Below, piece after piece: positions 1 to 64,000 of a DNA stretch of 64,000 nucleotides (positions are counted from its first letter, which is position 1; each line of letters opens with the position of its first letter). Below the pieces are notes generated by a model. The model was given only the letters and a program-made list of their open reading frames with translations, made no database searches and was not told the origin of the DNA. Origin of the DNA: Halopseudomonas pelagia. Lineage in GTDB: Bacteria; Pseudomonadota; Gammaproteobacteria; Pseudomonadales; Pseudomonadaceae. The stretch lies in assembly GCF_009497895.1 (NCBI RefSeq), contig NZ_CP033116.1:1-64000 (forward strand), read 5' to 3'. A program made the translations under genes and the position numbers.

Positions 1-2055
1 GTTGCGGTGGGCATTCCTACTGCCTTCCTCGCTGCACTGGGGGTGTTCTGGCTGATTGGCGGCTCTATCAACATGATTTCGTTGTTCGCGCTGATCATGG
101 CCCTGGGGGTGATCGTCGATGACGCCATCGTGGTTGGTGAGGATGCCGACGCGCATTTTCGCAGTGGTGAAAATCCAGCCTTCGCCTCGGAGGGTGCCGC
201 GCAGCGCATGCTCTGGCCGGTAGTGGCGTCGTCGCTGACCACCATCGCGGCGTTTATGCCGCTGCTGGTGGTCGGTGGCATCTTCGGCAATATCCTCGGC
301 GATATTCCCATCGTGATGATCTGCGTACTGATTGCCTCGTTGCTGGAATGCTTCGTGGTACTGCCGCATCACCTGCGCAACGCCTTCAAACCCGTGGTGG
401 CCTCTACCGGCACCGGGCTGTTGCAGCGCGGTGGCCGGCGGGTCGATCGCCTGCGCCAAGGGTTTGATCGGCATTTCGATCACTTCCGTGAGGGTCGCTT
501 CCGGCGCCTGTCGCAACTCACCTTGCGCCATCGTGGGGCCACTCTAGCCTGTGCCCTGGTCAGCATTATTCTGACCATAGGGCTGATCAGTGGCGGCCGA
601 ATTGGCTTCAGTTTCTTTCCCACGCCCGAGCCTCAGGCGATCTACGCCAATGCCAACTTTGTCGCTGGCACGCCCAAAGCGGATGTCGATGCCTTTCTCG
701 ATCATCTGCATGAAACCCTGAACCAGACCGAAGAGAGCTTCGGCGTGCCGCTTATCGATAACGCCATTGTGCGCCGCGGCGAAGTCATTGGCGCATCGGG
801 CGCTGGCCGGCTGGGCGATCAACTGGGTTCCATCTCGGTGGAACTGGCCTCACCTGACCATCGCGATGTGCGCAACATCGCGTTTATTCGCGCCTGGCGT
901 GAACGCATCCAGCTTCCCGCCGGCATAGACCAGTTGATCATCGCCGAACGTACCGGCGGGCCGCCGGGCAAAGACGTGAATGTGCGGCTGACCGGTGAAA
1001 GCCCCGCGCAACTCAAACTGGCAGCTGAAGCAGTGGGCATTATGCTTGGCAGCATTGCCGGGGTGGTCAGCACAGAAGACGACATGCCCTGGGGTCGCGA
1101 GCAGTTGATTTACAGCCTGACGCCCTATGGCCAATCCCTGGGCCTGAGCACCCAGACCCTGGGACGTCAGCTGCGGGCCGCCTATGACGGCCGTCTGGCG
1201 CAGATCTACCAGCAACAATCGGATGAAATCGAAGTGCGCGTCCAGCTACCGCGGGCTGAGCGCGAACGGCTGGGGAGCCTGAATGATCTGGCGATCCGCC
1301 TGAATGACGGCCGCTTTGTGCCGCTCAATCAGGTCGCCGAATTCGAAACCCGCCAGGGCTTCGAAGCATTGCGCCACGCGGAGGGCCGCCTCGCCGTGGA
1401 AATTACCGCCGATATCGATGCAACGCAGACTACCGCAGGCGAGGTGCTGGCTACGCTGACTGAGGCGTTGCCAGATCTGGCCAGGCAGTACAACGTCCGT
1501 TACAGCTTTGAAGGACGCTCCGCCGACCAGCGTGAGACCATGGCCGACATGCAGACCGGCCTGGTCATCGGTCTGCTGCTGATGTACGCGGTACTGGTCT
1601 GGGTGTTCTCGTCATGGAGCACACCGTTGATTGTCATGGCGGTTATCCCTTTGGCACTGGTCGGCGCCTTGCTCGGGCACTGGGTGATGGGCTTGAACAT
1701 GACGATTCTGTCACTGTTCGGCTTGTTCGGGTTGTCCGGGATCGTGGTCAACAACTCGATCATTCTGGTCAGTTTCTATCAGCAACAGCGCAAACGCGGC
1801 CTGAGCATATCCGAAGGCTTGAACGAGGCAGTGGTACAACGTCTGCGCGCCGTGTTGCTGACCTCATTGACCACCGTTGGCGGCCTGCTGCCGCTGCTGT
1901 TCGAGACCTCGCTGCAGGCGCAGTTCCTGATTCCTATGGCGACATCCATCGCCTTCGGTCTGGGCTTCTCGACCCTGCTGGTGCTGTTGGTCATCCCGGC
2001 GTTGATGTCAGTGCTGGAAGAATACAAAGAGAGACGGCAATCCCGCACCGCCTGA
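1..2055 (+). CDS. RND-family efflux permease (AcrB/HAE1-like), 5' truncated by the window edge
   Basis: The reading frame is open from base 1, so the first annotated Met is internal and the gene begins upstream. About 684 residues remain of a family that is usually about 1,030. The visible part starts just before transmembrane helix 4 with the GVIVDDAIVVGED motif, whose paired Asp residues carry the proton relay in RND pumps. Next comes a large periplasmic porter domain. The second hydrophobic half (VIGLLLMYAVLVWVFSSW onward) includes the FGLSGIVVNNSI helix typical of the C-terminal repeat. The protein would sit in the inner membrane as a proton-driven exporter with an adaptor protein that should lie upstream. 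The substrate cannot be told. A bidirectional terminator follows. Confidence 0.9.
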   Translation, partial: VAVGIPTAFLAALGVFWLIGGSINMISLFALIMALGVIVDDAIVVGEDADAHFRSGENPAFASEGAAQRMLWPVVASSLTTIAAFMPLLVVGGIFGNILGDIPIVMICVLIASLLECFVVLPHHLRNAFKPVVASTGTGLLQRGGRRVDRLRQGFDRHFDHFREGRFRRLSQLTLRHRGATLACALVSIILTIGLISGGRIGFSFFPTPEPQAIYANANFVAGTPKADVDAFLDHLHETLNQTEESFGVPLIDNAIVRRGEVIGASGAGRLGDQLGSISVELASPDHRDVRNIAFIRAWRERIQLPAGIDQLIIAERTGGPPGKDVNVRLTGESPAQLKLAAEAVGIMLGSIAGVVSTEDDMPWGREQLIYSLTPYGQSLGLSTQTLGRQLRAAYDGRLAQIYQQQSDEIEVRVQLPRAERERLGSLNDLAIRLNDGRFVPLNQVAEFETRQGFEALRHAEGRLAVEITADIDATQTTAGEVLATLTEALPDLARQYNVRYSFEGRSADQRETMADMQTGLVIGLLLMYAVLVWVFSSWSTPLIVMAVIPLALVGALLGHWVMGLNMTILSLFGLFGLSGIVVNNSIILVSFYQQQRKRGLSISEGLNEAVVQRLRAVLLTSLTTVGGLLPLLFETSLQAQFLIPMATSIAFGLGFSTLLVLLVIPALMSVLEEYKERRQSRTA

Positions 2056-2069
2056 ACTAGCGCGCATAA

Positions 2070-2094
2070 AAAACCCGGCAGATTGCCGGGTTTT
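2070..2094. terminator. Rho-independent terminator, probably bidirectional
   Basis: A perfect 11-bp stem (AAAACCCGGCA paired with TGCCGGGTTTT) encloses a three-base loop. It lies between the convergent ends of the RND permease gene and the stomatin-like gene. The A-tract and T-tract flanks let it work in both directions. Confidence 0.85.
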
Positions 2095-2114
2095 CTAATC
2101 TGGAAATCAAGCGT

Positions 2115-3047
2115 TCAGAGGTTAGGCGGCTGCTTGACGCTTTCCATGGTCTTGGTAATCGCGGCCACGGCAGCGCCGATATTGGTCAACTCGGCAGGCA
2201 ATATCATGGTGTTGTTGGTCTTCGCCAGCTTGCCAAATTCACGCACATATTGCTCGGCAACTCGCAAGCCTACCGCATCCTTACCGCCTTCGGTATTGAT
2301 CGCTTCGGCCACCCGGCGCAGGCCCTCGGCGGTCGCTTCGGCAATCAACTGAATCTCGCGGGCACGGCCTTCAGCTTCGTTGATCTGACGCTGCTTGTCG
2401 GCTTCGGAGAGGTTGATGGTTTCCTGCTTCATACCTTCCGAGACGTTGATCTTGGCTTCCCGCTCGCCTTCTGACTGGGCAACCACGGCACGACGCTCCC
2501 GCTCGGCGCGCATCTGCTTTTCCAGTGCATCAAGAATGGTCGCTGGCAGCTCGATGTCAGCAATCTCATAGCGCAGCACCTTTACGCCCCAGGGCTTGGC
2601 CGCTTCATCCAGCGCCAGCACCACCTGGGTGTTGATGGTTTCCCGCTCTTCAAAAGTCTTGTCCAGCTCGATTTTACCGACGACCGAGCGCAAGGTAGTT
2701 TGCGCCAGCTGCATGGCTGCATAACGGTAATCATTGATCCCGTAGCTGGCCAGTTTCGCGTCCACCACCTGAAGGTAAAGTACCCCGTTGACCACGACCT
2801 GAATGTTGTCCTTGGTCACACAGGCCTGGCTGGGCACGTCGATGGCCTCTTCCTTCAACGTATGCTTGTAGGAGACCCGATCAACAAAGGGCACCAGCAG
2901 GTGAAAACCGGCTTCCAGGGTCTTGGCATATTTACCCAGACGCTCGACGATAAAAGCCGATCGCTGGGGCACGATGCGCGCCGTTTTGGCCACCGCGATG
3001 ACGACCAATACCAGAAAGGCCAGCGAAATCATTGTAGTAATGTCCAT
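2115..3047 (-). CDS. SPFH/band-7 domain protein (stomatin/QmcA-like)
   Basis: A 310-residue protein with one N-terminal membrane segment (about residues 5-20). A band-7/SPFH domain follows, with the family signature around RSAFIVERLGKY. A charged helical stretch near ERERRAVVAQSEGEREAKI would form the oligomerisation coiled coil, and the tail is Ala-rich. Family members form large membrane-anchored rings with NfeD-type partners and organise membrane microdomains or help membrane proteases. The gene lies 56 bp downstream of the nfeD-like gene on the same strand, the usual operon pair. GGAG lies 8 bases before the chosen ATG. The name qmcA is possible but not certain. Confidence 0.85.
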   Translation of the reverse strand: MDITTMISLAFLVLVVIAVAKTARIVPQRSAFIVERLGKYAKTLEAGFHLLVPFVDRVSYKHTLKEEAIDVPSQACVTKDNIQVVVNGVLYLQVVDAKLASYGINDYRYAAMQLAQTTLRSVVGKIELDKTFEERETINTQVVLALDEAAKPWGVKVLRYEIADIELPATILDALEKQMRAERERRAVVAQSEGEREAKINVSEGMKQETINLSEADKQRQINEAEGRAREIQLIAEATAEGLRRVAEAINTEGGKDAVGLRVAEQYVREFGKLAKTNNTMILPAELTNIGAAVAAITKTMESVKQPPNL

Positions 3048-3103
3048 GTACTTGCTCCGTTATGTCACGCTGATAAAAAACAACCAAGAAAACTCAAGCT
3101 CGC

Positions 3104-3565
3104 TCACGGCCGCTGTCGGCTGACCTTGAGTACTATGCCATTATGATCGACCACCCAGGCATGCTCACCGGCGATCAACGGGTCACTGGATTCAGCATCC
3201 CACTTGGCACCATTGAGCGTTACATCACCCACGCCATCGACGAAATCCCCGATCACCTGGACCCGCGCGCCAATAAAGCCGGCATCGTCCATATCCTTCA
3301 GCGAGCGGTCGGACTCGGTACCTTGAAGCCAACGCTGGCACTGCCGCCGCAAGAGGAACAAGGCAACCAGACTGATGACCGCAAAGCAGGTCAACTGCGC
3401 GCCAGTGGATTCGATCACCCCGAACAAGGTCAAAGCACCAACGACAAGGGCGCCAAGCCCGAAAAAAGCGGCTATCAAGCCCGGTACAAAAAACTCCGAT
3501 GCCAGCAATACCAGCCCCAGCAAAAGCCAGAACGCATAACCATTCAAGATCGTGCTTTCCACCAT
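3104..3565 (-). CDS. NfeD-like membrane protein
   Basis: A 153-residue protein when started at the ATG ending at 3565, which has AAGGA upstream. The frame stays open 33 codons further but lacks a ribosome site there. Several hydrophobic helices occupy about residues 10-75. A C-terminal OB-fold-like soluble domain follows (GARVQVIGDFVDGVGDVTL; GEHAWVVDHNGIVLKV), the layout of short NfeD proteins. NfeD partners stomatin-like SPFH proteins, and that gene follows directly. It acts at the inner membrane; the molecular role is poorly defined. Confidence 0.85.
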   Translation of the reverse strand: MVESTILNGYAFWLLLGLVLLASEFFVPGLIAAFFGLGALVVGALTLFGVIESTGAQLTCFAVISLVALFLLRRQCQRWLQGTESDRSLKDMDDAGFIGARVQVIGDFVDGVGDVTLNGAKWDAESSDPLIAGEHAWVVDHNGIVLKVSRQRP

Positions 3566-4819
<1,254 letters not shown>

Positions 4820-4838
4820 CAGGCGGGTATAGCCATAG

Positions 4839-4860
4839 GGCCGGTCCTCAGGGGCCGGCC
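4839..4860 (+). terminator. Hairpin between lipase and foldase genes
   Basis: GGCCGG (4839-4844) pairs with CCGGCC (4855-4860) around a ten-base loop, just after the lipase stop. No T-tract follows, so it is more likely a partial attenuator or an mRNA-stabilising hairpin than a full terminator. It could set the lipase-to-foldase ratio. Confidence 0.45.
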
Positions 4861-4897
4861 TCCTGATGTGAAGCCATTTTTGCTCACTGGAGCCTGA

Positions 4898-5899
4898 ATG
4901 AAAGTCCTGATATACCTGCCCTTCGCCGCCGCAGCATTACTCGTCGGCTGGCAACTGCTGGCACCGGAAGATGCCGTCGTGACCGAGCGTGCGAAAGCGC
5001 CCCAGGCAGCCGCCCCCACGCCTACCTATGAATCCATGCAACACATTCCGAACCGTCTGGGTTTGGCCGCGCCAACCGACGGCATTGAGTCGCTACGTGA
5101 AACGGAGGTGGACGGTACGCTGGAAGTCGACGCCCAGGGCAATCTGGTGATCAGCGAGCAGTTGCGCCACCTGTTCGACTATTTCTTCACCGCCGTTGGC
5201 GAAATCAGCTTTGAAGAAGCCGCCGAGCGCATTCGCATTTATCTCGCCAGCCAATTGCAGGACCCGGCTCTGGGCCAGTCGCTGACATTGCTGCAGAACT
5301 ATATCGATTACAAGACCGCGCTGGTGGAGCTGGAGCAAGGGTTTCCGGTAGTCGCTGACATTGCCGGTCTACGTGCCCGCCAGGACGAAGTCCAACGCCT
5401 ACGCGCGCGCCTGTTCAGTCCGGAAGCGCATGCGGCGTTTTTTGCCGCAGAAGAAATCTACAACCATTTCACCCTTGAGCGGCTGGCGATTCTGCAGGAC
5501 CCTAACCTGACCGACGATGACAAGGCGTCGATGATCGAGAACCTGCGCCAGAGCCTGCCTGACGATGTACAGGACTTGCTGATACCGCAGATCCATCAAG
5601 AGCTGACGGTGCAAACCGAGCAGTTGCTTGAGCAGGGCGCCGACCCCAGCGAAGTCCGAGAGCTACGCCTGTCACTGGTTGGACCTGAGGCGACCGGCCG
5701 GCTGGAGGATCTGGATCAGGAGCGTCAACAATGGCAACAACGCATGGATGATTTCAGCGCCGAGCGCGAGGCCATTCTGAGCTACAACGGACTGGCAGAA
5801 GAAGACAAACAGGCCGCGATTGAGGAACTGCTCGAGAGCCGCTTCAATGCCAACGAACGGCTGCGAGTCAGCAGCCTGCTTGATATGACCGCTGAATAG
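4898..5899 (+). CDS. lifO: Lipase-specific foldase (steric chaperone)
   Basis: A membrane-anchored periplasmic chaperone that folds the lipase encoded 78 bp upstream. One N-terminal hydrophobic anchor (residues about 3-21) is followed by an Ala/Pro-rich linker. The family motif RHLFDYFFTAVGE is at residues 90-102, matching the RxxFDYxxxxxGE signature. The rest is helical and Glu/Gln-rich, as expected for the clamp that wraps the lipase. The length of 333 is typical. Foldases of this kind are also named lipB or lipH. Confidence 0.92.
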   Translation: MKVLIYLPFAAAALLVGWQLLAPEDAVVTERAKAPQAAAPTPTYESMQHIPNRLGLAAPTDGIESLRETEVDGTLEVDAQGNLVISEQLRHLFDYFFTAVGEISFEEAAERIRIYLASQLQDPALGQSLTLLQNYIDYKTALVELEQGFPVVADIAGLRARQDEVQRLRARLFSPEAHAAFFAAEEIYNHFTLERLAILQDPNLTDDDKASMIENLRQSLPDDVQDLLIPQIHQELTVQTEQLLEQGADPSEVRELRLSLVGPEATGRLEDLDQERQQWQQRMDDFSAEREAILSYNGLAEEDKQAAIEELLESRFNANERLRVSSLLDMTAE

Positions 5900-6018
5900 C
5901 CAGACAGAAACCGTAACAGCTTGCCGCCCTGAGTTGCTGGTTACGCCGACAGCTCAGGCGCATACTCACTCATGGTCCTTACCTAGCTGGCTTGCCAGGG
6001 TAAACCTCGGAGGAAGAC

Positions 6019-6234
6019 ATGCGCGCTGACGAATTTCTGAAAAAATACGGCCTGGACGGCGACGACGATAAAGCCGATCACAGCCTGCGGGGCAAAGCCC
6101 TGGAGCGTGCGCTGCACCCCGGCCAACCACGCAGTGGCACTCCGCACGACTGGGAAGACTGGGAAAAATTCCAGGCCAGAGAAGCAGAAAAAACCGCAAC
6201 GAAAGCGCCGGACCAGAAGCCACATGATGAGTAG
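6019..6234 (+). CDS. Small acidic hypothetical protein (71 aa)
   Basis: A 71-residue, highly charged soluble protein with no signal peptide or membrane segment. It begins MRADEFLKKYGLDGDDD and ends in a Lys/Glu/Ala-rich tail. A strong ribosome site (GGAGGAAG) lies just before the ATG, which is the main reason to believe it. Its last 11 bases overlap the start of the DUF3047 gene, so the two are probably translationally coupled. I do not recognise a family or function. Confidence 0.6.
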   Translation: MRADEFLKKYGLDGDDDKADHSLRGKALERALHPGQPRSGTPHDWEDWEKFQAREAEKTATKAPDQKPHDE

Positions 6235-6877
6235 AACCGCACCTGGCGTGATCGCCATGGCGATGCTATTGGCCAGTTCAACTGCGGCCCTGGCTGACAC
6301 CACAAGCATCACCCCGGCCGACATACTGGCATGGGATAGTCGCGATTTCGCCGGCCCCAGCCAATACCGCATGGATCAAAGTGGCAATCAGACGCTGGTG
6401 CGCGCGCAGTGCATTAACGGCGCTTCTGCGCTGTATCTGGAACAAGTGGTCGATCTTCAGCAAACGCCGATCCTGAAATGGTCCTGGGCGGTAGAAAACA
6501 CCTTTGAGGGTATCGATGAGACCAGCAAGGGCGGCGATGATTACCCGGTCAGGCTATATGTAGTGAAGGACGGCGGGCTTCTGCCCTGGCGTACCAAGGC
6601 ACTGAACTATGTATGGTCAAGCGCGCAACCGGTCGGGGCCGACTGGCCGAATGCCTACACCGCGAACGCGCACATGCTGGCCTTGCGCAGCGGCCCGCCG
6701 CCCACGCCAGGGAAGTTGGTCGAGGAACAGCGCAACGTGCGGGAAGATTTCAAGACCTACCACGGCATGGATCCGGGCAGCATTGATGGCATCGCCATCA
6801 TGACCGACTGCGACAACAGTCAACAGCCGGTCACCGGCTGGTATGGCAGCATCAGTTGGCACGCCGAGGGCGATTAG
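6224..6877 (+). CDS. DUF3047 domain periplasmic protein
   Basis: A 217-218-residue protein starting at one of two adjacent ATGs (6224 or 6227), inside the 3' end of the preceding small gene. A signal peptide (about residues 1-26, ending ALA) precedes a domain rich in Trp and acidic residues. The stretches around LKWSWAVENTF, DDYPVRLYVV, ALNYVWSS and GIAIMTDCDNS are characteristic of DUF3047. That family is exported and of unknown function. Its reading frame extends upstream to 6107, but that part only shadows the small gene. Confidence 0.8.
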   Translation: MMSRTAPGVIAMAMLLASSTAALADTTSITPADILAWDSRDFAGPSQYRMDQSGNQTLVRAQCINGASALYLEQVVDLQQTPILKWSWAVENTFEGIDETSKGGDDYPVRLYVVKDGGLLPWRTKALNYVWSSAQPVGADWPNAYTANAHMLALRSGPPPTPGKLVEEQRNVREDFKTYHGMDPGSIDGIAIMTDCDNSQQPVTGWYGSISWHAEGD

Positions 6878-6899
6878 ACCAACCGATACCAGCCTGGCG

Positions 6900-7244
6900 C
6901 TATTTCTTCATCCACACGTCATTAAGCAGAATGTATTGCCCTGCGGGCGTGCGATCCAAGGCCTTCTTGCCGGCGATCGACTCCACATCCCTAAGCTGGA
7001 TGCCGTTTTCCTCGGCCAGGCGCTGATATTCCTCACGACGGGCCTGGTTGATCTGCTTGGCGATCTCAGCCGCACTGCCCGAGGCGCTGACCACGCCGAG
7101 ATAACCATTGGGCTGCTCGCCCAGCTGGCCCGCGGACTTGGCCGCCGGCAAAGCAGACATCGCCTCGTTAAGGCTCAATGCCCAGACCGGCGCACTGACC
7201 AGCAGCGCCAGTAAAACCGCAAAAAATCGACTATTCATGCGCAT
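6900..7244 (-). CDS. ydbL: YdbL family protein (DUF1318)
   Basis: A 114-residue periplasmic protein with a cleavable signal (about residues 1-22, ending VWA). A DUF1318 domain follows, with GYLGVVSASGSA, a charged helix ARREEYQRLAEENG, and a C-terminal KKALDRTPAGQYI. In E. coli YdbL helps the YdbH-YnbE bridge assemble or keeps it in balance. It is the last gene of a ydbH-ynbE-ydbL operon here, 11 bp after ynbE. A GAGGG site precedes the start. Confidence 0.85.
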   Translation of the reverse strand: MRMNSRFFAVLLALLVSAPVWALSLNEAMSALPAAKSAGQLGEQPNGYLGVVSASGSAAEIAKQINQARREEYQRLAEENGIQLRDVESIAGKKALDRTPAGQYILLNDVWMKK

Positions 7245-7255
7245 GTCATTTCCCT

Positions 7256-7447
7256 CTAGAACAGGCCACTGGATTCGCTGAAGAGTTCATCCAACTGCTT
7301 GTCGACCTTGATATAGATCTCGTGCTGGATCTTCACGTTCAGATTGATATTGATAGGTTCATTTGGGGCCGCCAGCTGCACGGTGGGCGTACAGCCCGCC
7401 AGCAACCCGAACGCCACCACAGTAATCGGGATCAGACGCCATCGCAT
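7256..7447 (-). CDS. ynbE: YnbE family outer-membrane lipoprotein
   Basis: A 63-residue lipoprotein with the lipobox LLAGC (Cys19). The mature part, with APNEPININLNVKIQHEI, is characteristic of YnbE. In E. coli YnbE multimerises by beta-strand stacking on the C-terminus of YdbH, completing a bridge that carries phospholipid from the inner to the outer membrane. It sits between ydbH and ydbL in a tight operon. Confidence 0.88.
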   Translation of the reverse strand: MRWRLIPITVVAFGLLAGCTPTVQLAAPNEPININLNVKIQHEIYIKVDKQLDELFSESSGLF

Positions 7448-7463
7448 GCTTGTTACTCCTTGG

Positions 7464-10028
7464 TCATGGATCGGGTGTCAGGCGTTGCTGCAACAAACGC
7501 TCCTGTACCCGCTTCTGAATTATGTCGCTGACTTGCCCGCTGAGCTGCAAACTGGCCAACAGTGCCGGCACATTTTCTTCCAGACGGATATTCAGATGAA
7601 TCGGCCTGCCGCCTTCCAGCGAAGGATTACGCCCCTGCAACTGCAATCCAAGGACCAGTTGGCCCTCCCGATCATAAGCTACATCCGAGGCTAATACACT
7701 GTAATGAAAGTCATCCAGCGCTGCCGCTACCTGACGCATGCCGACATTACTGCGTGCCAGGTCATCCAGCTTTTGCGAGCGGTAACGCAAATAGCCGCCG
7801 GGTTCGCGAGCCTGGAGCCGCCCAGCATCAATCACCAGCTTCCCGCCCTCCAGGCCAACCGGCAGACGCCCATCAAGCGTCCCGCGGCCGCTCAACCCTT
7901 CCGCTGGATAGACCTCGAACAGACGACCCAGTTCAACCCCCTCCAACTCGACGATCACACTCTGCCCGGGCCTCGACAGGTCAAGCCTCCCTGCATTCAC
8001 CCGAACCTGGCCACCGAGCATCCCCATATGCGCGGCATCGATATTCACCAGACCGCCAGTCAGATTTTCCAGCTCTGCTCGATATCCCCCACTGAAGGTC
8101 AATGGTCCCAAGGGCATGCCTGGATCCAGCGCTTTCAGACGCAGATCTGCGAATCCCAACTGCAGATCATCACCCGCAAGAGCCAAGGTCATTTCCGCCG
8201 ACAGTCCTTCAAAAGTGGAGCGGTCAAGAATGCCCTTGCCACCACTCAACGTGAACTGGCCCTGCACGCTACCGAGCCCAGCTGATCCGACAGCCTGCAC
8301 CTGCCCGGTCAGACGGCCGCTGGCGAAGCTTAGCAGCGGCGGCCAGCCAGAGAATGTATCCGCCAGCGGGTTGGCTGCGCGCAGAAACACCTCCTGCAGG
8401 CTGGCATTGGCGTGCCATGGTTGCTGCTCTGGCCAGTCAAACTCCACATCCAGCCCCAGACCAGTGGTGGTTTTCCCGACACCCTTCCAGCCAACCTGCT
8501 GCGCCGAATAGTCCAGCTCACCGTCAAGCGCCCAGCCCTGGGGTTCAAGTACCTCATGGCTAACGCTGGCCGCGGTCATATTCAACGGACCTTTCAGGCT
8601 GATCTGCAGCGCGTCGCCCAGCGGCGCTTGCAGCTGAAGCCCAGAAAAATCCAGCGACACATTGTTCAACGCCAATCCGGTCGAGGCATCGATGATGCTG
8701 CTGGCCTGCAGGCGCGCCCCCTCGCCGAACTGCGCGGTTAATTGCTGCGCGTCCAGACGGCCCTCAAAAGGCCAGTCCAGCTCAAGGCCGCGCAGCTGCA
8801 ACTCGTCCATATCCAACTCGGCGGCCGCGCCCTGGAGCGTCAGCAGCTGCCATTCCGCCTGCCAATGCGGACGCGAGGTCAGCGTGAGCCGGCCGGCCAA
8901 CCCCAGTTCTACCCGGCCAGTTGCCTCAAGCTCAATCCCCAGTGACAACGGCGTGGCTCGGCCGAGCGCACTGTTTTCGTCCGGGTCGATGCGCAAAACC
9001 AGTTGGTTGGGCCGCAGATCTTCGGGCAGATGCAGCAGCGCCGCCAACGCCGGCTGGTCTATCACCAGCCGTGCGGTCCCTTGTTGCAGGCCCCAGTCGC
9101 CGTTATCACCCACTACATCCAACAGCATTTGGCCTTGCAGCTCTCCGACCTCGGGCCAATACCAGGATTGTGGCAGCGCTATATCGGCATTCAGTTGCAC
9201 CTGCCCGTCCAGCAGATCAACCCATTCCACCGGTCGGGTCACGGGCGCCAGGTTCCAGTCCACGCTGGCGCGCATGCCAGTGGGTAACTGCTCGAACGGA
9301 TAAGCCTGACGGCCCAGCCAGGGTGCGGCATAGGCCAACAACCAATCCGCTCGCGGCCATTGGGCTACCTGCACGCTGCCGGCCCAAACAGGTAGTTGAT
9401 CCCGCTGCGACCAGCGACCTTCCAGCGTCGCAGCGGGCTGACCGGAAAGCTGTAACTGGGCTTGCAGGTCCAGCGCCTCAACGTCTGAATGCAGTTGCGC
9501 ATCGAATTTCAGCCTGCCCTCGGGCGCGTTCAACACCAATTGCGCGGCGAACCGCTCTTCGCCCAGTCGGTTGAGCTGAAATTCGCCCTGTGCAATACAA
9601 CTTCCCGTTGGGCAAGGCACGCGCAACTCCAGGCTTTCCACCTGTAACTGGTCCGGCAACAACGCCAATTGGTCTTGCCAAGCTAACGGATCCGGCAGCC
9701 CATCCGTGGTGTCGTCGGCAGTGGCCTGCTGCGGTCGCCAATCCAGCTGCAGAGTCTGCAGGTTGATCGAGGCCAAGCGGAACCGGGAATCACCGCCCAG
9801 CTGTAATCGCAGCGCGGAGAGCTGGAAGTCGAGCGTGCCCTGCTGAGTATGATAGTTACCGGTAATCTGCTCTACCTGTACGCCACTCCAGCCCAGGCGC
9901 AGATCTTGCCATTCGAGCTGACCGATTCCAGCGGCTGTCAGCGCGCGCTGCGCCAAAAATGCACCTGTCAGCGCCAGCAACAGAATAAGGCCGGTCAACG
10001 CCACTACTATGCTTAACGCCTTGCGCAT
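7464..10028 (-). CDS. ydbH: YdbH family intermembrane phospholipid-transport protein (AsmA-like)
   Basis: An 854-residue protein with an N-terminal inner-membrane anchor (about residues 5-28). A very long beta-strand-rich periplasmic region of AsmA/TamB type follows, dense in alternating hydrophobics and Leu/Gln. Near the C-terminus PIHLNIRLEENVPALLASL matches the YdbH end that contacts YnbE. It acts with YnbE and YdbL as one of the partly redundant TamB/YhdP/YdbH lipid bridges. The three genes run on the minus strand 16 and 11 bp apart. Confidence 0.85.
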   Translation of the reverse strand: MRKALSIVVALTGLILLLALTGAFLAQRALTAAGIGQLEWQDLRLGWSGVQVEQITGNYHTQQGTLDFQLSALRLQLGGDSRFRLASINLQTLQLDWRPQQATADDTTDGLPDPLAWQDQLALLPDQLQVESLELRVPCPTGSCIAQGEFQLNRLGEERFAAQLVLNAPEGRLKFDAQLHSDVEALDLQAQLQLSGQPAATLEGRWSQRDQLPVWAGSVQVAQWPRADWLLAYAAPWLGRQAYPFEQLPTGMRASVDWNLAPVTRPVEWVDLLDGQVQLNADIALPQSWYWPEVGELQGQMLLDVVGDNGDWGLQQGTARLVIDQPALAALLHLPEDLRPNQLVLRIDPDENSALGRATPLSLGIELEATGRVELGLAGRLTLTSRPHWQAEWQLLTLQGAAAELDMDELQLRGLELDWPFEGRLDAQQLTAQFGEGARLQASSIIDASTGLALNNVSLDFSGLQLQAPLGDALQISLKGPLNMTAASVSHEVLEPQGWALDGELDYSAQQVGWKGVGKTTTGLGLDVEFDWPEQQPWHANASLQEVFLRAANPLADTFSGWPPLLSFASGRLTGQVQAVGSAGLGSVQGQFTLSGGKGILDRSTFEGLSAEMTLALAGDDLQLGFADLRLKALDPGMPLGPLTFSGGYRAELENLTGGLVNIDAAHMGMLGGQVRVNAGRLDLSRPGQSVIVELEGVELGRLFEVYPAEGLSGRGTLDGRLPVGLEGGKLVIDAGRLQAREPGGYLRYRSQKLDDLARSNVGMRQVAAALDDFHYSVLASDVAYDREGQLVLGLQLQGRNPSLEGGRPIHLNIRLEENVPALLASLQLSGQVSDIIQKRVQERLLQQRLTPDP

Positions 10029-10120
10029 GCACTGCCTCGTGTCGGGGTTTTCGCCAGATTAGCATGTAAGACAGCGCACATTGTTGAACTACTCCTGTAG
10101 CCGAGCCCAGACACGCTCTC

Positions 10121-10126
10121 TATAAT
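10121..10126 (+). promoter_or_regulatory. Consensus -10 element (TATAAT) upstream of the DUF805 gene
   Basis: A perfect TATAAT lies 64 bp before the DUF805 start. No good -35 sits at 16-18 bp; TTGAAC is too far upstream. It is a plausible sigma-70 promoter on position only. Confidence 0.35.
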
Positions 10127-10189
10127 CGGGCGACCGGCTGTCGCGCCAGAAGGCGTTACCTGGGAGCCGGCTCAACCAGGGAGAAGGTC

Positions 10190-10573
10190 ATGGATTGGTA
10201 TCTCGAAGTACTTAGAAAATATGCGGTATTCAGCGGTCGGGCGCGGCGCAAGGAATATTGGTTTTTCACATTGTTCAACTTGCTCGCCATGCTGGTGTTG
10301 TCCTTTATCGACGGCATGATCGGCATGTACAGCCTCGAAGCTGGCGTTGGCGTGCTGAGCGGCATTTACGCATTGGGCATTCTGATTCCCAGTCTGGCCG
10401 TGACCGTGCGCAGGCTCCACGACACCAGCCGCACAGGATGGTGGATACTCCTGGCCTTCATTCCGTTAATAGGGGCTGTGGTGCTGTTGATATTTACCGT
10501 GCTGGACAGTACACCGGGCAGCAACAAATACGGTCCCGACCCGAAAGGCATGGATGCGGAAACTCCTGTCTGA
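10190..10573 (+). CDS. DUF805 domain inner-membrane protein
   Basis: A 127-residue polytopic protein. The start MDWYLEVLRKYAVFSGRARR is the classic DUF805 N-terminus, seen in E. coli YhaH/YhaI. Three or four hydrophobic helices follow, with LAVTVRRLHDTSRTGWW between them, a second family hallmark. The function of the family is unknown. A GGGAGAAGG ribosome site precedes the ATG. It is not obviously part of an operon. Confidence 0.88.
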   Translation: MDWYLEVLRKYAVFSGRARRKEYWFFTLFNLLAMLVLSFIDGMIGMYSLEAGVGVLSGIYALGILIPSLAVTVRRLHDTSRTGWWILLAFIPLIGAVVLLIFTVLDSTPGSNKYGPDPKGMDAETPV

Positions 10574-10630
10574 CCCAGTCTGCGAGTGGCCAGCCCGGCT
10601 GACACTCGCTCTTCCCTCTGAGTAACCTGC

Positions 10631-12106
10631 ATGCCTTTTTCCTTTTCTTCGTCGCCTGTTTCTTCGCAACGTAAAACCTCACTTTCTCATCCACTTCGCT
10701 GGGTCACACTACTGGCGCTTTTCAGCTGCTTGCTGGCGAGCGGTTGCCAGGCCTTGCGCCCGCTACCCGAGAGCCTGTCAATCGCCCCGCCACTGCGCGA
10801 CCTGCAACAGGCCGAGCTGCTGATCGATCAGACCTACGTCACCAGCAGCGGCGAGCGTGTCAGTGAACAACAGGTTTTCGACGAAGTGCTGCGCCTGATA
10901 GCCCAGGCCCGAAAGCTGGTGCTGGTCGATATGTTTCTGTTCAACGACTTTGCCGGCAAGGATAGCTATCGGCCTCTCTCGGCAGAACTCACCACCGCCT
11001 TGGTTCAGGCCCGAGAACAATATCCGCAAATGCCGGTTGTGTTGATTACCGACCCGTTCAATACCCTGTACGGTGGCATCCGCAACGGCCATCTGGAGCA
11101 ACTGCAGGCGGCCGGCGTCAGCGTGGTGATGACCGACCTCAGCCAGCTACCCGCTTCCAACCCGGCCTGGACCGGCATCTGGACTCTGTGTTGCAGCTAC
11201 CTGGGTAACAGCGCTGAAGGCGGATGGCTTCCCAACCCCGTGGGCGAAGGAAAAGTCACCCTGCGCAGCTACCTGCATCTGATCAATTTCCGCGCCAACC
11301 ACCGCAAGACTCTGGTCGTTGATGAAGGCGACAACTGGACCGGGCTGGTTACCTCGGGCAATCCGCATGACGCCAGCAGCCGCCACAGCAATAACGCCCT
11401 GCGTTTCAGTGGCGCCGCCGCACTCGACCTGTTGGCGAGTGAAATAGCCGTTCTGCGATTTTCCTCGGAAATAGATACCTCCGACTGGCCGGCCGCACCC
11501 GCGCCGACAGCTACAACAGATTCGCAGCTGCAGGTACTTACCGAGGCAGCCATTCGCGATGCCCTGCTGCGGGTGGTTGATAGTGCGCAACCGGGCGACG
11601 AGCTGGATCTGGAGGTGTTCTATTTTTCCCATCGGCCGCTGATCGAGGCGCTGATACGCGCGCAGCAGCGTGGGGTGCAGTTGCGCGTGTTGATGGACGC
11701 CAATCGCGACGCCTTCGGCCGGGAGAAGAATGGGGTGCCTAATCGGCAGGTTGCCTGGGATCTGCACGAAGCGGGAATCGACGTACGCTGGTGCGCGACG
11801 CAGGGCGAACAGTGCCATCGCAAATGGCTGCGTCTGGATCGCGCCGACGGTCGCAGCGAGCTGATCACCGGCTCTGCCAACTTCACCCGGCGCAACCTGG
11901 ATGACCTGAATCTGGAAACCAGCGTCAGGCTGCTGGCACCCGCGCAGCAACAGGTCATGCAGGCAGCACGCGAGCAGTTCGAGCGCAGCTGGAGCAACCC
12001 CAACGGCGAGCAGCACAGTCTGCCTTACGCGAAGTTTGCCGACCACTCGCGCTGGCGTTACGGGCTATACCGCTTTATGGAGTTTTCCGGAGTCTCGACG
12101 TTCTAG
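10631..12106 (+). CDS. Phospholipase D-like lipoprotein with two HKD motifs
   Basis: A 491-residue PLD-superfamily protein. The first HKD motif is H224-K226-D231 (NHRKTLVVDEG) and the second H396-K398-D403 (CHRKWLRLD), followed by GSANFTRRN. Both are intact, so phosphatidyl transfer or phosphodiester hydrolysis is likely; cardiolipin synthases share this fold. The N-terminus carries a lipobox (LLASGC), so it may be a periplasm-facing lipoprotein rather than a polytopic Cls enzyme. The ribosome site is weak and the exact start uncertain. The substrate is unknown. Confidence 0.75.
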   Translation: MPFSFSSSPVSSQRKTSLSHPLRWVTLLALFSCLLASGCQALRPLPESLSIAPPLRDLQQAELLIDQTYVTSSGERVSEQQVFDEVLRLIAQARKLVLVDMFLFNDFAGKDSYRPLSAELTTALVQAREQYPQMPVVLITDPFNTLYGGIRNGHLEQLQAAGVSVVMTDLSQLPASNPAWTGIWTLCCSYLGNSAEGGWLPNPVGEGKVTLRSYLHLINFRANHRKTLVVDEGDNWTGLVTSGNPHDASSRHSNNALRFSGAAALDLLASEIAVLRFSSEIDTSDWPAAPAPTATTDSQLQVLTEAAIRDALLRVVDSAQPGDELDLEVFYFSHRPLIEALIRAQQRGVQLRVLMDANRDAFGREKNGVPNRQVAWDLHEAGIDVRWCATQGEQCHRKWLRLDRADGRSELITGSANFTRRNLDDLNLETSVRLLAPAQQQVMQAAREQFERSWSNPNGEQHSLPYAKFADHSRWRYGLYRFMEFSGVSTF

Positions 12107-12132
12107 GCGCTGGCGGGGGCCAGCGCAGCTGC

Positions 12133-12163
12133 AAGCTTCAAGCTTCAAGCTTCAAGCTTCAAG
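12133..12163. repeat. Tandem heptamer (AAGCTTC) x4
   Basis: Four perfect copies of AAGCTTC plus AAG. Each copy contains the self-complementary AAGCTT. It lies 27 bp after the PLD-like gene, before a second heptamer array. Confidence 0.95.
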
Positions 12164-12194
12164 AAAAGCCTAGATAGCTGACCTTCCGCTTTTA

Positions 12195-12225
12195 GCTTGC
12201 CGCTTGCCGCTTGCCGCTTGCCGCT
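12195..12225. repeat. Tandem heptamer (GCTTGCC) x4
   Basis: Four perfect copies of GCTTGCC plus GCT, 31 bp after the AAGCTTC array and 7 bp before the gabT stop. Both arrays have a 7-bp period and the same total length of 31 bp. Confidence 0.95.
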
Positions 12226-12231
12226 CAGAGC

Positions 12232-13512
12232 TTAGCTGCCGGCCAGTTCGGCAAAGCAGGCAGCGATGATATCCATCCCCGCCTGCACTTCCATATCGCT
12301 GGCGGTCAGCGGCACCAGAATACGGATCACGTTGCCGTACTGCCCGCAGGACAACAGAATCAGCCCCTTGTCGCGGGCCAGTGCAACCACCTTGGCCGCC
12401 AGCTCCGCATCCGGCCGGCACTCGGAAGTAAACAGCTCGCACGCAACCATCGCGCCCAGACCGCGCACATCTCCAATGCGCTTGTCCTGCGCTGCAATGT
12501 CACGCAGCCGACCCATGATCATCTCGCCCAGAGTATTGCTGCGCGCCAGCAGATTCTCTTCTTCGAATACCTCGATCACCGCCAGCGCGGCGGCGCAAGC
12601 CAGCGGGTTGCCAGCGTAAGTACCGCCCAGCCCGCCGGGCGCGATGGCGTCCATCATCTCGGCACGCCCGCACACACCAGCCACCGGAAAACCTCCAGCA
12701 ATCGATTTGGCAAAGGTGGTCAGATCCGGCGCGACACCCATCTGCTCCATGGCGAAAAAGGTACCGGTACGCCCAGCTCCACTCTGCACCTCATCGGCCA
12801 CCAGCACAATGCCGTGCAGGTCGCAAAGCTCACGCAGTTTCTTCATGAACGCCTGGCTGGCCACGTAAAAACCACCCTCACCCTGAACCGGCTCGATCAC
12901 GATCGCCGCAATATCCCGCGGCTCGGCATCGTTCTTGAAAATGCGCTCAATGCTGGCGATAGCATCGTCATCGCTGACACCATGCAAGGGGCAAGGGAAC
13001 TGCGCCCGGTAAACGCCGCCGGGCATCAGACCCATCCCCGCGGAATAGGGCGAAACCTTACCGTTCATTGACAGCGTCATCATCGTGCGGCCGTGATAGC
13101 CGCCAGTGAAGGCAATCACACCCGCACGCCCGGTCGCTGCGCGGGCGATTTTCACTGCGTTTTCCAAGGCCTCGGAGCCGGTGGTGACCAACAGGGTCTT
13201 TTTGGCAAAGTCGCCGGGCACCAGCGTGTTGAGCTTTTCACACAGCTCCACGTAGGGCTCGTAAGCCAGCACCTGAAAGCAGGTGTGGGTGAACTGCTCC
13301 ATCTGCCGTTTGACCGCCTCCATCACCTTGGGGTGCCGGTGGCCGGTATTGAGTACGGCGATGCCGCCAGCGAAATCAATATACTGACGACCCTCGACAT
13401 CCCAGACAGTGGCGTTCTCTGCGCGCTGTACGAATATCGGGTGGATCTGGCTAACGCCACGGGCGACCGCGGCATGCCGGCGCTGCATCAAGGAATCATT
13501 GGTCTTGCTCAT
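12232..13512 (-). CDS. gabT: 4-aminobutyrate--2-oxoglutarate aminotransferase
   Basis: A class-III PLP transaminase that converts GABA and 2-oxoglutarate to succinate semialdehyde and glutamate. It is 426 residues from the ATG at 13512, which has GGAGG five bases upstream; the open frame runs 18 codons further without a ribosome site. Visible features are the TGSEALENAVKIAR phosphate-binding stretch, Asp240 (VADEVQ) and the Schiff-base Lys269 (TFAKSIAGGFP). gabD lies 35 bp upstream on the same strand, so gabD-gabT form an operon for GABA use. Confidence 0.93.
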   Translation of the reverse strand: MSKTNDSLMQRRHAAVARGVSQIHPIFVQRAENATVWDVEGRQYIDFAGGIAVLNTGHRHPKVMEAVKRQMEQFTHTCFQVLAYEPYVELCEKLNTLVPGDFAKKTLLVTTGSEALENAVKIARAATGRAGVIAFTGGYHGRTMMTLSMNGKVSPYSAGMGLMPGGVYRAQFPCPLHGVSDDDAIASIERIFKNDAEPRDIAAIVIEPVQGEGGFYVASQAFMKKLRELCDLHGIVLVADEVQSGAGRTGTFFAMEQMGVAPDLTTFAKSIAGGFPVAGVCGRAEMMDAIAPGGLGGTYAGNPLACAAALAVIEVFEEENLLARSNTLGEMIMGRLRDIAAQDKRIGDVRGLGAMVACELFTSECRPDAELAAKVVALARDKGLILLSCGQYGNVIRILVPLTASDMEVQAGMDIIAACFAELAGS

Positions 13513-13547
13513 ATCGACCTCCATCAGTGCTGACCCTGAAACAGGGC

Positions 13548-15008
13548 TCAGATGCCACCCAGGCACAGGTATTTTATTTCAACGTACTCATCGATGCCGT
13601 GCCGGGAACCTTCGCGGCCCAGGCCGGATGACTTCATGCCGCCAAAGGGCGCAACTTCAGTAGAGATCAGCCCTGTATTGATTCCCACCATGCCGTACTC
13701 CAATGCCTCGGCGACGCGGAAGGCCCGACTCAGATCGCGCGCATAGAAATACGCGGCCAGACCGAACTCGGTATCGTTGGCCTGACGTATCACATCCTCT
13801 TCATCGCTGAAGCGGAACAGCGGAGCGAGCGGGCCGAAGGTTTCTTCGCGGGCCACCAACATGCTGCTGTCGATATCAGCCAGCACCGTAGGCTCGAAGA
13901 AAAAGCCGCCTAACGCATGCGGCTTGCCGCCAATCAATATCTTGGCGCCTTTGTCAGTTGCATCCTGAAGATGCTGCTGCACCTTGGTCACCGCGGCAGC
14001 GTTGATCAGCGGCCCGGTGGTCACATCAGCCGCGGCGCCATCGCCCACCTTGAGTTTTTTCACCGCTTCAACCAACTTGGCCGCGAAGGCATCGTAAACG
14101 CCGTCCTGTACATAAATGCGGTTAGCGCAGACACAGGTTTGCCCGGCGTTACGGTATTTGGAAATCATCGCACCTTCGACGGCAGCATCCAGGTCGGCGT
14201 CGTCAAACACGATAAAGGGCGCGTTGCCGCCGAGCTCCAGCGACAGCTTCTTCAACGTTGGCGCGCACTGTTCCATCAGCTTGATACCTACGCCGGTGGA
14301 GCCGGTGAAGGACAGCTTGCGCACAATCGGATTGCGACACAGTTCGCCGCCCACGGCGATGGATTTATCCACATCGGCCGTAATCACGCTGAACAGCCCG
14401 GCGGGCAAACCGGCTTGCTCTGCCAAGGCGGCCAGGGCCAGCGCTGAGAAAGGCGTCTGGGGTGCGGGCTTGAGTACCATGGCACAACCAGCGGCCAAGG
14501 CAGGAGCGGCCTTACGGGTAATCATCGCCGCAGGGAAGTTCCACGGAGTGATCGCCGCAGTCACGCCTACCGGCTCTTTCTGCACGATAATGCGCTTGTC
14601 CGACTGGTGGCCCGGAATGGTTTCGCCGTAGACGCGCTTGGCCTCTTCGGCGAACCATTCGATAAAGGAAGCGGCATAGGCGACTTCGCCGCGCGCCTCT
14701 GCCAGCGGCTTGCCCTGCTCGGCAGTCATGATGCGCGCCAGATCTTCCTGGTGCAGCATCATCAAATCGAACCATTTGCGCAGTACTGCCGTTCGCTCTT
14801 TGGCAGTGCGCTTACGCCACGCGGGCTGAGCGGCGCGAGCGGCCTCGATGGCGCGCGCGGTTTCTTCCACGCCCATATTCGGCACACTGCCCAGCCGCTC
14901 AGCGTTGGCCGGATTGAATATCTCGGTACGTGCGCCGCTGTCGGCCTCACACCACTGACCGCCAATAAAGGCTTGTTGGCGAAACAGATCGGGAGCGTGC
15001 AATTCCAT
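13548..15008 (-). CDS. gabD: Succinate-semialdehyde dehydrogenase (NADP+)
   Basis: A 486-residue aldehyde dehydrogenase that oxidises succinate semialdehyde from GabT to succinate. Catalytic residues are visible: Asn157 (PWNFP), the general base Glu258 (LELGGNAPF) and the nucleophile Cys292 (GQTCVCANR). The TCVCANR context with its second Cys two residues on is typical of GabD. GAGGA precedes the ATG. It is the first gene of gabDT, 63 bp downstream of a perfect palindrome that may be its operator. Confidence 0.93.
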   Translation of the reverse strand: MELHAPDLFRQQAFIGGQWCEADSGARTEIFNPANAERLGSVPNMGVEETARAIEAARAAQPAWRKRTAKERTAVLRKWFDLMMLHQEDLARIMTAEQGKPLAEARGEVAYAASFIEWFAEEAKRVYGETIPGHQSDKRIIVQKEPVGVTAAITPWNFPAAMITRKAAPALAAGCAMVLKPAPQTPFSALALAALAEQAGLPAGLFSVITADVDKSIAVGGELCRNPIVRKLSFTGSTGVGIKLMEQCAPTLKKLSLELGGNAPFIVFDDADLDAAVEGAMISKYRNAGQTCVCANRIYVQDGVYDAFAAKLVEAVKKLKVGDGAAADVTTGPLINAAAVTKVQQHLQDATDKGAKILIGGKPHALGGFFFEPTVLADIDSSMLVAREETFGPLAPLFRFSDEEDVIRQANDTEFGLAAYFYARDLSRAFRVAEALEYGMVGINTGLISTEVAPFGGMKSSGLGREGSRHGIDEYVEIKYLCLGGI

Positions 15009-15070
15009 GGAAGATCCTCACTGGCAACGATAGAGCATCCGCCGTCAGGCGTAATGCATTTACCACATAG

Positions 15071-15090
15071 ATGTTTGATATTTCAAACAT
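15071..15090. promoter_or_regulatory. 20-bp perfect-arm palindrome, candidate MarR operator for gabDT
   Basis: ATGTTTGA and TCAAACAT form perfect 8-bp arms around TATT. The site is 63 bp upstream of gabD and 153 bp downstream of the MarR gene's stop. Size and symmetry fit a winged-helix dimer such as MarR. I did not see a second copy upstream of marR. Confidence 0.55.
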
Positions 15091-15242
15091 GCTAAGGCGC
15101 AGAAAGGTTTCAGGCAAGAGCCCAATGGAAAAAACGAAGGGAGAAGGCGAGCTAATGCAGGGAGGGCTGCGATGCCCTTGCGGCGGTGGCTGGCATACGC
15201 TGGCAACATCTGCCAGCGCAGCCGCAACGCCGGGCTATCAAA

Positions 15243-15710
15243 TCAGGCTGCGGACTCGCTTTCGAACAACTCGGCAGGACCGTGTTGATCCGCTTCAAGC
15301 AAACCAGCCACCCGCTGCAAACCGGCCAACATCATCAGTTGCTCCCAGTCGGCGAGCTTGCCAAAACGGTCAAGAAACTCAGCGGGCAGCAATGCCGGCT
15401 CAGCTTGAATAGCCGCCAGACCCTTGGTGCTCAGGGCCAAATGCACCTTGCGCTTGTCGCTCTTGCTGCGAATGCGCTGCAACATATCGCGATTTTCCAA
15501 CCGATCAATAATGGTACTCAAGGTTGCCTGAGAAACGCTGACCTTTTTCGCCAGATCGCCCAGAGTGCCCTCGCCCATCGCCTGAATGCTGTGCATGATC
15601 AACAGCTGGATGGGGGTCAGGCCACTATGCCGACCCAAACGCTTGGCATGTATTTCGGTGGCGCGTTGCAGGCGGCGCAACGCTAAATAAAGATCGTGCA
15701 TCATGTACAT
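15243..15710 (-). CDS. MarR family transcriptional regulator
   Basis: A winged-helix regulator of 155 residues from the ATG at 15710, which has GGGAG upstream. The frame is open 15 codons further. The DNA-binding core is visible: the recognition region VSVSQATLSTIIDRLENRD and the wing R-SKSDKRKVHLALSTKG with the conserved Asp-Lys-Arg. It lies 234 bp upstream of gabD on the same strand, with a palindrome between them, so control of gabDT is the simplest guess. The ligand is unknown. Confidence 0.85.
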   Translation of the reverse strand: MYMMHDLYLALRRLQRATEIHAKRLGRHSGLTPIQLLIMHSIQAMGEGTLGDLAKKVSVSQATLSTIIDRLENRDMLQRIRSKSDKRKVHLALSTKGLAAIQAEPALLPAEFLDRFGKLADWEQLMMLAGLQRVAGLLEADQHGPAELFESESAA

Positions 15711-16253
15711 GTTCAGCTCCCGGCAGCACTCTCGGATGAGCGCGCATTTTGCCATACAGTCTAAATATTACAGTAGTAACTAGAAGTTCTGGCTAAGCGC
15801 CGCCCAAACAACCTTAGAGCCCCTGCTTAGCGCAAAATAGTCTTCAATAGGGCGAGAGATTACACCAATTTTATTTTTACTTCAAAATACTTTCACGGAA
15901 ATACGTGCCAGCAACGGTTGATATGGGAAAGTGCTCATGCGCAAAGGTGCCCACCCGCATCTGCAAGCCAGGGGTGCGCAAAGCCTGGCGCATCAAGCTG
16001 TGCATAACCCTGTGCATAAACCGTGGTGACGGCTCTGAGATGCTGGTGATATCGGCAGTGCGCCATAAGCTGCGCAGGCCTGTGCAAGGAGTTGCGCAAC
16101 TTTACGAGACGCGCATCACACCATTACCGCACATCCCAACGTCTAACACCCTAACTTACTGTTATTAATAGCTTTATAAATAACTGGCACAACTCTTGGA
16201 CTAATCAGAGCTCCCGGACACCAAGTCCAATACATCAGGCAAGGAGAGCTCTA
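15711..16253. promoter_or_regulatory. Upstream region of hcp with clustered TGYGCA motifs
   Basis: No credible gene lies here. An AT-rich stretch at about 15860-15895 could bend DNA. From 15938 to 16099 the hexamer TGCGCA or TGTGCA occurs seven times (near 15938, 15975, 16001, 16013, 16071, 16081 and 16093). These include two identical TGCGCAAAG nonamers 37 bp apart and two TGTGCATAA 12 bp apart. A sigma-54-like promoter follows at 16185. The layout suggests enhancer sites for a sigma-54 activator. Confidence 0.45.
16185..16200 (+). promoter_or_regulatory. Sigma-54-like promoter for hcp
   Basis: TGGCAC, five bases, then TTGGA. The -24 element is perfect; the -12 element has GG where GC is usual. 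It lies 54 bp before the hcp start. Orphan hcp genes of P. aeruginosa are known to depend on RpoN, which supports the reading. Confidence 0.6.
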
Positions 16254-16772
16254 ATGCCAACACCCGCGTATATGTCCATCGAAGGAACCAAGCAAGGTCT
16301 GATCACTTCCGGCACCTTTACCGAAGATTCGGTCGGCAACATTTTCCAGGAAGGTCACGAAGATCAGATCCTGGTTCAAGCCTTCGATCACCAGGTAATC
16401 ATTCCGCGCGATCCGCAGTCCGGCCAGCCGACTGGCCAGCGCGTGCACAAACCGCTGATGATCACCAAGGTGTTCGACAAGTCCTCGCCGCTGATCTTCA
16501 ACGCCCTGACTTCCGGTGAGCGTCTGAGCAGCTGTCGTCTCGAGTGGTACCGTACCTCCTCTACCGGCACTCAGGAGCATTACTTCACTATCGAACTGCA
16601 GGACGCGATCATCGTTGATGTGCAATCGCACATGCCGAACTGCCAGGATCCGGCCCAGTCTCATTTCACCCATCTGGAAGATGTATTCTTCACCTATCGC
16701 AAGATCGTCTGGACCCACGAAGTATCCGGCACGTCCGGCTCCGATGACTGGCGCACTCCGATTTCCGCTTAA
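16254..16772 (+). CDS. hcp: Hcp family type VI secretion tube/effector protein (orphan)
   Basis: A 172-residue Hcp protein. It starts MPTPAYMSIEGTKQGLITSG, followed by the conserved HEDQILVQAFDHQVIIPRD, KPLMITKVFDKSSP and the C-terminal FFTYRKIVWTHE. Hcp hexamers stack into the inner tube of the type VI apparatus and are secreted with it. No other type VI gene lies in the window, so this is an orphan copy serving a cluster elsewhere. GGAGAG precedes the ATG. A sigma-54-like promoter is upstream and a strong hairpin follows. Confidence 0.93.
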   Translation: MPTPAYMSIEGTKQGLITSGTFTEDSVGNIFQEGHEDQILVQAFDHQVIIPRDPQSGQPTGQRVHKPLMITKVFDKSSPLIFNALTSGERLSSCRLEWYRTSSTGTQEHYFTIELQDAIIVDVQSHMPNCQDPAQSHFTHLEDVFFTYRKIVWTHEVSGTSGSDDWRTPISA

Positions 16773-16790
16773 ATCGAAAGCCAGCAGCAC

Positions 16791-16815
16791 CATCAGCCGG
16801 GCCATCCGGCTGATG
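16791..16815 (+). terminator. Hairpin downstream of hcp
   Basis: A perfect 10-bp stem, CATCAGCCGG with CCGGCTGATG, around a five-base loop, 18 bp after the hcp stop. There is no T-tract, so it is either a weak terminator or a 3'-end stabiliser for an abundant mRNA. Confidence 0.55.
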
Positions 16816-16966
16816 TCTACGAGCAGCCCAAGCCCAAACCCCCACGCACCAGCTTCCCTATCAAACACAACTTTACTAAACGCAACTCTAAGCCCTTCTG
16901 CCTGTCCATACTCTAGCAACGGGGCGAATCAGCCCACCTACATTCACCCCTGACAAGGGCGACAGT

Positions 16967-18739
16967 ATGTGCGGAATTGCAGGAGAGTTTCGTTTTGATG
17001 GCTTGCCAGCGGATATGGCAACGCTGGATCGTATTACCCGGCACATGGCCCAGCGTGGCCCCGATGCGTCGGGACTCTGGGCCCAAGGCGGCCTGGGACT
17101 GGGTCATCGCAGACTCAAGATCATGGACCTCGCGGAAGCGTCCGGTCAGCCGATGGTGGATGCAGAGGCAGGCCTGTCGCTGGTATTCAACGGCGCCATA
17201 TACAACTACCCGCAATTGCGCGCCGAACTGGAAGCCATGGGTTATCGGTTTTTTTCCGGAGGCGATACCGAGGTGATTCTCAAGGGCTACCATGCCTGGG
17301 GCGAAAAGCTGTTGCCGCGCCTCAACGGCATGTTTGCCATGGCCATCTGGGAGCGCGACACCCAGCGCCTGTTTCTCGCCCGTGACCGTCTCGGCATCAA
17401 GCCGCTGTATTTAAATCGTACCGAGCAGCGCCTGCGCTTCGCCTCCAGCCTCACCGCGCTACTACAAGGCGACGGCGTCGATACCAGCATCAACCCGGTC
17501 GCGCTGAATCATTATCTGTCGTTCCATGCCGTCGTGCCGCCGCCCCTGACACTAGTCAACGGCATCGAAAAGCTGCCGCCGGGCCACTGGATGCGCGTGG
17601 AAAGCGACGGTAGCAGCCATCAGCAACGCTGGTGGGATCTGGAGTACGGCGCTCGCGCCGACGAACAGTCGCTGAGCTTCGACGACTGGCAGGACCGCGT
17701 GCTCGATAGCCTGCGCATGTCAGTCAAACGCCGCAATCTAGCCGCAGTGGATGTGGGCGTGCTGCTGTCCGGCGGCGTCGATTCCAGCCTGTTGGTCGGC
17801 CTGCTGCGCGAAGCGGGTGCGGATAAACTGCAAACCTTTTCCATCGGCTTTGCCGACGTGAATGGCGAAGCCGGTAACGAGTTTCAGTATTCCGACCTGA
17901 TCGCCGAGCACTTCGCCACCGAGCATCACCAGTTGATGATCCCCGAGCAGGAAATTATCGCCCAATTACCGAGTGCCATCGGTGCGATGAACGAGCCGAT
18001 GGTCAGTCACGATTGCATAGCCTTCTATCTGTTATCACGCGAGGTCAGCAAGCATTGCAAGGTGGTGCAGAGCGGTCAGGGCGCGGATGAAATCTTTGCC
18101 GGCTACCACTGGTATCCGCAAGTGGATCAAGCAGCCGATCCGGTCGCTACCTATCAGCAGGCGTTTATGGATCGCAACTTTGCTGAATACCAGCAAACCG
18201 TCAGTTCAGGCTGGGCCACGCATGACTACGCGGGTGAATTTATTCGCGAACATTTTGCACAGCCGGGCGCGAGCAGCGGCCTGGACAAGGCCCTGCGCCT
18301 GGACACCAAGGTGATGCTGGTCGATGACCCAGTCAAGCGCGTGGATAACATGACCATGGCCTGGGGCCTGGAAGCGCGCGTACCCTTCCTTGACCATGAA
18401 GTAGTGGAGCTGGCAGCCCGAGTGCCAGGGCGTTTCAAGTTGCCGGATGACGGCAAGTATGTGCTCAAGGAAGCCTCACGCAAGGTGATTCCCGCTGCGG
18501 TGATCGACCGACCCAAAGGCTACTTTCCGGTGCCGGGGCTGAAGTACCTTGAAGGTTCGACGCTGGATTGGGTAACGGAATCGCTGACCAGTCAGCGTGC
18601 GCTCGAACGCGGCCTGTTCAACCCAGGTTACATCGACAACCTGCTCAGCGATCCCAAGGCGCACATCACACCTTTGCGCGGCTCCAAACTCTGGCAGCTG
18701 GCGATGCTTGGCCTGTGGCTTGATGCGCATAATCTGTAA
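16967..18739 (+). CDS. asnO: N-acetylglutaminylglutamine amidotransferase (asparagine synthetase-like)
   Basis: A 590-residue glutamine-dependent amidotransferase that makes the C-terminal amide of the osmolyte NAGGN. Cys2 (MCGIAGEF) is the glutaminase nucleophile. The N-terminal Ntn domain spans about 200 residues, and the PP-loop GVLLSGGVDSS opens the synthetase domain. YHWYPQ and the C-terminal length match the NAGGN branch of AsnB-like proteins rather than housekeeping AsnB. The next two genes encode the partner synthetase and the associated M42 peptidase, which fixes the assignment. Confidence 0.92.
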   Translation: MCGIAGEFRFDGLPADMATLDRITRHMAQRGPDASGLWAQGGLGLGHRRLKIMDLAEASGQPMVDAEAGLSLVFNGAIYNYPQLRAELEAMGYRFFSGGDTEVILKGYHAWGEKLLPRLNGMFAMAIWERDTQRLFLARDRLGIKPLYLNRTEQRLRFASSLTALLQGDGVDTSINPVALNHYLSFHAVVPPPLTLVNGIEKLPPGHWMRVESDGSSHQQRWWDLEYGARADEQSLSFDDWQDRVLDSLRMSVKRRNLAAVDVGVLLSGGVDSSLLVGLLREAGADKLQTFSIGFADVNGEAGNEFQYSDLIAEHFATEHHQLMIPEQEIIAQLPSAIGAMNEPMVSHDCIAFYLLSREVSKHCKVVQSGQGADEIFAGYHWYPQVDQAADPVATYQQAFMDRNFAEYQQTVSSGWATHDYAGEFIREHFAQPGASSGLDKALRLDTKVMLVDDPVKRVDNMTMAWGLEARVPFLDHEVVELAARVPGRFKLPDDGKYVLKEASRKVIPAAVIDRPKGYFPVPGLKYLEGSTLDWVTESLTSQRALERGLFNPGYIDNLLSDPKAHITPLRGSKLWQLAMLGLWLDAHNL

Positions 18740-18752
18740 GGAATGACTGACC

Positions 18753-20501
18753 ATGTCCAGACCCACGCCACCGGATCAACAACGCATGCTGCGCGGCAAT
18801 GCACCCACGTTCGAAAGTCTGCGCGCCAGTCATGCCAAGCAGGGCACCAGCACCGGAGCGGCCACCGATGCCGCGGTGCATTGCGGTTGGGGCAGATTGT
18901 TGTTCGGCCAGACGTTTTCCGATTATCGCTTGCTGGCCGAGACTCTCCTGGATGAACCACCTGGCGAGCGCGATATCGTGCTCTATGTTGAAGATCCGCA
19001 GGTGGTGCTGTCCTTCGCGCCGCAGCAACTGTTCCTTGACCCGTCTGACACCCTGCGCCTGTGGTTTAGCGACTACCGGCCAGCACATCAGAGCCCGCAG
19101 GGATTCCATCTGCGACACCCGCACGGCGATGCCGACTGGGAGGCGATCAACCGGCTCTACAAGCTGCAGAATATGGCGTGCGTGGACCCGGGCAAGATAA
19201 CGCCCAGGGAGGCTGGCGGCCCCGTGTTCTGGCTGGCAGAGGACGAAGAAAGCGGTGAAGTAATCGGCACCGTTATGGGCCTGAACCACCACAAGGCCTT
19301 CAATGATCCGGAGCAGGGCTCCAGTCTCTGGTGTCTTGCGGTAGACAGCAGCACTCAACGCTTCGGCGTGGGCGAGACGCTGGTTCGGCACCTGGTCGAG
19401 TATTTCATGAGCCGCAGTTGTTCCTACCTCGACCTCTCGGTGCTGCATGACAACAAACAGGCCAAGGCGCTGTATCGCAAACTGGGCTTTCGCAAGTTGC
19501 GCACCTTTGCCCTCAAGCGCAAGAACAGCATCAATCAGGTGTTGTTCATCGGCCCGGGTTCGGATCAGGAGCTGAATCCCTACGCCCGCATCATTACCCG
19601 CGAAGCCCGGCGCCGGGGAATTGAAGTTAACGTCCACGACACTGCGGCGGGATTGTTCAGCCTGACCCATGGCGGCCGACGAATTCGCTGCCGGGAATCG
19701 CTCAGCGATCTGACCAGTTCCATCAGCATGACCCTGTGCCAGGACAAGCAGCTGACCCATCGGACGCTGCAACGCGAAGGTCTGAGCACACCGCGGTTTC
19801 AGGTGGCAGGCACGGCCGACGTCAACGCGGCCTTTTTGGTAGAGCACAACGCTGTGGTGGTCAAACCGAACAACGGTGAGCAGGGGCAGGGCGTAGCCGT
19901 GGATATTCGCGACGCCAGCGCGCTGGAGTCCGCTGTTGCCGCGGCGCGTCAGTTCGACAGCGAAGTGCTGCTGGAAAGTTATCACCCAGGCCAGGATTTG
20001 CGCGTGCTGGTAATCAATTACGAAGTAGTGGCAGCGGCGATCCGGCGGCCTGCCGAAGTATGCGGCGATGGGGTAAAAAGCTTGCGCCAGCTGATTGAAA
20101 AGCAAAGCCGCCGACGCCAGGCCAGCACCTACGGTGAGAGCCGTATACCGATGGACGACGAAACCCGGCGCACGGTTGAAGTCCAGGGCTACAGCCTGGA
20201 TGATGTATTACCCTATGGAAAGCAATTGTTCGTGCGGCGCACCGCCAACCTGCACACTGGCGGCATGCTGGTAGATGTCACCCGCAAGCTGGACCCGACG
20301 CTCCGGCAGGCCGCGATCGACGCAGCCAAGGCACTGGAAATACCCGTCGCCGGTCTGGATATGATGGTTCCCGAGCCGGATCAACCAGACTATGTGATTA
20401 TCGAGGTGAACGAGCGCCCAGGGCTTGCCAACCACGAACCGCAACCCACCGCGGAACGCTTTATCGACCTGTTGTTTCCACTCACTCGCTCGCCATCATG
20501 A
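18753..20501 (+). CDS. ngg: N-acetylglutaminylglutamine synthetase (GNAT + ATP-grasp fusion)
   Basis: A 582-residue two-domain enzyme. Residues about 120-260 form a GNAT acetyltransferase (WCLAVDSSTQRFGVGETLV is the acetyl-CoA loop). Residues about 320-575 form an ATP-grasp ligase of cyanophycin-synthetase type (HNAVVVKPNNGEQGQGV; IIEVNERPGLANH). Together they acetylate and join two glutamines to N-acetylglutaminylglutamine, which AsnO amidates. The gene starts 13 bp after asnO with AAGGA upstream, so the two are co-transcribed. Confidence 0.92.
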   Translation: MSRPTPPDQQRMLRGNAPTFESLRASHAKQGTSTGAATDAAVHCGWGRLLFGQTFSDYRLLAETLLDEPPGERDIVLYVEDPQVVLSFAPQQLFLDPSDTLRLWFSDYRPAHQSPQGFHLRHPHGDADWEAINRLYKLQNMACVDPGKITPREAGGPVFWLAEDEESGEVIGTVMGLNHHKAFNDPEQGSSLWCLAVDSSTQRFGVGETLVRHLVEYFMSRSCSYLDLSVLHDNKQAKALYRKLGFRKLRTFALKRKNSINQVLFIGPGSDQELNPYARIITREARRRGIEVNVHDTAAGLFSLTHGGRRIRCRESLSDLTSSISMTLCQDKQLTHRTLQREGLSTPRFQVAGTADVNAAFLVEHNAVVVKPNNGEQGQGVAVDIRDASALESAVAAARQFDSEVLLESYHPGQDLRVLVINYEVVAAAIRRPAEVCGDGVKSLRQLIEKQSRRRQASTYGESRIPMDDETRRTVEVQGYSLDDVLPYGKQLFVRRTANLHTGGMLVDVTRKLDPTLRQAAIDAAKALEIPVAGLDMMVPEPDQPDYVIIEVNERPGLANHEPQPTAERFIDLLFPLTRSPS

Positions 20502-20547
20502 TGGCAGCGCAGCGACAGGAAGCTCAGGCACACAAACGGAGGAATGC

Positions 20548-21738
20548 ATGACCGAGACCTACCCCGGACCGAACATGGAATTTCTCGAGCGCACACTGCT
20601 GGAAATGCTCGCCATTCCCTGTCCCACCGGTTTTACCGATGGCATCGTTCGCTACGTCGCCGAGCACCTGGACGCCATGGGCGTGGAATACGAACTGACC
20701 CGGCGCGGCACCATTCGCGCCACCCTCAAAGGCAAGCAGGCCACCCCCGACCGCGCCATCGCAGCTCACCTGGATACCATCGGCGCGATGGTCCGCGGCA
20801 TCAAGGACAACGGCCGTCTGGAACTGGCACCCATTGGGCACTGGTCCAGCCGCTTTGCCGAAGGCAGCAGGGTCAGCCTGTTTGGCGACCACGGCTGCCT
20901 GCGCGGCAGCGTGCTGCCATTGATGGCCTCTGGGCACGCCTTTAATGAAGGTGTGGACAACCTTGCGGTCAGTTGGGATACCGTCGAGTTGCGCGTAGAT
21001 GCAGCCACCACCAGCCGCGCCGAAACCGAAGCCCTGGGCATTCATCTCGGCGACTTTGTCGCCTTTGATCCCTGCCCCGAGTTCACTGATACCGGCTATA
21101 TCAATTCCCGGCATCTGGATAACAAGGCTGGCGCGGCTGCGCTGCTCAGTGCCATCAAGCAGGTAGTCGACAGCGGTGAATTGCTGCCCATGGACTGCCA
21201 CCCGGTGTTCACCATCACCGAAGAAACCGGCACCGGCTCGGCGGGTGTGCTGCCCTGGGATGTCAGCGAATTCGTTGGTGTGGATATAGCGCCCTCGGCT
21301 GCCGGCCAGAGCACCACCGAGCATTCGGTCACCCTGTGCATGCAGGATTCTGGCGGCCCCTACGATTACCATCTGACGCGGCATTTGCAGAGCCTTTGTC
21401 ACCGCGACGAGATACCGGTGCGCCGGGACCTGTTCCGCTATTACCACAGCGACGCGGAGTCCGCGATCCGTTCCGGCACCGACACCCGTATCGCCCTGAT
21501 CGGTTTCGGCACCGACGCTACCCACGGCTACGAACGTACTCACCGTGATAGCCTAGCGGCATTAAACCGCTTACTGGTGGCCTATATGTTCAGCCCACCC
21601 ATATTCGAACACGATGATAAAAGCGACCCGCCACTGGATAACTTCCGCGACCAACTGGCCACCGATTCGGTCAGTGGCAGCGAAACCCTGTTGCCGCCGC
21701 TCAAACGTATTCTCTCCCCCGATAAACGCAATAACTGA
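20548..21738 (+). CDS. NAGGN-system M42 family peptidase
   Basis: A 396-residue metallo-aminopeptidase-like hydrolase. The start at 20548 has GGAGG six bases upstream; the longer frame from 20425 overlaps ngg and is discarded. Metal ligands of the M42/M20 fold are visible: His in AAHLDT, Asp in SRHLDNKAGAAAL, the Glu pair in TEETGTGSAG, and Asp in VDIAPSA. It is the usual third gene of NAGGN operons, probably degrading or trimming the osmolyte or a related dipeptide; its substrate is not proven. Confidence 0.88.
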   Translation: MTETYPGPNMEFLERTLLEMLAIPCPTGFTDGIVRYVAEHLDAMGVEYELTRRGTIRATLKGKQATPDRAIAAHLDTIGAMVRGIKDNGRLELAPIGHWSSRFAEGSRVSLFGDHGCLRGSVLPLMASGHAFNEGVDNLAVSWDTVELRVDAATTSRAETEALGIHLGDFVAFDPCPEFTDTGYINSRHLDNKAGAAALLSAIKQVVDSGELLPMDCHPVFTITEETGTGSAGVLPWDVSEFVGVDIAPSAAGQSTTEHSVTLCMQDSGGPYDYHLTRHLQSLCHRDEIPVRRDLFRYYHSDAESAIRSGTDTRIALIGFGTDATHGYERTHRDSLAALNRLLVAYMFSPPIFEHDDKSDPPLDNFRDQLATDSVSGSETLLPPLKRILSPDKRNN

Positions 21739-21804
21739 ACGCCTGCGGTTTTCATCAATCGCCGACACTCAGCGTTTTCCTACAACAGCAACCAAGCGAC
21801 TTCC

Positions 21805-23886
21805 ATGAAAAAAATTGCACCTTGCGCCATTGGTATTCTTTCCAGCCTGAGCTTTCCCGCTGCCACCAACGCCCAGGAACGCCAGCTCAGCCTGCCCGCG
21901 CAACTAGTGCTGGGTAGTGAGGCGCAGGAGGACGACACGCGCCTGCCATTGGCTCGCAGCACCCTGTCGGCAGACGAGCTAGAGACCTCCAATCTGGGCG
22001 CAAATCTATCCGAGTCGCTGCAACGGGTGCCTGGCCTGGTGGCCGTTAACCGGCAGAATTACGCCCAGGATCTTCAGATCTCCTCCCGCGGTTTCGGTGC
22101 GCGCGCGGCCTTCGGCGTACGTGGTGTGCGCCTGGTGCAGGACGGTATTCCACTCACCATGCCCGACGGCCAGGGCCAGCCAGCCCTGTTCGATCTGGAT
22201 AGCATGCAGCGCATCGAAGTGCTGCGCGGCCCGCTGACCACGCTTTACGGCAACGCCTCCGGCGGCATCATTCAGGGCTTTACTGGGGAAGGTAGTTTCT
22301 ACCCCACACTGGAAAATCGCACTGCCTTTGGCCCCGATGGACTGCGCCGCTCGCGCCTGCGCTACGGTGGCCAGCATGGCGACCTGAATATCAACGCCAA
22401 CGTCGCGCGTCTGGATACCGACGGCTATCGCGACCACAGCAAAACCCAGCGTGACACGGCTAATCTGCGTCTGGGCTGGGATATCGACGACGCCTCCAGT
22501 CTGACCCTGCTGATCAACAGCCTCGACCAGCCGGAAACCCAGGACCCGCTGGGTCTGACTGCACAGCAGGTGCGTGAAGATCGGCGCCAATCGGTAGCCG
22601 GCAGCCAGACCTTCAACACCCGCAAAACGGTAAGGCATAACCAGGCGGGACTGAATTACACCCGACGGCTGAGCAACGATGATCAGCTGACCGCCATGAT
22701 CTATGGCGGCGAACGTTATGTGCAGCAGTATCTGGCGTTCCCGGGCGGGGGCCAGTTCTCTGGTGGCGGAGTGATCGAGCTGGATCGCAATTTTGGCGGT
22801 GGTGAGCTGGGCTGGCAACGCAATACCGAGGCATTCGGCCTGCCCGTTGAGCTGGCTGCCGGTGTGACCTATGACTACCAGGGCGAACAACGTGAGGGAT
22901 TCGTCAACGAGACCGGCCGCAAAGGCGCTCAGCAGCGCGATGAGTTCAACGCCGTCGACAGCCAGGACGCCTATCTGATCAGCACCTGGCAGCTGGACCC
23001 GCGCTGGACGCTGACGGCAGGCGTTCGCCATAGCCGAGTAGAATTCGACTCGGAGGATGACTATCTGATCGATGGTCAGGACGACAGCGGCAGCGTGCGC
23101 TACAGCCAGACCAACCCGGCTCTCGGGTTAAGCTACCAATGGACGCCAGCAATGAGCTTCTATGCCGCATTGGGGCAGGGTTTTGAAACACCGACCTTCC
23201 AGGAACTGGCCTACCAACCACAGGGCAGCGGTCTGAACTTTGATCTGACACCGAGCAAGTCGCGCAATGCCGAAATCGGCATGAAGTATCGCCAGGATCA
23301 GACGCGCATTGATCTGGCGCTGTTCGAAAGTCGGGTAAAGGATGAGATTGTAGCCGGCGAAGAGCAGCAGCTCACTGGACGCGGCACCTTTGCCAACGCC
23401 GGGCGCTCGACCCGACGCGGGATAGAACTGGCGGTAGAGCAGGGCTTTGATCACGGCATCAGCGCTTATCTGGCCTATACGCTATTGGACGCACGCTTTG
23501 ACGAATACCAGCGCGCCGATGGCAGCGATCTGTCCGGTCGTACCCTGCCTGGCGTACCGCGTCATAGCCTGTTTGCTGAGTTGAGCTGGCAACCGCCCGG
23601 TACTGGCTTTATTACCGCACTGGAGGCCCAGAGCCTAAGCCAGCGCTACGCCACCGATGACAACACCGCGGAGGCGGCCTCCGGCTATGCGGTATTCAAC
23701 TGGCGCGCGGCGTACACGCATGCAGTCGGCAATTGGGAAGTCGAACCTTTCGCGCGGATTGATAATCTGGGTGACCGTGAATACATCGGCTCGCTTATCG
23801 TCAACGGCGCGGGAGCCCGCTACTACGAACCGGCACCGGATCGGCAATGGCTGGTTGGCGTCGGCCTGCAGTACCAGTGGCGCTAA
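21805..23886 (+). CDS. TonB-dependent outer-membrane receptor
   Basis: A 693-residue receptor with a signal peptide (about residues 1-24). The plug domain contains LSESLQRVPGLVAV, QISSRGFGARAAFGVRGVRL and IEVLRGPLTTLYGNASGG, all standard TonB-receptor landmarks. A 22-strand-type barrel with aromatic-rich strands follows. The last residues, LQYQWR, end on Arg rather than Phe or Trp, slightly unusual. The substrate, likely a metal chelate, cannot be read. A ferric-siderophore or copper role is possible. It starts 66 bp after the NAGGN operon and may be independent. Confidence 0.88.
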   Translation: MKKIAPCAIGILSSLSFPAATNAQERQLSLPAQLVLGSEAQEDDTRLPLARSTLSADELETSNLGANLSESLQRVPGLVAVNRQNYAQDLQISSRGFGARAAFGVRGVRLVQDGIPLTMPDGQGQPALFDLDSMQRIEVLRGPLTTLYGNASGGIIQGFTGEGSFYPTLENRTAFGPDGLRRSRLRYGGQHGDLNINANVARLDTDGYRDHSKTQRDTANLRLGWDIDDASSLTLLINSLDQPETQDPLGLTAQQVREDRRQSVAGSQTFNTRKTVRHNQAGLNYTRRLSNDDQLTAMIYGGERYVQQYLAFPGGGQFSGGGVIELDRNFGGGELGWQRNTEAFGLPVELAAGVTYDYQGEQREGFVNETGRKGAQQRDEFNAVDSQDAYLISTWQLDPRWTLTAGVRHSRVEFDSEDDYLIDGQDDSGSVRYSQTNPALGLSYQWTPAMSFYAALGQGFETPTFQELAYQPQGSGLNFDLTPSKSRNAEIGMKYRQDQTRIDLALFESRVKDEIVAGEEQQLTGRGTFANAGRSTRRGIELAVEQGFDHGISAYLAYTLLDARFDEYQRADGSDLSGRTLPGVPRHSLFAELSWQPPGTGFITALEAQSLSQRYATDDNTAEAASGYAVFNWRAAYTHAVGNWEVEPFARIDNLGDREYIGSLIVNGAGARYYEPAPDRQWLVGVGLQYQWR

Positions 23887-23933
23887 GGCCATTAAGCTTG
23901 GCGTAGAAAGAGTCCTGGCCGCGCTGGGACTCG

Positions 23934-25100
23934 CTAAGCCGTACGGTCGGTTTGCGGCTCGGCGACGGCAACGTCGCTAAACGCACCGCGCTGCCAGGCC
24001 AGAACGATAAATACCAGGGCGGCAATAGCCATCAGCAACGGCAATGCATGGCTGCTCAGCCACTGACTCGCGGCCCCGGTCGATAACGGCCCAAGCAGAC
24101 TGCCAATCCCCCACAGCATTGCGATATGCGCATTGGCACGCACCAGCGCGTCGTCCCGGTAACGCTGCCCGATCAGGATCAGTGACAAGGTATATAACCC
24201 GCCGGCGCTGGCACCAAAGAGCACCAATACCGGCCAGATCAATACGCTCTGCAGAAGTGCTGGTATCGCCAGGCTGGAGACCAGCAGAACAACACCGCAG
24301 GCTTTATACAGGGTGGTGCGCGAGAGCTTGTCCGCCAGCCAGCCAATCGGCACCTGCAATGCCGCGTCACCGATAACCACGGCGCCGACCATCAGCAGTG
24401 CACGCTGCGCATCAAAACCTTCGCGGACCAGATACACCGGCAACAAGGTCAGCGTCATCGCTTCAAAAGCAGCAAACAACATCACCGCCCAGGCTACTGC
24501 CGGCAGCTTGCGCACGAATCCCATCAAGGCCTTGCCCGAGGTACTGGCAGCATCCACCACCGGCGCACCGGATGCCTGCAGTAACAACCCGAAGCCCAGA
24601 ATCAACAGGCCGCTGGACAGCCAGAAACCGATGTCGCCAGCCGTTCCAATGACGCCCAGCAGCAGCGGCCCGCACAACTGGCTGAGAGCAAAGGCACTGC
24701 CATAGACTGCCACCAGGCGACCACGCAGACGATCTTCGATCAGTTGATTGATCCAGCTTTCGCCGAGCACAAAGGTCACCGTCAGTGAGACGCCGAGCAC
24801 CAGCCTGAGGGCCAGCCACAACGCATAACTTGGCCACACCGCCAGCAACCCCACCGATACGGCGCTGCAAACCATAACCAGACGCATGGCATTCTCGGTA
24901 CCCAGCCAACCGGCCAGCCGCGCGGTGATCTTGGCGCCCACCAGCATGCCCACCGCCGGAATAGCCGCCATGACACCGATGGCAAAGGCGTTATACCCCC
25001 ACTCATCCAGGCGCAACGATACCAGCGGCAGGGTAATGCCCAGCGCCAGTCCGACGCAGATCACTGCCGTGGTCACAATGCCGTAGGTTTTCCAATCCAT
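23934..25100 (-). CDS. MFS transporter (YcaD-like)
   Basis: A 388-residue, 12-helix major-facilitator protein starting MDWKTYGIVTTAVICVGLAL. The frame opens ten codons earlier at a TTG, but the ATG at 25100 is preferred. The loop RLAGWLGTENAMRL after helix 2 and the RLVLGVSLTVTFVLGESWIN stretch resemble the YcaD subgroup, whose substrate is unknown. It converges with the TonB receptor gene and diverges from the transaminase gene. Confidence 0.82.
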   Translation of the reverse strand: MDWKTYGIVTTAVICVGLALGITLPLVSLRLDEWGYNAFAIGVMAAIPAVGMLVGAKITARLAGWLGTENAMRLVMVCSAVSVGLLAVWPSYALWLALRLVLGVSLTVTFVLGESWINQLIEDRLRGRLVAVYGSAFALSQLCGPLLLGVIGTAGDIGFWLSSGLLILGFGLLLQASGAPVVDAASTSGKALMGFVRKLPAVAWAVMLFAAFEAMTLTLLPVYLVREGFDAQRALLMVGAVVIGDAALQVPIGWLADKLSRTTLYKACGVVLLVSSLAIPALLQSVLIWPVLVLFGASAGGLYTLSLILIGQRYRDDALVRANAHIAMLWGIGSLLGPLSTGAASQWLSSHALPLLMAIAALVFIVLAWQRGAFSDVAVAEPQTDRTA

Positions 25101-25390
25101 ACTCGTGTCTATCCTACCCCTGAGAGCCAAACCCTAAGTGCAGCACACACCCCTGAGCGCCCGTTCAACGGACATAAATGGCATAAGTGACGGGCTTTGA
25201 TCTGACAAACAGTAATCAGCCGACTCGCTAAATTCAATATATTTGACAGAAGGTCAGTAAATATTGCGTTTAAATGCGAAACACGGTCTTTTTCGTTTGT
25301 TATTTTTGACATAAACTCGGGCGATCGCTTGTTTTGGTATCATTGTCTTCGCCACGCAACCATCCGCTACAGCAGCGCCAGGAAAGCCCC
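25101..25390. promoter_or_regulatory. Divergent promoter region between MFS and transaminase genes
   Basis: A 290-bp AT-rich region. TTGACA occurs at 25306-25311, but the TATCAT 27 bases on is too distant for a normal sigma-70 pair. A TGAC-N5-GTCA half-palindrome precedes it near 25244. In Pseudomonas the bauA gene is activated by a LysR protein; none is visible here. Confidence 0.3.
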
Positions 25391-26731
25391 ATGAATAGCA
25401 TGCAACAGCCCGCTACCCAGTCACAGGACCAAAGTCTTGACGAGTTCTGGATGCCATTTACCGCCAATCGTCAGTTCAAGAGCCGCCCGCGCATGCTGGA
25501 AAGCGCCGAAGGCATGTTCTACACCGACGTCGAAGGCCGAGAGATCATCGACGGTACCTCGGGTCTGTGGTGCTGCAATGCCGGGCACGGGCGCAAGGAG
25601 ATTGCCGAAGCGGTGAGCAAGCAGGTCGTCAAGATGGATTTCGCCCCCACCTTTCAGATGGGTCACCCGCTGCCGTTCCAGCTTGCCGAGCGCCTCGTGG
25701 AGATCGCCCCCAAGGGCCTGGATCGCGTGTTCTTCACCAACTCTGGCTCCGAGTCGGTAGACACCGCGCTGAAGATTGCGCTGGCTTACCAGCGCGCCCG
25801 CGGCGAAGGCACCCGCACCCGTCTGATCGGCCGCGAGCTGGGCTATCACGGTGTCGGTTTTGGCGGCATTTCCGTCGGCGGCATGGTCAACAACCGCAAA
25901 GCCTTTGGCGTGCAGTTACCCGGCGTCGATCACCTGCCGCACACGCTGGATCTGGAGCGCAACGCCTTTACCCGTGGCCTGCCAAAGCACGGCGCGGAAC
26001 TGGCTGAACATCTGGAAAAACTGGTTACGCTGCACGGCGCGGAAAATATCGCCGCGGTGATTGTTGAGCCCATGTCCGGCTCTGCCGGTGTTATTCTTCC
26101 GCCGGTCGGCTACCTCAAACGCCTGCGTGAAATCACTGCCAAGCACGGCATCCTGCTGATTTTTGATGAGGTGATCACCGGTTACGGCCGCGTCGGCGCG
26201 CCCTTCGCTTCGCAGCGCTGGGAAGTCACCCCGGACATCATGACCACCGCCAAAGGTCTGACCAATGGCGCCATTCCCATGGGCGCGGTGTTTGTCAGCG
26301 AGCAGATTCAACAGGCGTTTATGCACGGCCCCAAAGGCCTGATCGAATTCTTCCACGGCTATACCTATTCCGGCCACCCGGTCGCCGCTGCCGCCGCACT
26401 GGCGACGCTGGATATCTATGCCCGCGACGGCCTGCTGACCCGCGCCCAGGAGCTGGAAATCTACTGGCAGGAAGGTCTGCACAGTCTCAAGGGCATGCAT
26501 CATGTGATCGACATCCGCAACACCGGCCTGGTCGGTGCCGTGCATCTGGCCAGCCGCGAGGGCGAACCCGGCGCACGTGGGTACGAGGTGTTCGAGGCCT
26601 GTTACTGGGACGGTCTGATGGTACGCTGCACTGGTGACATCATTGCCATGTCGCCACCGCTGATTGTCGAGAAGAGCCATATTGACCGGATGATCAATAT
26701 ACTCGGCGATGTAATTCGTCGGACTCCCTGA
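25391..26731 (+). CDS. bauA: Omega-amino acid--pyruvate aminotransferase (beta-alanine transaminase)
   Basis: A class-III PLP transaminase of 446 residues from the ATG at 25391 (AGGAAAG upstream). It would convert beta-alanine plus pyruvate to malonate semialdehyde plus alanine. GSGSESVDTALKIA-type phosphate binding (NSGSESVDTALKIA), Asp259 (LIFDEVITG) and Schiff-base Lys288 (TTAKGLTNG) are visible. The N-terminal LDEFWMPFTANRQFK is typical of this transaminase. A malonate-semialdehyde dehydrogenase gene follows on the same strand, which supports beta-alanine use. Confidence 0.88.
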   Translation: MNSMQQPATQSQDQSLDEFWMPFTANRQFKSRPRMLESAEGMFYTDVEGREIIDGTSGLWCCNAGHGRKEIAEAVSKQVVKMDFAPTFQMGHPLPFQLAERLVEIAPKGLDRVFFTNSGSESVDTALKIALAYQRARGEGTRTRLIGRELGYHGVGFGGISVGGMVNNRKAFGVQLPGVDHLPHTLDLERNAFTRGLPKHGAELAEHLEKLVTLHGAENIAAVIVEPMSGSAGVILPPVGYLKRLREITAKHGILLIFDEVITGYGRVGAPFASQRWEVTPDIMTTAKGLTNGAIPMGAVFVSEQIQQAFMHGPKGLIEFFHGYTYSGHPVAAAAALATLDIYARDGLLTRAQELEIYWQEGLHSLKGMHHVIDIRNTGLVGAVHLASREGEPGARGYEVFEACYWDGLMVRCTGDIIAMSPPLIVEKSHIDRMINILGDVIRRTP

Positions 26732-26781
26732 ACTGAATTCGTAGGCGAAAATTAAAATCAGGATTCTGCTACGCCTGGTGG

Positions 26782-26941
26782 GAGGCGCGGTAACGGACAG
26801 CCTGGTCAGGACACGCGCAAGTACGTCCCTGTAGCTCGGCGATGGCAACCCGACCGCCATGGAAGGCGGAAGTGTCGAAAATGCAGGAGCAATTTTCGAC
26901 CTGCCATCGACGGTCCTGACCAGGCTATCCGCCACCGCCCC
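26782..26941. repeat. 160-bp intergenic inverted-repeat element
   Basis: Outer arms at 26782-26812 and 26913-26941 share AGCCTGGTCAGGAC in opposite orientation with a further partly matching GC-rich end. Inside is a second hairpin, TCGAAAAT with ATTTTCGA near 26875-26899. It fills the gap between bauA and the dehydrogenase gene. It looks like a non-coding mobile repeat of the REP/MITE kind; no transposase is present. Confidence 0.6.
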
Positions 26942-27004
26942 TGCTTAGCTCCGTGCGTTGCGGCAACAAACCCCAATCGAAGTTAATTTGAAACTGGTGA
27001 CCCA

Positions 27005-28501
27005 ATGACCCTGCAACTGACTCACTTCATCAACGGCAAGCGCACCGCCGCCAGCGAACGCACCCAACCGGTATTCGAACCCGCCACCGGCGAAGAGCGC
27101 GGCCAGGTTTCCCTGGCCAGCGTCAGCGAAGTAGAGCAGGCGATTGCGGTGGCGAAAGCGGCACAACCGGACTGGGCCAAAACCACGCCGCTGAATCGCG
27201 CGCGCGTGCTGTTCAAGTACAAGGCGCTGGTGGAAGCACACGCCGATGAGTTGGCCGAGCTGATCACCCGCGAGCACGGCAAGGTGTTCGAAGATGCCAA
27301 GGGCGAACTGACCCGCGGCCTGGAAGTGGTCGAATTTGCCTGCGGCATTCCGCACTTGCTCAAGGGCGAGCATACCGAGCAGGTCGGCGGCGGCGTCGAT
27401 GCCTGGTCGGTCAATCAGCCGCTAGGCGTTTGCGCGGGTATCGCACCGTTCAACTTCCCGGCGATGGTACCCATGTGGATGTTCCCCATCGCCATCGCCT
27501 GCGGCAACACCTTTATCATGAAGCCATCGGAAAAAGACCCCAGCACGCCCATGCGTCTGGCCGAACTGCTGACTGAAGCCGGTCTGCCCGATGGCGTGTT
27601 CAACGTGGTCAATGGCGACAAGGAAGCGGTCGATGTCCTGCTGACGCATCCCGATGTGCAGGCCGTCAGCTTCGTTGGCTCCACGCCGATCGCCGAATAT
27701 ATTTACTCCACCGGCTGCGCCCACGGCAAGCGCGTCCAGGCACTGGGCGGCGCCAAAAACCATATGCTGGTGATGCCCGATGCCGACCTGGACCAGACCG
27801 TCAACGCCCTGATGGGCGCCGCCTACGGTAGCGCCGGCGAGCGGTGCATGGCGATTTCCGTCGCGGTTGCAGTAGGTGATGAGGTCGCTGACAAGCTGGT
27901 GGCTGCGCTGAGTCCGCAGGTCAAATCGCTGAAGATGGGCAACGGCATGAGCAGCGGCATGGAAATGGGTCCGCTGGTATCGGCGGCGCATCTGGCCAAG
28001 GTCAAAGGCTATGTCGACCAGGGCGTGAAGGAAGGTGCAGAGCTGGTGATTGATGGCCGCCAGGTTGGCGTGCCCGGCCTGGAAGGTGGTTTCTTTATGG
28101 GTGGCTGCCTGTTCGATAAAGTCACTGCCGAGATGAGCATCTACCAGGAAGAAATTTTCGGCCCGGTGCTGTGCATCGTCCGCGTGCCCGACTACGCCAC
28201 TGGCGTAAAGCTGATCAATGAGCACGAGTACGGCAACGGCACGGCGATTTTTACCCGTGACGGCGACGCCGCGCGACAGTTCTGCAACGAGATTCAGGTC
28301 GGCATGGTCGGCGTCAACGTGCCCATTCCGGTGCCCATGGCCTTCCACAGCTTTGGCGGCTGGAAGCGCTCACTGTTTGGTCCGCTGCATATGCACGGCC
28401 CGGACGGCGTACGCTTTTACACCAAGCGCAAGGCGATTACCTCGCGCTGGCCAACCGGTATTCGCTCGGGTGCGGAGTTCAGCATTCCGACCATGAAGTA
28501 A
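27005..28501 (+). CDS. mmsA: CoA-acylating (methyl)malonate-semialdehyde dehydrogenase
   Basis: A 498-residue aldehyde dehydrogenase. The nucleophile is Cys281 ([11 protein letters not shown]). At the position of the usual catalytic Glu the sequence reads [10 protein letters not shown]; this Glu-to-Asn change is the mark of the CoA-dependent MMSDH branch. It would turn malonate semialdehyde from BauA into acetyl-CoA, or methylmalonate semialdehyde from valine into propionyl-CoA. Its place after bauA favours the first, matching bauC of P. aeruginosa. Confidence 0.88.
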
Positions 28502-28512
28502 TTATTACCTTG

Positions 28513-28599
28513 TTCGCGGCGGGGCCGCCGCTCCTACCAGGCAGAGGTCTTGTTCGAGTGGGAGCTGCGGCCCTGTGGGAGCGGCGGCCCCGCCGCGAA
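28513..28599. repeat. Paired REP elements in opposite orientation (REPIN-like)
   Basis: A GC-rich element at 28513-28537 (TTCGCGGCGGGGCCGCCGCT start) recurs as its reverse complement at 28575-28599 with 24 of 25 bases matching. A third degenerate partial copy (GTGGGAGCTGCGGCCC) sits between. The pattern is that of Pseudomonas REP sequences. Confidence 0.85.
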
Positions 28600-28622
28600 A
28601 GCCATCTCAATAGAGCCCCAAC

Positions 28623-28988
28623 ATGCCGATCAAAGACATCATCGACTTCGCCACCGCCAACACCGAGGCAGAGCACTACCGCCCCGACCCAACCAAGGTG
28701 CTCGACGGCGACCCAGCGCAAAGCGTGCAGAATCATTACAGTAGCCCCTGTGGCCAGTTCTCCACCGGCGTCTGGGCTTGCGAGCCGGGACATTGGAGCA
28801 TCAGCTACAGTGAGCATGAATACTGCGAAATTCTCGAAGGCGAATCCATCCTGCACGATAGCCAGGGCGCTAGCCGTAAGCTCAAGGCCGGTGATCGCTT
28901 CGTGGTCCCAGCGGGCTTCGTTGGCAGCTGGGAAGTGCTCAAGCCCACCCGCAAGGTGTATGTGATCTTCGAACAGGCCGGCGGTTGA
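28623..28988 (+). CDS. Cupin domain protein (DUF861-like)
   Basis: A 121-residue single-domain cupin. The region CEPGHWSISYSEHEYCEILEGE is reduced to the visible pieces HWSISY, SEHEYCEIL and the second cupin motif AGDRFVVPAGFVGSWE. His and Glu in the first motif could bind a metal, but the second motif lacks the usual His, as in many DUF861 (ureidoglycolate-lyase-like or sugar-binding) members. The ribosome site is poor. The function is unknown. Confidence 0.78.
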   Translation: MPIKDIIDFATANTEAEHYRPDPTKVLDGDPAQSVQNHYSSPCGQFSTGVWACEPGHWSISYSEHEYCEILEGESILHDSQGASRKLKAGDRFVVPAGFVGSWEVLKPTRKVYVIFEQAGG

Positions 28989-29036
28989 ACCAGGGCGCTG
29001 GCTAAATGCCAGGCTCCGCGCAAATTGAAATCGGCA

Positions 29037-29053
29037 TGGTCTAAACGTGACCA
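29037..29053. promoter_or_regulatory. TGGTC-N7-GACCA palindrome upstream of fabY
   Basis: Five-base perfect arms, 105 bp before fabY in the 169-bp gap after the cupin gene. A short palindrome like this can arise by chance; it is listed as a possible operator only. Confidence 0.25.
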
Positions 29054-29157
29054 AGCAGTTACAGTTCTCGTCAGCATAAGCAATCGAAGAACATACCCAG
29101 GCTCAGCTAGGCAACCCTGCCAGCGGAGCAGTTGGGCATTGCCAGGAGTCATGCGTT

Positions 29158-31062
29158 ATGTCGCGTTTGCCGGTTATTGTCGGATTCGGTGGTTACAACG
29201 CCGCCGGCCGCAGTTCCTTTCACCACGGATTTCGCCGCACCGTGATCGAATCCCTGCCCAGCGCCGAGCGCCAGGAAACCCTGGCCGGCCTGGCCGTTCT
29301 GATGAAACTGGTGCAGGTAGAAAACGACCAATATGTCGATGAAGAAGGCCAGGTACTGACCCCGGCAGATATCGAGTCGCGTTTTGGTCAGCAGATTCTC
29401 GACGGCACTCTGGTGCGCCGGATTGAAAAGCGCTACCTGGACGTGGACGCAGCCCACTGGCAGAAAAACCTGACCATTACTGGCGAAGCCGGCAAACCCT
29501 TTTCTTTCATCACTCTGGCCAAGCAACTGCCCGAGCCGCTGCCAACTGACTGGGTGATCGAGAACCTGAACGACACCGAAGTCATGGTCACCGTCTACGA
29601 CGGCTGCGATATCAAGGTCGACAGCTACCGCGCACTGCCGGTCAAATCGGCCGGGCAACTGCCCAGCGGCTTCGAACCCGGCGAGCAATATGCTTCGCGC
29701 TTCCATCCGCGCGGCCTGCAGATGACCATAGTCGCTGCCACGGATGCACTGCGCTCCACCGGCATCGCCTGGGAAACCATTGTCGACCGGGTACAACCAG
29801 ACGAGATCGCCGTATTCGCCAGTAGCGCCATGAGCCAACTGGACGAAAACAGTTTTGGCGGGCTGATGCAGTCGCGCCTGAAGGGCAACCGGGTCAGCGC
29901 CAAGCAACTGGCGCTGGGCCTGAACAGCATGCCTGCGGACTTTATCAACGCCTATATCCTTGGCAGCGTCGGCACCACCGGCGCGATCAGCGGCGCCTGC
30001 GCCAGCTTCCTGTACAACCTGCAGAAAGCCACCGAGATGATCACCAGCGGCCGTGCACGCGTCGTGCTGGTAGGCAACGGCGAAGCGCCGATTACCCAGG
30101 AATGCATCGAAGGTTACGGCGCCATGGGCGCGCTGGCCACCGAAGAAGGCCTGCGCGGCATCGAAGGCAAGGACGACGTCGACTTCCGCCGCGCCAGCCG
30201 GCCATTCAGCCAGAACTGCGGTTTCACCCTGGCCGAGTCCAGCCAGTTCTTTATGCTGATGGATGACGAGCTGGCCATGCAGTTGGGCGCTGACATACAT
30301 GGCGCGGTGCCGGATGTATTCGTCAATGCTGATGGCTTCAAGAAGTCTATTTCCGCGCCTGGGCCGGGCAACTATCTGACCATGTCCAAGTCGATCAACA
30401 GCGCCATGCAGATTCTCGGCGAAGACGCGGTCAAGCAGCGCAGTTTTATCCACGCCCACGGCTCCAGCACGCCGGCCAACCGGATAACCGAGTCGGAGCT
30501 GCTGGACCGTGTCGCCGAGGCCTTCGGTATACATGAGCTGCCACTGACGGCGGTCAAGGCCTTTGTCGGCCACTCGCTGGCCAGCGCCAGCGCTGACCAG
30601 TTGGCCTCAGCTTTGGGCACTTTCAAGTATCAGATTGTGCCCGGCATCAAAACCATCGATGCTGTTGCTGATGACGTATTCCAGCAGAACCTGCGCATCA
30701 ATACCCGCGATGTTGCCCGCGCGGACAACCCGCTGGAAGTGTGCTTTATCAACTCCAAAGGCTTCGGCGGTAACAACGCCAGCGCCGTGGTGCTGGCACC
30801 CACGGTGGTCGACAGAATGCTGCGCAAGCGCTATGGCGAAGCGGCCTTTGCCGACTACCTGTCACGCCGCGAAGAAACCCGCAGCGCCGCGCAGGCCTAT
30901 GACCAGCGCGCACTGAAAGGGCAGTTGGATATCATCTACAACTTCGGGCAGAACATGATCGACGATCACCAGATCGAGATCACTCAGGAGCAGATCCGCG
31001 TTCCCGGCTTCAGCCAGCCGCTGGTGTTCCGCAAGGATGATCGCTTCGGCGACATGATCTAG
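29158..31062 (+). CDS. fabY: Beta-ketoacyl-ACP synthase FabY
   Basis: A 634-residue condensing enzyme that in P. aeruginosa replaces FabH to start fatty-acid synthesis, joining acetyl-CoA and malonyl-ACP. The length equals that of P. aeruginosa FabY as I recall it. The KAS triad is visible: Cys281 (SGACASF), His434 (IHAHGSSTP) and His472 (VGHSLAS), with GFGGNNAS near the end. The unusual 220-residue N-terminal region separates FabY from FabB/FabF. AGGAG lies nine bases before the ATG. It stands alone, flanked by repeats. Confidence 0.93.
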   Translation: MSRLPVIVGFGGYNAAGRSSFHHGFRRTVIESLPSAERQETLAGLAVLMKLVQVENDQYVDEEGQVLTPADIESRFGQQILDGTLVRRIEKRYLDVDAAHWQKNLTITGEAGKPFSFITLAKQLPEPLPTDWVIENLNDTEVMVTVYDGCDIKVDSYRALPVKSAGQLPSGFEPGEQYASRFHPRGLQMTIVAATDALRSTGIAWETIVDRVQPDEIAVFASSAMSQLDENSFGGLMQSRLKGNRVSAKQLALGLNSMPADFINAYILGSVGTTGAISGACASFLYNLQKATEMITSGRARVVLVGNGEAPITQECIEGYGAMGALATEEGLRGIEGKDDVDFRRASRPFSQNCGFTLAESSQFFMLMDDELAMQLGADIHGAVPDVFVNADGFKKSISAPGPGNYLTMSKSINSAMQILGEDAVKQRSFIHAHGSSTPANRITESELLDRVAEAFGIHELPLTAVKAFVGHSLASASADQLASALGTFKYQIVPGIKTIDAVADDVFQQNLRINTRDVARADNPLEVCFINSKGFGGNNASAVVLAPTVVDRMLRKRYGEAAFADYLSRREETRSAAQAYDQRALKGQLDIIYNFGQNMIDDHQIEITQEQIRVPGFSQPLVFRKDDRFGDMI

Positions 31063-31109
31063 CCGATTCGGCTGTCCGCGTGGCTGGGCATTGGCACGGC
31101 AGCTTCAAT

Positions 31110-31136
31110 GGATTCCCGCTTTCGCGGGAATGACGG
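31110..31136. repeat. 27-bp palindromic repeat, copy 1
   Basis: GGATTCCCGCTTTCGCGGGA followed by ATGACGG. The core ATTCCCGC/GCGGGAAT forms a hairpin. Same family as the copies at 31179 and 31380, with a changed loop. Confidence 0.9.
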
Positions 31137-31178
31137 GGTGCGGGGGTGGTAATTTCTCGCCCGCCCGATAGACCGCTT

Positions 31179-31205
31179 GGATTCCCGCCTGCGCGGGAAT
31201 GACGG
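31179..31205. repeat. 27-bp palindromic repeat, copy 2
   Basis: GGATTCCCGCCTGCGCGGGA followed by ATGACGG, same orientation as copy 1 and 69 bp further on. It resembles the dRS3-type intergenic repeats described in Neisseria. Confidence 0.9.
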
Positions 31206-31379
31206 AGTGAAACCGGAACCACAGAGTGGGCCGGAATTACGAAGTCAGGTGGGAATGCCCGAGTACAGTGAGAGCGTATTGAGACGGGCACGCCAGTGAA
31301 ACGGTCTTGATGAAGTGGGGCGGTGATAACGGTCGGGGCTCAATACATCAAGTTCCCATCCACTCTATTCCCCCCCACG

Positions 31380-31406
31380 CCGTCATTCCCGCGCAGGCGG
31401 GAATCC
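31380..31406. repeat. 27-bp palindromic repeat, copy 3 (inverted)
   Basis: The exact reverse complement of copy 2. With copies 1 and 2 it fills the 398-bp gap between fabY and the GST gene, which holds no other recognisable feature apart from a GC-rich spacer. Confidence 0.9.
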
Positions 31407-31460
31407 ATTCTGACCTTCCGCAGACTACCGAGAAAGGCCCGAAGCCGCGGGCCCCGCGTG

Positions 31461-32123
31461 TTACTTCTTGCCCGCCTTGGCTGCGGCAATAAACGCCGCC
31501 ATCTCGGCATTCTTGTCCGCTTCGACCTGTTGCACGTTGGCGTTCTTGCCTAACTGCTCCAGCAGCGCCTTGGCTTGCGGGAAGTCCGCCAGCAGGTCGA
31601 TCTCGAACAATTTCTTCGCCACTGCACAGGCCAGGTCAAAGCTGTAAAGGAACATCACATCAGCAATGGTCATCTCGCTGCCGGCCACGTAGGGCGCAAA
31701 CTTGCCATGGCGCTTTAGCGTTGCTACGCCGGCCAGCAGCTCAGCCTTGGCCTTGGCCTTGATCGCCTGATCGACCTTGCCGCCGAAGAAGACTTCCATG
31801 TAGCAACTGCGCGCCGGCAGCTCGATATAGAGCTCGATCTCCTTGGTCAGGGCACGCACGATAGCACGCTGGTAGGCGTCCTCCGGCAGCAGACGTTTGC
31901 CGCCCTGGGTCTCCTCGATATATTCCAGAATCACATTGGTTTCATTGATGAAACCGTGCTCGGTTTCCAGGCAAGGCACCTTGCCGCGCGGGCTGATGGC
32001 CAGAAAGTCAGGATCCTGGCTGCCATGCACCACCTTGACCTCAAAATCCAGGCCCTTCTCAAGCAGCGTAAGCTTGACCATGTTGAAATAGTTACTGACG
32101 GCAAAACCATGAAGTTTAAGCAT
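31461..32123 (-). CDS. Glutathione S-transferase family protein
   Basis: A 220-residue GST. The thioredoxin-like domain has MLKLHGFAVSNYFNMVKL, the cis-Pro GKVPCLE, and ETNVILEYIEE, which binds the glutathione gamma-glutamyl group. The helical C-terminal domain includes SEMTIADVMFLYSFDLA with the N-capping box. A Ser or Tyr near residue 10 would activate glutathione. The C-terminal tail is Lys/Ala-rich. The physiological substrate is unknown. GGAG precedes the ATG. Confidence 0.87.
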   Translation of the reverse strand: MLKLHGFAVSNYFNMVKLTLLEKGLDFEVKVVHGSQDPDFLAISPRGKVPCLETEHGFINETNVILEYIEETQGGKRLLPEDAYQRAIVRALTKEIELYIELPARSCYMEVFFGGKVDQAIKAKAKAELLAGVATLKRHGKFAPYVAGSEMTIADVMFLYSFDLACAVAKKLFEIDLLADFPQAKALLEQLGKNANVQQVEADKNAEMAAFIAAAKAGKK

Positions 32124-32310
32124 GAAAGGAGTCTCCGAGGTTGGTTATTCTTGTGTACCGCTGTTGTAGCCCTGCGCCGGAAAAATTTCCAGTGGCATAA
32201 GCTCGATGAATGCCCGGCCCACTACGACAAATAGACGAGAAACCCTATGCTTTTGCGCCGGGTTTAGCGCTAGACTGCGAGAACAATATCCGAAAAAGGA
32301 ACTGCCCATT

Positions 32311-32547
32311 ATGCTGAAGCCGGAAGAAATTGCCGAAATCAACCTGCTGAATCAGTTCAACCTGGCCAGCGCCCTCGAAGGGCTGAAGATCCATCAGCAT
32401 GAGGCGTCTGCAGACGTAGTGGCCGCTGCAGGCCGACTGCATGAGCGCGGTCTGACCACCTTGCCCGATGGCGGTTACCTGACCAGTCTGGGACTGGATG
32501 CTGCCGCCCACAGCCAGGCGCTGCTGACCATATTACGCGCCGAGTGA
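32311..32547 (+). CDS. TIGR02647-type conserved small protein
   Basis: A 78-residue protein starting MLKPEEIAEINLLNQFNLAS at 32311, where AAAAGGA provides the ribosome site; the frame open from 32206 is not used. The short helical sequence with EGLKIHQHEA and LTTLPDGGYLTSLGLDAA fits the TIGR02647 group found in Pseudomonas and relatives. That group may bind DNA, but its function is unknown. It lies 17 bp before cyaA and could be co-transcribed. Confidence 0.75.
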   Translation: MLKPEEIAEINLLNQFNLASALEGLKIHQHEASADVVAAAGRLHERGLTTLPDGGYLTSLGLDAAAHSQALLTILRAE

Positions 32548-32564
32548 GGATGAAATAGCCGTTT

Positions 32565-35408
32565 ATGGCCCAGCGTGGGGAAATTCAGTTACAGCTTGAA
32601 GATGGCATCGACCGCAAGGCGCTGACCACCCTGCGCAAACGCTTTATGGGGATCAACCAGAGTCGCCTGCAGCGCGTGTTGCAGGCGCTATCCCCGCGCC
32701 AATACAACGTGCTGCAGTTGATCCCGCTGCTGTTTGATGTAAACCATCCATTGCTGCCAGGTTATGTCGCGCGCCAAACGCCGCATGGCCTGCCCGGCTA
32801 CACCCCTGATCCACAAACCTTGCTCGGCGCCCAGGCACTGACGCGCAGTTTCAGCTACCGTCGCCACCCCGCAGGCTTCACTCCAGCCATTCAGGCGCTC
32901 TACCTAATGGGCAGTGGCGGCACCATTGCGCAATCGGACCAGAGTGATCTGGATATCTGGGTCTGTCATGCGCCGGACCTTAGCGCTCCCGCTATCAAAG
33001 AGCTCGCCAGCAAATGCCAATTGATCACCGATTGGGCCGCGACCCAGGGCAGCGAGGCGCATTTTCATCTGGTCAATCCTGAGACCTTCAGCCTCGGGTA
33101 CCGGAGCAACGCGTTATCCATTGAAGATTGCGGTAGCACCCAGCACTACCTGTTGCTCGACGAGTTTTATCGCACCGCCATTCTGATCGGTGGGCGCTTC
33201 CCACTCTGGTGGCTGGTGCCTGCCAGCGAGGAGAAGGATTACCCCAACTACACGCGGCACCTGATCGACCGGCGCTTTATTCGTCAGCAGGAAAGTGTGG
33301 ACCTCGGGCATATGGCGCGTATTCCAGCGGGCGAATATGTCGGCGCCGGGCTCTGGCAGTTGTTCAAAGGCATCGAGTCGCCCTACAAGTCAGTGCTCAA
33401 GCTGTTGCTGACCGAGGTCTATGCCAGCGAACACCCGGCGGTGCAATGCCTTAGCCTGGAGTTCAAACGCCAGGTCTATGCCAACCACCTGGACCTCGAC
33501 GAAATAGACCCTTACGTGATGCTTTACCGCCGCATCGAAGCCTATCTGCTCAAACGTGATGAACGCGAACGACTGGAGCTGGTGCGCCGCTGCCTGTATA
33601 TCAAGGCTGACGTGCAACTGAGCCGCCGCAGCGGCTCACTGGGCTGGAAACGCAGCCTGATGGAGAAGCTGGTCAGCGAGTGGCACTGGGATACGCGCCA
33701 GCTGCAGCAGATGGACAACCGGCAGCTATGGCGGGTCAAAGAAGTGGCGCAGGAGCGTTTGCAGCTGGTCAGCGAACTGACCCACAGCTACCGCTTCCTG
33801 TCCCAGTTCGGCCGCAGTCAGAAGGTGATCAATCAGGTGAATCACCGCGACCTGTCGTTGTTAGGTCGCCGCCTGTATGCCGCATTCGAGCGCAAGGCCG
33901 GCAAGATCGAGTTGGTCAATCCGGGCATTGCCCCGGATTTGAGCGAGCCGCTGCTGACGCTGGCGCAGCGGCCCGGCGGCGAAGACCGTCAAGCGCACTG
34001 GAGCCTGTACCGCGGCACACTGAAACAGCAAGAGCTGGGTGATCACTCACCACTCAAGCGCAGCCGGCACCTGATCGAACTGCTGACCTGGGCCTACCGC
34101 AACGGCCTGGTGGATATGGCCACCCGCGTGGCGGTTCACCCGGGTGACAGTGCGCTCAGCGAGTTCGAGCTGGGCAACCTGCTGAGCGCCATCCGGCACA
34201 ATTTCCCGCTGCCGCTGCCAGCGCTGACCGAAGATGCGCTGTCCCGCGCGAGCCAGCCGTGCCAGAGCCTGTTGTTGATTAATGCCGGGCTTGATCCGCT
34301 GCCCGCCACCAGCCAGAAAAATCTGCATTTGATCAGCAGTCACACCGATGCCCTGGGCTATTCCGGCCTGCGCGACAACCTGATTCTGAGCATTGATCAG
34401 ATCACCCTGAACAGCTGGAACGAGATATTGGTCACTCGTTTTGAGGGTGACCAGGCGTGCATTCAGGCGCTGTGTGATTACCTGAACAAAGGCCATGAGC
34501 ACCAGCGTCTGCCCGAGCTGAACGTCGTCTGTTTCTGCCGCAACCGGTCCACCGCCATCGCCGAGCGCGTCGAGCATCTGTTCCGCGACGCCACGCGAGA
34601 GCTGCTCTGCGACCCGCCAGCGCGTTTCCTGCTGCAGGTCCAGAACAGCTATCAGGTGCTGGAACGCAAGGGCAGTCAGATCGATATTACCCAGATCGCC
34701 GATCGAGAACGGCTGGGGCGCTATCTGGGCAATAATCGCGCGGACTACAGCCCGCTGACGCTCGACCGTTACGCGCTGCAAGGGCAGGACCTGGCGCTGG
34801 TACTGCAACAGGCGCAGCCCGGGCGCATTCAGGTGTTTTACCGATTACTGCCCCAGCGCCAGGCCGAAGTGACGGTGCTGGATGAACTGGGCTCGGTCTG
34901 GAGTCACCGCCAGGGCTATCGCGATGAACGCACCTTGTTGCTGCCGCTGCTGCGCTTTCTGCACAGTGTGCGCTTGCGCAAACAGGTGAACCTGAGCCTG
35001 GAGAGCAGTCTGCGCGAAGAGCCCATTCAGCTCTCGGCAATATTGCCGGCCAGTGAAGGCCGGACATTGCGTCTGGAACAGCAGGCCCTGCCCGCACAGG
35101 GTGTGGAAGCCGATTATTATGCGGTGCAGGCGATTGCCGAGCCGGATGAAGGCCAGCGGTTACAAGTGAGCATTTTTTGTGACCAACGGGAATTTTCTGA
35201 GCTGGAGCATGGTACGCGGCTGTATTCGGAAGTGGCCCAGCATATTCTGAAGAAACGCCGTAGTGACGAAGACTATCCCTGTTACATCACCGACCTGGAT
35301 CTTTCCGCTATCGATCCGGCCGGCAGCATGCAGACGGTGCAGTACCTGCGTTACCGGCAACAGCTTGAGGACTCATTGAACGCCGCGGTGCAAAGTCTCA
35401 GGGCTTGA
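32565..35408 (+). CDS. cyaA: Class I adenylate cyclase
   Basis: A 947-residue cytoplasmic enzyme making cAMP from ATP. The N-terminal catalytic domain carries LYLMGSGGTIAQSDQSDLD and the following IWVC, the nucleotidyltransferase-type GS...DLD active site of class I cyclases. A long regulatory half follows, in enteric bacteria a target of the phosphotransferase system. The length is in line with Pseudomonas CyaA. It converges with the DUF1289-cyaY pair, and its last 11 bases overlap the DUF1289 stop. The ribosome site is weak. Confidence 0.93.
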   Translation: MAQRGEIQLQLEDGIDRKALTTLRKRFMGINQSRLQRVLQALSPRQYNVLQLIPLLFDVNHPLLPGYVARQTPHGLPGYTPDPQTLLGAQALTRSFSYRRHPAGFTPAIQALYLMGSGGTIAQSDQSDLDIWVCHAPDLSAPAIKELASKCQLITDWAATQGSEAHFHLVNPETFSLGYRSNALSIEDCGSTQHYLLLDEFYRTAILIGGRFPLWWLVPASEEKDYPNYTRHLIDRRFIRQQESVDLGHMARIPAGEYVGAGLWQLFKGIESPYKSVLKLLLTEVYASEHPAVQCLSLEFKRQVYANHLDLDEIDPYVMLYRRIEAYLLKRDERERLELVRRCLYIKADVQLSRRSGSLGWKRSLMEKLVSEWHWDTRQLQQMDNRQLWRVKEVAQERLQLVSELTHSYRFLSQFGRSQKVINQVNHRDLSLLGRRLYAAFERKAGKIELVNPGIAPDLSEPLLTLAQRPGGEDRQAHWSLYRGTLKQQELGDHSPLKRSRHLIELLTWAYRNGLVDMATRVAVHPGDSALSEFELGNLLSAIRHNFPLPLPALTEDALSRASQPCQSLLLINAGLDPLPATSQKNLHLISSHTDALGYSGLRDNLILSIDQITLNSWNEILVTRFEGDQACIQALCDYLNKGHEHQRLPELNVVCFCRNRSTAIAERVEHLFRDATRELLCDPPARFLLQVQNSYQVLERKGSQIDITQIADRERLGRYLGNNRADYSPLTLDRYALQGQDLALVLQQAQPGRIQVFYRLLPQRQAEVTVLDELGSVWSHRQGYRDERTLLLPLLRFLHSVRLRKQVNLSLESSLREEPIQLSAILPASEGRTLRLEQQALPAQGVEADYYAVQAIAEPDEGQRLQVSIFCDQREFSELEHGTRLYSEVAQHILKKRRSDEDYPCYITDLDLSAIDPAGSMQTVQYLRYRQQLEDSLNAAVQSLRA

Positions 35409-35604
35409 TCCGCGCTGCCTGACGGCTGCCCTGGCGTTGTCGCGCGGCAAGGATAATCTGTTGCTGACGCATATCTGTGGCCGCGGCCCATTCGAGAATT
35501 TCTTTCATCAGCCGGCCGCAACCCAGGCACTCATCTCCGTCCAGACAACACTGGCGCACACAGGGTGATGGTTGGCGACCTGGGGCAGGATTGCTGCTGA
35601 TCAT
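35398..35604 (-). CDS. DUF1289 Cys-rich protein
   Basis: A 68-residue protein with four Cys in the pattern CVRQCCLDGDECLGCGR, the DUF1289 signature and probably a small metal or Fe-S site. An Arg/Gln-rich tail follows. Its ATG overlaps the cyaY stop by one base (TAATG), so translation is coupled to the frataxin homologue. That link hints at iron handling. Its 3' end overlaps cyaA on the other strand. Confidence 0.85.
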   Translation of the reverse strand: MISSNPAPGRQPSPCVRQCCLDGDECLGCGRLMKEILEWAAATDMRQQQIILAARQRQGSRQAARIKP

Positions 35605-35942
35605 TACTCGGCATCCAGTTCGAGGTCGATTTCTTCCCCGGTCAGATCTTCAAGTATCTCGCTGAGCACCGACGCCAGGGGCTCTTCATCGCAGTCGTGC
35701 AACCAGCCTTCGCCAGGCCGATAACCGAAATGCCGGGTGCTGTCGGGTGCCGCCAGCCAGATTTCACGCGAGGCGGGCTGGCGCCCGATAACCAGCCGCG
35801 GGCCCTCCGCGAGCATCAATACCAACGAGCCTTCGCGTTGCTCCATGTCCAGATCCAGCCCGCTGGCATCCATCGCATGTTCGATCTGATCCTGCAGTTG
35901 GTCGGCCTGCTTGTTGAATTCTTCTTCACTCAGTTCATGCAT
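35604..35942 (-). CDS. cyaY: Iron donor protein CyaY (frataxin)
   Basis: A 112-residue bacterial frataxin. The acidic first helix (EEEFNKQADQLQDQIEHAMD), the Leu-rich strands with GSLVLML and RQPASREIWLA, and the C-terminal GYRPGEGW are diagnostic. It binds iron weakly and modulates IscS-driven Fe-S cluster assembly. It is divergent from lptM and coupled to the DUF1289 gene. Confidence 0.93.
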   Translation of the reverse strand: MHELSEEEFNKQADQLQDQIEHAMDASGLDLDMEQREGSLVLMLAEGPRLVIGRQPASREIWLAAPDSTRHFGYRPGEGWLHDCDEEPLASVLSEILEDLTGEEIDLELDAE

Positions 35943-36044
35943 ACATGCTTCTCTTCTGTCTGATACTGACGCCGGTCGGGTGCGTCAAGCCGGGCGGCTG
36001 GGTATACTGCCGTATATTGCCCGTATTTCAATAAGGATTTCATC

Positions 36045-36191
36045 ATGAAGCTTTCCGCTGCGTTGATCTTTGCTTTGCTAGTCTTGGCTGGCTGTGGTCA
36101 GAAAGGCCCGCTGTACATGCCCGAAGAGCCTGCCGGTCAGCCTGAAGACGGGACCCGTGAAGAAATGAACCAGCAACCAACGGAAAACTGA
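36045..36191 (+). CDS. lptM: LptM (YifL) family lipoprotein
   Basis: A 48-residue outer-membrane lipoprotein with a short signal and lipobox LAGC, Cys17. The mature start CGQKGPLYMP is the LptM signature. In E. coli LptM binds the LptD/LptE complex and helps LptD disulfides mature. The gene lies between divergent cyaY and downstream lysA (8 bp before its ATG), its normal place. AAGGA precedes the start. In Pseudomonas literature the same gene is called lppL. Confidence 0.9.
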   Translation: MKLSAALIFALLVLAGCGQKGPLYMPEEPAGQPEDGTREEMNQQPTEN

Positions 36192-36199
36192 AAGCGCCA

Positions 36200-37453
36200 A
36201 TGACAGCATTTGATTACCAGAACGGTGAACTGCACGCCGAAGCCCTGCCATTGTCCGCAATTGCCGACCAGTATGGCACGCCCTGTTTCGTTTACTCGCG
36301 TAAAGCCATTGAGCAAGCCTGGCTGGCCTGGGATCAGGCCCTGGCCGGCACGCCTCACCTGGTTTGCTATGCGGTCAAGGCCAACTCCAATCTGGCAGTG
36401 CTGAATCTGCTGGCACGGTTGGGCGCGGGCTTCGATATCGTTTCTGTCGGCGAACTGGAGCGCGTGCTCGCCGCCGGCGGCCAGCCATCACGTATCGTCT
36501 TCTCCGGCCTGGGTAAAACTGCAGAGGAGATGCGCCGCGCGCTGGAAGTCGGCATCCATTGCTTCAATGTCGAATCCACCGCCGAGCTGGAGCGGCTGCA
36601 ACAGGTTGCCGCCGAGATGAACCTGAAGGCGCCGATATCGCTACGGGTCAATCCGGATGTCGACGCCATGACGCACCCGTATATTTCCACCGGGCTGAAA
36701 GAGAACAAGTTCGGTATCGATATCGCCAAGGCGCCCGAGGTTTACCGCCACGCCGCGCAGATGCCGAACATTCGCATTTGCGGCGTGGATTGCCATATCG
36801 GCTCGCAACTGACCGACGATACGCCGCTGATCGATGCGCTGGATCGGCTGCTGGCGCTGATTGACCAGATGGCTGCAGAAGATATTTATATCGAGCACCT
36901 GGATCTGGGTGGCGGGCTGGGCGTGACCTACCGCGATGAAGTGCCGCCGACACCGGCAGACTATCTGGGCAAGGTGCGCAAGCACCTGGCAGGCCGCGAT
37001 CTGACAGTACTGGTCGAGCCCGGCCGGTCAATTGTCGCCAATGCCGGTGTATTGCTTACAAGGGTCAATCTGCTCAAGCCCACCGAGCACAAGAACTTCG
37101 CGATTATCGACGCGGCAATGAACGATCTGATCCGCCCGGCGCTCTACAGTGCGTGGATGGGCATTGATGCCGTGACGCCGCGCACTGATGTCGCGCCTTT
37201 GCAGTGGGACATCGTCGGCCCGGTATGTGAAACCGGCGACTTCCTCGGCAAGGACCGCGAACTGGCGCTGGCCGAAGGTGACCTGCTGGCCGTACGCTCC
37301 GCCGGGGCCTACGGTTTTGTCATGAGCTCGAATTACAACACCCGTGCGCGCGCGGCTGAGATCATGGTCGACGGCCAACACAGTCACCTGGTCCGCCGCC
37401 GCGAAACCATCAGCGAACTTTTTGCTGGCGAATCCCTGTTACCCGAGGTCTGA
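36200..37453 (+). CDS. lysA: Diaminopimelate decarboxylase
   Basis: A 417-residue fold-III PLP enzyme making L-lysine from meso-diaminopimelate. Lys60 (CYAVKANSN) is the Schiff-base residue. HIGSQL, the Gly-rich phosphate loop LGGGLGV and EPGRS are visible. GPVCETGDF supplies the active-site Cys from the neighbouring subunit. dapF follows one base after the stop, so the last two diaminopimelate steps are coupled. Confidence 0.96.
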
Positions 37454-37454
37454 A

Positions 37455-38285
37455 ATGTTGCTGCGATTTACCAAAATGCATGGGCTGGGCAATGACTTTA
37501 TGGTCATCGACCTGGTGACCCAGCATGCGCAGCTGTCAGCCAAGCTGATCCGCCAGTGGAGCGACCGGCACACCGGCATTGGCTTTGACCAGCTGCTGGT
37601 GGTCGAGCCACCGGGCAATCCGGACATGGACTTCCGGTACCGCATTTTCAATGCCGATGGCGGCGAGGTAGAGCAGTGCGGCAATGGCGCGCGCTGCTTT
37701 GCGCGCTTCGTGCAGGACAAGCGCCTCACCGCCAAATCCGAGATTCATGTGGAAACCGCGGGCGGCCCGATCATTCTTAATGTCAACGCCGACGGGCAGA
37801 TCACCGTGGACATGGGCGCGCCGCGTTTTTCTCCGGCGCAGATCCCATTTCAGGCCGATACCGAGGCGCTGACCTACACGCTGGAAGTAGGCGAGCAGCA
37901 ACTGCAGATCTCCACGGTGTCCATGGGCAACCCGCACAGCGTGACGCTGGTAGATGACCTCGACAGCTACCCGGTGGCAACCCTGGGCCCGCTGATCGAA
38001 AAGCACCCGCGCTTCGACCAGGGCGTCAACGCCGGCTTTATGCAACTTATCGACCGCCACCATGCGCGCCTGCGCGTGTATGAGCGCGGCGCCGGTGAAA
38101 CGCTGGCCTGCGGCACTGGCGCCTGCGCCGCAGCCGTGGCCGGCATCCGCCTGGGCCACCTGGTATCGCCCGTCAGTATGCAACTGCCCGGCGGTTCACT
38201 GCACATAGAATGGGCCGGCCCCGGCCAGCCGGTGATGATGACCGGCCCCGCCACTCGGGTTTATGAAGGACAGATACGCGTATGA
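37455..38285 (+). CDS. dapF: Diaminopimelate epimerase
   Basis: A 276-residue cofactor-free epimerase. It starts at 37455 ([15 protein letters not shown]); the frame open from 37344 overlaps lysA. The two catalytic Cys are Cys75 (EQCGNGAR) and Cys219 (ACGTGACAA). It interconverts LL- and meso-diaminopimelate for cell-wall and lysine synthesis. The stop overlaps the next ATG (ATGA). Confidence 0.96.
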
Positions 38286-38986
38286 GCGACAAGCCAACTC
38301 AACCTGCGGCAGCACTGGACGCAGCCCAGGTCGCCGAATACCTGCGCCAGCACCCGGCGTTCTTTGCCGAGTACGACGACCTGTTGCCGGAGCTGATTAT
38401 CCCCCATCAGTCCGGCCAGGCCGTCTCGCTGGTCGAGCGCCAGGTCAAACTGCTGCGCGAACGCAATATCGATGTACGCCATCGTCTCGGGCAACTGATG
38501 GACGTCGCCCGCGAGAATGATCGACTGTTCGAGAAAAGCCGCCGGCTGATCCTCAACTTGCTGGAGGCGCAGAGCCTGGAGCAAGTGATTGCCAGCATCG
38601 AAGACAGTCTGCGCGATGACTTTCAGGTGCCCTATGTCAGCCTGATTCTGTTCAGCGAAACGCCGCGTTTCAGCAACGCCCGCTGCGTTACCCACAGCGA
38701 AGCCCGCGAAGCCATCGGCCATCTGCTCGACAGCGGCAAGACGCTGAGCGGCGTGCTACGCCCGCACGAACTGACCTTTCTGTTTGGCGAAGCCGGTAGC
38801 CAGGTTGCCTCCACCGCGTTATCGCCAATCCAGCATCAGGGAACCCATGGGGTAATTGCACTGGGCAGCCGTGATGCCAATCACTACCGCAATGCTACCG
38901 GTACTCTGTTCCTCGGCTATATCGCGGACGCCCTCGCGCGGGTGCTGCTGCGCCAGCGGCCGCTGGCCGATGAGGGGCAAGGCTGA
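38282..38986 (+). CDS. DUF484 family protein
   Basis: A 234-residue protein with an N-terminal helical region ([19 protein letters not shown]) typical of DUF484. A GAF-like domain follows. The family normally lies between dapF and xerC and shares their transcript, as here, with a 4-bp overlap with dapF. No enzymatic residues are apparent. A role in signalling or in XerC function has been guessed but not shown. Confidence 0.88.
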
Positions 38987-38988
38987 GC

Positions 38989-39897
38989 ATGCCCGCCGCG
39001 GCGTTGCAGGACGACCTGGATGCCTTTTACCGGTACCTGCGCAACGAACGGCAACTCTCTCCGCGTACGCTCGAAGCCTACCGGCATGATCTGGAAGGTC
39101 TGCGCGACTTTCTCGCTGAGCGCAAGATCGACCGCTGGCAGGCACTGGATACCCCGCAGCTGCGCCTGTTCGTCGCCCAACGGCACCAGGCCGGTCTTTC
39201 CGGGCGCAGCTTGCAGCGTCTACTCAGTGCCGTGCGCAGCCTGTACAGCTATCTGATCCGCGAACGGCTGTGCAAGCACAACCCGGCAGTTGATCTGCGC
39301 GCACCCAAGTCACCACGCAAGCTGCCCAAGGCATTGGACGCTGACCTGACCTCGCAACTACTTAACGACAACAGCGATGACGACTGGCTGGCGGTACGCG
39401 ATCACGCCATGCTGGAGCTGTTCTACTCCTCGGGGTTGCGCCTGTCCGAACTGGCGAGCCTGGACGTGTTGGCACTGGATAGTGCCCAGGGCGAAGTTCG
39501 GGTGCTGGGCAAGGGCAATAAAACCCGTCTGGTGCCGGTAGGACGCCTGGCGCTGGAGGCACTGGAACGCTGGCTGCCGGCACGCATGCTGGTGGCCGGC
39601 GACAACCCGGCACTGTTCGTTGGCAAGCAGGGCCGGCGCCTGAGCGCCCGCGCGATTCAACTGCGCGTGCGCGCCTGGGGCGTGCAGCACATCGGCCAGA
39701 ACCTGCATCCGCACATGCTTCGGCATTCCTTTGCCAGCCATATGCTCGAGTCCTCCGGCGACCTGCGCGCGGTGCAGGAACTGCTCGGGCACGCCGATAT
39801 CAGCACGACACAAATCTATACACACCTGGATTTCCAGCATCTGGCCCAGGTGTATGATCAAGCCCATCCCCGAGCCAAACGCAAGAACGAGACCTGA
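38989..39897 (+). CDS. xerC: Tyrosine recombinase XerC
   Basis: A 302-residue recombinase that with XerD resolves chromosome dimers at dif. The catalytic set is complete: Arg151 (GLRLSEL), His242-Arg245 (HMLRHSF), His268 (LGHADIST) and Tyr277 (TQIYTHL). The N-terminal SAM-like core-binding domain fills residues 1-100. It lies 2 bp after DUF484 and directly abuts the HAD gene (TGA then ATG). In Pseudomonas it was called sss. Confidence 0.95.
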
Positions 39898-40617
39898 ATG
39901 ATCCGCCTGCTGACCTTTGATCTGGACAACACGCTGTGGGAAACCGAATCGGTGGTCGCGGCTGCCGAGCAGACCCTGATGGCTTGGTATGCCGAGCATG
40001 CCCCACAGTTTGCCGAGCGCCTGGACAGTGAGGCGCGAAAGGCATTACGCCATGAAGTACTGGCCAGCGACCCGCTGCTCAGGCACCGTGTGACCGACTT
40101 TCGCATTGCGGTCATGACTCTGGGGCTAACGCGTGCCGGTTACGCCGAGGAGCAGGTAAGGGAATTGACCAGACGGGGCTTTGAGGTCTTTCTTGAGGCG
40201 CGTCATGCGCTGACGCTGTTTCCGCATGCAGAAGCACTGCTGCAGCAACTCTCAGCCAAATACCCGCTGGCGACCATCTCCAACGGCAATGCCGATGTCA
40301 GACGTCTGGGTCTGGAAAAATATTTCAGCGTAATAGTCTCGGCTGACGAAGTCGGCATCAGCAAGCCCGACCCAGCACCCTTTCTGGCGGCCCTGGAACG
40401 CGCGGGCGTCGAGCCGGGGCATGCGCTGCACATCGGCGACCATCCGGTAGACGACATCCAGGGAGCGCGCGAGGCGGGCCTGCATACGCTCTGGTTCAAC
40501 CGTGCGGGCACGCCGTGGACAGACTCGGTCCGTCCAAATGGAGAAGTGAGTTGTCTCAGCCAGATACCCACCTGGCTGGATGCCTATATTGCGCAGCTAA
40601 ACCGCCCGCCCAAATAG
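39898..40617 (+). CDS. HAD-IA family hydrolase (YigB-like)
   Basis: A 239-residue haloacid-dehalogenase-fold phosphatase. Motif I is LTFDLDNTLWE (nucleophile Asp and DxDxT), motif II ATISNGNAD, motif III Lys in SKPDPAPF, and motif IV HIGDHPVDDIQG. The position after xerC matches E. coli yigB, an FMN or general sugar-phosphate phosphatase; here the substrate is inferred only. The ATG follows the xerC stop without a gap. Confidence 0.88.
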   Translation: MIRLLTFDLDNTLWETESVVAAAEQTLMAWYAEHAPQFAERLDSEARKALRHEVLASDPLLRHRVTDFRIAVMTLGLTRAGYAEEQVRELTRRGFEVFLEARHALTLFPHAEALLQQLSAKYPLATISNGNADVRRLGLEKYFSVIVSADEVGISKPDPAPFLAALERAGVEPGHALHIGDHPVDDIQGAREAGLHTLWFNRAGTPWTDSVRPNGEVSCLSQIPTWLDAYIAQLNRPPK

Positions 40618-40643
40618 TTCGCCAAGGGAGCAAATGCTCGGTC

Positions 40644-40674
40644 CAGCGCAGATAATCACAGACTATCTGCGCTG
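40644..40674. terminator. Strong hairpin between convergent HAD gene and sutA
   Basis: A perfect 11-bp stem, CAGCGCAGATA with TATCTGCGCTG, around nine bases. A further GCCGGCC/GGCCGGC hairpin overlaps the sutA stop (40684-40708). Neither has a clear T-tract, so they may protect 3' ends or end transcription with Rho. Confidence 0.5.
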
Positions 40675-40694
40675 AGAAACCGTGCCGGCCATCC

Positions 40695-41018
40695 CTAGAT
40701 CGGCCGGCTACCATACTTGCTGTCAGGTTTTCTCGGCGGATCTCCAACCACATTGGGATCCACCTCCTGAATCTTGCCGCCTCTGGCCATGAATTCTTCC
40801 ATCTGCCGCGCGAGCATTTCCCGTTCGCGGGCCTTGGCTTCAATCGACAGCCCCTCTAGTAGATCTTCAGCCGTAGCCGCCTTCTTGCGGGTTTTGACCG
40901 CCGGCTCATCACCGTCGTCATCGCCGCTGGTGTCGCTATCTACTTCCGGCAGATCATCCGATTCACCGTCGTCATCCGCGGCGTTAAGATCATCGTCATC
41001 AATATCGTCGTCACTCAT
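40695..41018 (-). CDS. sutA: Transcriptional regulator SutA
   Basis: A 107-residue protein with a very acidic, disordered first third (Asp/Glu runs). A helical middle (EAKAREREMLARQMEEFMARG) and the conserved end PPRKPDSKYGSRPI follow. This is the pattern of SutA, an RNA-polymerase-binding protein of P. aeruginosa that keeps housekeeping genes expressed in slow growth. GGGAGGGG precedes the start. The neighbourhood next to amtB-glnK agrees. Confidence 0.88.
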   Translation of the reverse strand: MSDDDIDDDDLNAADDDGESDDLPEVDSDTSGDDDGDEPAVKTRKKAATAEDLLEGLSIEAKAREREMLARQMEEFMARGGKIQEVDPNVVGDPPRKPDSKYGSRPI

Positions 41019-41107
41019 TCAAACCCCTCCCAAGGAAACACGCTATATATAGCTCAACGGGGGGATTTGGCTAGTACCCAGCGGAGTTTTTTTGTGTCAA
41101 ACACACA

Positions 41108-41578
41108 TCACATGGCTCTGACGCTATCAACCTGGCTCGCCAGACGCAGCGTTTCATGCTCTTCCAACTCCAGCATTTCCTCCATCAGCTCGCGCACTTC
41201 AGGCGTCGGCGCGCGGCCGGCAGCGGACCGATACAGCTCTATCAACTGGTTGTGGATGTCCATTATCGCTTCGCTGATTTCCTCAAAACTCATGCCGACG
41301 AAGGACAGCGTCTGGCGTTTGTCCGCCGGCAGCTTTTCGCTGAGGTGCTCGTACAGCCAGGTATGCAAAGCACCGGCATTGCCGTGCTTGCTGATCTTGC
41401 TCACCACGTCGTTGAGTTTGCGCTCATGGTCGGCCAGGTATTCCAGCAGCCATTTGGCCTTTTCGCCGGGCTCGCCATCCATGCCTTGCTCCAGCCGCTC
41501 TGCCAGCTTGCGGTGCAGTGCACCGGTCCACTCGATCAGCTCTTCGTAAGTTTCTGACTGCATTTCTTTATCCACCAT
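41108..41578 (-). CDS. Conserved all-helical protein of unknown function (156 aa)
   Basis: A soluble, Glu/Leu-rich protein predicted to be almost fully helical. Several spaced Glu and His residues (for example EYLADHERKL, ELEEHETLRLAS) could suit a four-helix bundle, but I cannot identify a metal site with certainty. GGAG precedes the ATG at 41578; an internal Met (residue 6) is an alternative. It sits between amtB and sutA on the same strand, with a terminator separating it from amtB. Confidence 0.72.
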   Translation of the reverse strand: MVDKEMQSETYEELIEWTGALHRKLAERLEQGMDGEPGEKAKWLLEYLADHERKLNDVVSKISKHGNAGALHTWLYEHLSEKLPADKRQTLSFVGMSFEEISEAIMDIHNQLIELYRSAAGRAPTPEVRELMEEMLELEEHETLRLASQVDSVRAM

Positions 41579-41696
41579 ATTAGGCTCCGTTCAACATGAG
41601 ATTGCGTTACCGCTAGGACCCCATGTAGTTCGGTAAGTTTAGCCTGTGTTGCCAGCCCTCTGAAGGACGATGACACAATCGCCTCTCGGAAATGAA

Positions 41697-41720
41697 ACAG
41701 GGCGCCCGAAGGCGCCCTGT
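41697..41720 (-). terminator. Terminator after amtB
   Basis: A perfect 10-bp stem, ACAGGGCGCC with GGCGCCCTGT, around a four-base loop. Read on the minus strand it is followed by TTTCATTTCC. It ends the glnK-amtB transcript 34 bp after the amtB stop. Confidence 0.75.
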
Positions 41721-41753
41721 TGGGTACTGCATAAGTTGACTCAGTCAGCGTAA

Positions 41754-43001
41754 TTACTTGCTGCTGGTGAACTCGGGGTAGGCTTCCATACCGCACTCGG
41801 ACAGATCCACACCGCCGTACTCTTCTTCTTCGGTAACCCGGATACCCATGACCGCCTTGAGGATGGTCCAGAGAATCAGGCTGGTGATGAACACCCAGAG
41901 GAAGATGGAGACGATACCCAGCAGCTGGCCGCCGATGGTGGCATCGCTGTTGGTCAGCAGAACCGCCAGCACACCCCAGATACCAACCACACCGTGGACG
42001 GAGATGGCACCGACCGGATCGTCGATCTTGATCTTGTCGAAGCCGAGGATGGAGAACACCACCAGCACACCACCAACCGCACCGATCAGGGTAGCCTGGA
42101 AGCCACCGGGGGACAGCGGATCAGCCGTAATGGCAACCAGACCAGCCAGCGCACCGTTCAGTGCCATGGTCAGATCGGCCTTGCCGAACAGGATGCGTGC
42201 AACAACCAGAGCAGCGATCAGACCACCCGCCGCGGAGGCGTTGGTATTAACAAACACCTGGGCAACAGCGTTGGCATCTTCAATGTTGGACACGATCAGC
42301 TGCGAACCACCGTTGAAGCCGAACCAGCCCAACCACAGGATGAAGGTACCCAGTGTAGCCAGTGGCAGGTTGGCACCGGGGATCGCATTGATCTGACCGT
42401 TGGAGCCGTACTTGCCTTTACGTGGCCCGAGGATGATCACGCCAGCCAGAGCCGCAGAGGCGCCCGCCAGGTGAACGATACCGGAACCGGCGAAGTCGCT
42501 GAAACCAGCTTCGGACAGAAACCCACCGCCCCAGCTCCAGTAGCCCTGGATCGGGTAGATGAAGCCAGTCATGATGACCGCGAAGGTCAGGAAGGCAAAC
42601 AACTTCATGCGCTCGGCTACCGCGCCGGAAACGATCGACATGGCAGTAGCAACAAACACCACCTGGAAGAAGAAGTCAGCACGGGCTGAGTAGTAGGGAG
42701 CGTCATCGCCACCTGCCAGCACATCTTCAACTGCGTTTTCGCTACCGATCAGCAGACCCAGGTTGGGCATAATGCCGCCTTCGTCGCCGGAGTACATGAT
42801 GTAGTAACCGACCAGCAGGTACATCACGCTGGCAACTGCATACAGCGTGATGTTCTTGGTGAGAATTTCGGTAGTGTTCTTGGCGCGGACCAGACCAGCC
42901 TCGAGCATGGCAAAACCCGCTGCCATCCACATGACCAATGCGCCACAGATCAGAAAGTAGAACGTATCAAGCGCGTACTTGATTTGGACGATATCTTCCA
43001 T
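41754..43001 (-). CDS. amtB: Ammonium transporter AmtB
   Basis: A 415-residue, 11-helix channel for ammonium. The twin pore His residues are seen in FAGSGIVHLAGAS and AISVHGVVGIWG, and the extracellular gate lies around the first helices. There is no long signal peptide. It follows glnK by 52 bp on the same strand. GlnK binds and closes AmtB when nitrogen is plentiful. Expression should come from the sigma-54/NtrC promoter upstream of glnK. Confidence 0.95.
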   Translation of the reverse strand: MEDIVQIKYALDTFYFLICGALVMWMAAGFAMLEAGLVRAKNTTEILTKNITLYAVASVMYLLVGYYIMYSGDEGGIMPNLGLLIGSENAVEDVLAGGDDAPYYSARADFFFQVVFVATAMSIVSGAVAERMKLFAFLTFAVIMTGFIYPIQGYWSWGGGFLSEAGFSDFAGSGIVHLAGASAALAGVIILGPRKGKYGSNGQINAIPGANLPLATLGTFILWLGWFGFNGGSQLIVSNIEDANAVAQVFVNTNASAAGGLIAALVVARILFGKADLTMALNGALAGLVAITADPLSPGGFQATLIGAVGGVLVVFSILGFDKIKIDDPVGAISVHGVVGIWGVLAVLLTNSDATIGGQLLGIVSIFLWVFITSLILWTILKAVMGIRVTEEEEYGGVDLSECGMEAYPEFTSSK

Positions 43002-43053
43002 AATAAGCCCCCCATGTAGGCTTAGTTACTGCATTCAGTGATGAGGTGACTGC

Positions 43054-43437
<384 letters not shown>

Positions 43438-43447
43438 CTATGCCGAG

Positions 43448-43555
43448 TTAGAGGCTTTTAGAAACGGACAATGCACAGATGTTGTTGCAGTCGTCCGCGC
43501 CGGCAGCACACTCCGGCAGGGCAACGGCTGTCATAGCCTTTATCAACTGCTTCAT
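43448..43555 (-). CDS. Possible 35-aa leader peptide or gene remnant upstream of glnK
   Basis: A 35-codon frame beginning MKQLIKAMTAVALPECA with a strong AAGGAG site nine bases upstream. It lies within the glnK-amtB leader, between the sigma-54 promoter and glnK. The start looks like a short signal peptide, followed by Asp/Cys residues and a quick stop. In many relatives a TorF-type porin gene sits beside glnK, so this may be its remnant; alternatively it is a small protein or regulatory leader. Conservation is untested. Confidence 0.4.
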   Translation of the reverse strand: MKQLIKAMTAVALPECAAGADDCNNICALSVSKSL

Positions 43556-43652
43556 CTTCTTATGCTCCTTGGATGGCTTTTTGCAAAGTCATGCTGCTCA
43601 GAGGCGGAATGCGCGAAAAGGTTACTCCGCCCAATTCAGCTGGGATGTGCTT

Positions 43653-43668
43653 TGCAGAAAGCCTGCCA
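43653..43668 (-). promoter_or_regulatory. Sigma-54 promoter of glnK-amtB
   Basis: On the minus strand it reads TGGCAG, five bases, CTGCA. The GG (-24) and GC (-12) dinucleotides have the exact 10-base gap sigma-54 needs. It lies about 260 bp before glnK, and an NtrC-type palindrome lies 74-95 bp further upstream. Confidence 0.75.
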
Positions 43669-43741
43669 CTTTTCATTTATTGCTATATTTCAATCAGTTA
43701 ACCCTCCAGCGCAGCCAGGACTCTGGCCATTCGCTTTTATC

Positions 43742-43762
43742 GACGCACCACCATGGTGCGTC
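43742..43762. promoter_or_regulatory. NtrC-type binding site
   Basis: GACGCACCA, three bases, TGGTGCGTC: perfect 9-bp arms. The core GCACCA-N3-TGGTGC has the same form as the E. coli glnA NtrC enhancer. It is well placed as the enhancer of the sigma-54 promoter upstream of glnK. Confidence 0.8.
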
Positions 43763-43905
43763 GCGCTTTTACGACGTGCTGATATCGGGCACAAATCCGC
43801 AGCGCGCTGAAATGGCACGAAAACAACCCAGGATGTTAGACTCAGCGATCACATACCGGACCGCTCCTTGAGCGGCCTCATCGCCAGCGAACAGGTTGTA
43901 CAGTC

Positions 43906-44163
43906 ATGTTGCACAAAGTCTTGATTGATGCGGTAAGCAGCCAGGCCACGCGCCTGTTGATGAGCGAAAAAGGCTTGCCCGCGCCGGACGTGGAAAAACA
44001 CCTCAAGAGCCTGCTGCAAAGCGCGCTGGCAAAACTCGACGTGGTCAGCCGCGACGAGTTCGAGACCCAGCAAGTGGTACTGCAACGCACCCGCGAACGG
44101 CTCGAGGCACTGGAAAAGCGCGTCACCGAAATGGAGCAGCGCGCTCAACCCCCGTCCGTCTGA
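43906..44163 (+). CDS. ubiK: Ubiquinone biosynthesis accessory factor UbiK
   Basis: An 85-residue BMFP-domain protein (E. coli YqiC). The amphipathic N-terminus MLHKVLIDAVSSQATRLLM binds membrane. The C-terminal heptad region, VLQRTRERLEALEKRVTEME, forms a trimeric coiled coil. It interacts with UbiJ to help aerobic ubiquinone synthesis. Its location between glnK and comM is conserved in Pseudomonas. The ribosome site is weak. Confidence 0.88.
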   Translation: MLHKVLIDAVSSQATRLLMSEKGLPAPDVEKHLKSLLQSALAKLDVVSRDEFETQQVVLQRTRERLEALEKRVTEMEQRAQPPSV

Positions 44164-44194
44164 GAAAACAAGACGGACTGATCAAGGAGCGATC

Positions 44195-45703
44195 ATGTCC
44201 CTGGCTATTGTTCACAGCCGCGCCAAATTGGGCATTCAAGCACCCGCCGTTACCGTTGAAATACACCTGGCCAACGGCATGCCCAGCCTGACGCTGGTCG
44301 GCCTACCGGAGACCGCGGTCAAGGAGAGCAAGGACCGCGTGCGCAGCGCCTTGCAGAATGCCAACCTGGATTTTCCCAGCCTCAAACGCATCACCATCAA
44401 CCTCGCCCCGGCCGATCTACCCAAAGAAGGCGGGCGCTTTGATCTGGCAGTAGCTTTGGGGCTACTGGCCGCCAGCGGTCAGATACCCGCCGATAGCCTG
44501 GAACATTGTGAATGCCTGGGTGAACTGGCGCTCTCTGGTGAACTGCGGCCGGTGCAGGGCGTACTGCCCGCCGCGTTGGCCTGCCGTGAACAACAGCGAA
44601 CCTTACTGCTACCGCGCGCCAATGCGAGCGAAGCGGCGTTGGTGCGTGGCGTACATATCATCGCCGCAGACCACCTGCTGGAGCTGTGCGAGCATCTGCG
44701 CGGCGAGCGCCAACTTGAACCGGTGCCGACCGATAGCCAGCCGCAGGCAGCCACAGGGCTCGCCGATCTGATTGATGTGCAGGGCCAGGCCCAGGCCAAA
44801 CGCGCGCTCATCGTGGCCGCCAGCGGCAACCACAATCTGCTGCTGTTCGGCCCGCCCGGCACCGGAAAAACGCTGTTGGCCAGCCGCCTGCCGAGCATAC
44901 TGCCGCCGCTGACCGAGCATGAAGCTCTGGAAGTTGCCGCGATTCAATCGGTCTGCGGCAGTGAGCCGCTGCAAGCCTGGCCAGTGCGCCCCTTTCGCTC
45001 GCCCCATCATGGTGCATCGGCCGCGGCACTGGTGGGCGGCGGCAGTCAACCCCGGCCGGGTGAGATAAGCCAGGCGCATCAGGGCGTATTGTTTCTGGAT
45101 GAGCTACCCGAGTTCGACCGCAAAGTACTGGAAATGCTGCGCGAGCCCATGGAGTCCGGGGTGATTCATATCGCCAGGGCACGCGAACAACTGAGCTTTC
45201 CCGCTCGCTTCCAATTGATCGCCGCCATGAACCCTTGCCCCTGCGGCTATCAGGGGGATGCCTCGGGGCGTTGCCGCTGCTCGCCGGAACAGGTGCAACG
45301 CTACCGCAGCAAGCTCTCGGGCCCGCTGCTGGACCGCATAGACTTGCACCTGGCCATGCACAACGAACCATTCAGCCTTGCGGGGCAGACCCAGGGTGAT
45401 CTGGACAGTAGCAGCGCGGCAACACAGGTCAGCCAGGCAAGAGCGCGCCAACTGGCCCGCCAGCCCTGCCTCAACGCACATCTGGATCTCTCTGGGCTGC
45501 GGGACCACTGCCAACTGAGCGACGCAGATGGCAAATGGCTGGAGCAGGCAATCGAGCGCTTGGGGCTGTCCCGGCGTGCCAGTCACAAGGTATTGAAGAT
45601 CGGGCGGACCTTGGCGGATCTGGCAGGCGAGGAGGCTATCGGCAGACAGCACCTGGCCGAAGCACTGCAATACAGGCAATTGGACCGGCGGCTACTGGGC
45701 TGA
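44195..45703 (+). CDS. comM: YifB/ComM family Mg-chelatase-like AAA+ protein
   Basis: A 502-residue AAA+ ATPase. The N-terminal Lon-like domain has GLPETAVKESKDRVRSAL. The Walker A is GPPGTGKTLLASRLP and Walker B LFLDELPEF, with a Mg-chelatase insertion (MNPCPCGYQGD, a Cys pair). ComM is a helicase that promotes branch migration during natural transformation; the role in non-competent species is unclear. AAGGAG precedes the ATG, 31 bp after ubiK. Confidence 0.92.
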   Translation: MSLAIVHSRAKLGIQAPAVTVEIHLANGMPSLTLVGLPETAVKESKDRVRSALQNANLDFPSLKRITINLAPADLPKEGGRFDLAVALGLLAASGQIPADSLEHCECLGELALSGELRPVQGVLPAALACREQQRTLLLPRANASEAALVRGVHIIAADHLLELCEHLRGERQLEPVPTDSQPQAATGLADLIDVQGQAQAKRALIVAASGNHNLLLFGPPGTGKTLLASRLPSILPPLTEHEALEVAAIQSVCGSEPLQAWPVRPFRSPHHGASAAALVGGGSQPRPGEISQAHQGVLFLDELPEFDRKVLEMLREPMESGVIHIARAREQLSFPARFQLIAAMNPCPCGYQGDASGRCRCSPEQVQRYRSKLSGPLLDRIDLHLAMHNEPFSLAGQTQGDLDSSSAATQVSQARARQLARQPCLNAHLDLSGLRDHCQLSDADGKWLEQAIERLGLSRRASHKVLKIGRTLADLAGEEAIGRQHLAEALQYRQLDRRLLG

Positions 45704-45735
45704 ATCTGGATACAAAAGCATTGCGACTGAAAACA

Positions 45736-47436
45736 TCAAAGGCAGTCGCTGATGACCTTGTTGTCTTCGCGACCCATGCGGTAAGCGTCGAGGAAATAGC
45801 AGAGTTCTTCAAACGGCATGGCCGGGCTGATAAAAAAGCCCTGTACCTGATCACAACCCATCTGCTGCAGAGCATCCAGCTGCTGACGATGTTCGACACC
45901 CTCGGCCACCACTTCCAGATCCAGGCTATGCCCCAGGTCAATCATCGCATTGACCAATTGGCGGTCGGAGCCGGACACATCAATACCCTTGACGAAGCTG
46001 CGATCGATCTTCAGCAGATCAATCGGCAAGCGCTGCAGATGCATGAAGGACGAGAAACCGGTACCGAAGTCGTCAAGCGAGAAACGCACACCCAGCCCCG
46101 CCATACCCTGCATGGTCATCAATACCTGATCCGGGTTCTGCATGACCGCCGTTTCCGTCAGCTCGAACTCCAGCCAACGTGGATCGATAGCGGTTTTTTC
46201 CAGCAAGCGTTTGACCGTGGGTAACAACTGGCTGTCCTGGAACTGCCGAAACGACACATTCACCGCGATATGAATCGGTGGCATCTTGCGCTTTTGCAGT
46301 TGCGCCAAGTCGTGACAGGCGCGGGCAATCACCCAGTAACCCATCGGCACGATCAGACCGGTTTCTTCGGCCAGCGGAATAAACTCGTTGGGGCCCAGCA
46401 AGCCACGTTCCGGGTGGCGCCAGCGGATCAGCCCTTCCAGGCCGACGATCTTGCCGGTGCTCAAGTTAACGCGCGGCTGGTAATGCAGCTCGAACTGGTT
46501 GCGGCGTAGCGCCTGGCGCAAAGCGGTTTCGAATTCGATCAGGCTGTTGGCCTGCAGGTTGATGCGGTCATCGTAGAAATGATAATGACAGCCGCGTTGC
46601 CCCTTGGCCTGCAGCATCGCCATATTGGCGTGCAGCATCAGACTGTCCACCGTCTGCCCGGCCTCCGGATAGGTAGCAATGCCAATGCTGCAGCCTAACA
46701 ACAGACTTTCGGATTCGACGAAAAATGGCTCAGCCATTTCACTGGTCAATTTTTGTGCAATATGCAGCAGATTACTGGCGCGCGCGTAGTCTTCAACGAT
46801 TACCGCAAACTCATCCCCACCCATGCGCCCGACTGTGTCGGTATTGCGCAAAACCCGGCGCAGCCGGGTAACCACTTCCTGTATGATGACGTCGCCCGCA
46901 CCATGACCCAGCGTATCGTTAACGTGGCGGAAATTGTCCAGGTCGATGAACAGCACTGCCAATGGCTGGTTGGTACGCAGCGCCCGACGCATGCCCAACG
47001 TAAGCCGGTCCTGGACCATCTGGCGATTGCACACACCGGTCAAGGCATCGTAGCTGGAGGCATGGCTGATCGCCGATTGCAGATCATGCCGTTCGATGGC
47101 GTATTTGAGGCAGCGGATCAGTTCGCCAGCGCTAGCCTGATCCCAGATACTATCGTCTACCTGATGCGGGTTTTGATCGAACTCGGGCTCGCTGGCCAAA
47201 TGAATCACCGGTACCGGCGAGTCCCAGTCTTCCAGCAGAAAGGACGGGCGAGCGAGAATGGCTTTGAAGTCGCCCTCAGCCAACAGCTGTCGAGCGCTAG
47301 ACCAGCTATCCGCTTGAACCAGCTCATAGGGGTTGGATCTGAGCGACATGAGTCGACGACTCAACTGCACCGAAGCGCCAGGGTCGGTGTCAAGCAGCAC
47401 AATACGCAGCAATTGACGCTCAGAAGCCAAACTCAT
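45736..47436 (-). CDS. GGDEF-EAL cyclic-di-GMP enzyme with degenerate receiver domain
   Basis: A 566-residue protein from the ATG at 47436 (CGGAG upstream). Residues 1-115 look like a receiver without clear phospho-acceptor neighbours. The GGDEF motif is at 206-210, with an intact RxxD inhibitory site (197-200). The EAL domain has EGL at 334-336 in place of EAL but keeps the other catalytic groups: NVSFRQFQ, ELTETAVM, SLDDFGTGF, KIDRSFV, VAEGVE. Phosphodiesterase activity is likely. The location before rep matches the P. aeruginosa phosphodiesterase ProE. Confidence 0.87.
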   Translation of the reverse strand: MSLASERQLLRIVLLDTDPGASVQLSRRLMSLRSNPYELVQADSWSSARQLLAEGDFKAILARPSFLLEDWDSPVPVIHLASEPEFDQNPHQVDDSIWDQASAGELIRCLKYAIERHDLQSAISHASSYDALTGVCNRQMVQDRLTLGMRRALRTNQPLAVLFIDLDNFRHVNDTLGHGAGDVIIQEVVTRLRRVLRNTDTVGRMGGDEFAVIVEDYARASNLLHIAQKLTSEMAEPFFVESESLLLGCSIGIATYPEAGQTVDSLMLHANMAMLQAKGQRGCHYHFYDDRINLQANSLIEFETALRQALRRNQFELHYQPRVNLSTGKIVGLEGLIRWRHPERGLLGPNEFIPLAEETGLIVPMGYWVIARACHDLAQLQKRKMPPIHIAVNVSFRQFQDSQLLPTVKRLLEKTAIDPRWLEFELTETAVMQNPDQVLMTMQGMAGLGVRFSLDDFGTGFSSFMHLQRLPIDLLKIDRSFVKGIDVSGSDRQLVNAMIDLGHSLDLEVVAEGVEHRQQLDALQQMGCDQVQGFFISPAMPFEELCYFLDAYRMGREDNKVISDCL

Positions 47437-47594
47437 TTCTCCGAATGATCCATATAAATTAGCTATATAGAACGTATTTATAAAGTAGGTTATATCTAAA
47501 AAATGAGCAATAACCAAGACACGTTTTAGCCAAATGTCCTGTAGGCAGTCAGATTTAGCGTCAATCAGCCCAAAAATCGAGGAGAAAATCGCCG

Positions 47595-49607
47595 GTGGCC
47601 AGTCTTAACCCGCGGCAGCAGGAAGCCGTCAACGACATCAGTGGACCCTTGCTGGTCCTTGCCGGCGCCGGCAGCGGCAAGACCAGCGTGATCACCCGCA
47701 AGATCGCCTATCTGGTGCGTGAATGCGGCTACAAGGCGCAGAACATAGTGGCTGTGACCTTTACCAACAAGGCCGCCCGCGAGATGAAGGAACGCGTCGG
47801 CATGCTGATCAAGGGCAAAGACGCCCGCGGCCTGACCGTCTCGACGTTTCACAATCTGGGACTGAACATCATCCGCAAGGAACATCAGCGCCTGGGTTAC
47901 AAGCCCGGTTTCTCGATCTTCGATCAGCAGGATGCTCAGGCGCTGATTACCGATCTGATGCACCGCGATTACGGTGCTGACGACGGCACCGAGGGCATTC
48001 AGTCGCAGATCTCCAGTTGGAAGAACGACCTGATCATGCCCGATCAGGCCCTGGCCCAGGCCAAGACGCCGCAAGAACAGACCGCCGCCAGCGTATATAT
48101 GCACTACAACCGCACGCTCAAGGCCTATAACGCGGTGGATTTCGACGACCTGATTCTGGTGCCGGTGACGCTGTTCCGCGAGCACCCGGATATTCTGGAG
48201 AAGTGGCAGTTCCGCATTCGCTATATGTTGGTCGACGAATACCAGGACACCAACGCCAGCCAATATCTGCTGGTCAAAATGCTGGTGGGCAATCACGCGC
48301 GCTTTACCGTGGTCGGCGACGATGATCAGTCAATCTACGCCTGGCGCGGTGCACGTCCGGAAAACCTGGCGCAGCTCAAGGAAGACTTCCCGAACCTGAA
48401 GGTGGTGATGCTTGAACAGAACTACCGTTCAACCAGCCGCATCCTAAAAGCCGCCAATACGTTGATTGCCAACAACCCGCACGTGTTCGAAAAGCAATTG
48501 TGGAGTGAGCTGGGCTACGGCGAGCCGATCCGCGTGATCCGCTGCCGCAATGAAGAAATGGAGTGCGAGCGCGTCGCCACCGACATTCAGACCCAGCACT
48601 TGAAGCACAAGCGCGACTGGAAGGATTTCGCCATCCTCTACCGTGGCAACCACCAGTCACGCCTGCTGGAGCTCAAGTTGCAGCACCATCAGATCCCCTA
48701 TCACCTCTCTGGCGGCACCAGTTTTTTTGCCCGTCAGGAGGTCAAAGACCTGATGGCCTACTTCCGGCTGCTGGTCAATCCCGATGACGATAACGCCCTG
48801 CTGCGCGTAATCAACGTGCCGCGCCGGGAAATCGGCCCGGCCACGCTGGAAAAGCTCGGCACCTACGCCACCACGCGGCAAATCAGCCTGTACAAGGCCT
48901 GCAGCGAACTGGGTCTGGCCGAGCAGTTGGAGCCGCGCTATTGCGAGCGTCTGCAACGTTTCGGCCATTGGCTCGACGGCGTGCGCAAGCAGTGCACCCA
49001 GGGCGATCCGATCGAGGCGGTGCGCAGCATGGTCAACGATCTGGACTACGAAAACTGGTTGAGACAGAACTGCTCCAGCGACGACGTCGCCGCCAAACGC
49101 ATGGGCAACGTCTGGTTTCTGGTCGAGGCACTGAAAAACACCATCGAGCGCGATGAGACCGGCAAGACCGACATCGAAGATGCCATCGCCAAACTGGTGC
49201 TGCGCGATATGCTCGAGCGGCACGAGGAAGAGGAGGACACCGATCGCGTACAGTTGATGACCATGCACGCCTCCAAGGGCCTGGAATACCCGCATGTGTT
49301 TATCATCGGCATGGAAGAAGAGATCCTCCCGCACCGCTCCAGTATCGAAGCGGACAGCGTAGAAGAGGAGCGACGCCTGGCCTATGTCGGCATTACCCGC
49401 GCCAAGCGCACGCTGACCTTCACCTACGCCGCGCGCCGCCGTCAGTTTGGCGAGGTGATCGACTGCCTACCCAGCCGCTTTCTGGATGAGCTGCCCAGTG
49501 AAGATCTGGAGTGGGAAGGCACTGACGATGCCCCGCCGGAACAGAAGCAGGCCAGGGGCAACTCGGCGTTATCGGACATTCGCGGCATGCTTGGCCCGAA
49601 GAGCTGA
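47595..49607 (+). CDS. rep: ATP-dependent DNA helicase Rep
   Basis: A 670-residue UvrD/Rep-type superfamily-1 helicase, 3'-5', that clears proteins ahead of replication forks. The start is a GTG with GGAGAAAA upstream (SLNPRQQEAV is the Q motif). Walker A is AGAGSGKTSV and motif II VDEYQDT. GDDDQSIYAWRGA is motif III, and later RLAYVGITRAKRTL is motif VI. A Rho-independent terminator follows 12 bp downstream. Confidence 0.95.
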   Translation: MASLNPRQQEAVNDISGPLLVLAGAGSGKTSVITRKIAYLVRECGYKAQNIVAVTFTNKAAREMKERVGMLIKGKDARGLTVSTFHNLGLNIIRKEHQRLGYKPGFSIFDQQDAQALITDLMHRDYGADDGTEGIQSQISSWKNDLIMPDQALAQAKTPQEQTAASVYMHYNRTLKAYNAVDFDDLILVPVTLFREHPDILEKWQFRIRYMLVDEYQDTNASQYLLVKMLVGNHARFTVVGDDDQSIYAWRGARPENLAQLKEDFPNLKVVMLEQNYRSTSRILKAANTLIANNPHVFEKQLWSELGYGEPIRVIRCRNEEMECERVATDIQTQHLKHKRDWKDFAILYRGNHQSRLLELKLQHHQIPYHLSGGTSFFARQEVKDLMAYFRLLVNPDDDNALLRVINVPRREIGPATLEKLGTYATTRQISLYKACSELGLAEQLEPRYCERLQRFGHWLDGVRKQCTQGDPIEAVRSMVNDLDYENWLRQNCSSDDVAAKRMGNVWFLVEALKNTIERDETGKTDIEDAIAKLVLRDMLERHEEEEDTDRVQLMTMHASKGLEYPHVFIIGMEEEILPHRSSIEADSVEEERRLAYVGITRAKRTLTFTYAARRRQFGEVIDCLPSRFLDELPSEDLEWEGTDDAPPEQKQARGNSALSDIRGMLGPKS

Positions 49608-49619
49608 ATAGCAGCTACA

Positions 49620-49645
49620 AAAAAGCCACCCGCAGGTGGCTTTTT
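49620..49645. terminator. Rho-independent terminator after rep
   Basis: An 11-bp stem (AAAAAGCCACC with GGTGGCTTTTT) and a four-base loop. The A and T tracts allow it to serve both rep and the convergent cytochrome gene. Confidence 0.85.
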
Positions 49646-49677
49646 CTTGGACAGCGCCAGATTTATCAGCAGCGCTG

Positions 49678-50106
49678 TTAGAGACCAGACATATGCTGAA
49701 TGGCCGCCATGATTTCATCATCGGAGCAATCCGCACAGGTGCCCTTGGGCGGCATCGCACCCACACCGGCAATCGCCGATTGGGTCAGATCTTCCATACT
49801 GCCAGCTGCAGCGAGACGCGCTTCCCATGCTGCAGTGTCACCAGTCTTGGGGGCTTCTAGGATGCCCGAACCGTGGCATGCAGTGCAGTACTGACCGTAT
49901 ACAGCATCACCTGAACGCGGTTCGCCACCACCAGCAGAAGCGACAGTGCCCGCTTCTTCAGCACAGGGGTCACCTGCCATGCACACAGTACCGACTGGCT
50001 TGAGACGCTCAGCGATGGCGTCATTGATCGTGTTTGCAAAAGTACCACCGGTCACCAGAACAAGTGTGGCTGCACAAGCAACCAGGATTTTTTTCGCAGT
50101 TATCAC
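49678..50106 (-). CDS. Cytochrome c5 family protein
   Basis: A 142-residue exported c-type cytochrome. A signal peptide (about residues 1-24) precedes the mature chain. The heme-binding CTACH lies in GQYCTACHGSG, and the axial Met is probably in GVGAMPPKG. Two extra Cys pairs (GTVCMAGDPC; GTCADC) may form disulfides, as in cytochrome c5. It starts at a GTG with GAGGA upstream. It would act as a periplasmic electron carrier. The rep-cytochrome c5 neighbourhood resembles that of cycB in P. aeruginosa. Confidence 0.88.
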   Translation of the reverse strand: MITAKKILVACAATLVLVTGGTFANTINDAIAERLKPVGTVCMAGDPCAEEAGTVASAGGGEPRSGDAVYGQYCTACHGSGILEAPKTGDTAAWEARLAAAGSMEDLTQSAIAGVGAMPPKGTCADCSDDEIMAAIQHMSGL

Positions 50107-50317
50107 TTAAACATCCTCATCATGGCTAATCCGTCGGGCTTGATAGCGATACCCGTATAGTGCGAGCGAGTATACCGGTAAACCCGCAGCCAACAAAATA
50201 GCATCTGTAACCGGCGACAACAGGCCGCAGTACGACCGCTTTCCAGATGAAAACACCCGCCTGTAAGCCGGGCATGGACGCCGACCTAATCAATGCGTAT
50301 TATTGCGCCCCTGAAAC

Positions 50318-50357
50318 GCACCCGTAGCTCAGCTGGATAGAGTACTGCCCTCCGAAG
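50318..50357 (+). pseudogene. Truncated tRNA-Arg 5' half
   Basis: Forty bases repeat the first 40 of the intact tRNA-Arg at 50421 with one change (C to T). Similarity begins exactly at tRNA base 1 and stops just after the anticodon. The following 63 bp do not complete a tRNA, though GGCTA...TAGCC near 50385-50404 might be a decayed T-arm. Confidence 0.85.
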
Positions 50358-50420
50358 CCAATACTCAGCCCTTGTGCCACGGTGCGGCTAGAGTTCAAAA
50401 TAGCCATGTTTCACTAATAT

Positions 50421-50497
50421 GCACCCGTAGCTCAGCTGGATAGAGTACCGCCCTCCGAAGGCGGTGGTCACTGGTTCGAATCCAGTCGGGTGCACCA
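50421..50497 (+). tRNA. tRNA-Arg (anticodon CCG)
   Basis: Seventy-seven bases with the CCA encoded. The acceptor stem GCACCCG pairs with CGGGTGC, the D-arm contains AGCTCAGCTGGATAGAGT, the anticodon loop reads CTCCGAA (anticodon CCG, arginine CGG codon), and the T-arm has GGTTCGAATCC. All stems are intact. A truncated copy lies 63 bp upstream and an integrase remnant downstream. Confidence 0.95.
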
Positions 50498-50829
50498 TTT
50501 CCTTTAAAATCAATAGCTTGTACGATCTCAAAATCGGCAAGGTCAAGCATTGATCACTGCCCCACTCGGCCAGTACTCAGTTACCCACCGCGCAAATGCT
50601 GAAAAGCATGACATCTAGCTCAAATCACGAGCAAACCCTTAAAAATCGTCTGTGCCCAGATTGTGCCCATATCGCGCCCACCCGAATTTGGTGACTAGTG
50701 GTAGCGTGGCTTGTTTGAGTACTGCCTGGCACAAAAGCATCTGGCACGAAGTAACTCATGTGACTCACTTGATTTTTTGGTTGATCGCCGTCTTTCGCTG
50801 GAGGCAGGTATCGGCAAGAAGCGGACGGT
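50498..50829. other. Non-coding stretch downstream of tRNA-Arg
   Basis: No credible gene. Two TGTGCCCA words (about 50651 and 50662) and a scatter of short ORFs occur. It probably represents decayed mobile-element DNA between the tRNA and the integrase remnant, but no attachment repeat of the tRNA 3' end is visible. Confidence 0.4.
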
Positions 50830-51206
50830 TCATCCTATAAACAAGCAGTTCCCTTTCCTGAACCGCCCGCGGAAACGGGGCAGAACCCCTTTATGTATCC
50901 AGGCTTCTAGCGCCGTCCGGGTTTGTTCGGTGATTTCGAACTGGACTGGTCGATGAGTTTTCTGTTGCATCACAATTGCCCGAGACAATACTGGTGCACC
51001 ATGTGCTATATCGCGCACCCGGAGCTTCGTCAAATCACAGGCCGTAACTTGCTGTCGATTGCCAAATTGAAAAGAGCTAGATCTCGGGTTTTCCCAGCAA
51101 TTTGAAGGCTTATTCGAATAGACCAAATATCTCTGAGTCGAACCGGCGCTTTCTGCCCGACTAGCTTGCCTTTATTCCAGGGTTCACGAGCAACATTGGT
51201 GTTCAT
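50830..51206 (-). pseudogene. Frameshifted remnant of a short tyrosine integrase
   Basis: From an ATG at 51206 the frame reads MNTNVAREPWNKGKLVGQK and continues to DLALFNLAIDSKLR. It then stops at 51030 after a one-base loss. The next frame resumes at once with ACDLTKLRVRDIAHG and QFEITEQTRTALEAW. These pieces together match the N-terminal part of a short phage-type integrase common in Pseudomonas genomic scars. After about 50880 the similarity ends, so the catalytic C-terminal half is gone. It is surely non-functional. Confidence 0.8.
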
Positions 51207-51268
51207 GGCTTTTCCTGCACGTTATGGAGGATAACTCGTCTGCGGCAAATCCTGATAGAAGTCATTCG

Positions 51269-53383
51269 CTAGGGCGCCGGAACCTCGGGTGCGCTTCGGT
51301 TTTTCGATACCTCAACCCCTGCTTTGTCATCCAACAGGGCCTGTGTTGCAGCTTGCACATAGGCCTTAAGCTCCTCTTGCAAGCGCTTTGGCTTAGGCAC
51401 CGCTGTTTGCAGGATGGCCTTCGGCTCGGCGCCTAACTGATACCGGTAAAGCCTGGGTTCTTCGTCGCGCGGTTGAATCAGCACGTTATCCCCACGGATG
51501 ATGCCCACGGTCTGGCCGCCACCGGATGGCTTGATCACACCCACACCTTGATCATCTGCTGGCAGCGTAAGCAAATCGCGTCCCCAGCATTGGTGTCGAA
51601 CCTCGCCACCGAGTCGGCCCATGATGGTGGGTACGATATCCACCTGGGTACCGACGACGTCATTCTGCTCGCCAAAGCGCTCGATCATGCCCGGAGCGAT
51701 CAGTAGCAGGGGTACATGGAAGCGCAACAGGTCCAGTTCCGTCAGTTGCTGTGGAGTCCCAAAGCCGTGGTCGCCGACGATGACGAACAGTGTCTGGTCG
51801 TAGTAAGGCTCATCCCTGATCTGTTCGAAGAAACGGCCCAACGCCCAGTCGGAATAGCGCATAGCGCTCAGGTGTTCGTTCGCATAGCTTCCCTGGTCGG
51901 TAACCTCGTCCACTGGCAGGGTATCGGGTAGAGCATAGGGGGTGTGGTTCGACAGGGTCTGCAGCAGTGCATAAAAAGGGCGATCGGGATCGAGTTGGCG
52001 CAGCTCTATGACGGCCCGATCAAACATGTCCTGGTCGGAAACGCCCCAGGTGGGGTCAGACACCACCGGGTTTACATAGTCATTGCGACCGATGAATCGC
52101 GTCATGCCCTGATTACCGAAAAAGCCGCGCTGGTTGTCCCAGGCAAAGTCGCCATTGTAGACGTACAGATCGTCGAAACCGCGTGCGCCAAGCAACTGAG
52201 GCAAACCTGAAAACTGATTGCCGCCCTCCGGCTCCTGCATCAGATATTCGAACGCAGGCAGGTTGGGAAAGCACCCCATGGTGGCGAACATGCCCTGATG
52301 AGTATGGGTGCCGCTGGAGAAGTGACGGGTAAACAACAACCCCTGCTTGCTGAGCTTGTCGAACTCGAGGGTTATCTGCAGCGAGGAGCCGAGCGCGCCA
52401 GTGTAGTAGCCCGCAAAGCTTTCCATCAGAATCACGACCACGTTGCGGATCGGCAGCGTGGCGTCCTCGGGCGGATAATAGTCGCGGCGCACCGGAGCCA
52501 GCTCAGGTTCGACCAACTGGTCGTGTACGCCGAGCAGCATCTGTCGGGTGATCCCAGTCGCCTGCTCTGCAGGAATCAAGTCGACCCAGGCGTTGTCGCG
52601 GTGCTCCGAGTACTGGGCTTTCGCTGCGCCATAGAGGGTCAAGGAGGGTGTCAGTCCCAGCTGGTTGGCGAACATCGAGTCGGTAGTAAAAGCATCACCC
52701 CATCGCAGTGGCGGACCCTGGCGCAGCGTGCCTCGGGCCAATACGGTAGCGCTGAGCAGCAATAGAACTAGCACGCCCAGCCGGGCCGCCATCGCTCCCC
52801 GTTGGGTCATTCTTATCCTGTTGGCATCTGCTGGCTGGCGGGTGTGTCGGTCAAGCCAGCGGATAAGCCAGTACATCAACAGCGATACAATCGCCAGAGT
52901 CAGCACCAGCCGTACTACAGGAAACCCGTACCAGAGCATGCGTAGCACAGTAGTGGGATCTTCCTGCAGGTATTGAAACACCAGTGCGTTCAGACGCTGA
53001 TGAAATTCTCGGTAGAAGTTCAGCTCTATTACACCCAACAAACTCAACAACAAGGCTGTCAGGGTCAGCCAGATACATTGCAGTGTGCGCAATTGCATGA
53101 GCCTGGAGCTGAGGAATGTCAGGATCAACGGTGCCCCTGCAATCATTACCAAGCGCACGTCAAAGCGCAGGCCGTTGTAGATGCCTTCGCCCAGATCCGA
53201 CCATGAGGCGTCTGCGGCCAGCTCCCAGTTGAAGGTCAGCAGTGCCACACGCAGGCATGTCAGTAATAGGGTGAGCGCAAACAGTGTCGAAAGCACAAAG
53301 AATAATTGGCTACGCAGGCCAACGGTCGACCGAGGCAGCTCAGGGGTATCAGGAGAAGTACGCATGACTATGGGGATTTCCAT
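51269..53383 (-). CDS. LTA synthase-like sulfatase-fold membrane protein
   Basis: A 704-residue inner-membrane protein. Five hydrophobic helices lie in the first 220 residues, then an extracytoplasmic alkaline-phosphatase/sulfatase domain. Glu321 (VVILMESFAGYY) and Thr359/Thr361 (SSGTHTHQGMFATM) match the metal ligand and nucleophile of LtaS/MdoB enzymes, with GDHGFG later. It would transfer a phosphoglycerol or related group from a phospholipid to a glycan, releasing diacylglycerol. It is the last gene of a four-gene operon, just after dgkA, whose product consumes diacylglycerol. The start is uncertain (ATG at 53383 or 53365). Confidence 0.87.
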   Translation of the reverse strand: MEIPIVMRTSPDTPELPRSTVGLRSQLFFVLSTLFALTLLLTCLRVALLTFNWELAADASWSDLGEGIYNGLRFDVRLVMIAGAPLILTFLSSRLMQLRTLQCIWLTLTALLLSLLGVIELNFYREFHQRLNALVFQYLQEDPTTVLRMLWYGFPVVRLVLTLAIVSLLMYWLIRWLDRHTRQPADANRIRMTQRGAMAARLGVLVLLLLSATVLARGTLRQGPPLRWGDAFTTDSMFANQLGLTPSLTLYGAAKAQYSEHRDNAWVDLIPAEQATGITRQMLLGVHDQLVEPELAPVRRDYYPPEDATLPIRNVVVILMESFAGYYTGALGSSLQITLEFDKLSKQGLLFTRHFSSGTHTHQGMFATMGCFPNLPAFEYLMQEPEGGNQFSGLPQLLGARGFDDLYVYNGDFAWDNQRGFFGNQGMTRFIGRNDYVNPVVSDPTWGVSDQDMFDRAVIELRQLDPDRPFYALLQTLSNHTPYALPDTLPVDEVTDQGSYANEHLSAMRYSDWALGRFFEQIRDEPYYDQTLFVIVGDHGFGTPQQLTELDLLRFHVPLLLIAPGMIERFGEQNDVVGTQVDIVPTIMGRLGGEVRHQCWGRDLLTLPADDQGVGVIKPSGGGQTVGIIRGDNVLIQPRDEEPRLYRYQLGAEPKAILQTAVPKPKRLQEELKAYVQAATQALLDDKAGVEVSKNRSAPEVPAP

Positions 53384-53412
53384 TCGGGTGTGGACGCAAC
53401 AGGCGCTGTCGG

Positions 53413-53805
53413 CTAGATCAATATCACCAACCAGACGGTAAGAATCATCAGTAGCGATATAAGCTGCGCAGCGCTGCCCATATCCTTGGCCTGCTTGGAG
53501 AGGGGATGCAGTTCCAATGAAATACGATCAACTACAGCTTCTATAGCCGAGTTGAGCAGTTCTACGATCAGCGCCGCAAACACCACTAGTAGCAGTATCG
53601 CGCGCTCGATCGAGCTGACGTCCAATACCACGGCCAGCGGAACCAGTACCGCGCTCAGCGCTAGCAACTGGCGAAACGCCGCTTCTCCAGTGAAGGCCGC
53701 CCGCAGCCCTGCCACTGAATAACCTGTGGCTTTGAACACCCGACCTAGACCGCCACGGCTTTTCAACGCAAGTGCGTTGCTGCTGGATACGGAATCAGGC
53801 TTCAT
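53413..53805 (-). CDS. dgkA: Diacylglycerol kinase
   Basis: A 130-residue integral membrane kinase phosphorylating diacylglycerol to phosphatidate. Three helices are evident. The conserved EAAFRQLLAL surface helix and VELLNSAIEAVVDRISLE, with the catalytic Glu/Asn, are characteristic. Its start overlaps the LPS-kinase gene by 11 bp, and the sulfatase gene follows 29 bp on. This position suggests it recycles diacylglycerol made by the sulfatase-fold transferases nearby. Confidence 0.92.
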   Translation of the reverse strand: MKPDSVSSSNALALKSRGGLGRVFKATGYSVAGLRAAFTGEAAFRQLLALSAVLVPLAVVLDVSSIERAILLLVVFAALIVELLNSAIEAVVDRISLELHPLSKQAKDMGSAAQLISLLMILTVWLVILI

Positions 53806-54433
53806 CTGTATCTACCTGACATTCCAGTTGCGGGTTGTGATAACACTCCCGCAGATAGCTCCAGTCTGCCTCAGGCATGTCACCACGGCGGCGTCGGAGC
53901 TGGGAAAGATCATGGTTTATTGCCTTGCTACGCAGGAGCCTGATACGGCTTTTCTCCAGATCCAGAAGAGCCACTTCCGGCACCTTTGCAGTCAGGCTGA
54001 TGTAAACATGTTTGCTATACAGGCTACCGTGTTGTCTGCGCCTGCGACGCAGTCTTTGCAGCACCAGCGCGAGGCGGCGAAGCACGGCTTTACGACTAGT
54101 TTCGTCCAGCTTGGGCGCGTGCTCGGCATACCATTGGTCCAGGCTGACAAAGCCACTCAGCTCTTCGGTGATCAGCAGTGCCTGCTGTTCACGTAATACA
54201 GTAGGCAGGCCAAATGGATGGCACCAGGAACGAAACAGATGGCCGATCTGGCGCTTGCAGTAAAGCGGGCGTTGCTCGGGCTGTAGCGGTGGTAGCAGCT
54301 TGACGCCACTCTCACCGCCGCGACGATGGTTCGGCTCCTCGACCCAATGACCGTCCATGCTCCACCAATGCTCAAAGCCATACTGACTGAAGCTGGAAAG
54401 CAGCCCGCAGGGCTGCCAGGATGCACTAGTCAC
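53795..54433 (-). CDS. LPS kinase-like protein (WapQ/InaA family)
   Basis: A 212-residue protein of the Kdo/WaaP kinase-like fold. It has LDQWYAEHAPKLD, an Arg-rich stretch RLRRRRRQHGSLYSKHVYI resembling the catalytic loop (H-G-S/D-x-x), and VALLDLEKSR where the kinase DxE metal site would be. It starts with GTG, overlapping the methyltransferase stop (GTGA). In P. fluorescens a methyltransferase/wapQ operon lies after colRS, the same order as here. It may phosphorylate a core heptose. Confidence 0.78.
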   Translation of the reverse strand: MTSASWQPCGLLSSFSQYGFEHWWSMDGHWVEEPNHRRGGESGVKLLPPLQPEQRPLYCKRQIGHLFRSWCHPFGLPTVLREQQALLITEELSGFVSLDQWYAEHAPKLDETSRKAVLRRLALVLQRLRRRRRQHGSLYSKHVYISLTAKVPEVALLDLEKSRIRLLRSKAINHDLSQLRRRRGDMPEADWSYLRECYHNPQLECQVDTDEA

Positions 54434-55122
54434 GGGCGCACCTTACGCAGAACATAAACGCGCCACATGGCGTAACCGGGCAGAAAGTCATGGTGATTAA
54501 GAATGCTGAAACCGGCCTGACGGAACTCGCTCTCGATGGTGTCGCGGCCGACCAGGAAACGGTTCTGGTTGTCTGATCGATTGCCCCGAGCGTTACGGCG
54601 TGCCTCCAGTCGTTTGCGCTTCCAGGCCTTGTAATTGCCATCGACCCAGAGGGAGATGATCACCGTGTCGCGGGTGACTCGGCAAAATTCATGCAGCATG
54701 GCCAGACGGTGTTCGGGGTCGGCAACGTGATGGATCAGGCGCATGCAGAAAATGCTGTCCACCGAATTGTCGCCCAGATCGATGTCGAAGGCCGAGGCCT
54801 GGAATGTCTTGACCCTTTCGACAATTTCAGGTGGCTGGCCTGCCATCGCGGTTGTCAGCATATCGGCGGAGTTGTCGGCTGCCAGGATCACGCGATTGGG
54901 AGCTTCTGCCAGCAGGGGCCAGAACCGGCCCGCGCCGCAGGGCAGATCGAGCACCAGGTTGGGTTCGCCTGCATCTTTCAGTGCGTGTCGCGCCAGCTGC
55001 ATATCGCGCCAGTTCGAAAGGCGACGAGCCAGCCCTGCCTGGTGTTTTTGCAGATACTGATAGGCATGCTGCTGATCATACTTCTCGGAAAATTCCAGCT
55101 TGATCGCTTTGGCTTTGGACAT
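54430..55122 (-). CDS. Class I SAM-dependent methyltransferase, ColR-linked
   Basis: A 230-residue cytoplasmic methyltransferase starting MSKAKAIKLEFSEKYDQQHA at 55122. An upstream Met (55164) lies in the regulatory region and is less likely. SAM motif I is LVLDLPCGAGRFW; the acidic strand-2 end is AADNSADML; motif post-I SAFDIDLGDNSVD. The substrate is unknown, perhaps a lipid or LPS part. It heads a four-gene operon (with the LPS kinase-like gene, dgkA and the sulfatase), behind four 11-bp-spaced direct repeats. Confidence 0.82.
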   Translation of the reverse strand: MSKAKAIKLEFSEKYDQQHAYQYLQKHQAGLARRLSNWRDMQLARHALKDAGEPNLVLDLPCGAGRFWPLLAEAPNRVILAADNSADMLTTAMAGQPPEIVERVKTFQASAFDIDLGDNSVDSIFCMRLIHHVADPEHRLAMLHEFCRVTRDTVIISLWVDGNYKAWKRKRLEARRNARGNRSDNQNRFLVGRDTIESEFRQAGFSILNHHDFLPGYAMWRVYVLRKVRP

Positions 55123-55170
55123 TGCAGGGCTCTCGGATATGTTTATCCGGGCCAGAATATCCAACAGTGG

Positions 55171-55208
55171 GTCAAGTGCTTGTCAAAAGAGTGTCAAAAT
55201 TTCGTGAA
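55171..55208 (-). promoter_or_regulatory. Four 11-bp-phased direct repeats, candidate ColR operator
   Basis: On the plus strand GTCAA starts at 55171, 55182 and 55193 and GTGAA at 55204, all 11 bp apart. On the minus strand these read TTSAC. Overlapping pairs match the ColR consensus I remember, YYNA(C/G)NNYTTTTT(C/G)AC, with one or two mismatches. The array lies between colS and the methyltransferase operon, which ColR controls in P. fluorescens. Confidence 0.7.
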
Positions 55209-55214
55209 AGCCCG

Positions 55215-56477
55215 CTAGATCAGCGTGACCTCAAAGCAACTCCCCTCGGTAGGCAGAGAATACATCCGCACTTCCCAGCACTGGTATGCGCAGATGCGCT
55301 TGACCAGTGAAAGCCCCAGTCCCAATCCTTCGCCCCGTGCTTCTGAGCCGCGCACGAAGGGTTTGAAGATATCGTCCTGCTGCGCGCTGGGTACCCCTTG
55401 GCCACTATCTTCTACTCGGAAGCCGTTGGCCGACAGCAGCAGGCGTATCTCGCCTTTTGCGGTATAATGCAGGGCGTTGCGGATCAGATTGGACATGACG
55501 GTGCTGAGAAACCCCTCGTGGAATAGCATATCGTTAGGCTCTTCTACAATAAGGTGAAAACCCAGGCCCTGGTCAGCAAAACGCGGTGCCCAGCGCTTTG
55601 CTTGCTCGTGCGCGACCTGCTCAAGTGTGGCGCTGCCGCTCAAAGGATTCTGGAGAGTGTTGGCGCGGGCCAGCAACAGGAAGGTTTCCACCAGTTCGCT
55701 TATTTCTGCACTGGCGCGCTTTATACGGTTCAATTGACGGTGCTCGCGTTCATCCAGCGTAGCGGTCTCAAGCAATTCTGCAGAAGAAGCGATGACCATC
55801 AGCGGGGTACGCAGCTCATGGCTGACGTCGCTGGTAAAAAAGCGCTCGCGCTCCAGCGAGCTACGCAGTTGTCCCAGGGTGGCATCGAAGGCTGCGGCAA
55901 CATGACCCACCTCATCTTCTGGATAATCCGGCGCCAGATGAGGCGCGAGGGTATGCAGTTGATCACGGTGGCGAATCTGCTGAGCAAGTCGCGCCAGGGG
56001 AGCTATGATGGTGCGCGCCATCATCCAGCCGAGCAGCCAGGCAGCCAGACCGCTTAGAATGAAGCCAGCGAAAACGACGGTGAAAAGCGCAGTCTCCCGT
56101 GCCTCGAATTCGGCTTGTTCGCGCACCAGCATGAAACGTTGCTGGGGCGTATCATGGACGTACAGGTAGTAGGCACCCGTCTCATCGACGATCTCGCTGA
56201 AGCCATCATCCAGGCCGATAAAGTTCGCAGGGATCTCGTAGCCTGGTATGTGCGAAGCAAATAGTCGGGTTTTGGCGTCCAGTCTGGGAGGCAGGCCCTG
56301 GGCCAGATCCTTGTGGAGAATACTGTCCAGCTCCTCTGCCATGCCTTGGGTAACCAGATGCTCTTCGATAAAGTGCACTATCGCGACAATACCCAGGGAG
56401 AAGCCCCCGCTGACCAGCAACGTCATCAGGGTGAATGCAAAGATGATGCGGCGAACCAGCGGTTGTTTAGTCTTCAT
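55215..56477 (-). CDS. colS: Sensor histidine kinase, ColS-like
   Basis: A 420-residue membrane kinase from the ATG at 56477, overlapping the colR stop by 11 bp. Two helices (about 10-33 and 132-152) flank a periplasmic domain. A HAMP segment, the H box SDVSHELRTPL (His220) and the ATPase boxes (SNLIRNALHYT; GVPSAQQDDIF; GLGLGLSLV) follow. Periplasmic His35, Glu38 and an ExxE at 120-123 recall the zinc/iron-sensing residues of P. putida ColS, though I could not check their alignment. Confidence 0.78.
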   Translation of the reverse strand: MKTKQPLVRRIIFAFTLMTLLVSGGFSLGIVAIVHFIEEHLVTQGMAEELDSILHKDLAQGLPPRLDAKTRLFASHIPGYEIPANFIGLDDGFSEIVDETGAYYLYVHDTPQQRFMLVREQAEFEARETALFTVVFAGFILSGLAAWLLGWMMARTIIAPLARLAQQIRHRDQLHTLAPHLAPDYPEDEVGHVAAAFDATLGQLRSSLERERFFTSDVSHELRTPLMVIASSAELLETATLDEREHRQLNRIKRASAEISELVETFLLLARANTLQNPLSGSATLEQVAHEQAKRWAPRFADQGLGFHLIVEEPNDMLFHEGFLSTVMSNLIRNALHYTAKGEIRLLLSANGFRVEDSGQGVPSAQQDDIFKPFVRGSEARGEGLGLGLSLVKRICAYQCWEVRMYSLPTEGSCFEVTLI

Positions 56478-57150
56478 TGTCGCGCTCGGCAAGACAGTAG
56501 CCCATGCCATGCAGGTTGTGCAGCAGGGGCCGGGCAAAGGGTTTATCGATCACCTGACGTAGCTGGTGCACATGGCTGCGCAGGCTGTCGCTGTCGGGTA
56601 GTTCCTCGCCCCACAGGGCCTCTTCCAACACTGCGCGGCGAACCACCGCCGGGCTTTTGCGCATCAGTACTTCCAGTAGTTTCAGACCTACCGGGTTGAG
56701 CTTGAGCATTCTGCCCTGACGGGTGACCTGCAGGGTATCGAGGTCGTAACTGAGATCGGCTACCTGCAGTTGATGTTTGGCGCCGCCCTGGCTGCGCCGC
56801 AGTATGGCTTCTATGCGTGCTACCAGTTCAGACAGAGCGAAGGGCTTGACCAGATAATCATCAGCACCACTTTTCAGGCCTTTGAGACGGTCTTCCAGCT
56901 GGTCGCGCGCGGTCAGCATGATGATCGGTGTGTCGCGCTGGGCATCGTCGCGCATACGCTGACACAACTGATAACCGTCGATGCCTGGCAGCATGATATC
57001 CAGCACGATCAGATCGTAATGCTCGCTGACCGCCAGATGCAGGCCGGACAGCCCGTCCTGGGCGCAGTCTACCGTGTAGCCCTTGCCCTGCAGGTAATCC
57101 AGCACGTTGGCCAGAATGTCACGATTGTCTTCGATTACCAGAATACGCAT
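56467..57150 (-). CDS. colR: OmpR-family response regulator, ColR-like
   Basis: A 227-residue regulator. The receiver has Asp51 (LIVLDIMLPG) as phospho-acceptor, with MLTARDQLEDRL and Lys in VKPFALSEL. The winged-helix domain ends SLRSHVHQLRQVIDKPF, LHNLHGMGYCL. The wording of both domains is close to P. putida ColR as I recall it. It is the first gene of colRS. A ColR-type repeat lies just upstream of its start, shared with the divergent sulfatase operon. Confidence 0.82.
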   Translation of the reverse strand: MRILVIEDNRDILANVLDYLQGKGYTVDCAQDGLSGLHLAVSEHYDLIVLDIMLPGIDGYQLCQRMRDDAQRDTPIIMLTARDQLEDRLKGLKSGADDYLVKPFALSELVARIEAILRRSQGGAKHQLQVADLSYDLDTLQVTRQGRMLKLNPVGLKLLEVLMRKSPAVVRRAVLEEALWGEELPDSDSLRSHVHQLRQVIDKPFARPLLHNLHGMGYCLAERDNED

Positions 57151-57180
57151 CCATCGGCCTCATCAATTGGAACCTGTTAA

Positions 57181-57207
57181 CTAACACTTTTTTCACAGCG
57201 CCTTAAC
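57181..57207 (+). promoter_or_regulatory. ColR-type direct repeats between colR and the second sulfatase gene
   Basis: CTAAC (57181), TTCAC (57192) and TTAAC (57203) repeat at 11-bp spacing. The first 16 bases, CTAACACTTTTTTCAC, match the remembered ColR consensus at every defined position. The site lies 59-85 bp before the sulfatase gene and 31-57 bp upstream of colR. Confidence 0.7.
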
Positions 57208-57265
57208 GAGCTGCTGACAGCAGTATGCCCACACTTGCGCCAGTCTCATCAATGCGGATCATACA

Positions 57266-59224
57266 ATGCACCTGTTCAAGTTTGCGCAAGCACGTTATCT
57301 CGCCATTATTTCTCTGGTCTGGCTGGCAATTTTCATCCTGACTCGCACCCTGTTGCTATCGACTCACCTCGATGAGGCGCAGTTAGGCTTGGTCAGCACC
57401 CTGGCGCTTTACGGCCAGGGTGGCATCTATGATCTGGTCTTTCTGCTGTATGCGCTGGCTCCAATGACTCTTTACCTGTTGCTGTGTCCGAGGCGGGTCT
57501 GGCAAAGCCGCTGGAATCAGCGACTGCTGCAGCTTTTACTTACCCTGAGCATTTTCATCATGCTGTTCACGGCGATATCCGAATGGCTGTTCTGGGATGA
57601 GTTCAGTGTGCGGTTCAACTTCATCGCGGTCGATTATCTGGTGTACTCCGATGAAGTGCTCAACAACATTCTCGAATCCTATCCGGTTTACCCGCTGCTG
57701 GGTGTATTGGCATTGATTGCTGTCGCTATCACCTTGAGCCTGCGTGGTGCCATGCGCCGTGTTGCATTGGCGCCCCTGCTGTCGTGGCGCCAACGGGGTA
57801 TGGTCCTTGGCAGCTGGGCGTTGTTGTTAGCGCTGAGCGTCGGCGTGGTGGGTCAGGACTTTCCGCGCAATAGCGGTGGTAACGCCTATCAGCACGAGTT
57901 GTCGGCCAACGGGCCCTATCAGTTTTTTGCGGCCTTTCGTAATAATCAGCTGGATTACGAACAGTTCTATCCTGTGCTGCCGTTGAAGCAGGTCGCCAAA
58001 CGCATGCGCGATGAAGTGCGTGAGCCCAATGCCGTGTTTGTGGACAGTAATCCCCTGAGCATTCGCCGGCTTATCGACAACCCTGGCCAACCCGTGCCCA
58101 TGAACGTGATTCTGGTGACCATCGAAAGCCTGAGCGCTAAATACCTCGGTAGTGAAGGCGACACCCGTGGGCTAAGTCCGGAGCTGGACGCGCTGCGCCA
58201 GCAGAGTCTGTATTTCAGCAATCTGTACGCGACCGGGACCCGCACCACGCGTGGGCTGGAGGCAATTACTCTGTCGATCCCGCCAACCCCAGGCCGCTCG
58301 ATCGTCAAGCGCGTTGGCCGCGAAAGCGGTTTCGCCAGCCTGGGACAGCAATTTACCGCTAAGGGTTATGACAGCGTCTTCATGTATGGCGGGCGTGGCT
58401 ACTTCGACAACATGAACGCCTTCTTTGAGGGGAATGGTTATCGCACTGTCGATCAGGCCAGTGTGCCGGACAGTGAAGTTACCTTTACCAATGCCTGGGG
58501 CATGAGTGATGAAAACCTGTATACCCAGGCCCTGAAAGTAGCTGATGCCGACTTTGCCAAGGGCAGCCCGTTCCTGTTGCAGTTGATGACGACCTCCAAT
58601 CACCGACCCTACAGTTATCCGGAAGGCCGCATCGATATTGCGTCAGGCAGCGGTCGCGAAGGAGCTGTGAAGTACACCGACTATGCTATCGGCGAGTTCC
58701 TGCGCGCAGCGCGGCAGAAGCCCTGGTTTGATAACACGGTATTTGTGTTTATTGCGGACCATACGGCGGGCAGTGCCGGCAAGGAAGATCTGCCTGTCAG
58801 CAGCTATCACATTCCGTTATTCATCTATGCGCCGCAGTTGGTAAAGCCAGCTGAGGTGACCACTCTGACCAGCCAGATTGACCTGGCTCCTACGCTGCTC
58901 GGTTTGTTGAACATGGATTACACCTCGACCTTCTTTGGCCGCAATGTACTGCGCGAGGATGCAGCGCCAGGACGCGCCCTGATTGGCAATTATCAGCATC
59001 TGGGTCTATTTGATGGCCAGAATCTGGCGATTCTCAGCCCGCGTCAATTGACGCGTATGCACGACGATGCGCTGGGTGACAGTCTTGAAAGTACGACCGA
59101 CCAGAGCGATCCGTTGATCGCGAGGAGCATTGCCTACTACGAGGGCTCCAGCTATGCCTTCGGGCATGATTTGCTGGCCTGGCATGCCCTGATGGAACCC
59201 AAAGCGCGGATCAGCCAGAGATGA
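57266..59224 (+). CDS. Second LTA synthase-like sulfatase-fold membrane protein
   Basis: A 652-residue protein with about five N-terminal helices (residues 10-200) and a periplasmic sulfatase-fold domain. The metal and nucleophile region reads VILVTIESLSAKYLGSEGD and GTRTTRGLEAITLS, with FIADHTAG later. It is a paralogue of the 51269-53383 product but closer to MdoB-type phosphoglycerol transferases. It would use a phospholipid donor, leaving diacylglycerol. The stop overlaps the PAP2 start (ATGA). A ColR-type site precedes it. Confidence 0.87.
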   Translation: MHLFKFAQARYLAIISLVWLAIFILTRTLLLSTHLDEAQLGLVSTLALYGQGGIYDLVFLLYALAPMTLYLLLCPRRVWQSRWNQRLLQLLLTLSIFIMLFTAISEWLFWDEFSVRFNFIAVDYLVYSDEVLNNILESYPVYPLLGVLALIAVAITLSLRGAMRRVALAPLLSWRQRGMVLGSWALLLALSVGVVGQDFPRNSGGNAYQHELSANGPYQFFAAFRNNQLDYEQFYPVLPLKQVAKRMRDEVREPNAVFVDSNPLSIRRLIDNPGQPVPMNVILVTIESLSAKYLGSEGDTRGLSPELDALRQQSLYFSNLYATGTRTTRGLEAITLSIPPTPGRSIVKRVGRESGFASLGQQFTAKGYDSVFMYGGRGYFDNMNAFFEGNGYRTVDQASVPDSEVTFTNAWGMSDENLYTQALKVADADFAKGSPFLLQLMTTSNHRPYSYPEGRIDIASGSGREGAVKYTDYAIGEFLRAARQKPWFDNTVFVFIADHTAGSAGKEDLPVSSYHIPLFIYAPQLVKPAEVTTLTSQIDLAPTLLGLLNMDYTSTFFGRNVLREDAAPGRALIGNYQHLGLFDGQNLAILSPRQLTRMHDDALGDSLESTTDQSDPLIARSIAYYEGSSYAFGHDLLAWHALMEPKARISQR

Positions 59225-59961
59225 GGGCGCAAATACAGGTTTCCAGACCATTCAATTTCCGACTTTGGCTGGCACTACCGCTCAGTTTGATGGCTCTGAT
59301 GCTGCTGGTTGATCCGGGTCCGCTGGATGTGGCCATCTCCAACCTGCTCTATCAGCCAGGGGAGGGCTTCATTGGCCGTCACAGCTTCTTTCTGGAGGAT
59401 ATTCTGCATGACCGCGCCAAGCAGGCGGTCATAGTGATCGGTGTGTTGGCCATCGTGGGGTTTCTGCTTAGCCTTTTACCTACGCGGCTGCGGGTCTACC
59501 GGCGGTCGCTTGGCTATCTGGTGTGAGCCATGGCGCTATGCACCAGTCTCGTGACGCCCCTTAAGGCGCTGACCAATGTGCACTGCCCCTGGAGCCTTCA
59601 GCAATACGGTGGTGATCAGGTGCATACACCATTACTGAGCGAACGGCCTCCGAGCGATAAGGCTGGCCGGTGCTGGCCGGGCGGCCATGCTTCCTCAGGG
59701 TTTTCCTTGCTGGCACTGTTTTTCATGCTCCGTGATCGGCATCCGCGCACCGCGCGTGGGGCGCTGATTCTGGCGCTGACCCTCGGGGTGATATTCTCGG
59801 TCGGGCGCACCATGCAGGGGGCGCATTTCTTGTCGCATAACCTTTGGACGCTGCTGTTTGACTGGTGCATCTGCGTAATCTGTTACCGACTGCTCCTGTA
59901 CCGCTCACCCGGAGCTGCATCGGCTGCGACTACCGGCGTAGGCACCCCATGCATATCATGA
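59221..59961 (+). pseudogene. PAP2-family lipid phosphatase interrupted by an in-frame TGA
   Basis: One continuous frame encodes a membrane phosphatase, but codon 102 (59524-59526) is TGA. Upstream, three hydrophobic helices end at RRSLGYLV. Downstream the same frame resumes with AMALCTSLVTPLKALTNVHC, then the PAP2 motifs PSDKAGRCWPGGHASSG and GRTMQGAHFLSHNLW. The catalytic residues all lie after the stop. A change of one base from TGG or a similar codon would explain it. An ATG two codons later (59530) lacks a strong ribosome site. Unbroken, it would dephosphorylate lipid A, undecaprenyl or phosphatidyl substrates. Confidence 0.8.
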
Positions 59962-60632
59962 CCCGGCGGCGCCTTGTACACCTGGCGGCCTGGCTGGCTT
60001 TGCCTCTGGTTATTCTGGCTATAGTCGCTCTATGGCGTCCGGACGTGTTGCGCAGCAGTCACGTGGAAATACCTCGGCCGACCCTCACGGACCAGCAGGC
60101 TCGACCTGCTGCCTGGGCCCAGCCGCTGGCCCCAACTTTTCTTTTCCACGCGCTGAGTCCAACGCTTTACCGCAGTGCGTTGCCCAGCGGGGGCGATATC
60201 GTCGCGCTGCAGGAGAATGGCATTCGCACAGTGATCAACCTGCATCAGCAGAGCGATGACCCCTGGCTGGCGGTAAATGATATTCGCAGCGTGCATATGC
60301 CCTTGCGTGGGGATAGGGTTACGGATGCCCAGGTCATTGCTGTGCTGGGCGCCATTCGCGAAGGGGAAAAGCGGGGAGGCGTGCTGGTGCATTGCAAGCA
60401 TGGCCAGAACCGAACCGGGCTGATAAGCGCCATGTATCGTATCGTGTATGACGGCTGGAGTCGGGAGCAAGCCATGGCGGAGATGGTGGAGGGCGGGTTC
60501 GGACCACCTCAGCGCATGACAGATGCAATAGGCTATCTCAACAGGGTCGACGTGGATGCGGTAAAACTGGCGATCAGCAAGGGTGAGTGCAGTACCCGTA
60601 TTCTTGCCTGGTGCCGGCTCAAAGGCGAGTGA
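59958..60632 (+). CDS. Dual-specificity/tyrosine phosphatase-like protein
   Basis: A 224-residue protein. One N-terminal membrane helix (about residues 5-25) is followed by a phosphatase domain with the P-loop HCKHGQNRTG (Cys and Arg of CX5R intact). An upstream Asp in the loop HMPLRGDRVTD is the likely general acid. The ATG at 59958 overlaps the PAP2 stop (ATGA); 59949 is an alternative. Similar anchored phosphatases act on phospholipids or phosphoglycans. The C-terminus ends in a short Cys-containing tail. Confidence 0.82.
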   Translation: MTRRRLVHLAAWLALPLVILAIVALWRPDVLRSSHVEIPRPTLTDQQARPAAWAQPLAPTFLFHALSPTLYRSALPSGGDIVALQENGIRTVINLHQQSDDPWLAVNDIRSVHMPLRGDRVTDAQVIAVLGAIREGEKRGGVLVHCKHGQNRTGLISAMYRIVYDGWSREQAMAEMVEGGFGPPQRMTDAIGYLNRVDVDAVKLAISKGECSTRILAWCRLKGE

Positions 60633-60806
60633 GTGAGGCCCTGGGCAGTCGCGTGTCACCCGCATCAGACAAAAAAGGCATTTCAGAGCAATGTCTGGTT
60701 TACTAATGCTTTTTGCCATCATACATTCGTACTGCCATCGGGGTGGCGAGCTGCTCTGGGCTCCATTCTAGGCGGTCAAAGTTTTCAAGGCGTAGACGGT
60801 TAATAG

Positions 60807-62150
60807 ATGAAAATAAGCATTTTCGGTACGGGCTATGTGGGGCTGACCCAGGCGGCCTGTCTGGCAGAAGTGGGGCATAGGGTGTGCTGTATCGATACCG
60901 ATGCGAGCCGAATAGCGCAGCTTGAGCGGGGAGTGTCTCCGATCTTCGAGAACGGTCTGGAAGCACTGCTGCAAAAGAATCTGGCCGCAGGCCGGCTGAG
61001 CTTCACTACCAACGCGCAGCAGGGCGTTGATTTTGCCAGGATCATCTTTATCGCCGTTGGCACGCCTGCCAGTGAGGACGGCAGTGCCGATATGCGCTTC
61101 GTGTTCTCCGTGGCCGACAGCATTGCTGCCCGGGCCCATGAGCAGAAACTGGTGATAAACAAATCCACCTCGCCTGTGGGAACGGCACAACGTATCCGGG
61201 ATCGTATTCTCGAGGCGCTGGTGCAGCGCGGCTGCAATTTTGCCGTGCAGGTCATTTCCAATCCCGAGTTTCTCAAGGAAGGATCGGCGGTAGAGGACTG
61301 CATGCGGCCCGAACGGATAATCATCGGCAGCGATGGCGAGTGCGATGTCGAGCTGATCCGCGCACTCTACAAGCCCTTTGGGCGTCACCACGAGAAGCTG
61401 ATCTTTATGGACAGCCGCAGTGCCGAGCTGACCAAGTACGCGGCCAACAGCATGCTCGCAGCGAAGATTTCCTTTATCAACGAGATAGCCAATCTGTCAG
61501 AGCGCCTGGGTGCCGATATCGAAATGGTACGCAAAGGGATAGGCTCGGACTCGCGTATCGGCTATGACTTCATCTATCCGGGCTGCGGCTACGGTGGGTC
61601 ATGCTTTCCCAAGGATATCCAGGCGCTGCTGCACAGTGCTGGCCAGGTGGGCTATTCTGCACAGCTGCTTGAGGCCGTCGAAGACGTCAACCGCCGTCAG
61701 AAACACAAGTTGTTCGAGAATATTCAGCGCCATTACCAGGGACATCTCGCCGGCAAGACCTTTGCATTATGGGGGCTGGCATTCAAGCCAAACACCGATG
61801 ATATGCGCGAGGCACCCAGCCGGGTGGCCCTGGAAGCACTGCTGGCGGCGGGCACCCGCGTATGTGCCTACGACCCTGAGGCGATGGACGAGGCTAGGCG
61901 CATTTATGCTGATGCTCAGCATCTGACGTTTGCCGACTCCAAGGAAGCCGCGCTGGAGGGCGCCCATGCTCTGGTGATCGTCACAGAATGGCTGAATTTT
62001 CGCATTGTCGATTTCAGTCTTCTGCGCCAGGCGCTGGCAGACCGGGTGATATTCGATGGACGCAACCTGCTGGATCCGGTCCAGGTGGTTGGCGAGGGGC
62101 TGGGTTATTATTCGATCGGTCGTGCCTCGGGCTCCGGGGGCAAGGTTTGA
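60807..62150 (+). CDS. ugd: UDP-glucose 6-dehydrogenase
   Basis: A 447-residue NAD-dependent enzyme oxidising UDP-glucose to UDP-glucuronate. The Rossmann start MKISIFGTGYVGLTQAACLA, IVGTPASEDGSAD-type loop (AVGTPASEDGSAD), NKSTSPVGT and NPEFLKEGSA are all present. The catalytic Cys266 is in YGGSCFPKD. It supplies the substrate of the epimerase that follows with a 4-base overlap. In related bacteria UDP-glucuronate feeds capsule, LPS or aminoarabinose synthesis. A 174-bp gap precedes it. Confidence 0.95.
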   Translation: MKISIFGTGYVGLTQAACLAEVGHRVCCIDTDASRIAQLERGVSPIFENGLEALLQKNLAAGRLSFTTNAQQGVDFARIIFIAVGTPASEDGSADMRFVFSVADSIAARAHEQKLVINKSTSPVGTAQRIRDRILEALVQRGCNFAVQVISNPEFLKEGSAVEDCMRPERIIIGSDGECDVELIRALYKPFGRHHEKLIFMDSRSAELTKYAANSMLAAKISFINEIANLSERLGADIEMVRKGIGSDSRIGYDFIYPGCGYGGSCFPKDIQALLHSAGQVGYSAQLLEAVEDVNRRQKHKLFENIQRHYQGHLAGKTFALWGLAFKPNTDDMREAPSRVALEALLAAGTRVCAYDPEAMDEARRIYADAQHLTFADSKEAALEGAHALVIVTEWLNFRIVDFSLLRQALADRVIFDGRNLLDPVQVVGEGLGYYSIGRASGSGGKV

Positions 62151-63139
62151 AGTTCCTGGTTACCGGAGCAGCCGGGTTTATCGGCTATCACTGCGCTGTG
62201 CGTCTGTGTCAGGCGGGCCATGACGTAGTCGGCATCGACAACCTGAATGATTATTACAGTGTCGAACTCAAGCAGGCACGCCTGCAGCGGTTACGGGACA
62301 TGCCGGGCTTTGCGTTTGTTGCCCTGGATATAGCCGATCGCGAGGGTATGCAGACGCTGTTTCGCAGCCATCGCTTCGAGCGCGTTATCCACCTGGCGGC
62401 TCAGGCCGGTGTGCGCTATTCGTTGGATAATCCCTACGCCTACGCCGATGCCAACCTGGTTGGTTTTCTCAATGTGCTTGAAGGCTGTCGTCAGGAGGCG
62501 GTCGGCCATCTGGTCTACGCCTCCAGCAGTTCGGTATATGGCATGAATGCCAAGGTGCCCTTTGCTGTGGGGGATGCCGTGGATCAGCCGGTTTCGCTTT
62601 ACGCTGCCAGCAAGCGCGCCAACGAGGTCATGGCCCACAGCTATGCCCACCTCTACAGGATTCCCACCACCGGCCTGCGTTTCTTCACGGTATATGGCCC
62701 CTGGGGCCGGCCTGACATGGCCCCTTTCAAGTTCACCAAGGCGATCCTCGAAGGTCGGCCGATAGACGTCTACAACGGCGGGGACATGTCGCGGGACTTT
62801 ACCTATATAGATGATGTGGTCGAAGGGGTAATACGCATACAGGATTGTCCGCCGCCGTATGCCGACGAGCCAGAATCGGCTCGTCTGGATGCGCCGGCCA
62901 GGTTGTTCAATATCGGTCTGGGTGCACCGGTCAATCTGCTCGATTTTGTCGGCTGCATCGAAGCCGCTACCGGTATGCAGGCCATCAAGCAGATGAAGCC
63001 GATGCAGCCGGGGGATGTGCCGCGCACCTGGGCCGATGTGGAGACGCTGGCACAGAGGACCGGCTTTCGTCCAGCCACCACGCTTGCACAGGGGGTTGCC
63101 AGTTTTGTCAGCTGGTACCGGGATTTCTATGGCGTTTAG
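62147..63139 (+). CDS. UDP-glucuronate 4-epimerase-like NAD-dependent epimerase
   Basis: A 330-residue short-chain epimerase. No ATG fits; the likely start is the TTG at 62147, overlapping the ugd stop (TTGA) and giving KFLVTGAAGFIGYHCAVRL. The NAD loop is GAAGFIG, the catalytic Tyr-Lys pair is in LYAASKRANE, and YASSSSVYG supplies the Ser. PWGRPDMAPFKF is typical of the UDP-glucuronate/CapI branch, making UDP-galacturonate. Pairing with ugd supports this. The frame is open further upstream, but that part only shadows ugd. Confidence 0.88.
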   Translation: MKFLVTGAAGFIGYHCAVRLCQAGHDVVGIDNLNDYYSVELKQARLQRLRDMPGFAFVALDIADREGMQTLFRSHRFERVIHLAAQAGVRYSLDNPYAYADANLVGFLNVLEGCRQEAVGHLVYASSSSVYGMNAKVPFAVGDAVDQPVSLYAASKRANEVMAHSYAHLYRIPTTGLRFFTVYGPWGRPDMAPFKFTKAILEGRPIDVYNGGDMSRDFTYIDDVVEGVIRIQDCPPPYADEPESARLDAPARLFNIGLGAPVNLLDFVGCIEAATGMQAIKQMKPMQPGDVPRTWADVETLAQRTGFRPATTLAQGVASFVSWYRDFYGV

Positions 63140-63202
63140 GATATATCCTGGGCTGTCCGGCGCATTGCGTCAGCCAGGCACCCTGCACCGGGCGCAAGCA
63201 CG

Positions 63203-63901
63203 ATGCTGAGGCTGCGCGTTGCCATAAAGGGTCTGATGCTGATTCTGAGCCTGGCCCTGGTCGGGTATCTGTTTGACTCCACCGACCTGGGAACGGCCAT
63301 CAACGAGGCCTGGATCGACGCGCATATCCGCGGCCAGGGAATCGCCGGTGCTGCGCTCTTTCTGGGTATGGGCGGGCTGTTCACCGCCATTGGCCTGCCG
63401 CGGCAGATCATTGCCTTTCTTGCCGGCTATGCCTTCGGCCTGCTCCCCGGGACCCTGCTGGGCGCCCTGGCTGCGCTGCTCGGTTGTCTGATCGCGTTTT
63501 TGTATGCGCGCCTGTTCGGTCGCAATATGCTGCGTCGCCGTCTTGGCCGTCGCGCGGCGCGACTCGACCACTTTGTCCACGAGCATCCTTTCTCGATGAC
63601 GCTGTTGATTCGCCTGTTGCCGGTGGGCAGCAATATACTGACCAATCTTGCGGCGGGTGCATCGAGCGTCCTTCTGCTGCCTTTTCTGGCTGCCAGTTTC
63701 ATAGGCTATCTGCCACAGACACTTGTGTTTGCGCTGGTTGGCAGCGGCATCAATGTTGCTCCCGTGGTGCGGATCGCCAGTGCCGCGGTGTTGTTTGTGG
63801 CCTCCGGCATGCTCGGCGCCTATCTGTATCATCGCTACCGCCGAGGCCTGAGCATTGACGAGGAGGTCGATATAGCCCTGGGCGAGAGCGAGCCGCAATG
63901 A
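63203..63901 (+). CDS. TVP38/TMEM64 family membrane protein (VTT domain)
   Basis: A 232-residue inner-membrane protein with about six helices. The GGLFTAIGLPRQIIAFLAGY and FAFGLLPGTLLGALAALLGC segments hold the VTT-domain Gly-rich re-entrant loop, and RLLPVGSNILTNLAAG the conserved Arg. VTT proteins (DedA superfamily) are linked to lipid-carrier flipping and envelope homeostasis. Its place after ugd and the epimerase suggests help in recycling a lipid carrier. Confidence 0.82.
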   Translation: MLRLRVAIKGLMLILSLALVGYLFDSTDLGTAINEAWIDAHIRGQGIAGAALFLGMGGLFTAIGLPRQIIAFLAGYAFGLLPGTLLGALAALLGCLIAFLYARLFGRNMLRRRLGRRAARLDHFVHEHPFSMTLLIRLLPVGSNILTNLAAGASSVLLLPFLAASFIGYLPQTLVFALVGSGINVAPVVRIASAAVLFVASGMLGAYLYHRYRRGLSIDEEVDIALGESEPQ

Positions 63902-64000
63902 GCGCCTGCCAACGCCCGCCCCGATGACGCACCCGATACTTTCGCCCGGCACCTGCGGTGCCGCCAATGAACATGCCTCCAGGGAAACCACATGTTGACC
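63902..64000 (+). other. Window end: possible start of a further gene at 63992
   Basis: ATGTTGACC begins at 63992 after AGGGAAACC, a weak ribosome site. Only three codons are visible, so neither the gene nor its product can be judged. Confidence 0.2.

Follow-up and report, generated by a model that had tools for sequence, protein, structure and literature searches.

Phased ColR-type half-sites flank colRS in Halopseudomonas pelagia and suggest a four-slot operator serving a local regulon

The colRS locus and its flanking operons

The window is a stretch of 64,000 nucleotides of Halopseudomonas pelagia (NCBI RefSeq assembly GCF_009497895.1, contig NZ_CP033116.1, positions 1 to 64,000). It carries the response regulator gene colR and the sensor kinase gene colS between two operons (Table 1). 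The ColR protein is 81% identical to that of Pseudomonas ceruminis (L001), and the recognition region is identical in the alignment. ColS contains the sequence FEARE before its second transmembrane helix, which corresponds to the FExRE metal motif of ColS described in PMC4074579. The gene order is that of ColRS loci, with methyltransferase and LPS kinase genes after colS and a PAP2 gene divergent from colR. The methyltransferase probably starts at ATG 55122 and not at TTG 55164, because of the position of the predicted promoter. Only a tentative chemistry can be given for the two sulfatase-superfamily proteins, because their matches to the NCBIfam LtaS and phosphoglycerol transferase models are far below the cut-offs.

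The PAP2 reading frame contains an in-frame stop. Beside colRS this frame is uninterrupted in 43 of the 45 loci checked, the window and L191 being the exceptions.

Two bands of ColS identity raised the idea that the pair in the window is a paralog of ColRS. It was set aside, though a deep duplication may lie further back, because the gene order is shared and ColR is 71–98% identical across the 97 colRS loci presented below, except in L239 and L242 (65%) and in the fragment L196 (48%).

Table 1. Genes, half-site arrays and predicted promoter elements around colRS (window positions).
Feature	Position	Strand	Basis or remark
Sulfatase-superfamily membrane protein	51269..53383	-	nearest LtaS-type models; NCBIfam matches below cut-off
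Diacylglycerol kinase DgkA	53413..53805	-	Pfam
LPS kinase, Kdo/WaaP family (InaA-like)	53795..54433	-	InaA model match below cut-off
Methyltransferase (PP0903 position), first gene of left operon	54430..55122	-	domain search
Predicted -10 TATTCT, left	55154..55159	-	starts 16 bp after slot 4 start
Left ColR-type array, four half-sites	55171..55208	-	direct reading; reads toward methyltransferase
Left slots 1-4: TTCAC, TTGAC, TTGAC, TTGAC	low ends 55204, 55193, 55182, 55171	-	
colS, sensor kinase	55215..56477	-	Pfam; probable ATG start at 56477
colR, response regulator, winged-helix domain	56467..57150	-	Pfam
Right ColR-type array, four half-sites	57181..57218	+	reads toward second sulfatase gene
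Right slots 1-4: CTAAC, TTCAC, TTAAC, CTGAC	57181, 57192, 57203, 57214	+	
Predicted -10 CACACT, right	57230..57235	+	starts 16 bp after slot 4 start
Second sulfatase-superfamily protein, first gene of right operon	57266..59224	+	nearest phosphoglycerol transferase I and LtaS models, below cut-off
PAP2 (PP0900 position)	59221..59961	+	in-frame stop at 59524-59526
Dual-specificity-phosphatase-like protein	59949..60632	+	Pfam

Both intergenic regions contain four half-sites in phase

The left array sits between the colS stop codon (55215-55217) and the methyltransferase ATG. Its slots follow each other at steps of exactly 11 bp, from slot 1 (55208-55204) to slot 4 (55175-55171), and all four GTCAA/GTGAA words of a preliminary description of this locus were found by direct reading. 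On the other flank the same description had listed CTAAC, TTCAC and TTAAC; these are present, and a fourth half-site, CTGAC, had been missed. Read toward their targets, the two arrays share the form YTNAC-N6-YTNAC-N6-YTNAC-N6-YTNAC. The same description also stated that the first 16 bases of the right array fit the ColR consensus. Indeed, the published ColR box YYNASNNYTTTTTSAC is matched by 57181-57196 at every position, with 0 mismatches. In the left array, whose T-tract is weak, the 16-mer closest to this box is 55182-55197 (slots 2-3), and it differs at one position. The spacing between slot 4 and the predicted -10 is equal on the left and right sides. When each of the two intergenic regions was shuffled with its dinucleotides preserved, a run of three YTNAC words was obtained in 2 of 20,000 shuffles. 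These data confirm that the repeats are real, and the case for them is stronger than first stated.

The 11-bp phase is conserved in related colRS loci

The comparison covered 97 loci in which colR and colS are neighbours, namely the window, five named records (L001-L005, taken from 80 loci) and 91 regions from the same genus and family. There were 130 ColS matches outside the own genome (hand count), and 100 regions were retrieved; 106 loci were analysed, and the nine without an adjacent colR were dropped. Because some of the 97 loci are duplicated or nearly so (L004 and L213; L178 and L180), an 85% identity filter was applied for the column table and the box-anchored test described below.

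Upstream of colR, YTNAC words are separated by 11, 22 and 33 bp in 127, 73 and 27 cases respectively, and downstream of colS in 158, 82 and 22 cases. Any other distance in the range 5 to 60 accounts for at most 11 cases. Strict runs of at least three words were detected in 47/97 loci upstream of colR and in 57/97 downstream of colS, versus 0/9,700 and 3/9,700 shuffled regions. The comparison of relatives suggested in the preliminary description thus finds that many of them keep both the repeats and the gene order. That strict runs of three are limited to 47 and 57 loci counts against a reading with four slots. Where the strands differ, the half-sites are oriented away from colRS and toward the targets, by 64 to 2 on the colR side and by 83 to 2 on the colS side. 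In this the arrays resemble PhoB-type operators, whose 11-bp direct repeats all point to the gene.

Anchoring on the published box reveals slots 3 and 4 and a fixed promoter distance

The published ColR box, with at most one mismatch, was used as the only anchor after removal of near-duplicates, which avoids selection for the result. A perfect third half-site was found at +11 in 32/37 regions upstream of colR and in 30/46 downstream of colS. Slot 4, at +22, keeps at least three of four positions in 27/37 and 36/46 regions and is perfect in 18/37 and 13/46, which makes it the least conserved slot. One offset outside the slots, -2, is also high on the three-of-four measure and corresponds to the T-tract overlapping slot 2. 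A -10-like hexamer (NANNNT) is located at exactly +38 in 32/37 regions on the colR side and 38/46 on the colS side, with only 0 to 3 cases at +36, +37, +39 and +40. The left array of the window is counted among the -10 misses because its best box match covers slots 2-3, so that it was anchored one slot late. Its weak T-tract and its box mismatch count against the four-slot reading.

In the column table, slot 2 reads TTCAC and the spacer that separates it from slot 1 is rich in T, slot 4 is weaker, and the -10 has the form CANACT or TAGNNT; the anchor of the table was chosen partly by slot score, so its slot columns are biased and the box-only anchoring is the unbiased version. No TTGACA hexamer appears in this table at the -35 positions +15 to +20. 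In PhoB promoters the -10 stands at a constant distance from the operator, and there is no -35 of its own. Judged from sequence, the predicted -10 elements of the ColR-type arrays would follow the same rule.

These results bear on a simpler arrangement, in which a single ColR dimer would occupy the 16-bp box (slots 1-2) and slots 3-4 would be promoter sequence or functionless weak sites. Such an arrangement would agree with the low conservation of slot 4 and with the work on P. putida, where the 16-bp consensus has two direct repeats and is assigned to one dimer (Kivistik et al. 2009, PMC2689224). Two of the seven footprints of that study measure 24-26 bp and the other five 18-46 bp; most are shorter than four slots, which counts against the four-slot reading. 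The recurrence of slots 3 and 4 in one register with a box-only anchor argues against the one-dimer arrangement, and neither slot stands at normal -35 spacing to the -10. In addition, the longest footprint reaches 46 bp, and further, less-conserved boxes are mentioned at oprQ, PP0900/0901 and PP2560/2561 (PMC2689224). We consider it unlikely that one dimer on the box is the whole operator. Several of the seven published P. putida sequences (Table 1 of PMC2689224), though not all, carry further half-sites in phase: the +22 slot is perfect in only 3/7, which also counts against four slots, and the -11 slot keeps at least three of four positions in 4/6, the register of PP0737 being ambiguous in this comparison.

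No phased ColR operator of three or four half-sites is described in the literature searched, which left most subscription journals out of reach. The four-part layout with its fixed promoter distance looks undescribed so far, and this predicted operator is the real addition of the present analysis.

In this genome the phased half-sites occur only beside colRS

A genome scan for ColR sites was also suggested in the preliminary description. In the 4.55-Mb genome, three consecutive YTNAC words at 11 bp occur four times, always within the two arrays (two overlapping triples per array), and the reversed control pattern occurs twice. The ColR box with at most one mismatch has 125 sites vs 167 for the reversed control, which is no enrichment, and its one-mismatch sites are too numerous to be judged singly. 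An extended pattern with up to two mismatches gives 9 matches vs 25 for its control; only its three matches with 0 mismatches stand out, and all three are inside the arrays. There are six perfect sites for the published consensus in the genome, one of which is the right array. The other five were rejected as targets because they are inside ORFs or span an ORF start, as placed from ORF lists only, without annotation.

In the genus (37 genomes), the plain triple pattern as a whole is no commoner than its reversed control (55 vs 70 matches), which counts against the four-slot reading. It is the location of the matches, not their number, that stands out. Forty-two of the 55 are at the colRS locus, where 14/15 ColS-positive genomes have triple matches (hand count), and the remaining 13 are at chance level. 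Single matches in 6/22 ColS-negative genomes likewise correspond to the control level.

This distribution makes it very improbable that the arrays bind another OmpR/PhoB-family regulator or arose by chance. Direct repeats of 11 bp are common to that family, as PMC4415409 illustrates for PhoB, and would suit another member. The link to ColS-positive genomes and to the colRS locus, and the exact published ColR box within the right array, argue against a different regulator. Chance is excluded by the distance peaks, the shuffles and the box-anchored recurrence of the slots and of the -10.

Over the family (148 genomes) the T-rich three-slot pattern has 115 matches vs 7 for the reversed pattern, and 95 of the 115 lie at most 3 kb from a ColS match. 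Whereas the ColR box alone is a poor predictor, the T-rich three-slot form has much higher specificity (115 vs 7 matches) and lets ColR targets be picked out of a sequence against far less background. The preliminary description had taken the repeats to define a local ColR regulon. This seems a fair description in the light of the comparison, as the half-sites are of ColR type and their phased form is confined here to the colRS flanks. The array-bearing regulon would be local because the phased operator occurs in this genome only at colRS, and we regard such a reading as well supported.

The right array follows the divergent operon

An array of at least three half-sites upstream of colR is present in 41/46 loci with a divergent sulfatase or PAP2 gene (33/35 for sulfatase, 8/11 for PAP2) and in 6/51 loci without one. 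With 31 bp between the right array and the colR start codon, the colR promoter must be near or overlapping, and the array might also, or mainly, control colR itself. The half-sites read toward the divergent gene, the array goes with that gene as just described, and the colR promoter of P. putida shows no clear response to ColR (PMC2689224). Autoregulation of colR through this array thus appears quite improbable. The right array would serve the divergent operon and not colR, because of the 41/46 vs 6/51 distribution, in line with the P. putida result.

Arrays mostly do not follow sulfatase genes elsewhere. Away from ColS, 2/16 sulfatase homologs (in G045 and G145) keep a strict array, which counts against the four-slot reading, and 13/16 have none; with identities of 61-65%, many of the 16 could be paralogs. 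The homolog in G038, a genome without a ColS match at the cut-off, has a degraded array with the right spacing. Two sulfatase homologs contain one in-frame TAG each (G043:C1:5723086-5725014 and G071:C10:28118-30031).

In the genus, 15/16 genomes with the methyltransferase and 11/12 with the sulfatase are ColS-positive, so the module seems largely gained or lost as a whole. Four ColS-positive genomes of the genus have no sulfatase. In the ColS-negative genomes, methyltransferase and sulfatase are mostly missing along with colRS.

Comparison with known systems

The seven P. putida sites footprinted with ColR include PP0903 and PP0900, which flank colRS (Kivistik et al. 2009, PMC2689224), so both flanks, for which reporter assays were published as well, were already known targets. 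PP0900, the PAP2 gene divergent from colR, is bound and activated by ColR in that species (PMC2689224). The preliminary description had presented the rightward operon as a new ColR target. This holds for the sulfatase gene placed in front, in the window as in many relatives, but not for PAP2, known as a target since 2009.

Like the window, P. putida has the same regulator pair with methyltransferase and LPS kinase downstream, PAP2 divergent from colR and ColR boxes on both flanks, and there both operons are activated by ColR. The differences are three. First, the box is described in P. putida as 16 bp with two repeats, whereas in the window four half-sites are in phase on each flank of colRS and their distance to the predicted -10 is fixed. 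Second, the right operon of the window opens with a sulfatase-superfamily gene and the left one adds DgkA and a second sulfatase. Third, ColR targets are scattered over the genome in P. putida, and the phased operator was found only at colRS in the genome of the window.

According to PMC4415409, the direct repeats of PhoB boxes are 11 nt long, PhoB binds them head to tail and contacts sigma70, and multiple pho boxes are present for E. coli ugp and in variable numbers in Streptomyces. The window arrays share the 11-bp direct repeats with them. They differ in the half-site (YTNAC vs CTGTCAT for E. coli PhoB) and in the usual array (four vs two).

PMC8306577 describes Xanthomonas RaxRH as orthologous to ColRS and treats lpxE beside colRS as a ColR target. 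As in the window, the pair adjoins lipid A remodelling genes, including the divergent PAP2-type lpxE; unlike in the window, its neighbours are eptA, lpxE and arnT. The term 'binding site' is absent from the main text of that paper.

A model for ColR activation

We consider it likely that the two arrays are ColR operators built to one plan, and that two tandem ColR dimers bound to each would activate both flanking operons. The operator would comprise four direct YTNAC half-sites in 11-bp steps toward the target, followed by a -10 hexamer whose first base is 16 bp downstream of that of slot 4; in most cases the spacer ahead of slot 2 would be rich in T. Excess metal would be sensed by ColS and lead to phosphorylation of ColR, as shown for P. 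putida in PMC4074579; ColRS systems are characterized by a response to zinc, iron, manganese and cadmium. Two ColR dimers would then bind head to tail on one DNA face, one at slots 1-2 (the published box) and one at slots 3-4. The latter slots lie at the position expected for a -35, and the dimer there may bring in RNA polymerase as PhoB does. On the left, the methyltransferase, LPS kinase, DgkA and sulfatase genes would be activated, and on the right the sulfatase, PAP2 and phosphatase genes. It is from their sequence features that we infer ColR binding, two dimers, activation and a metal response at both arrays.

A broader proposal seems to us slightly better than an even bet. The ColR operator would be a two-dimer, four-slot array with a rigid -10 distance, of which the box of 2009 would be the distal high-affinity half; the proximal pair, too weak for the old consensus, would set the metal threshold. 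In species such as this one, the array-bearing targets would have been gathered in one island around colRS, which a genome has either complete or not at all.

The arrays give a concrete model of how ColR could activate envelope-lipid genes. They would place PAP2 enzymes, DgkA and sulfatases of LtaS- or phosphoglycerol-transferase-like type under common control.

Additional colRS loci, solitary ColS homologs and distant arrays

One genome of the same genus (G003) carries two colRS-methyltransferase loci, L151 and L163. Their ColS proteins are 91% and 58% identical to that of the window, and arrays are found downstream of colS at both.

The nine loci without an adjacent colR (L188, L189, L192, L193, L194, L197, L198, L199 and L200) belong to one genus, g11, and encode a ColS homolog that is 54-59% identical. 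In 8/9 of them a gene lies upstream in the same direction (ORFs of 216-591 aa); the one checked, that of L188, is of EptA type (Pfam EptA_B_N). The T-rich three-slot array directly follows colS in 7/9 loci, and this position suggests that the solitary ColS is an additional sensor that signals to a ColR encoded at a different locus.

Six genomes of g14 have a near-identical three-slot array, CTTACAT.TTTTTCACG.TTTATTCAC, away from colRS (L287, L288, L289, L297, L299 and G115:C145:9755), with no obvious gene reading from it. Another three-slot array remote from colRS, that of L303 (G052:C1:236051), stands in front of a gene whose putative product looks like a metallophosphatase, and the hexamer CAGACT is found 16 bp downstream of the first base of the last half-site.
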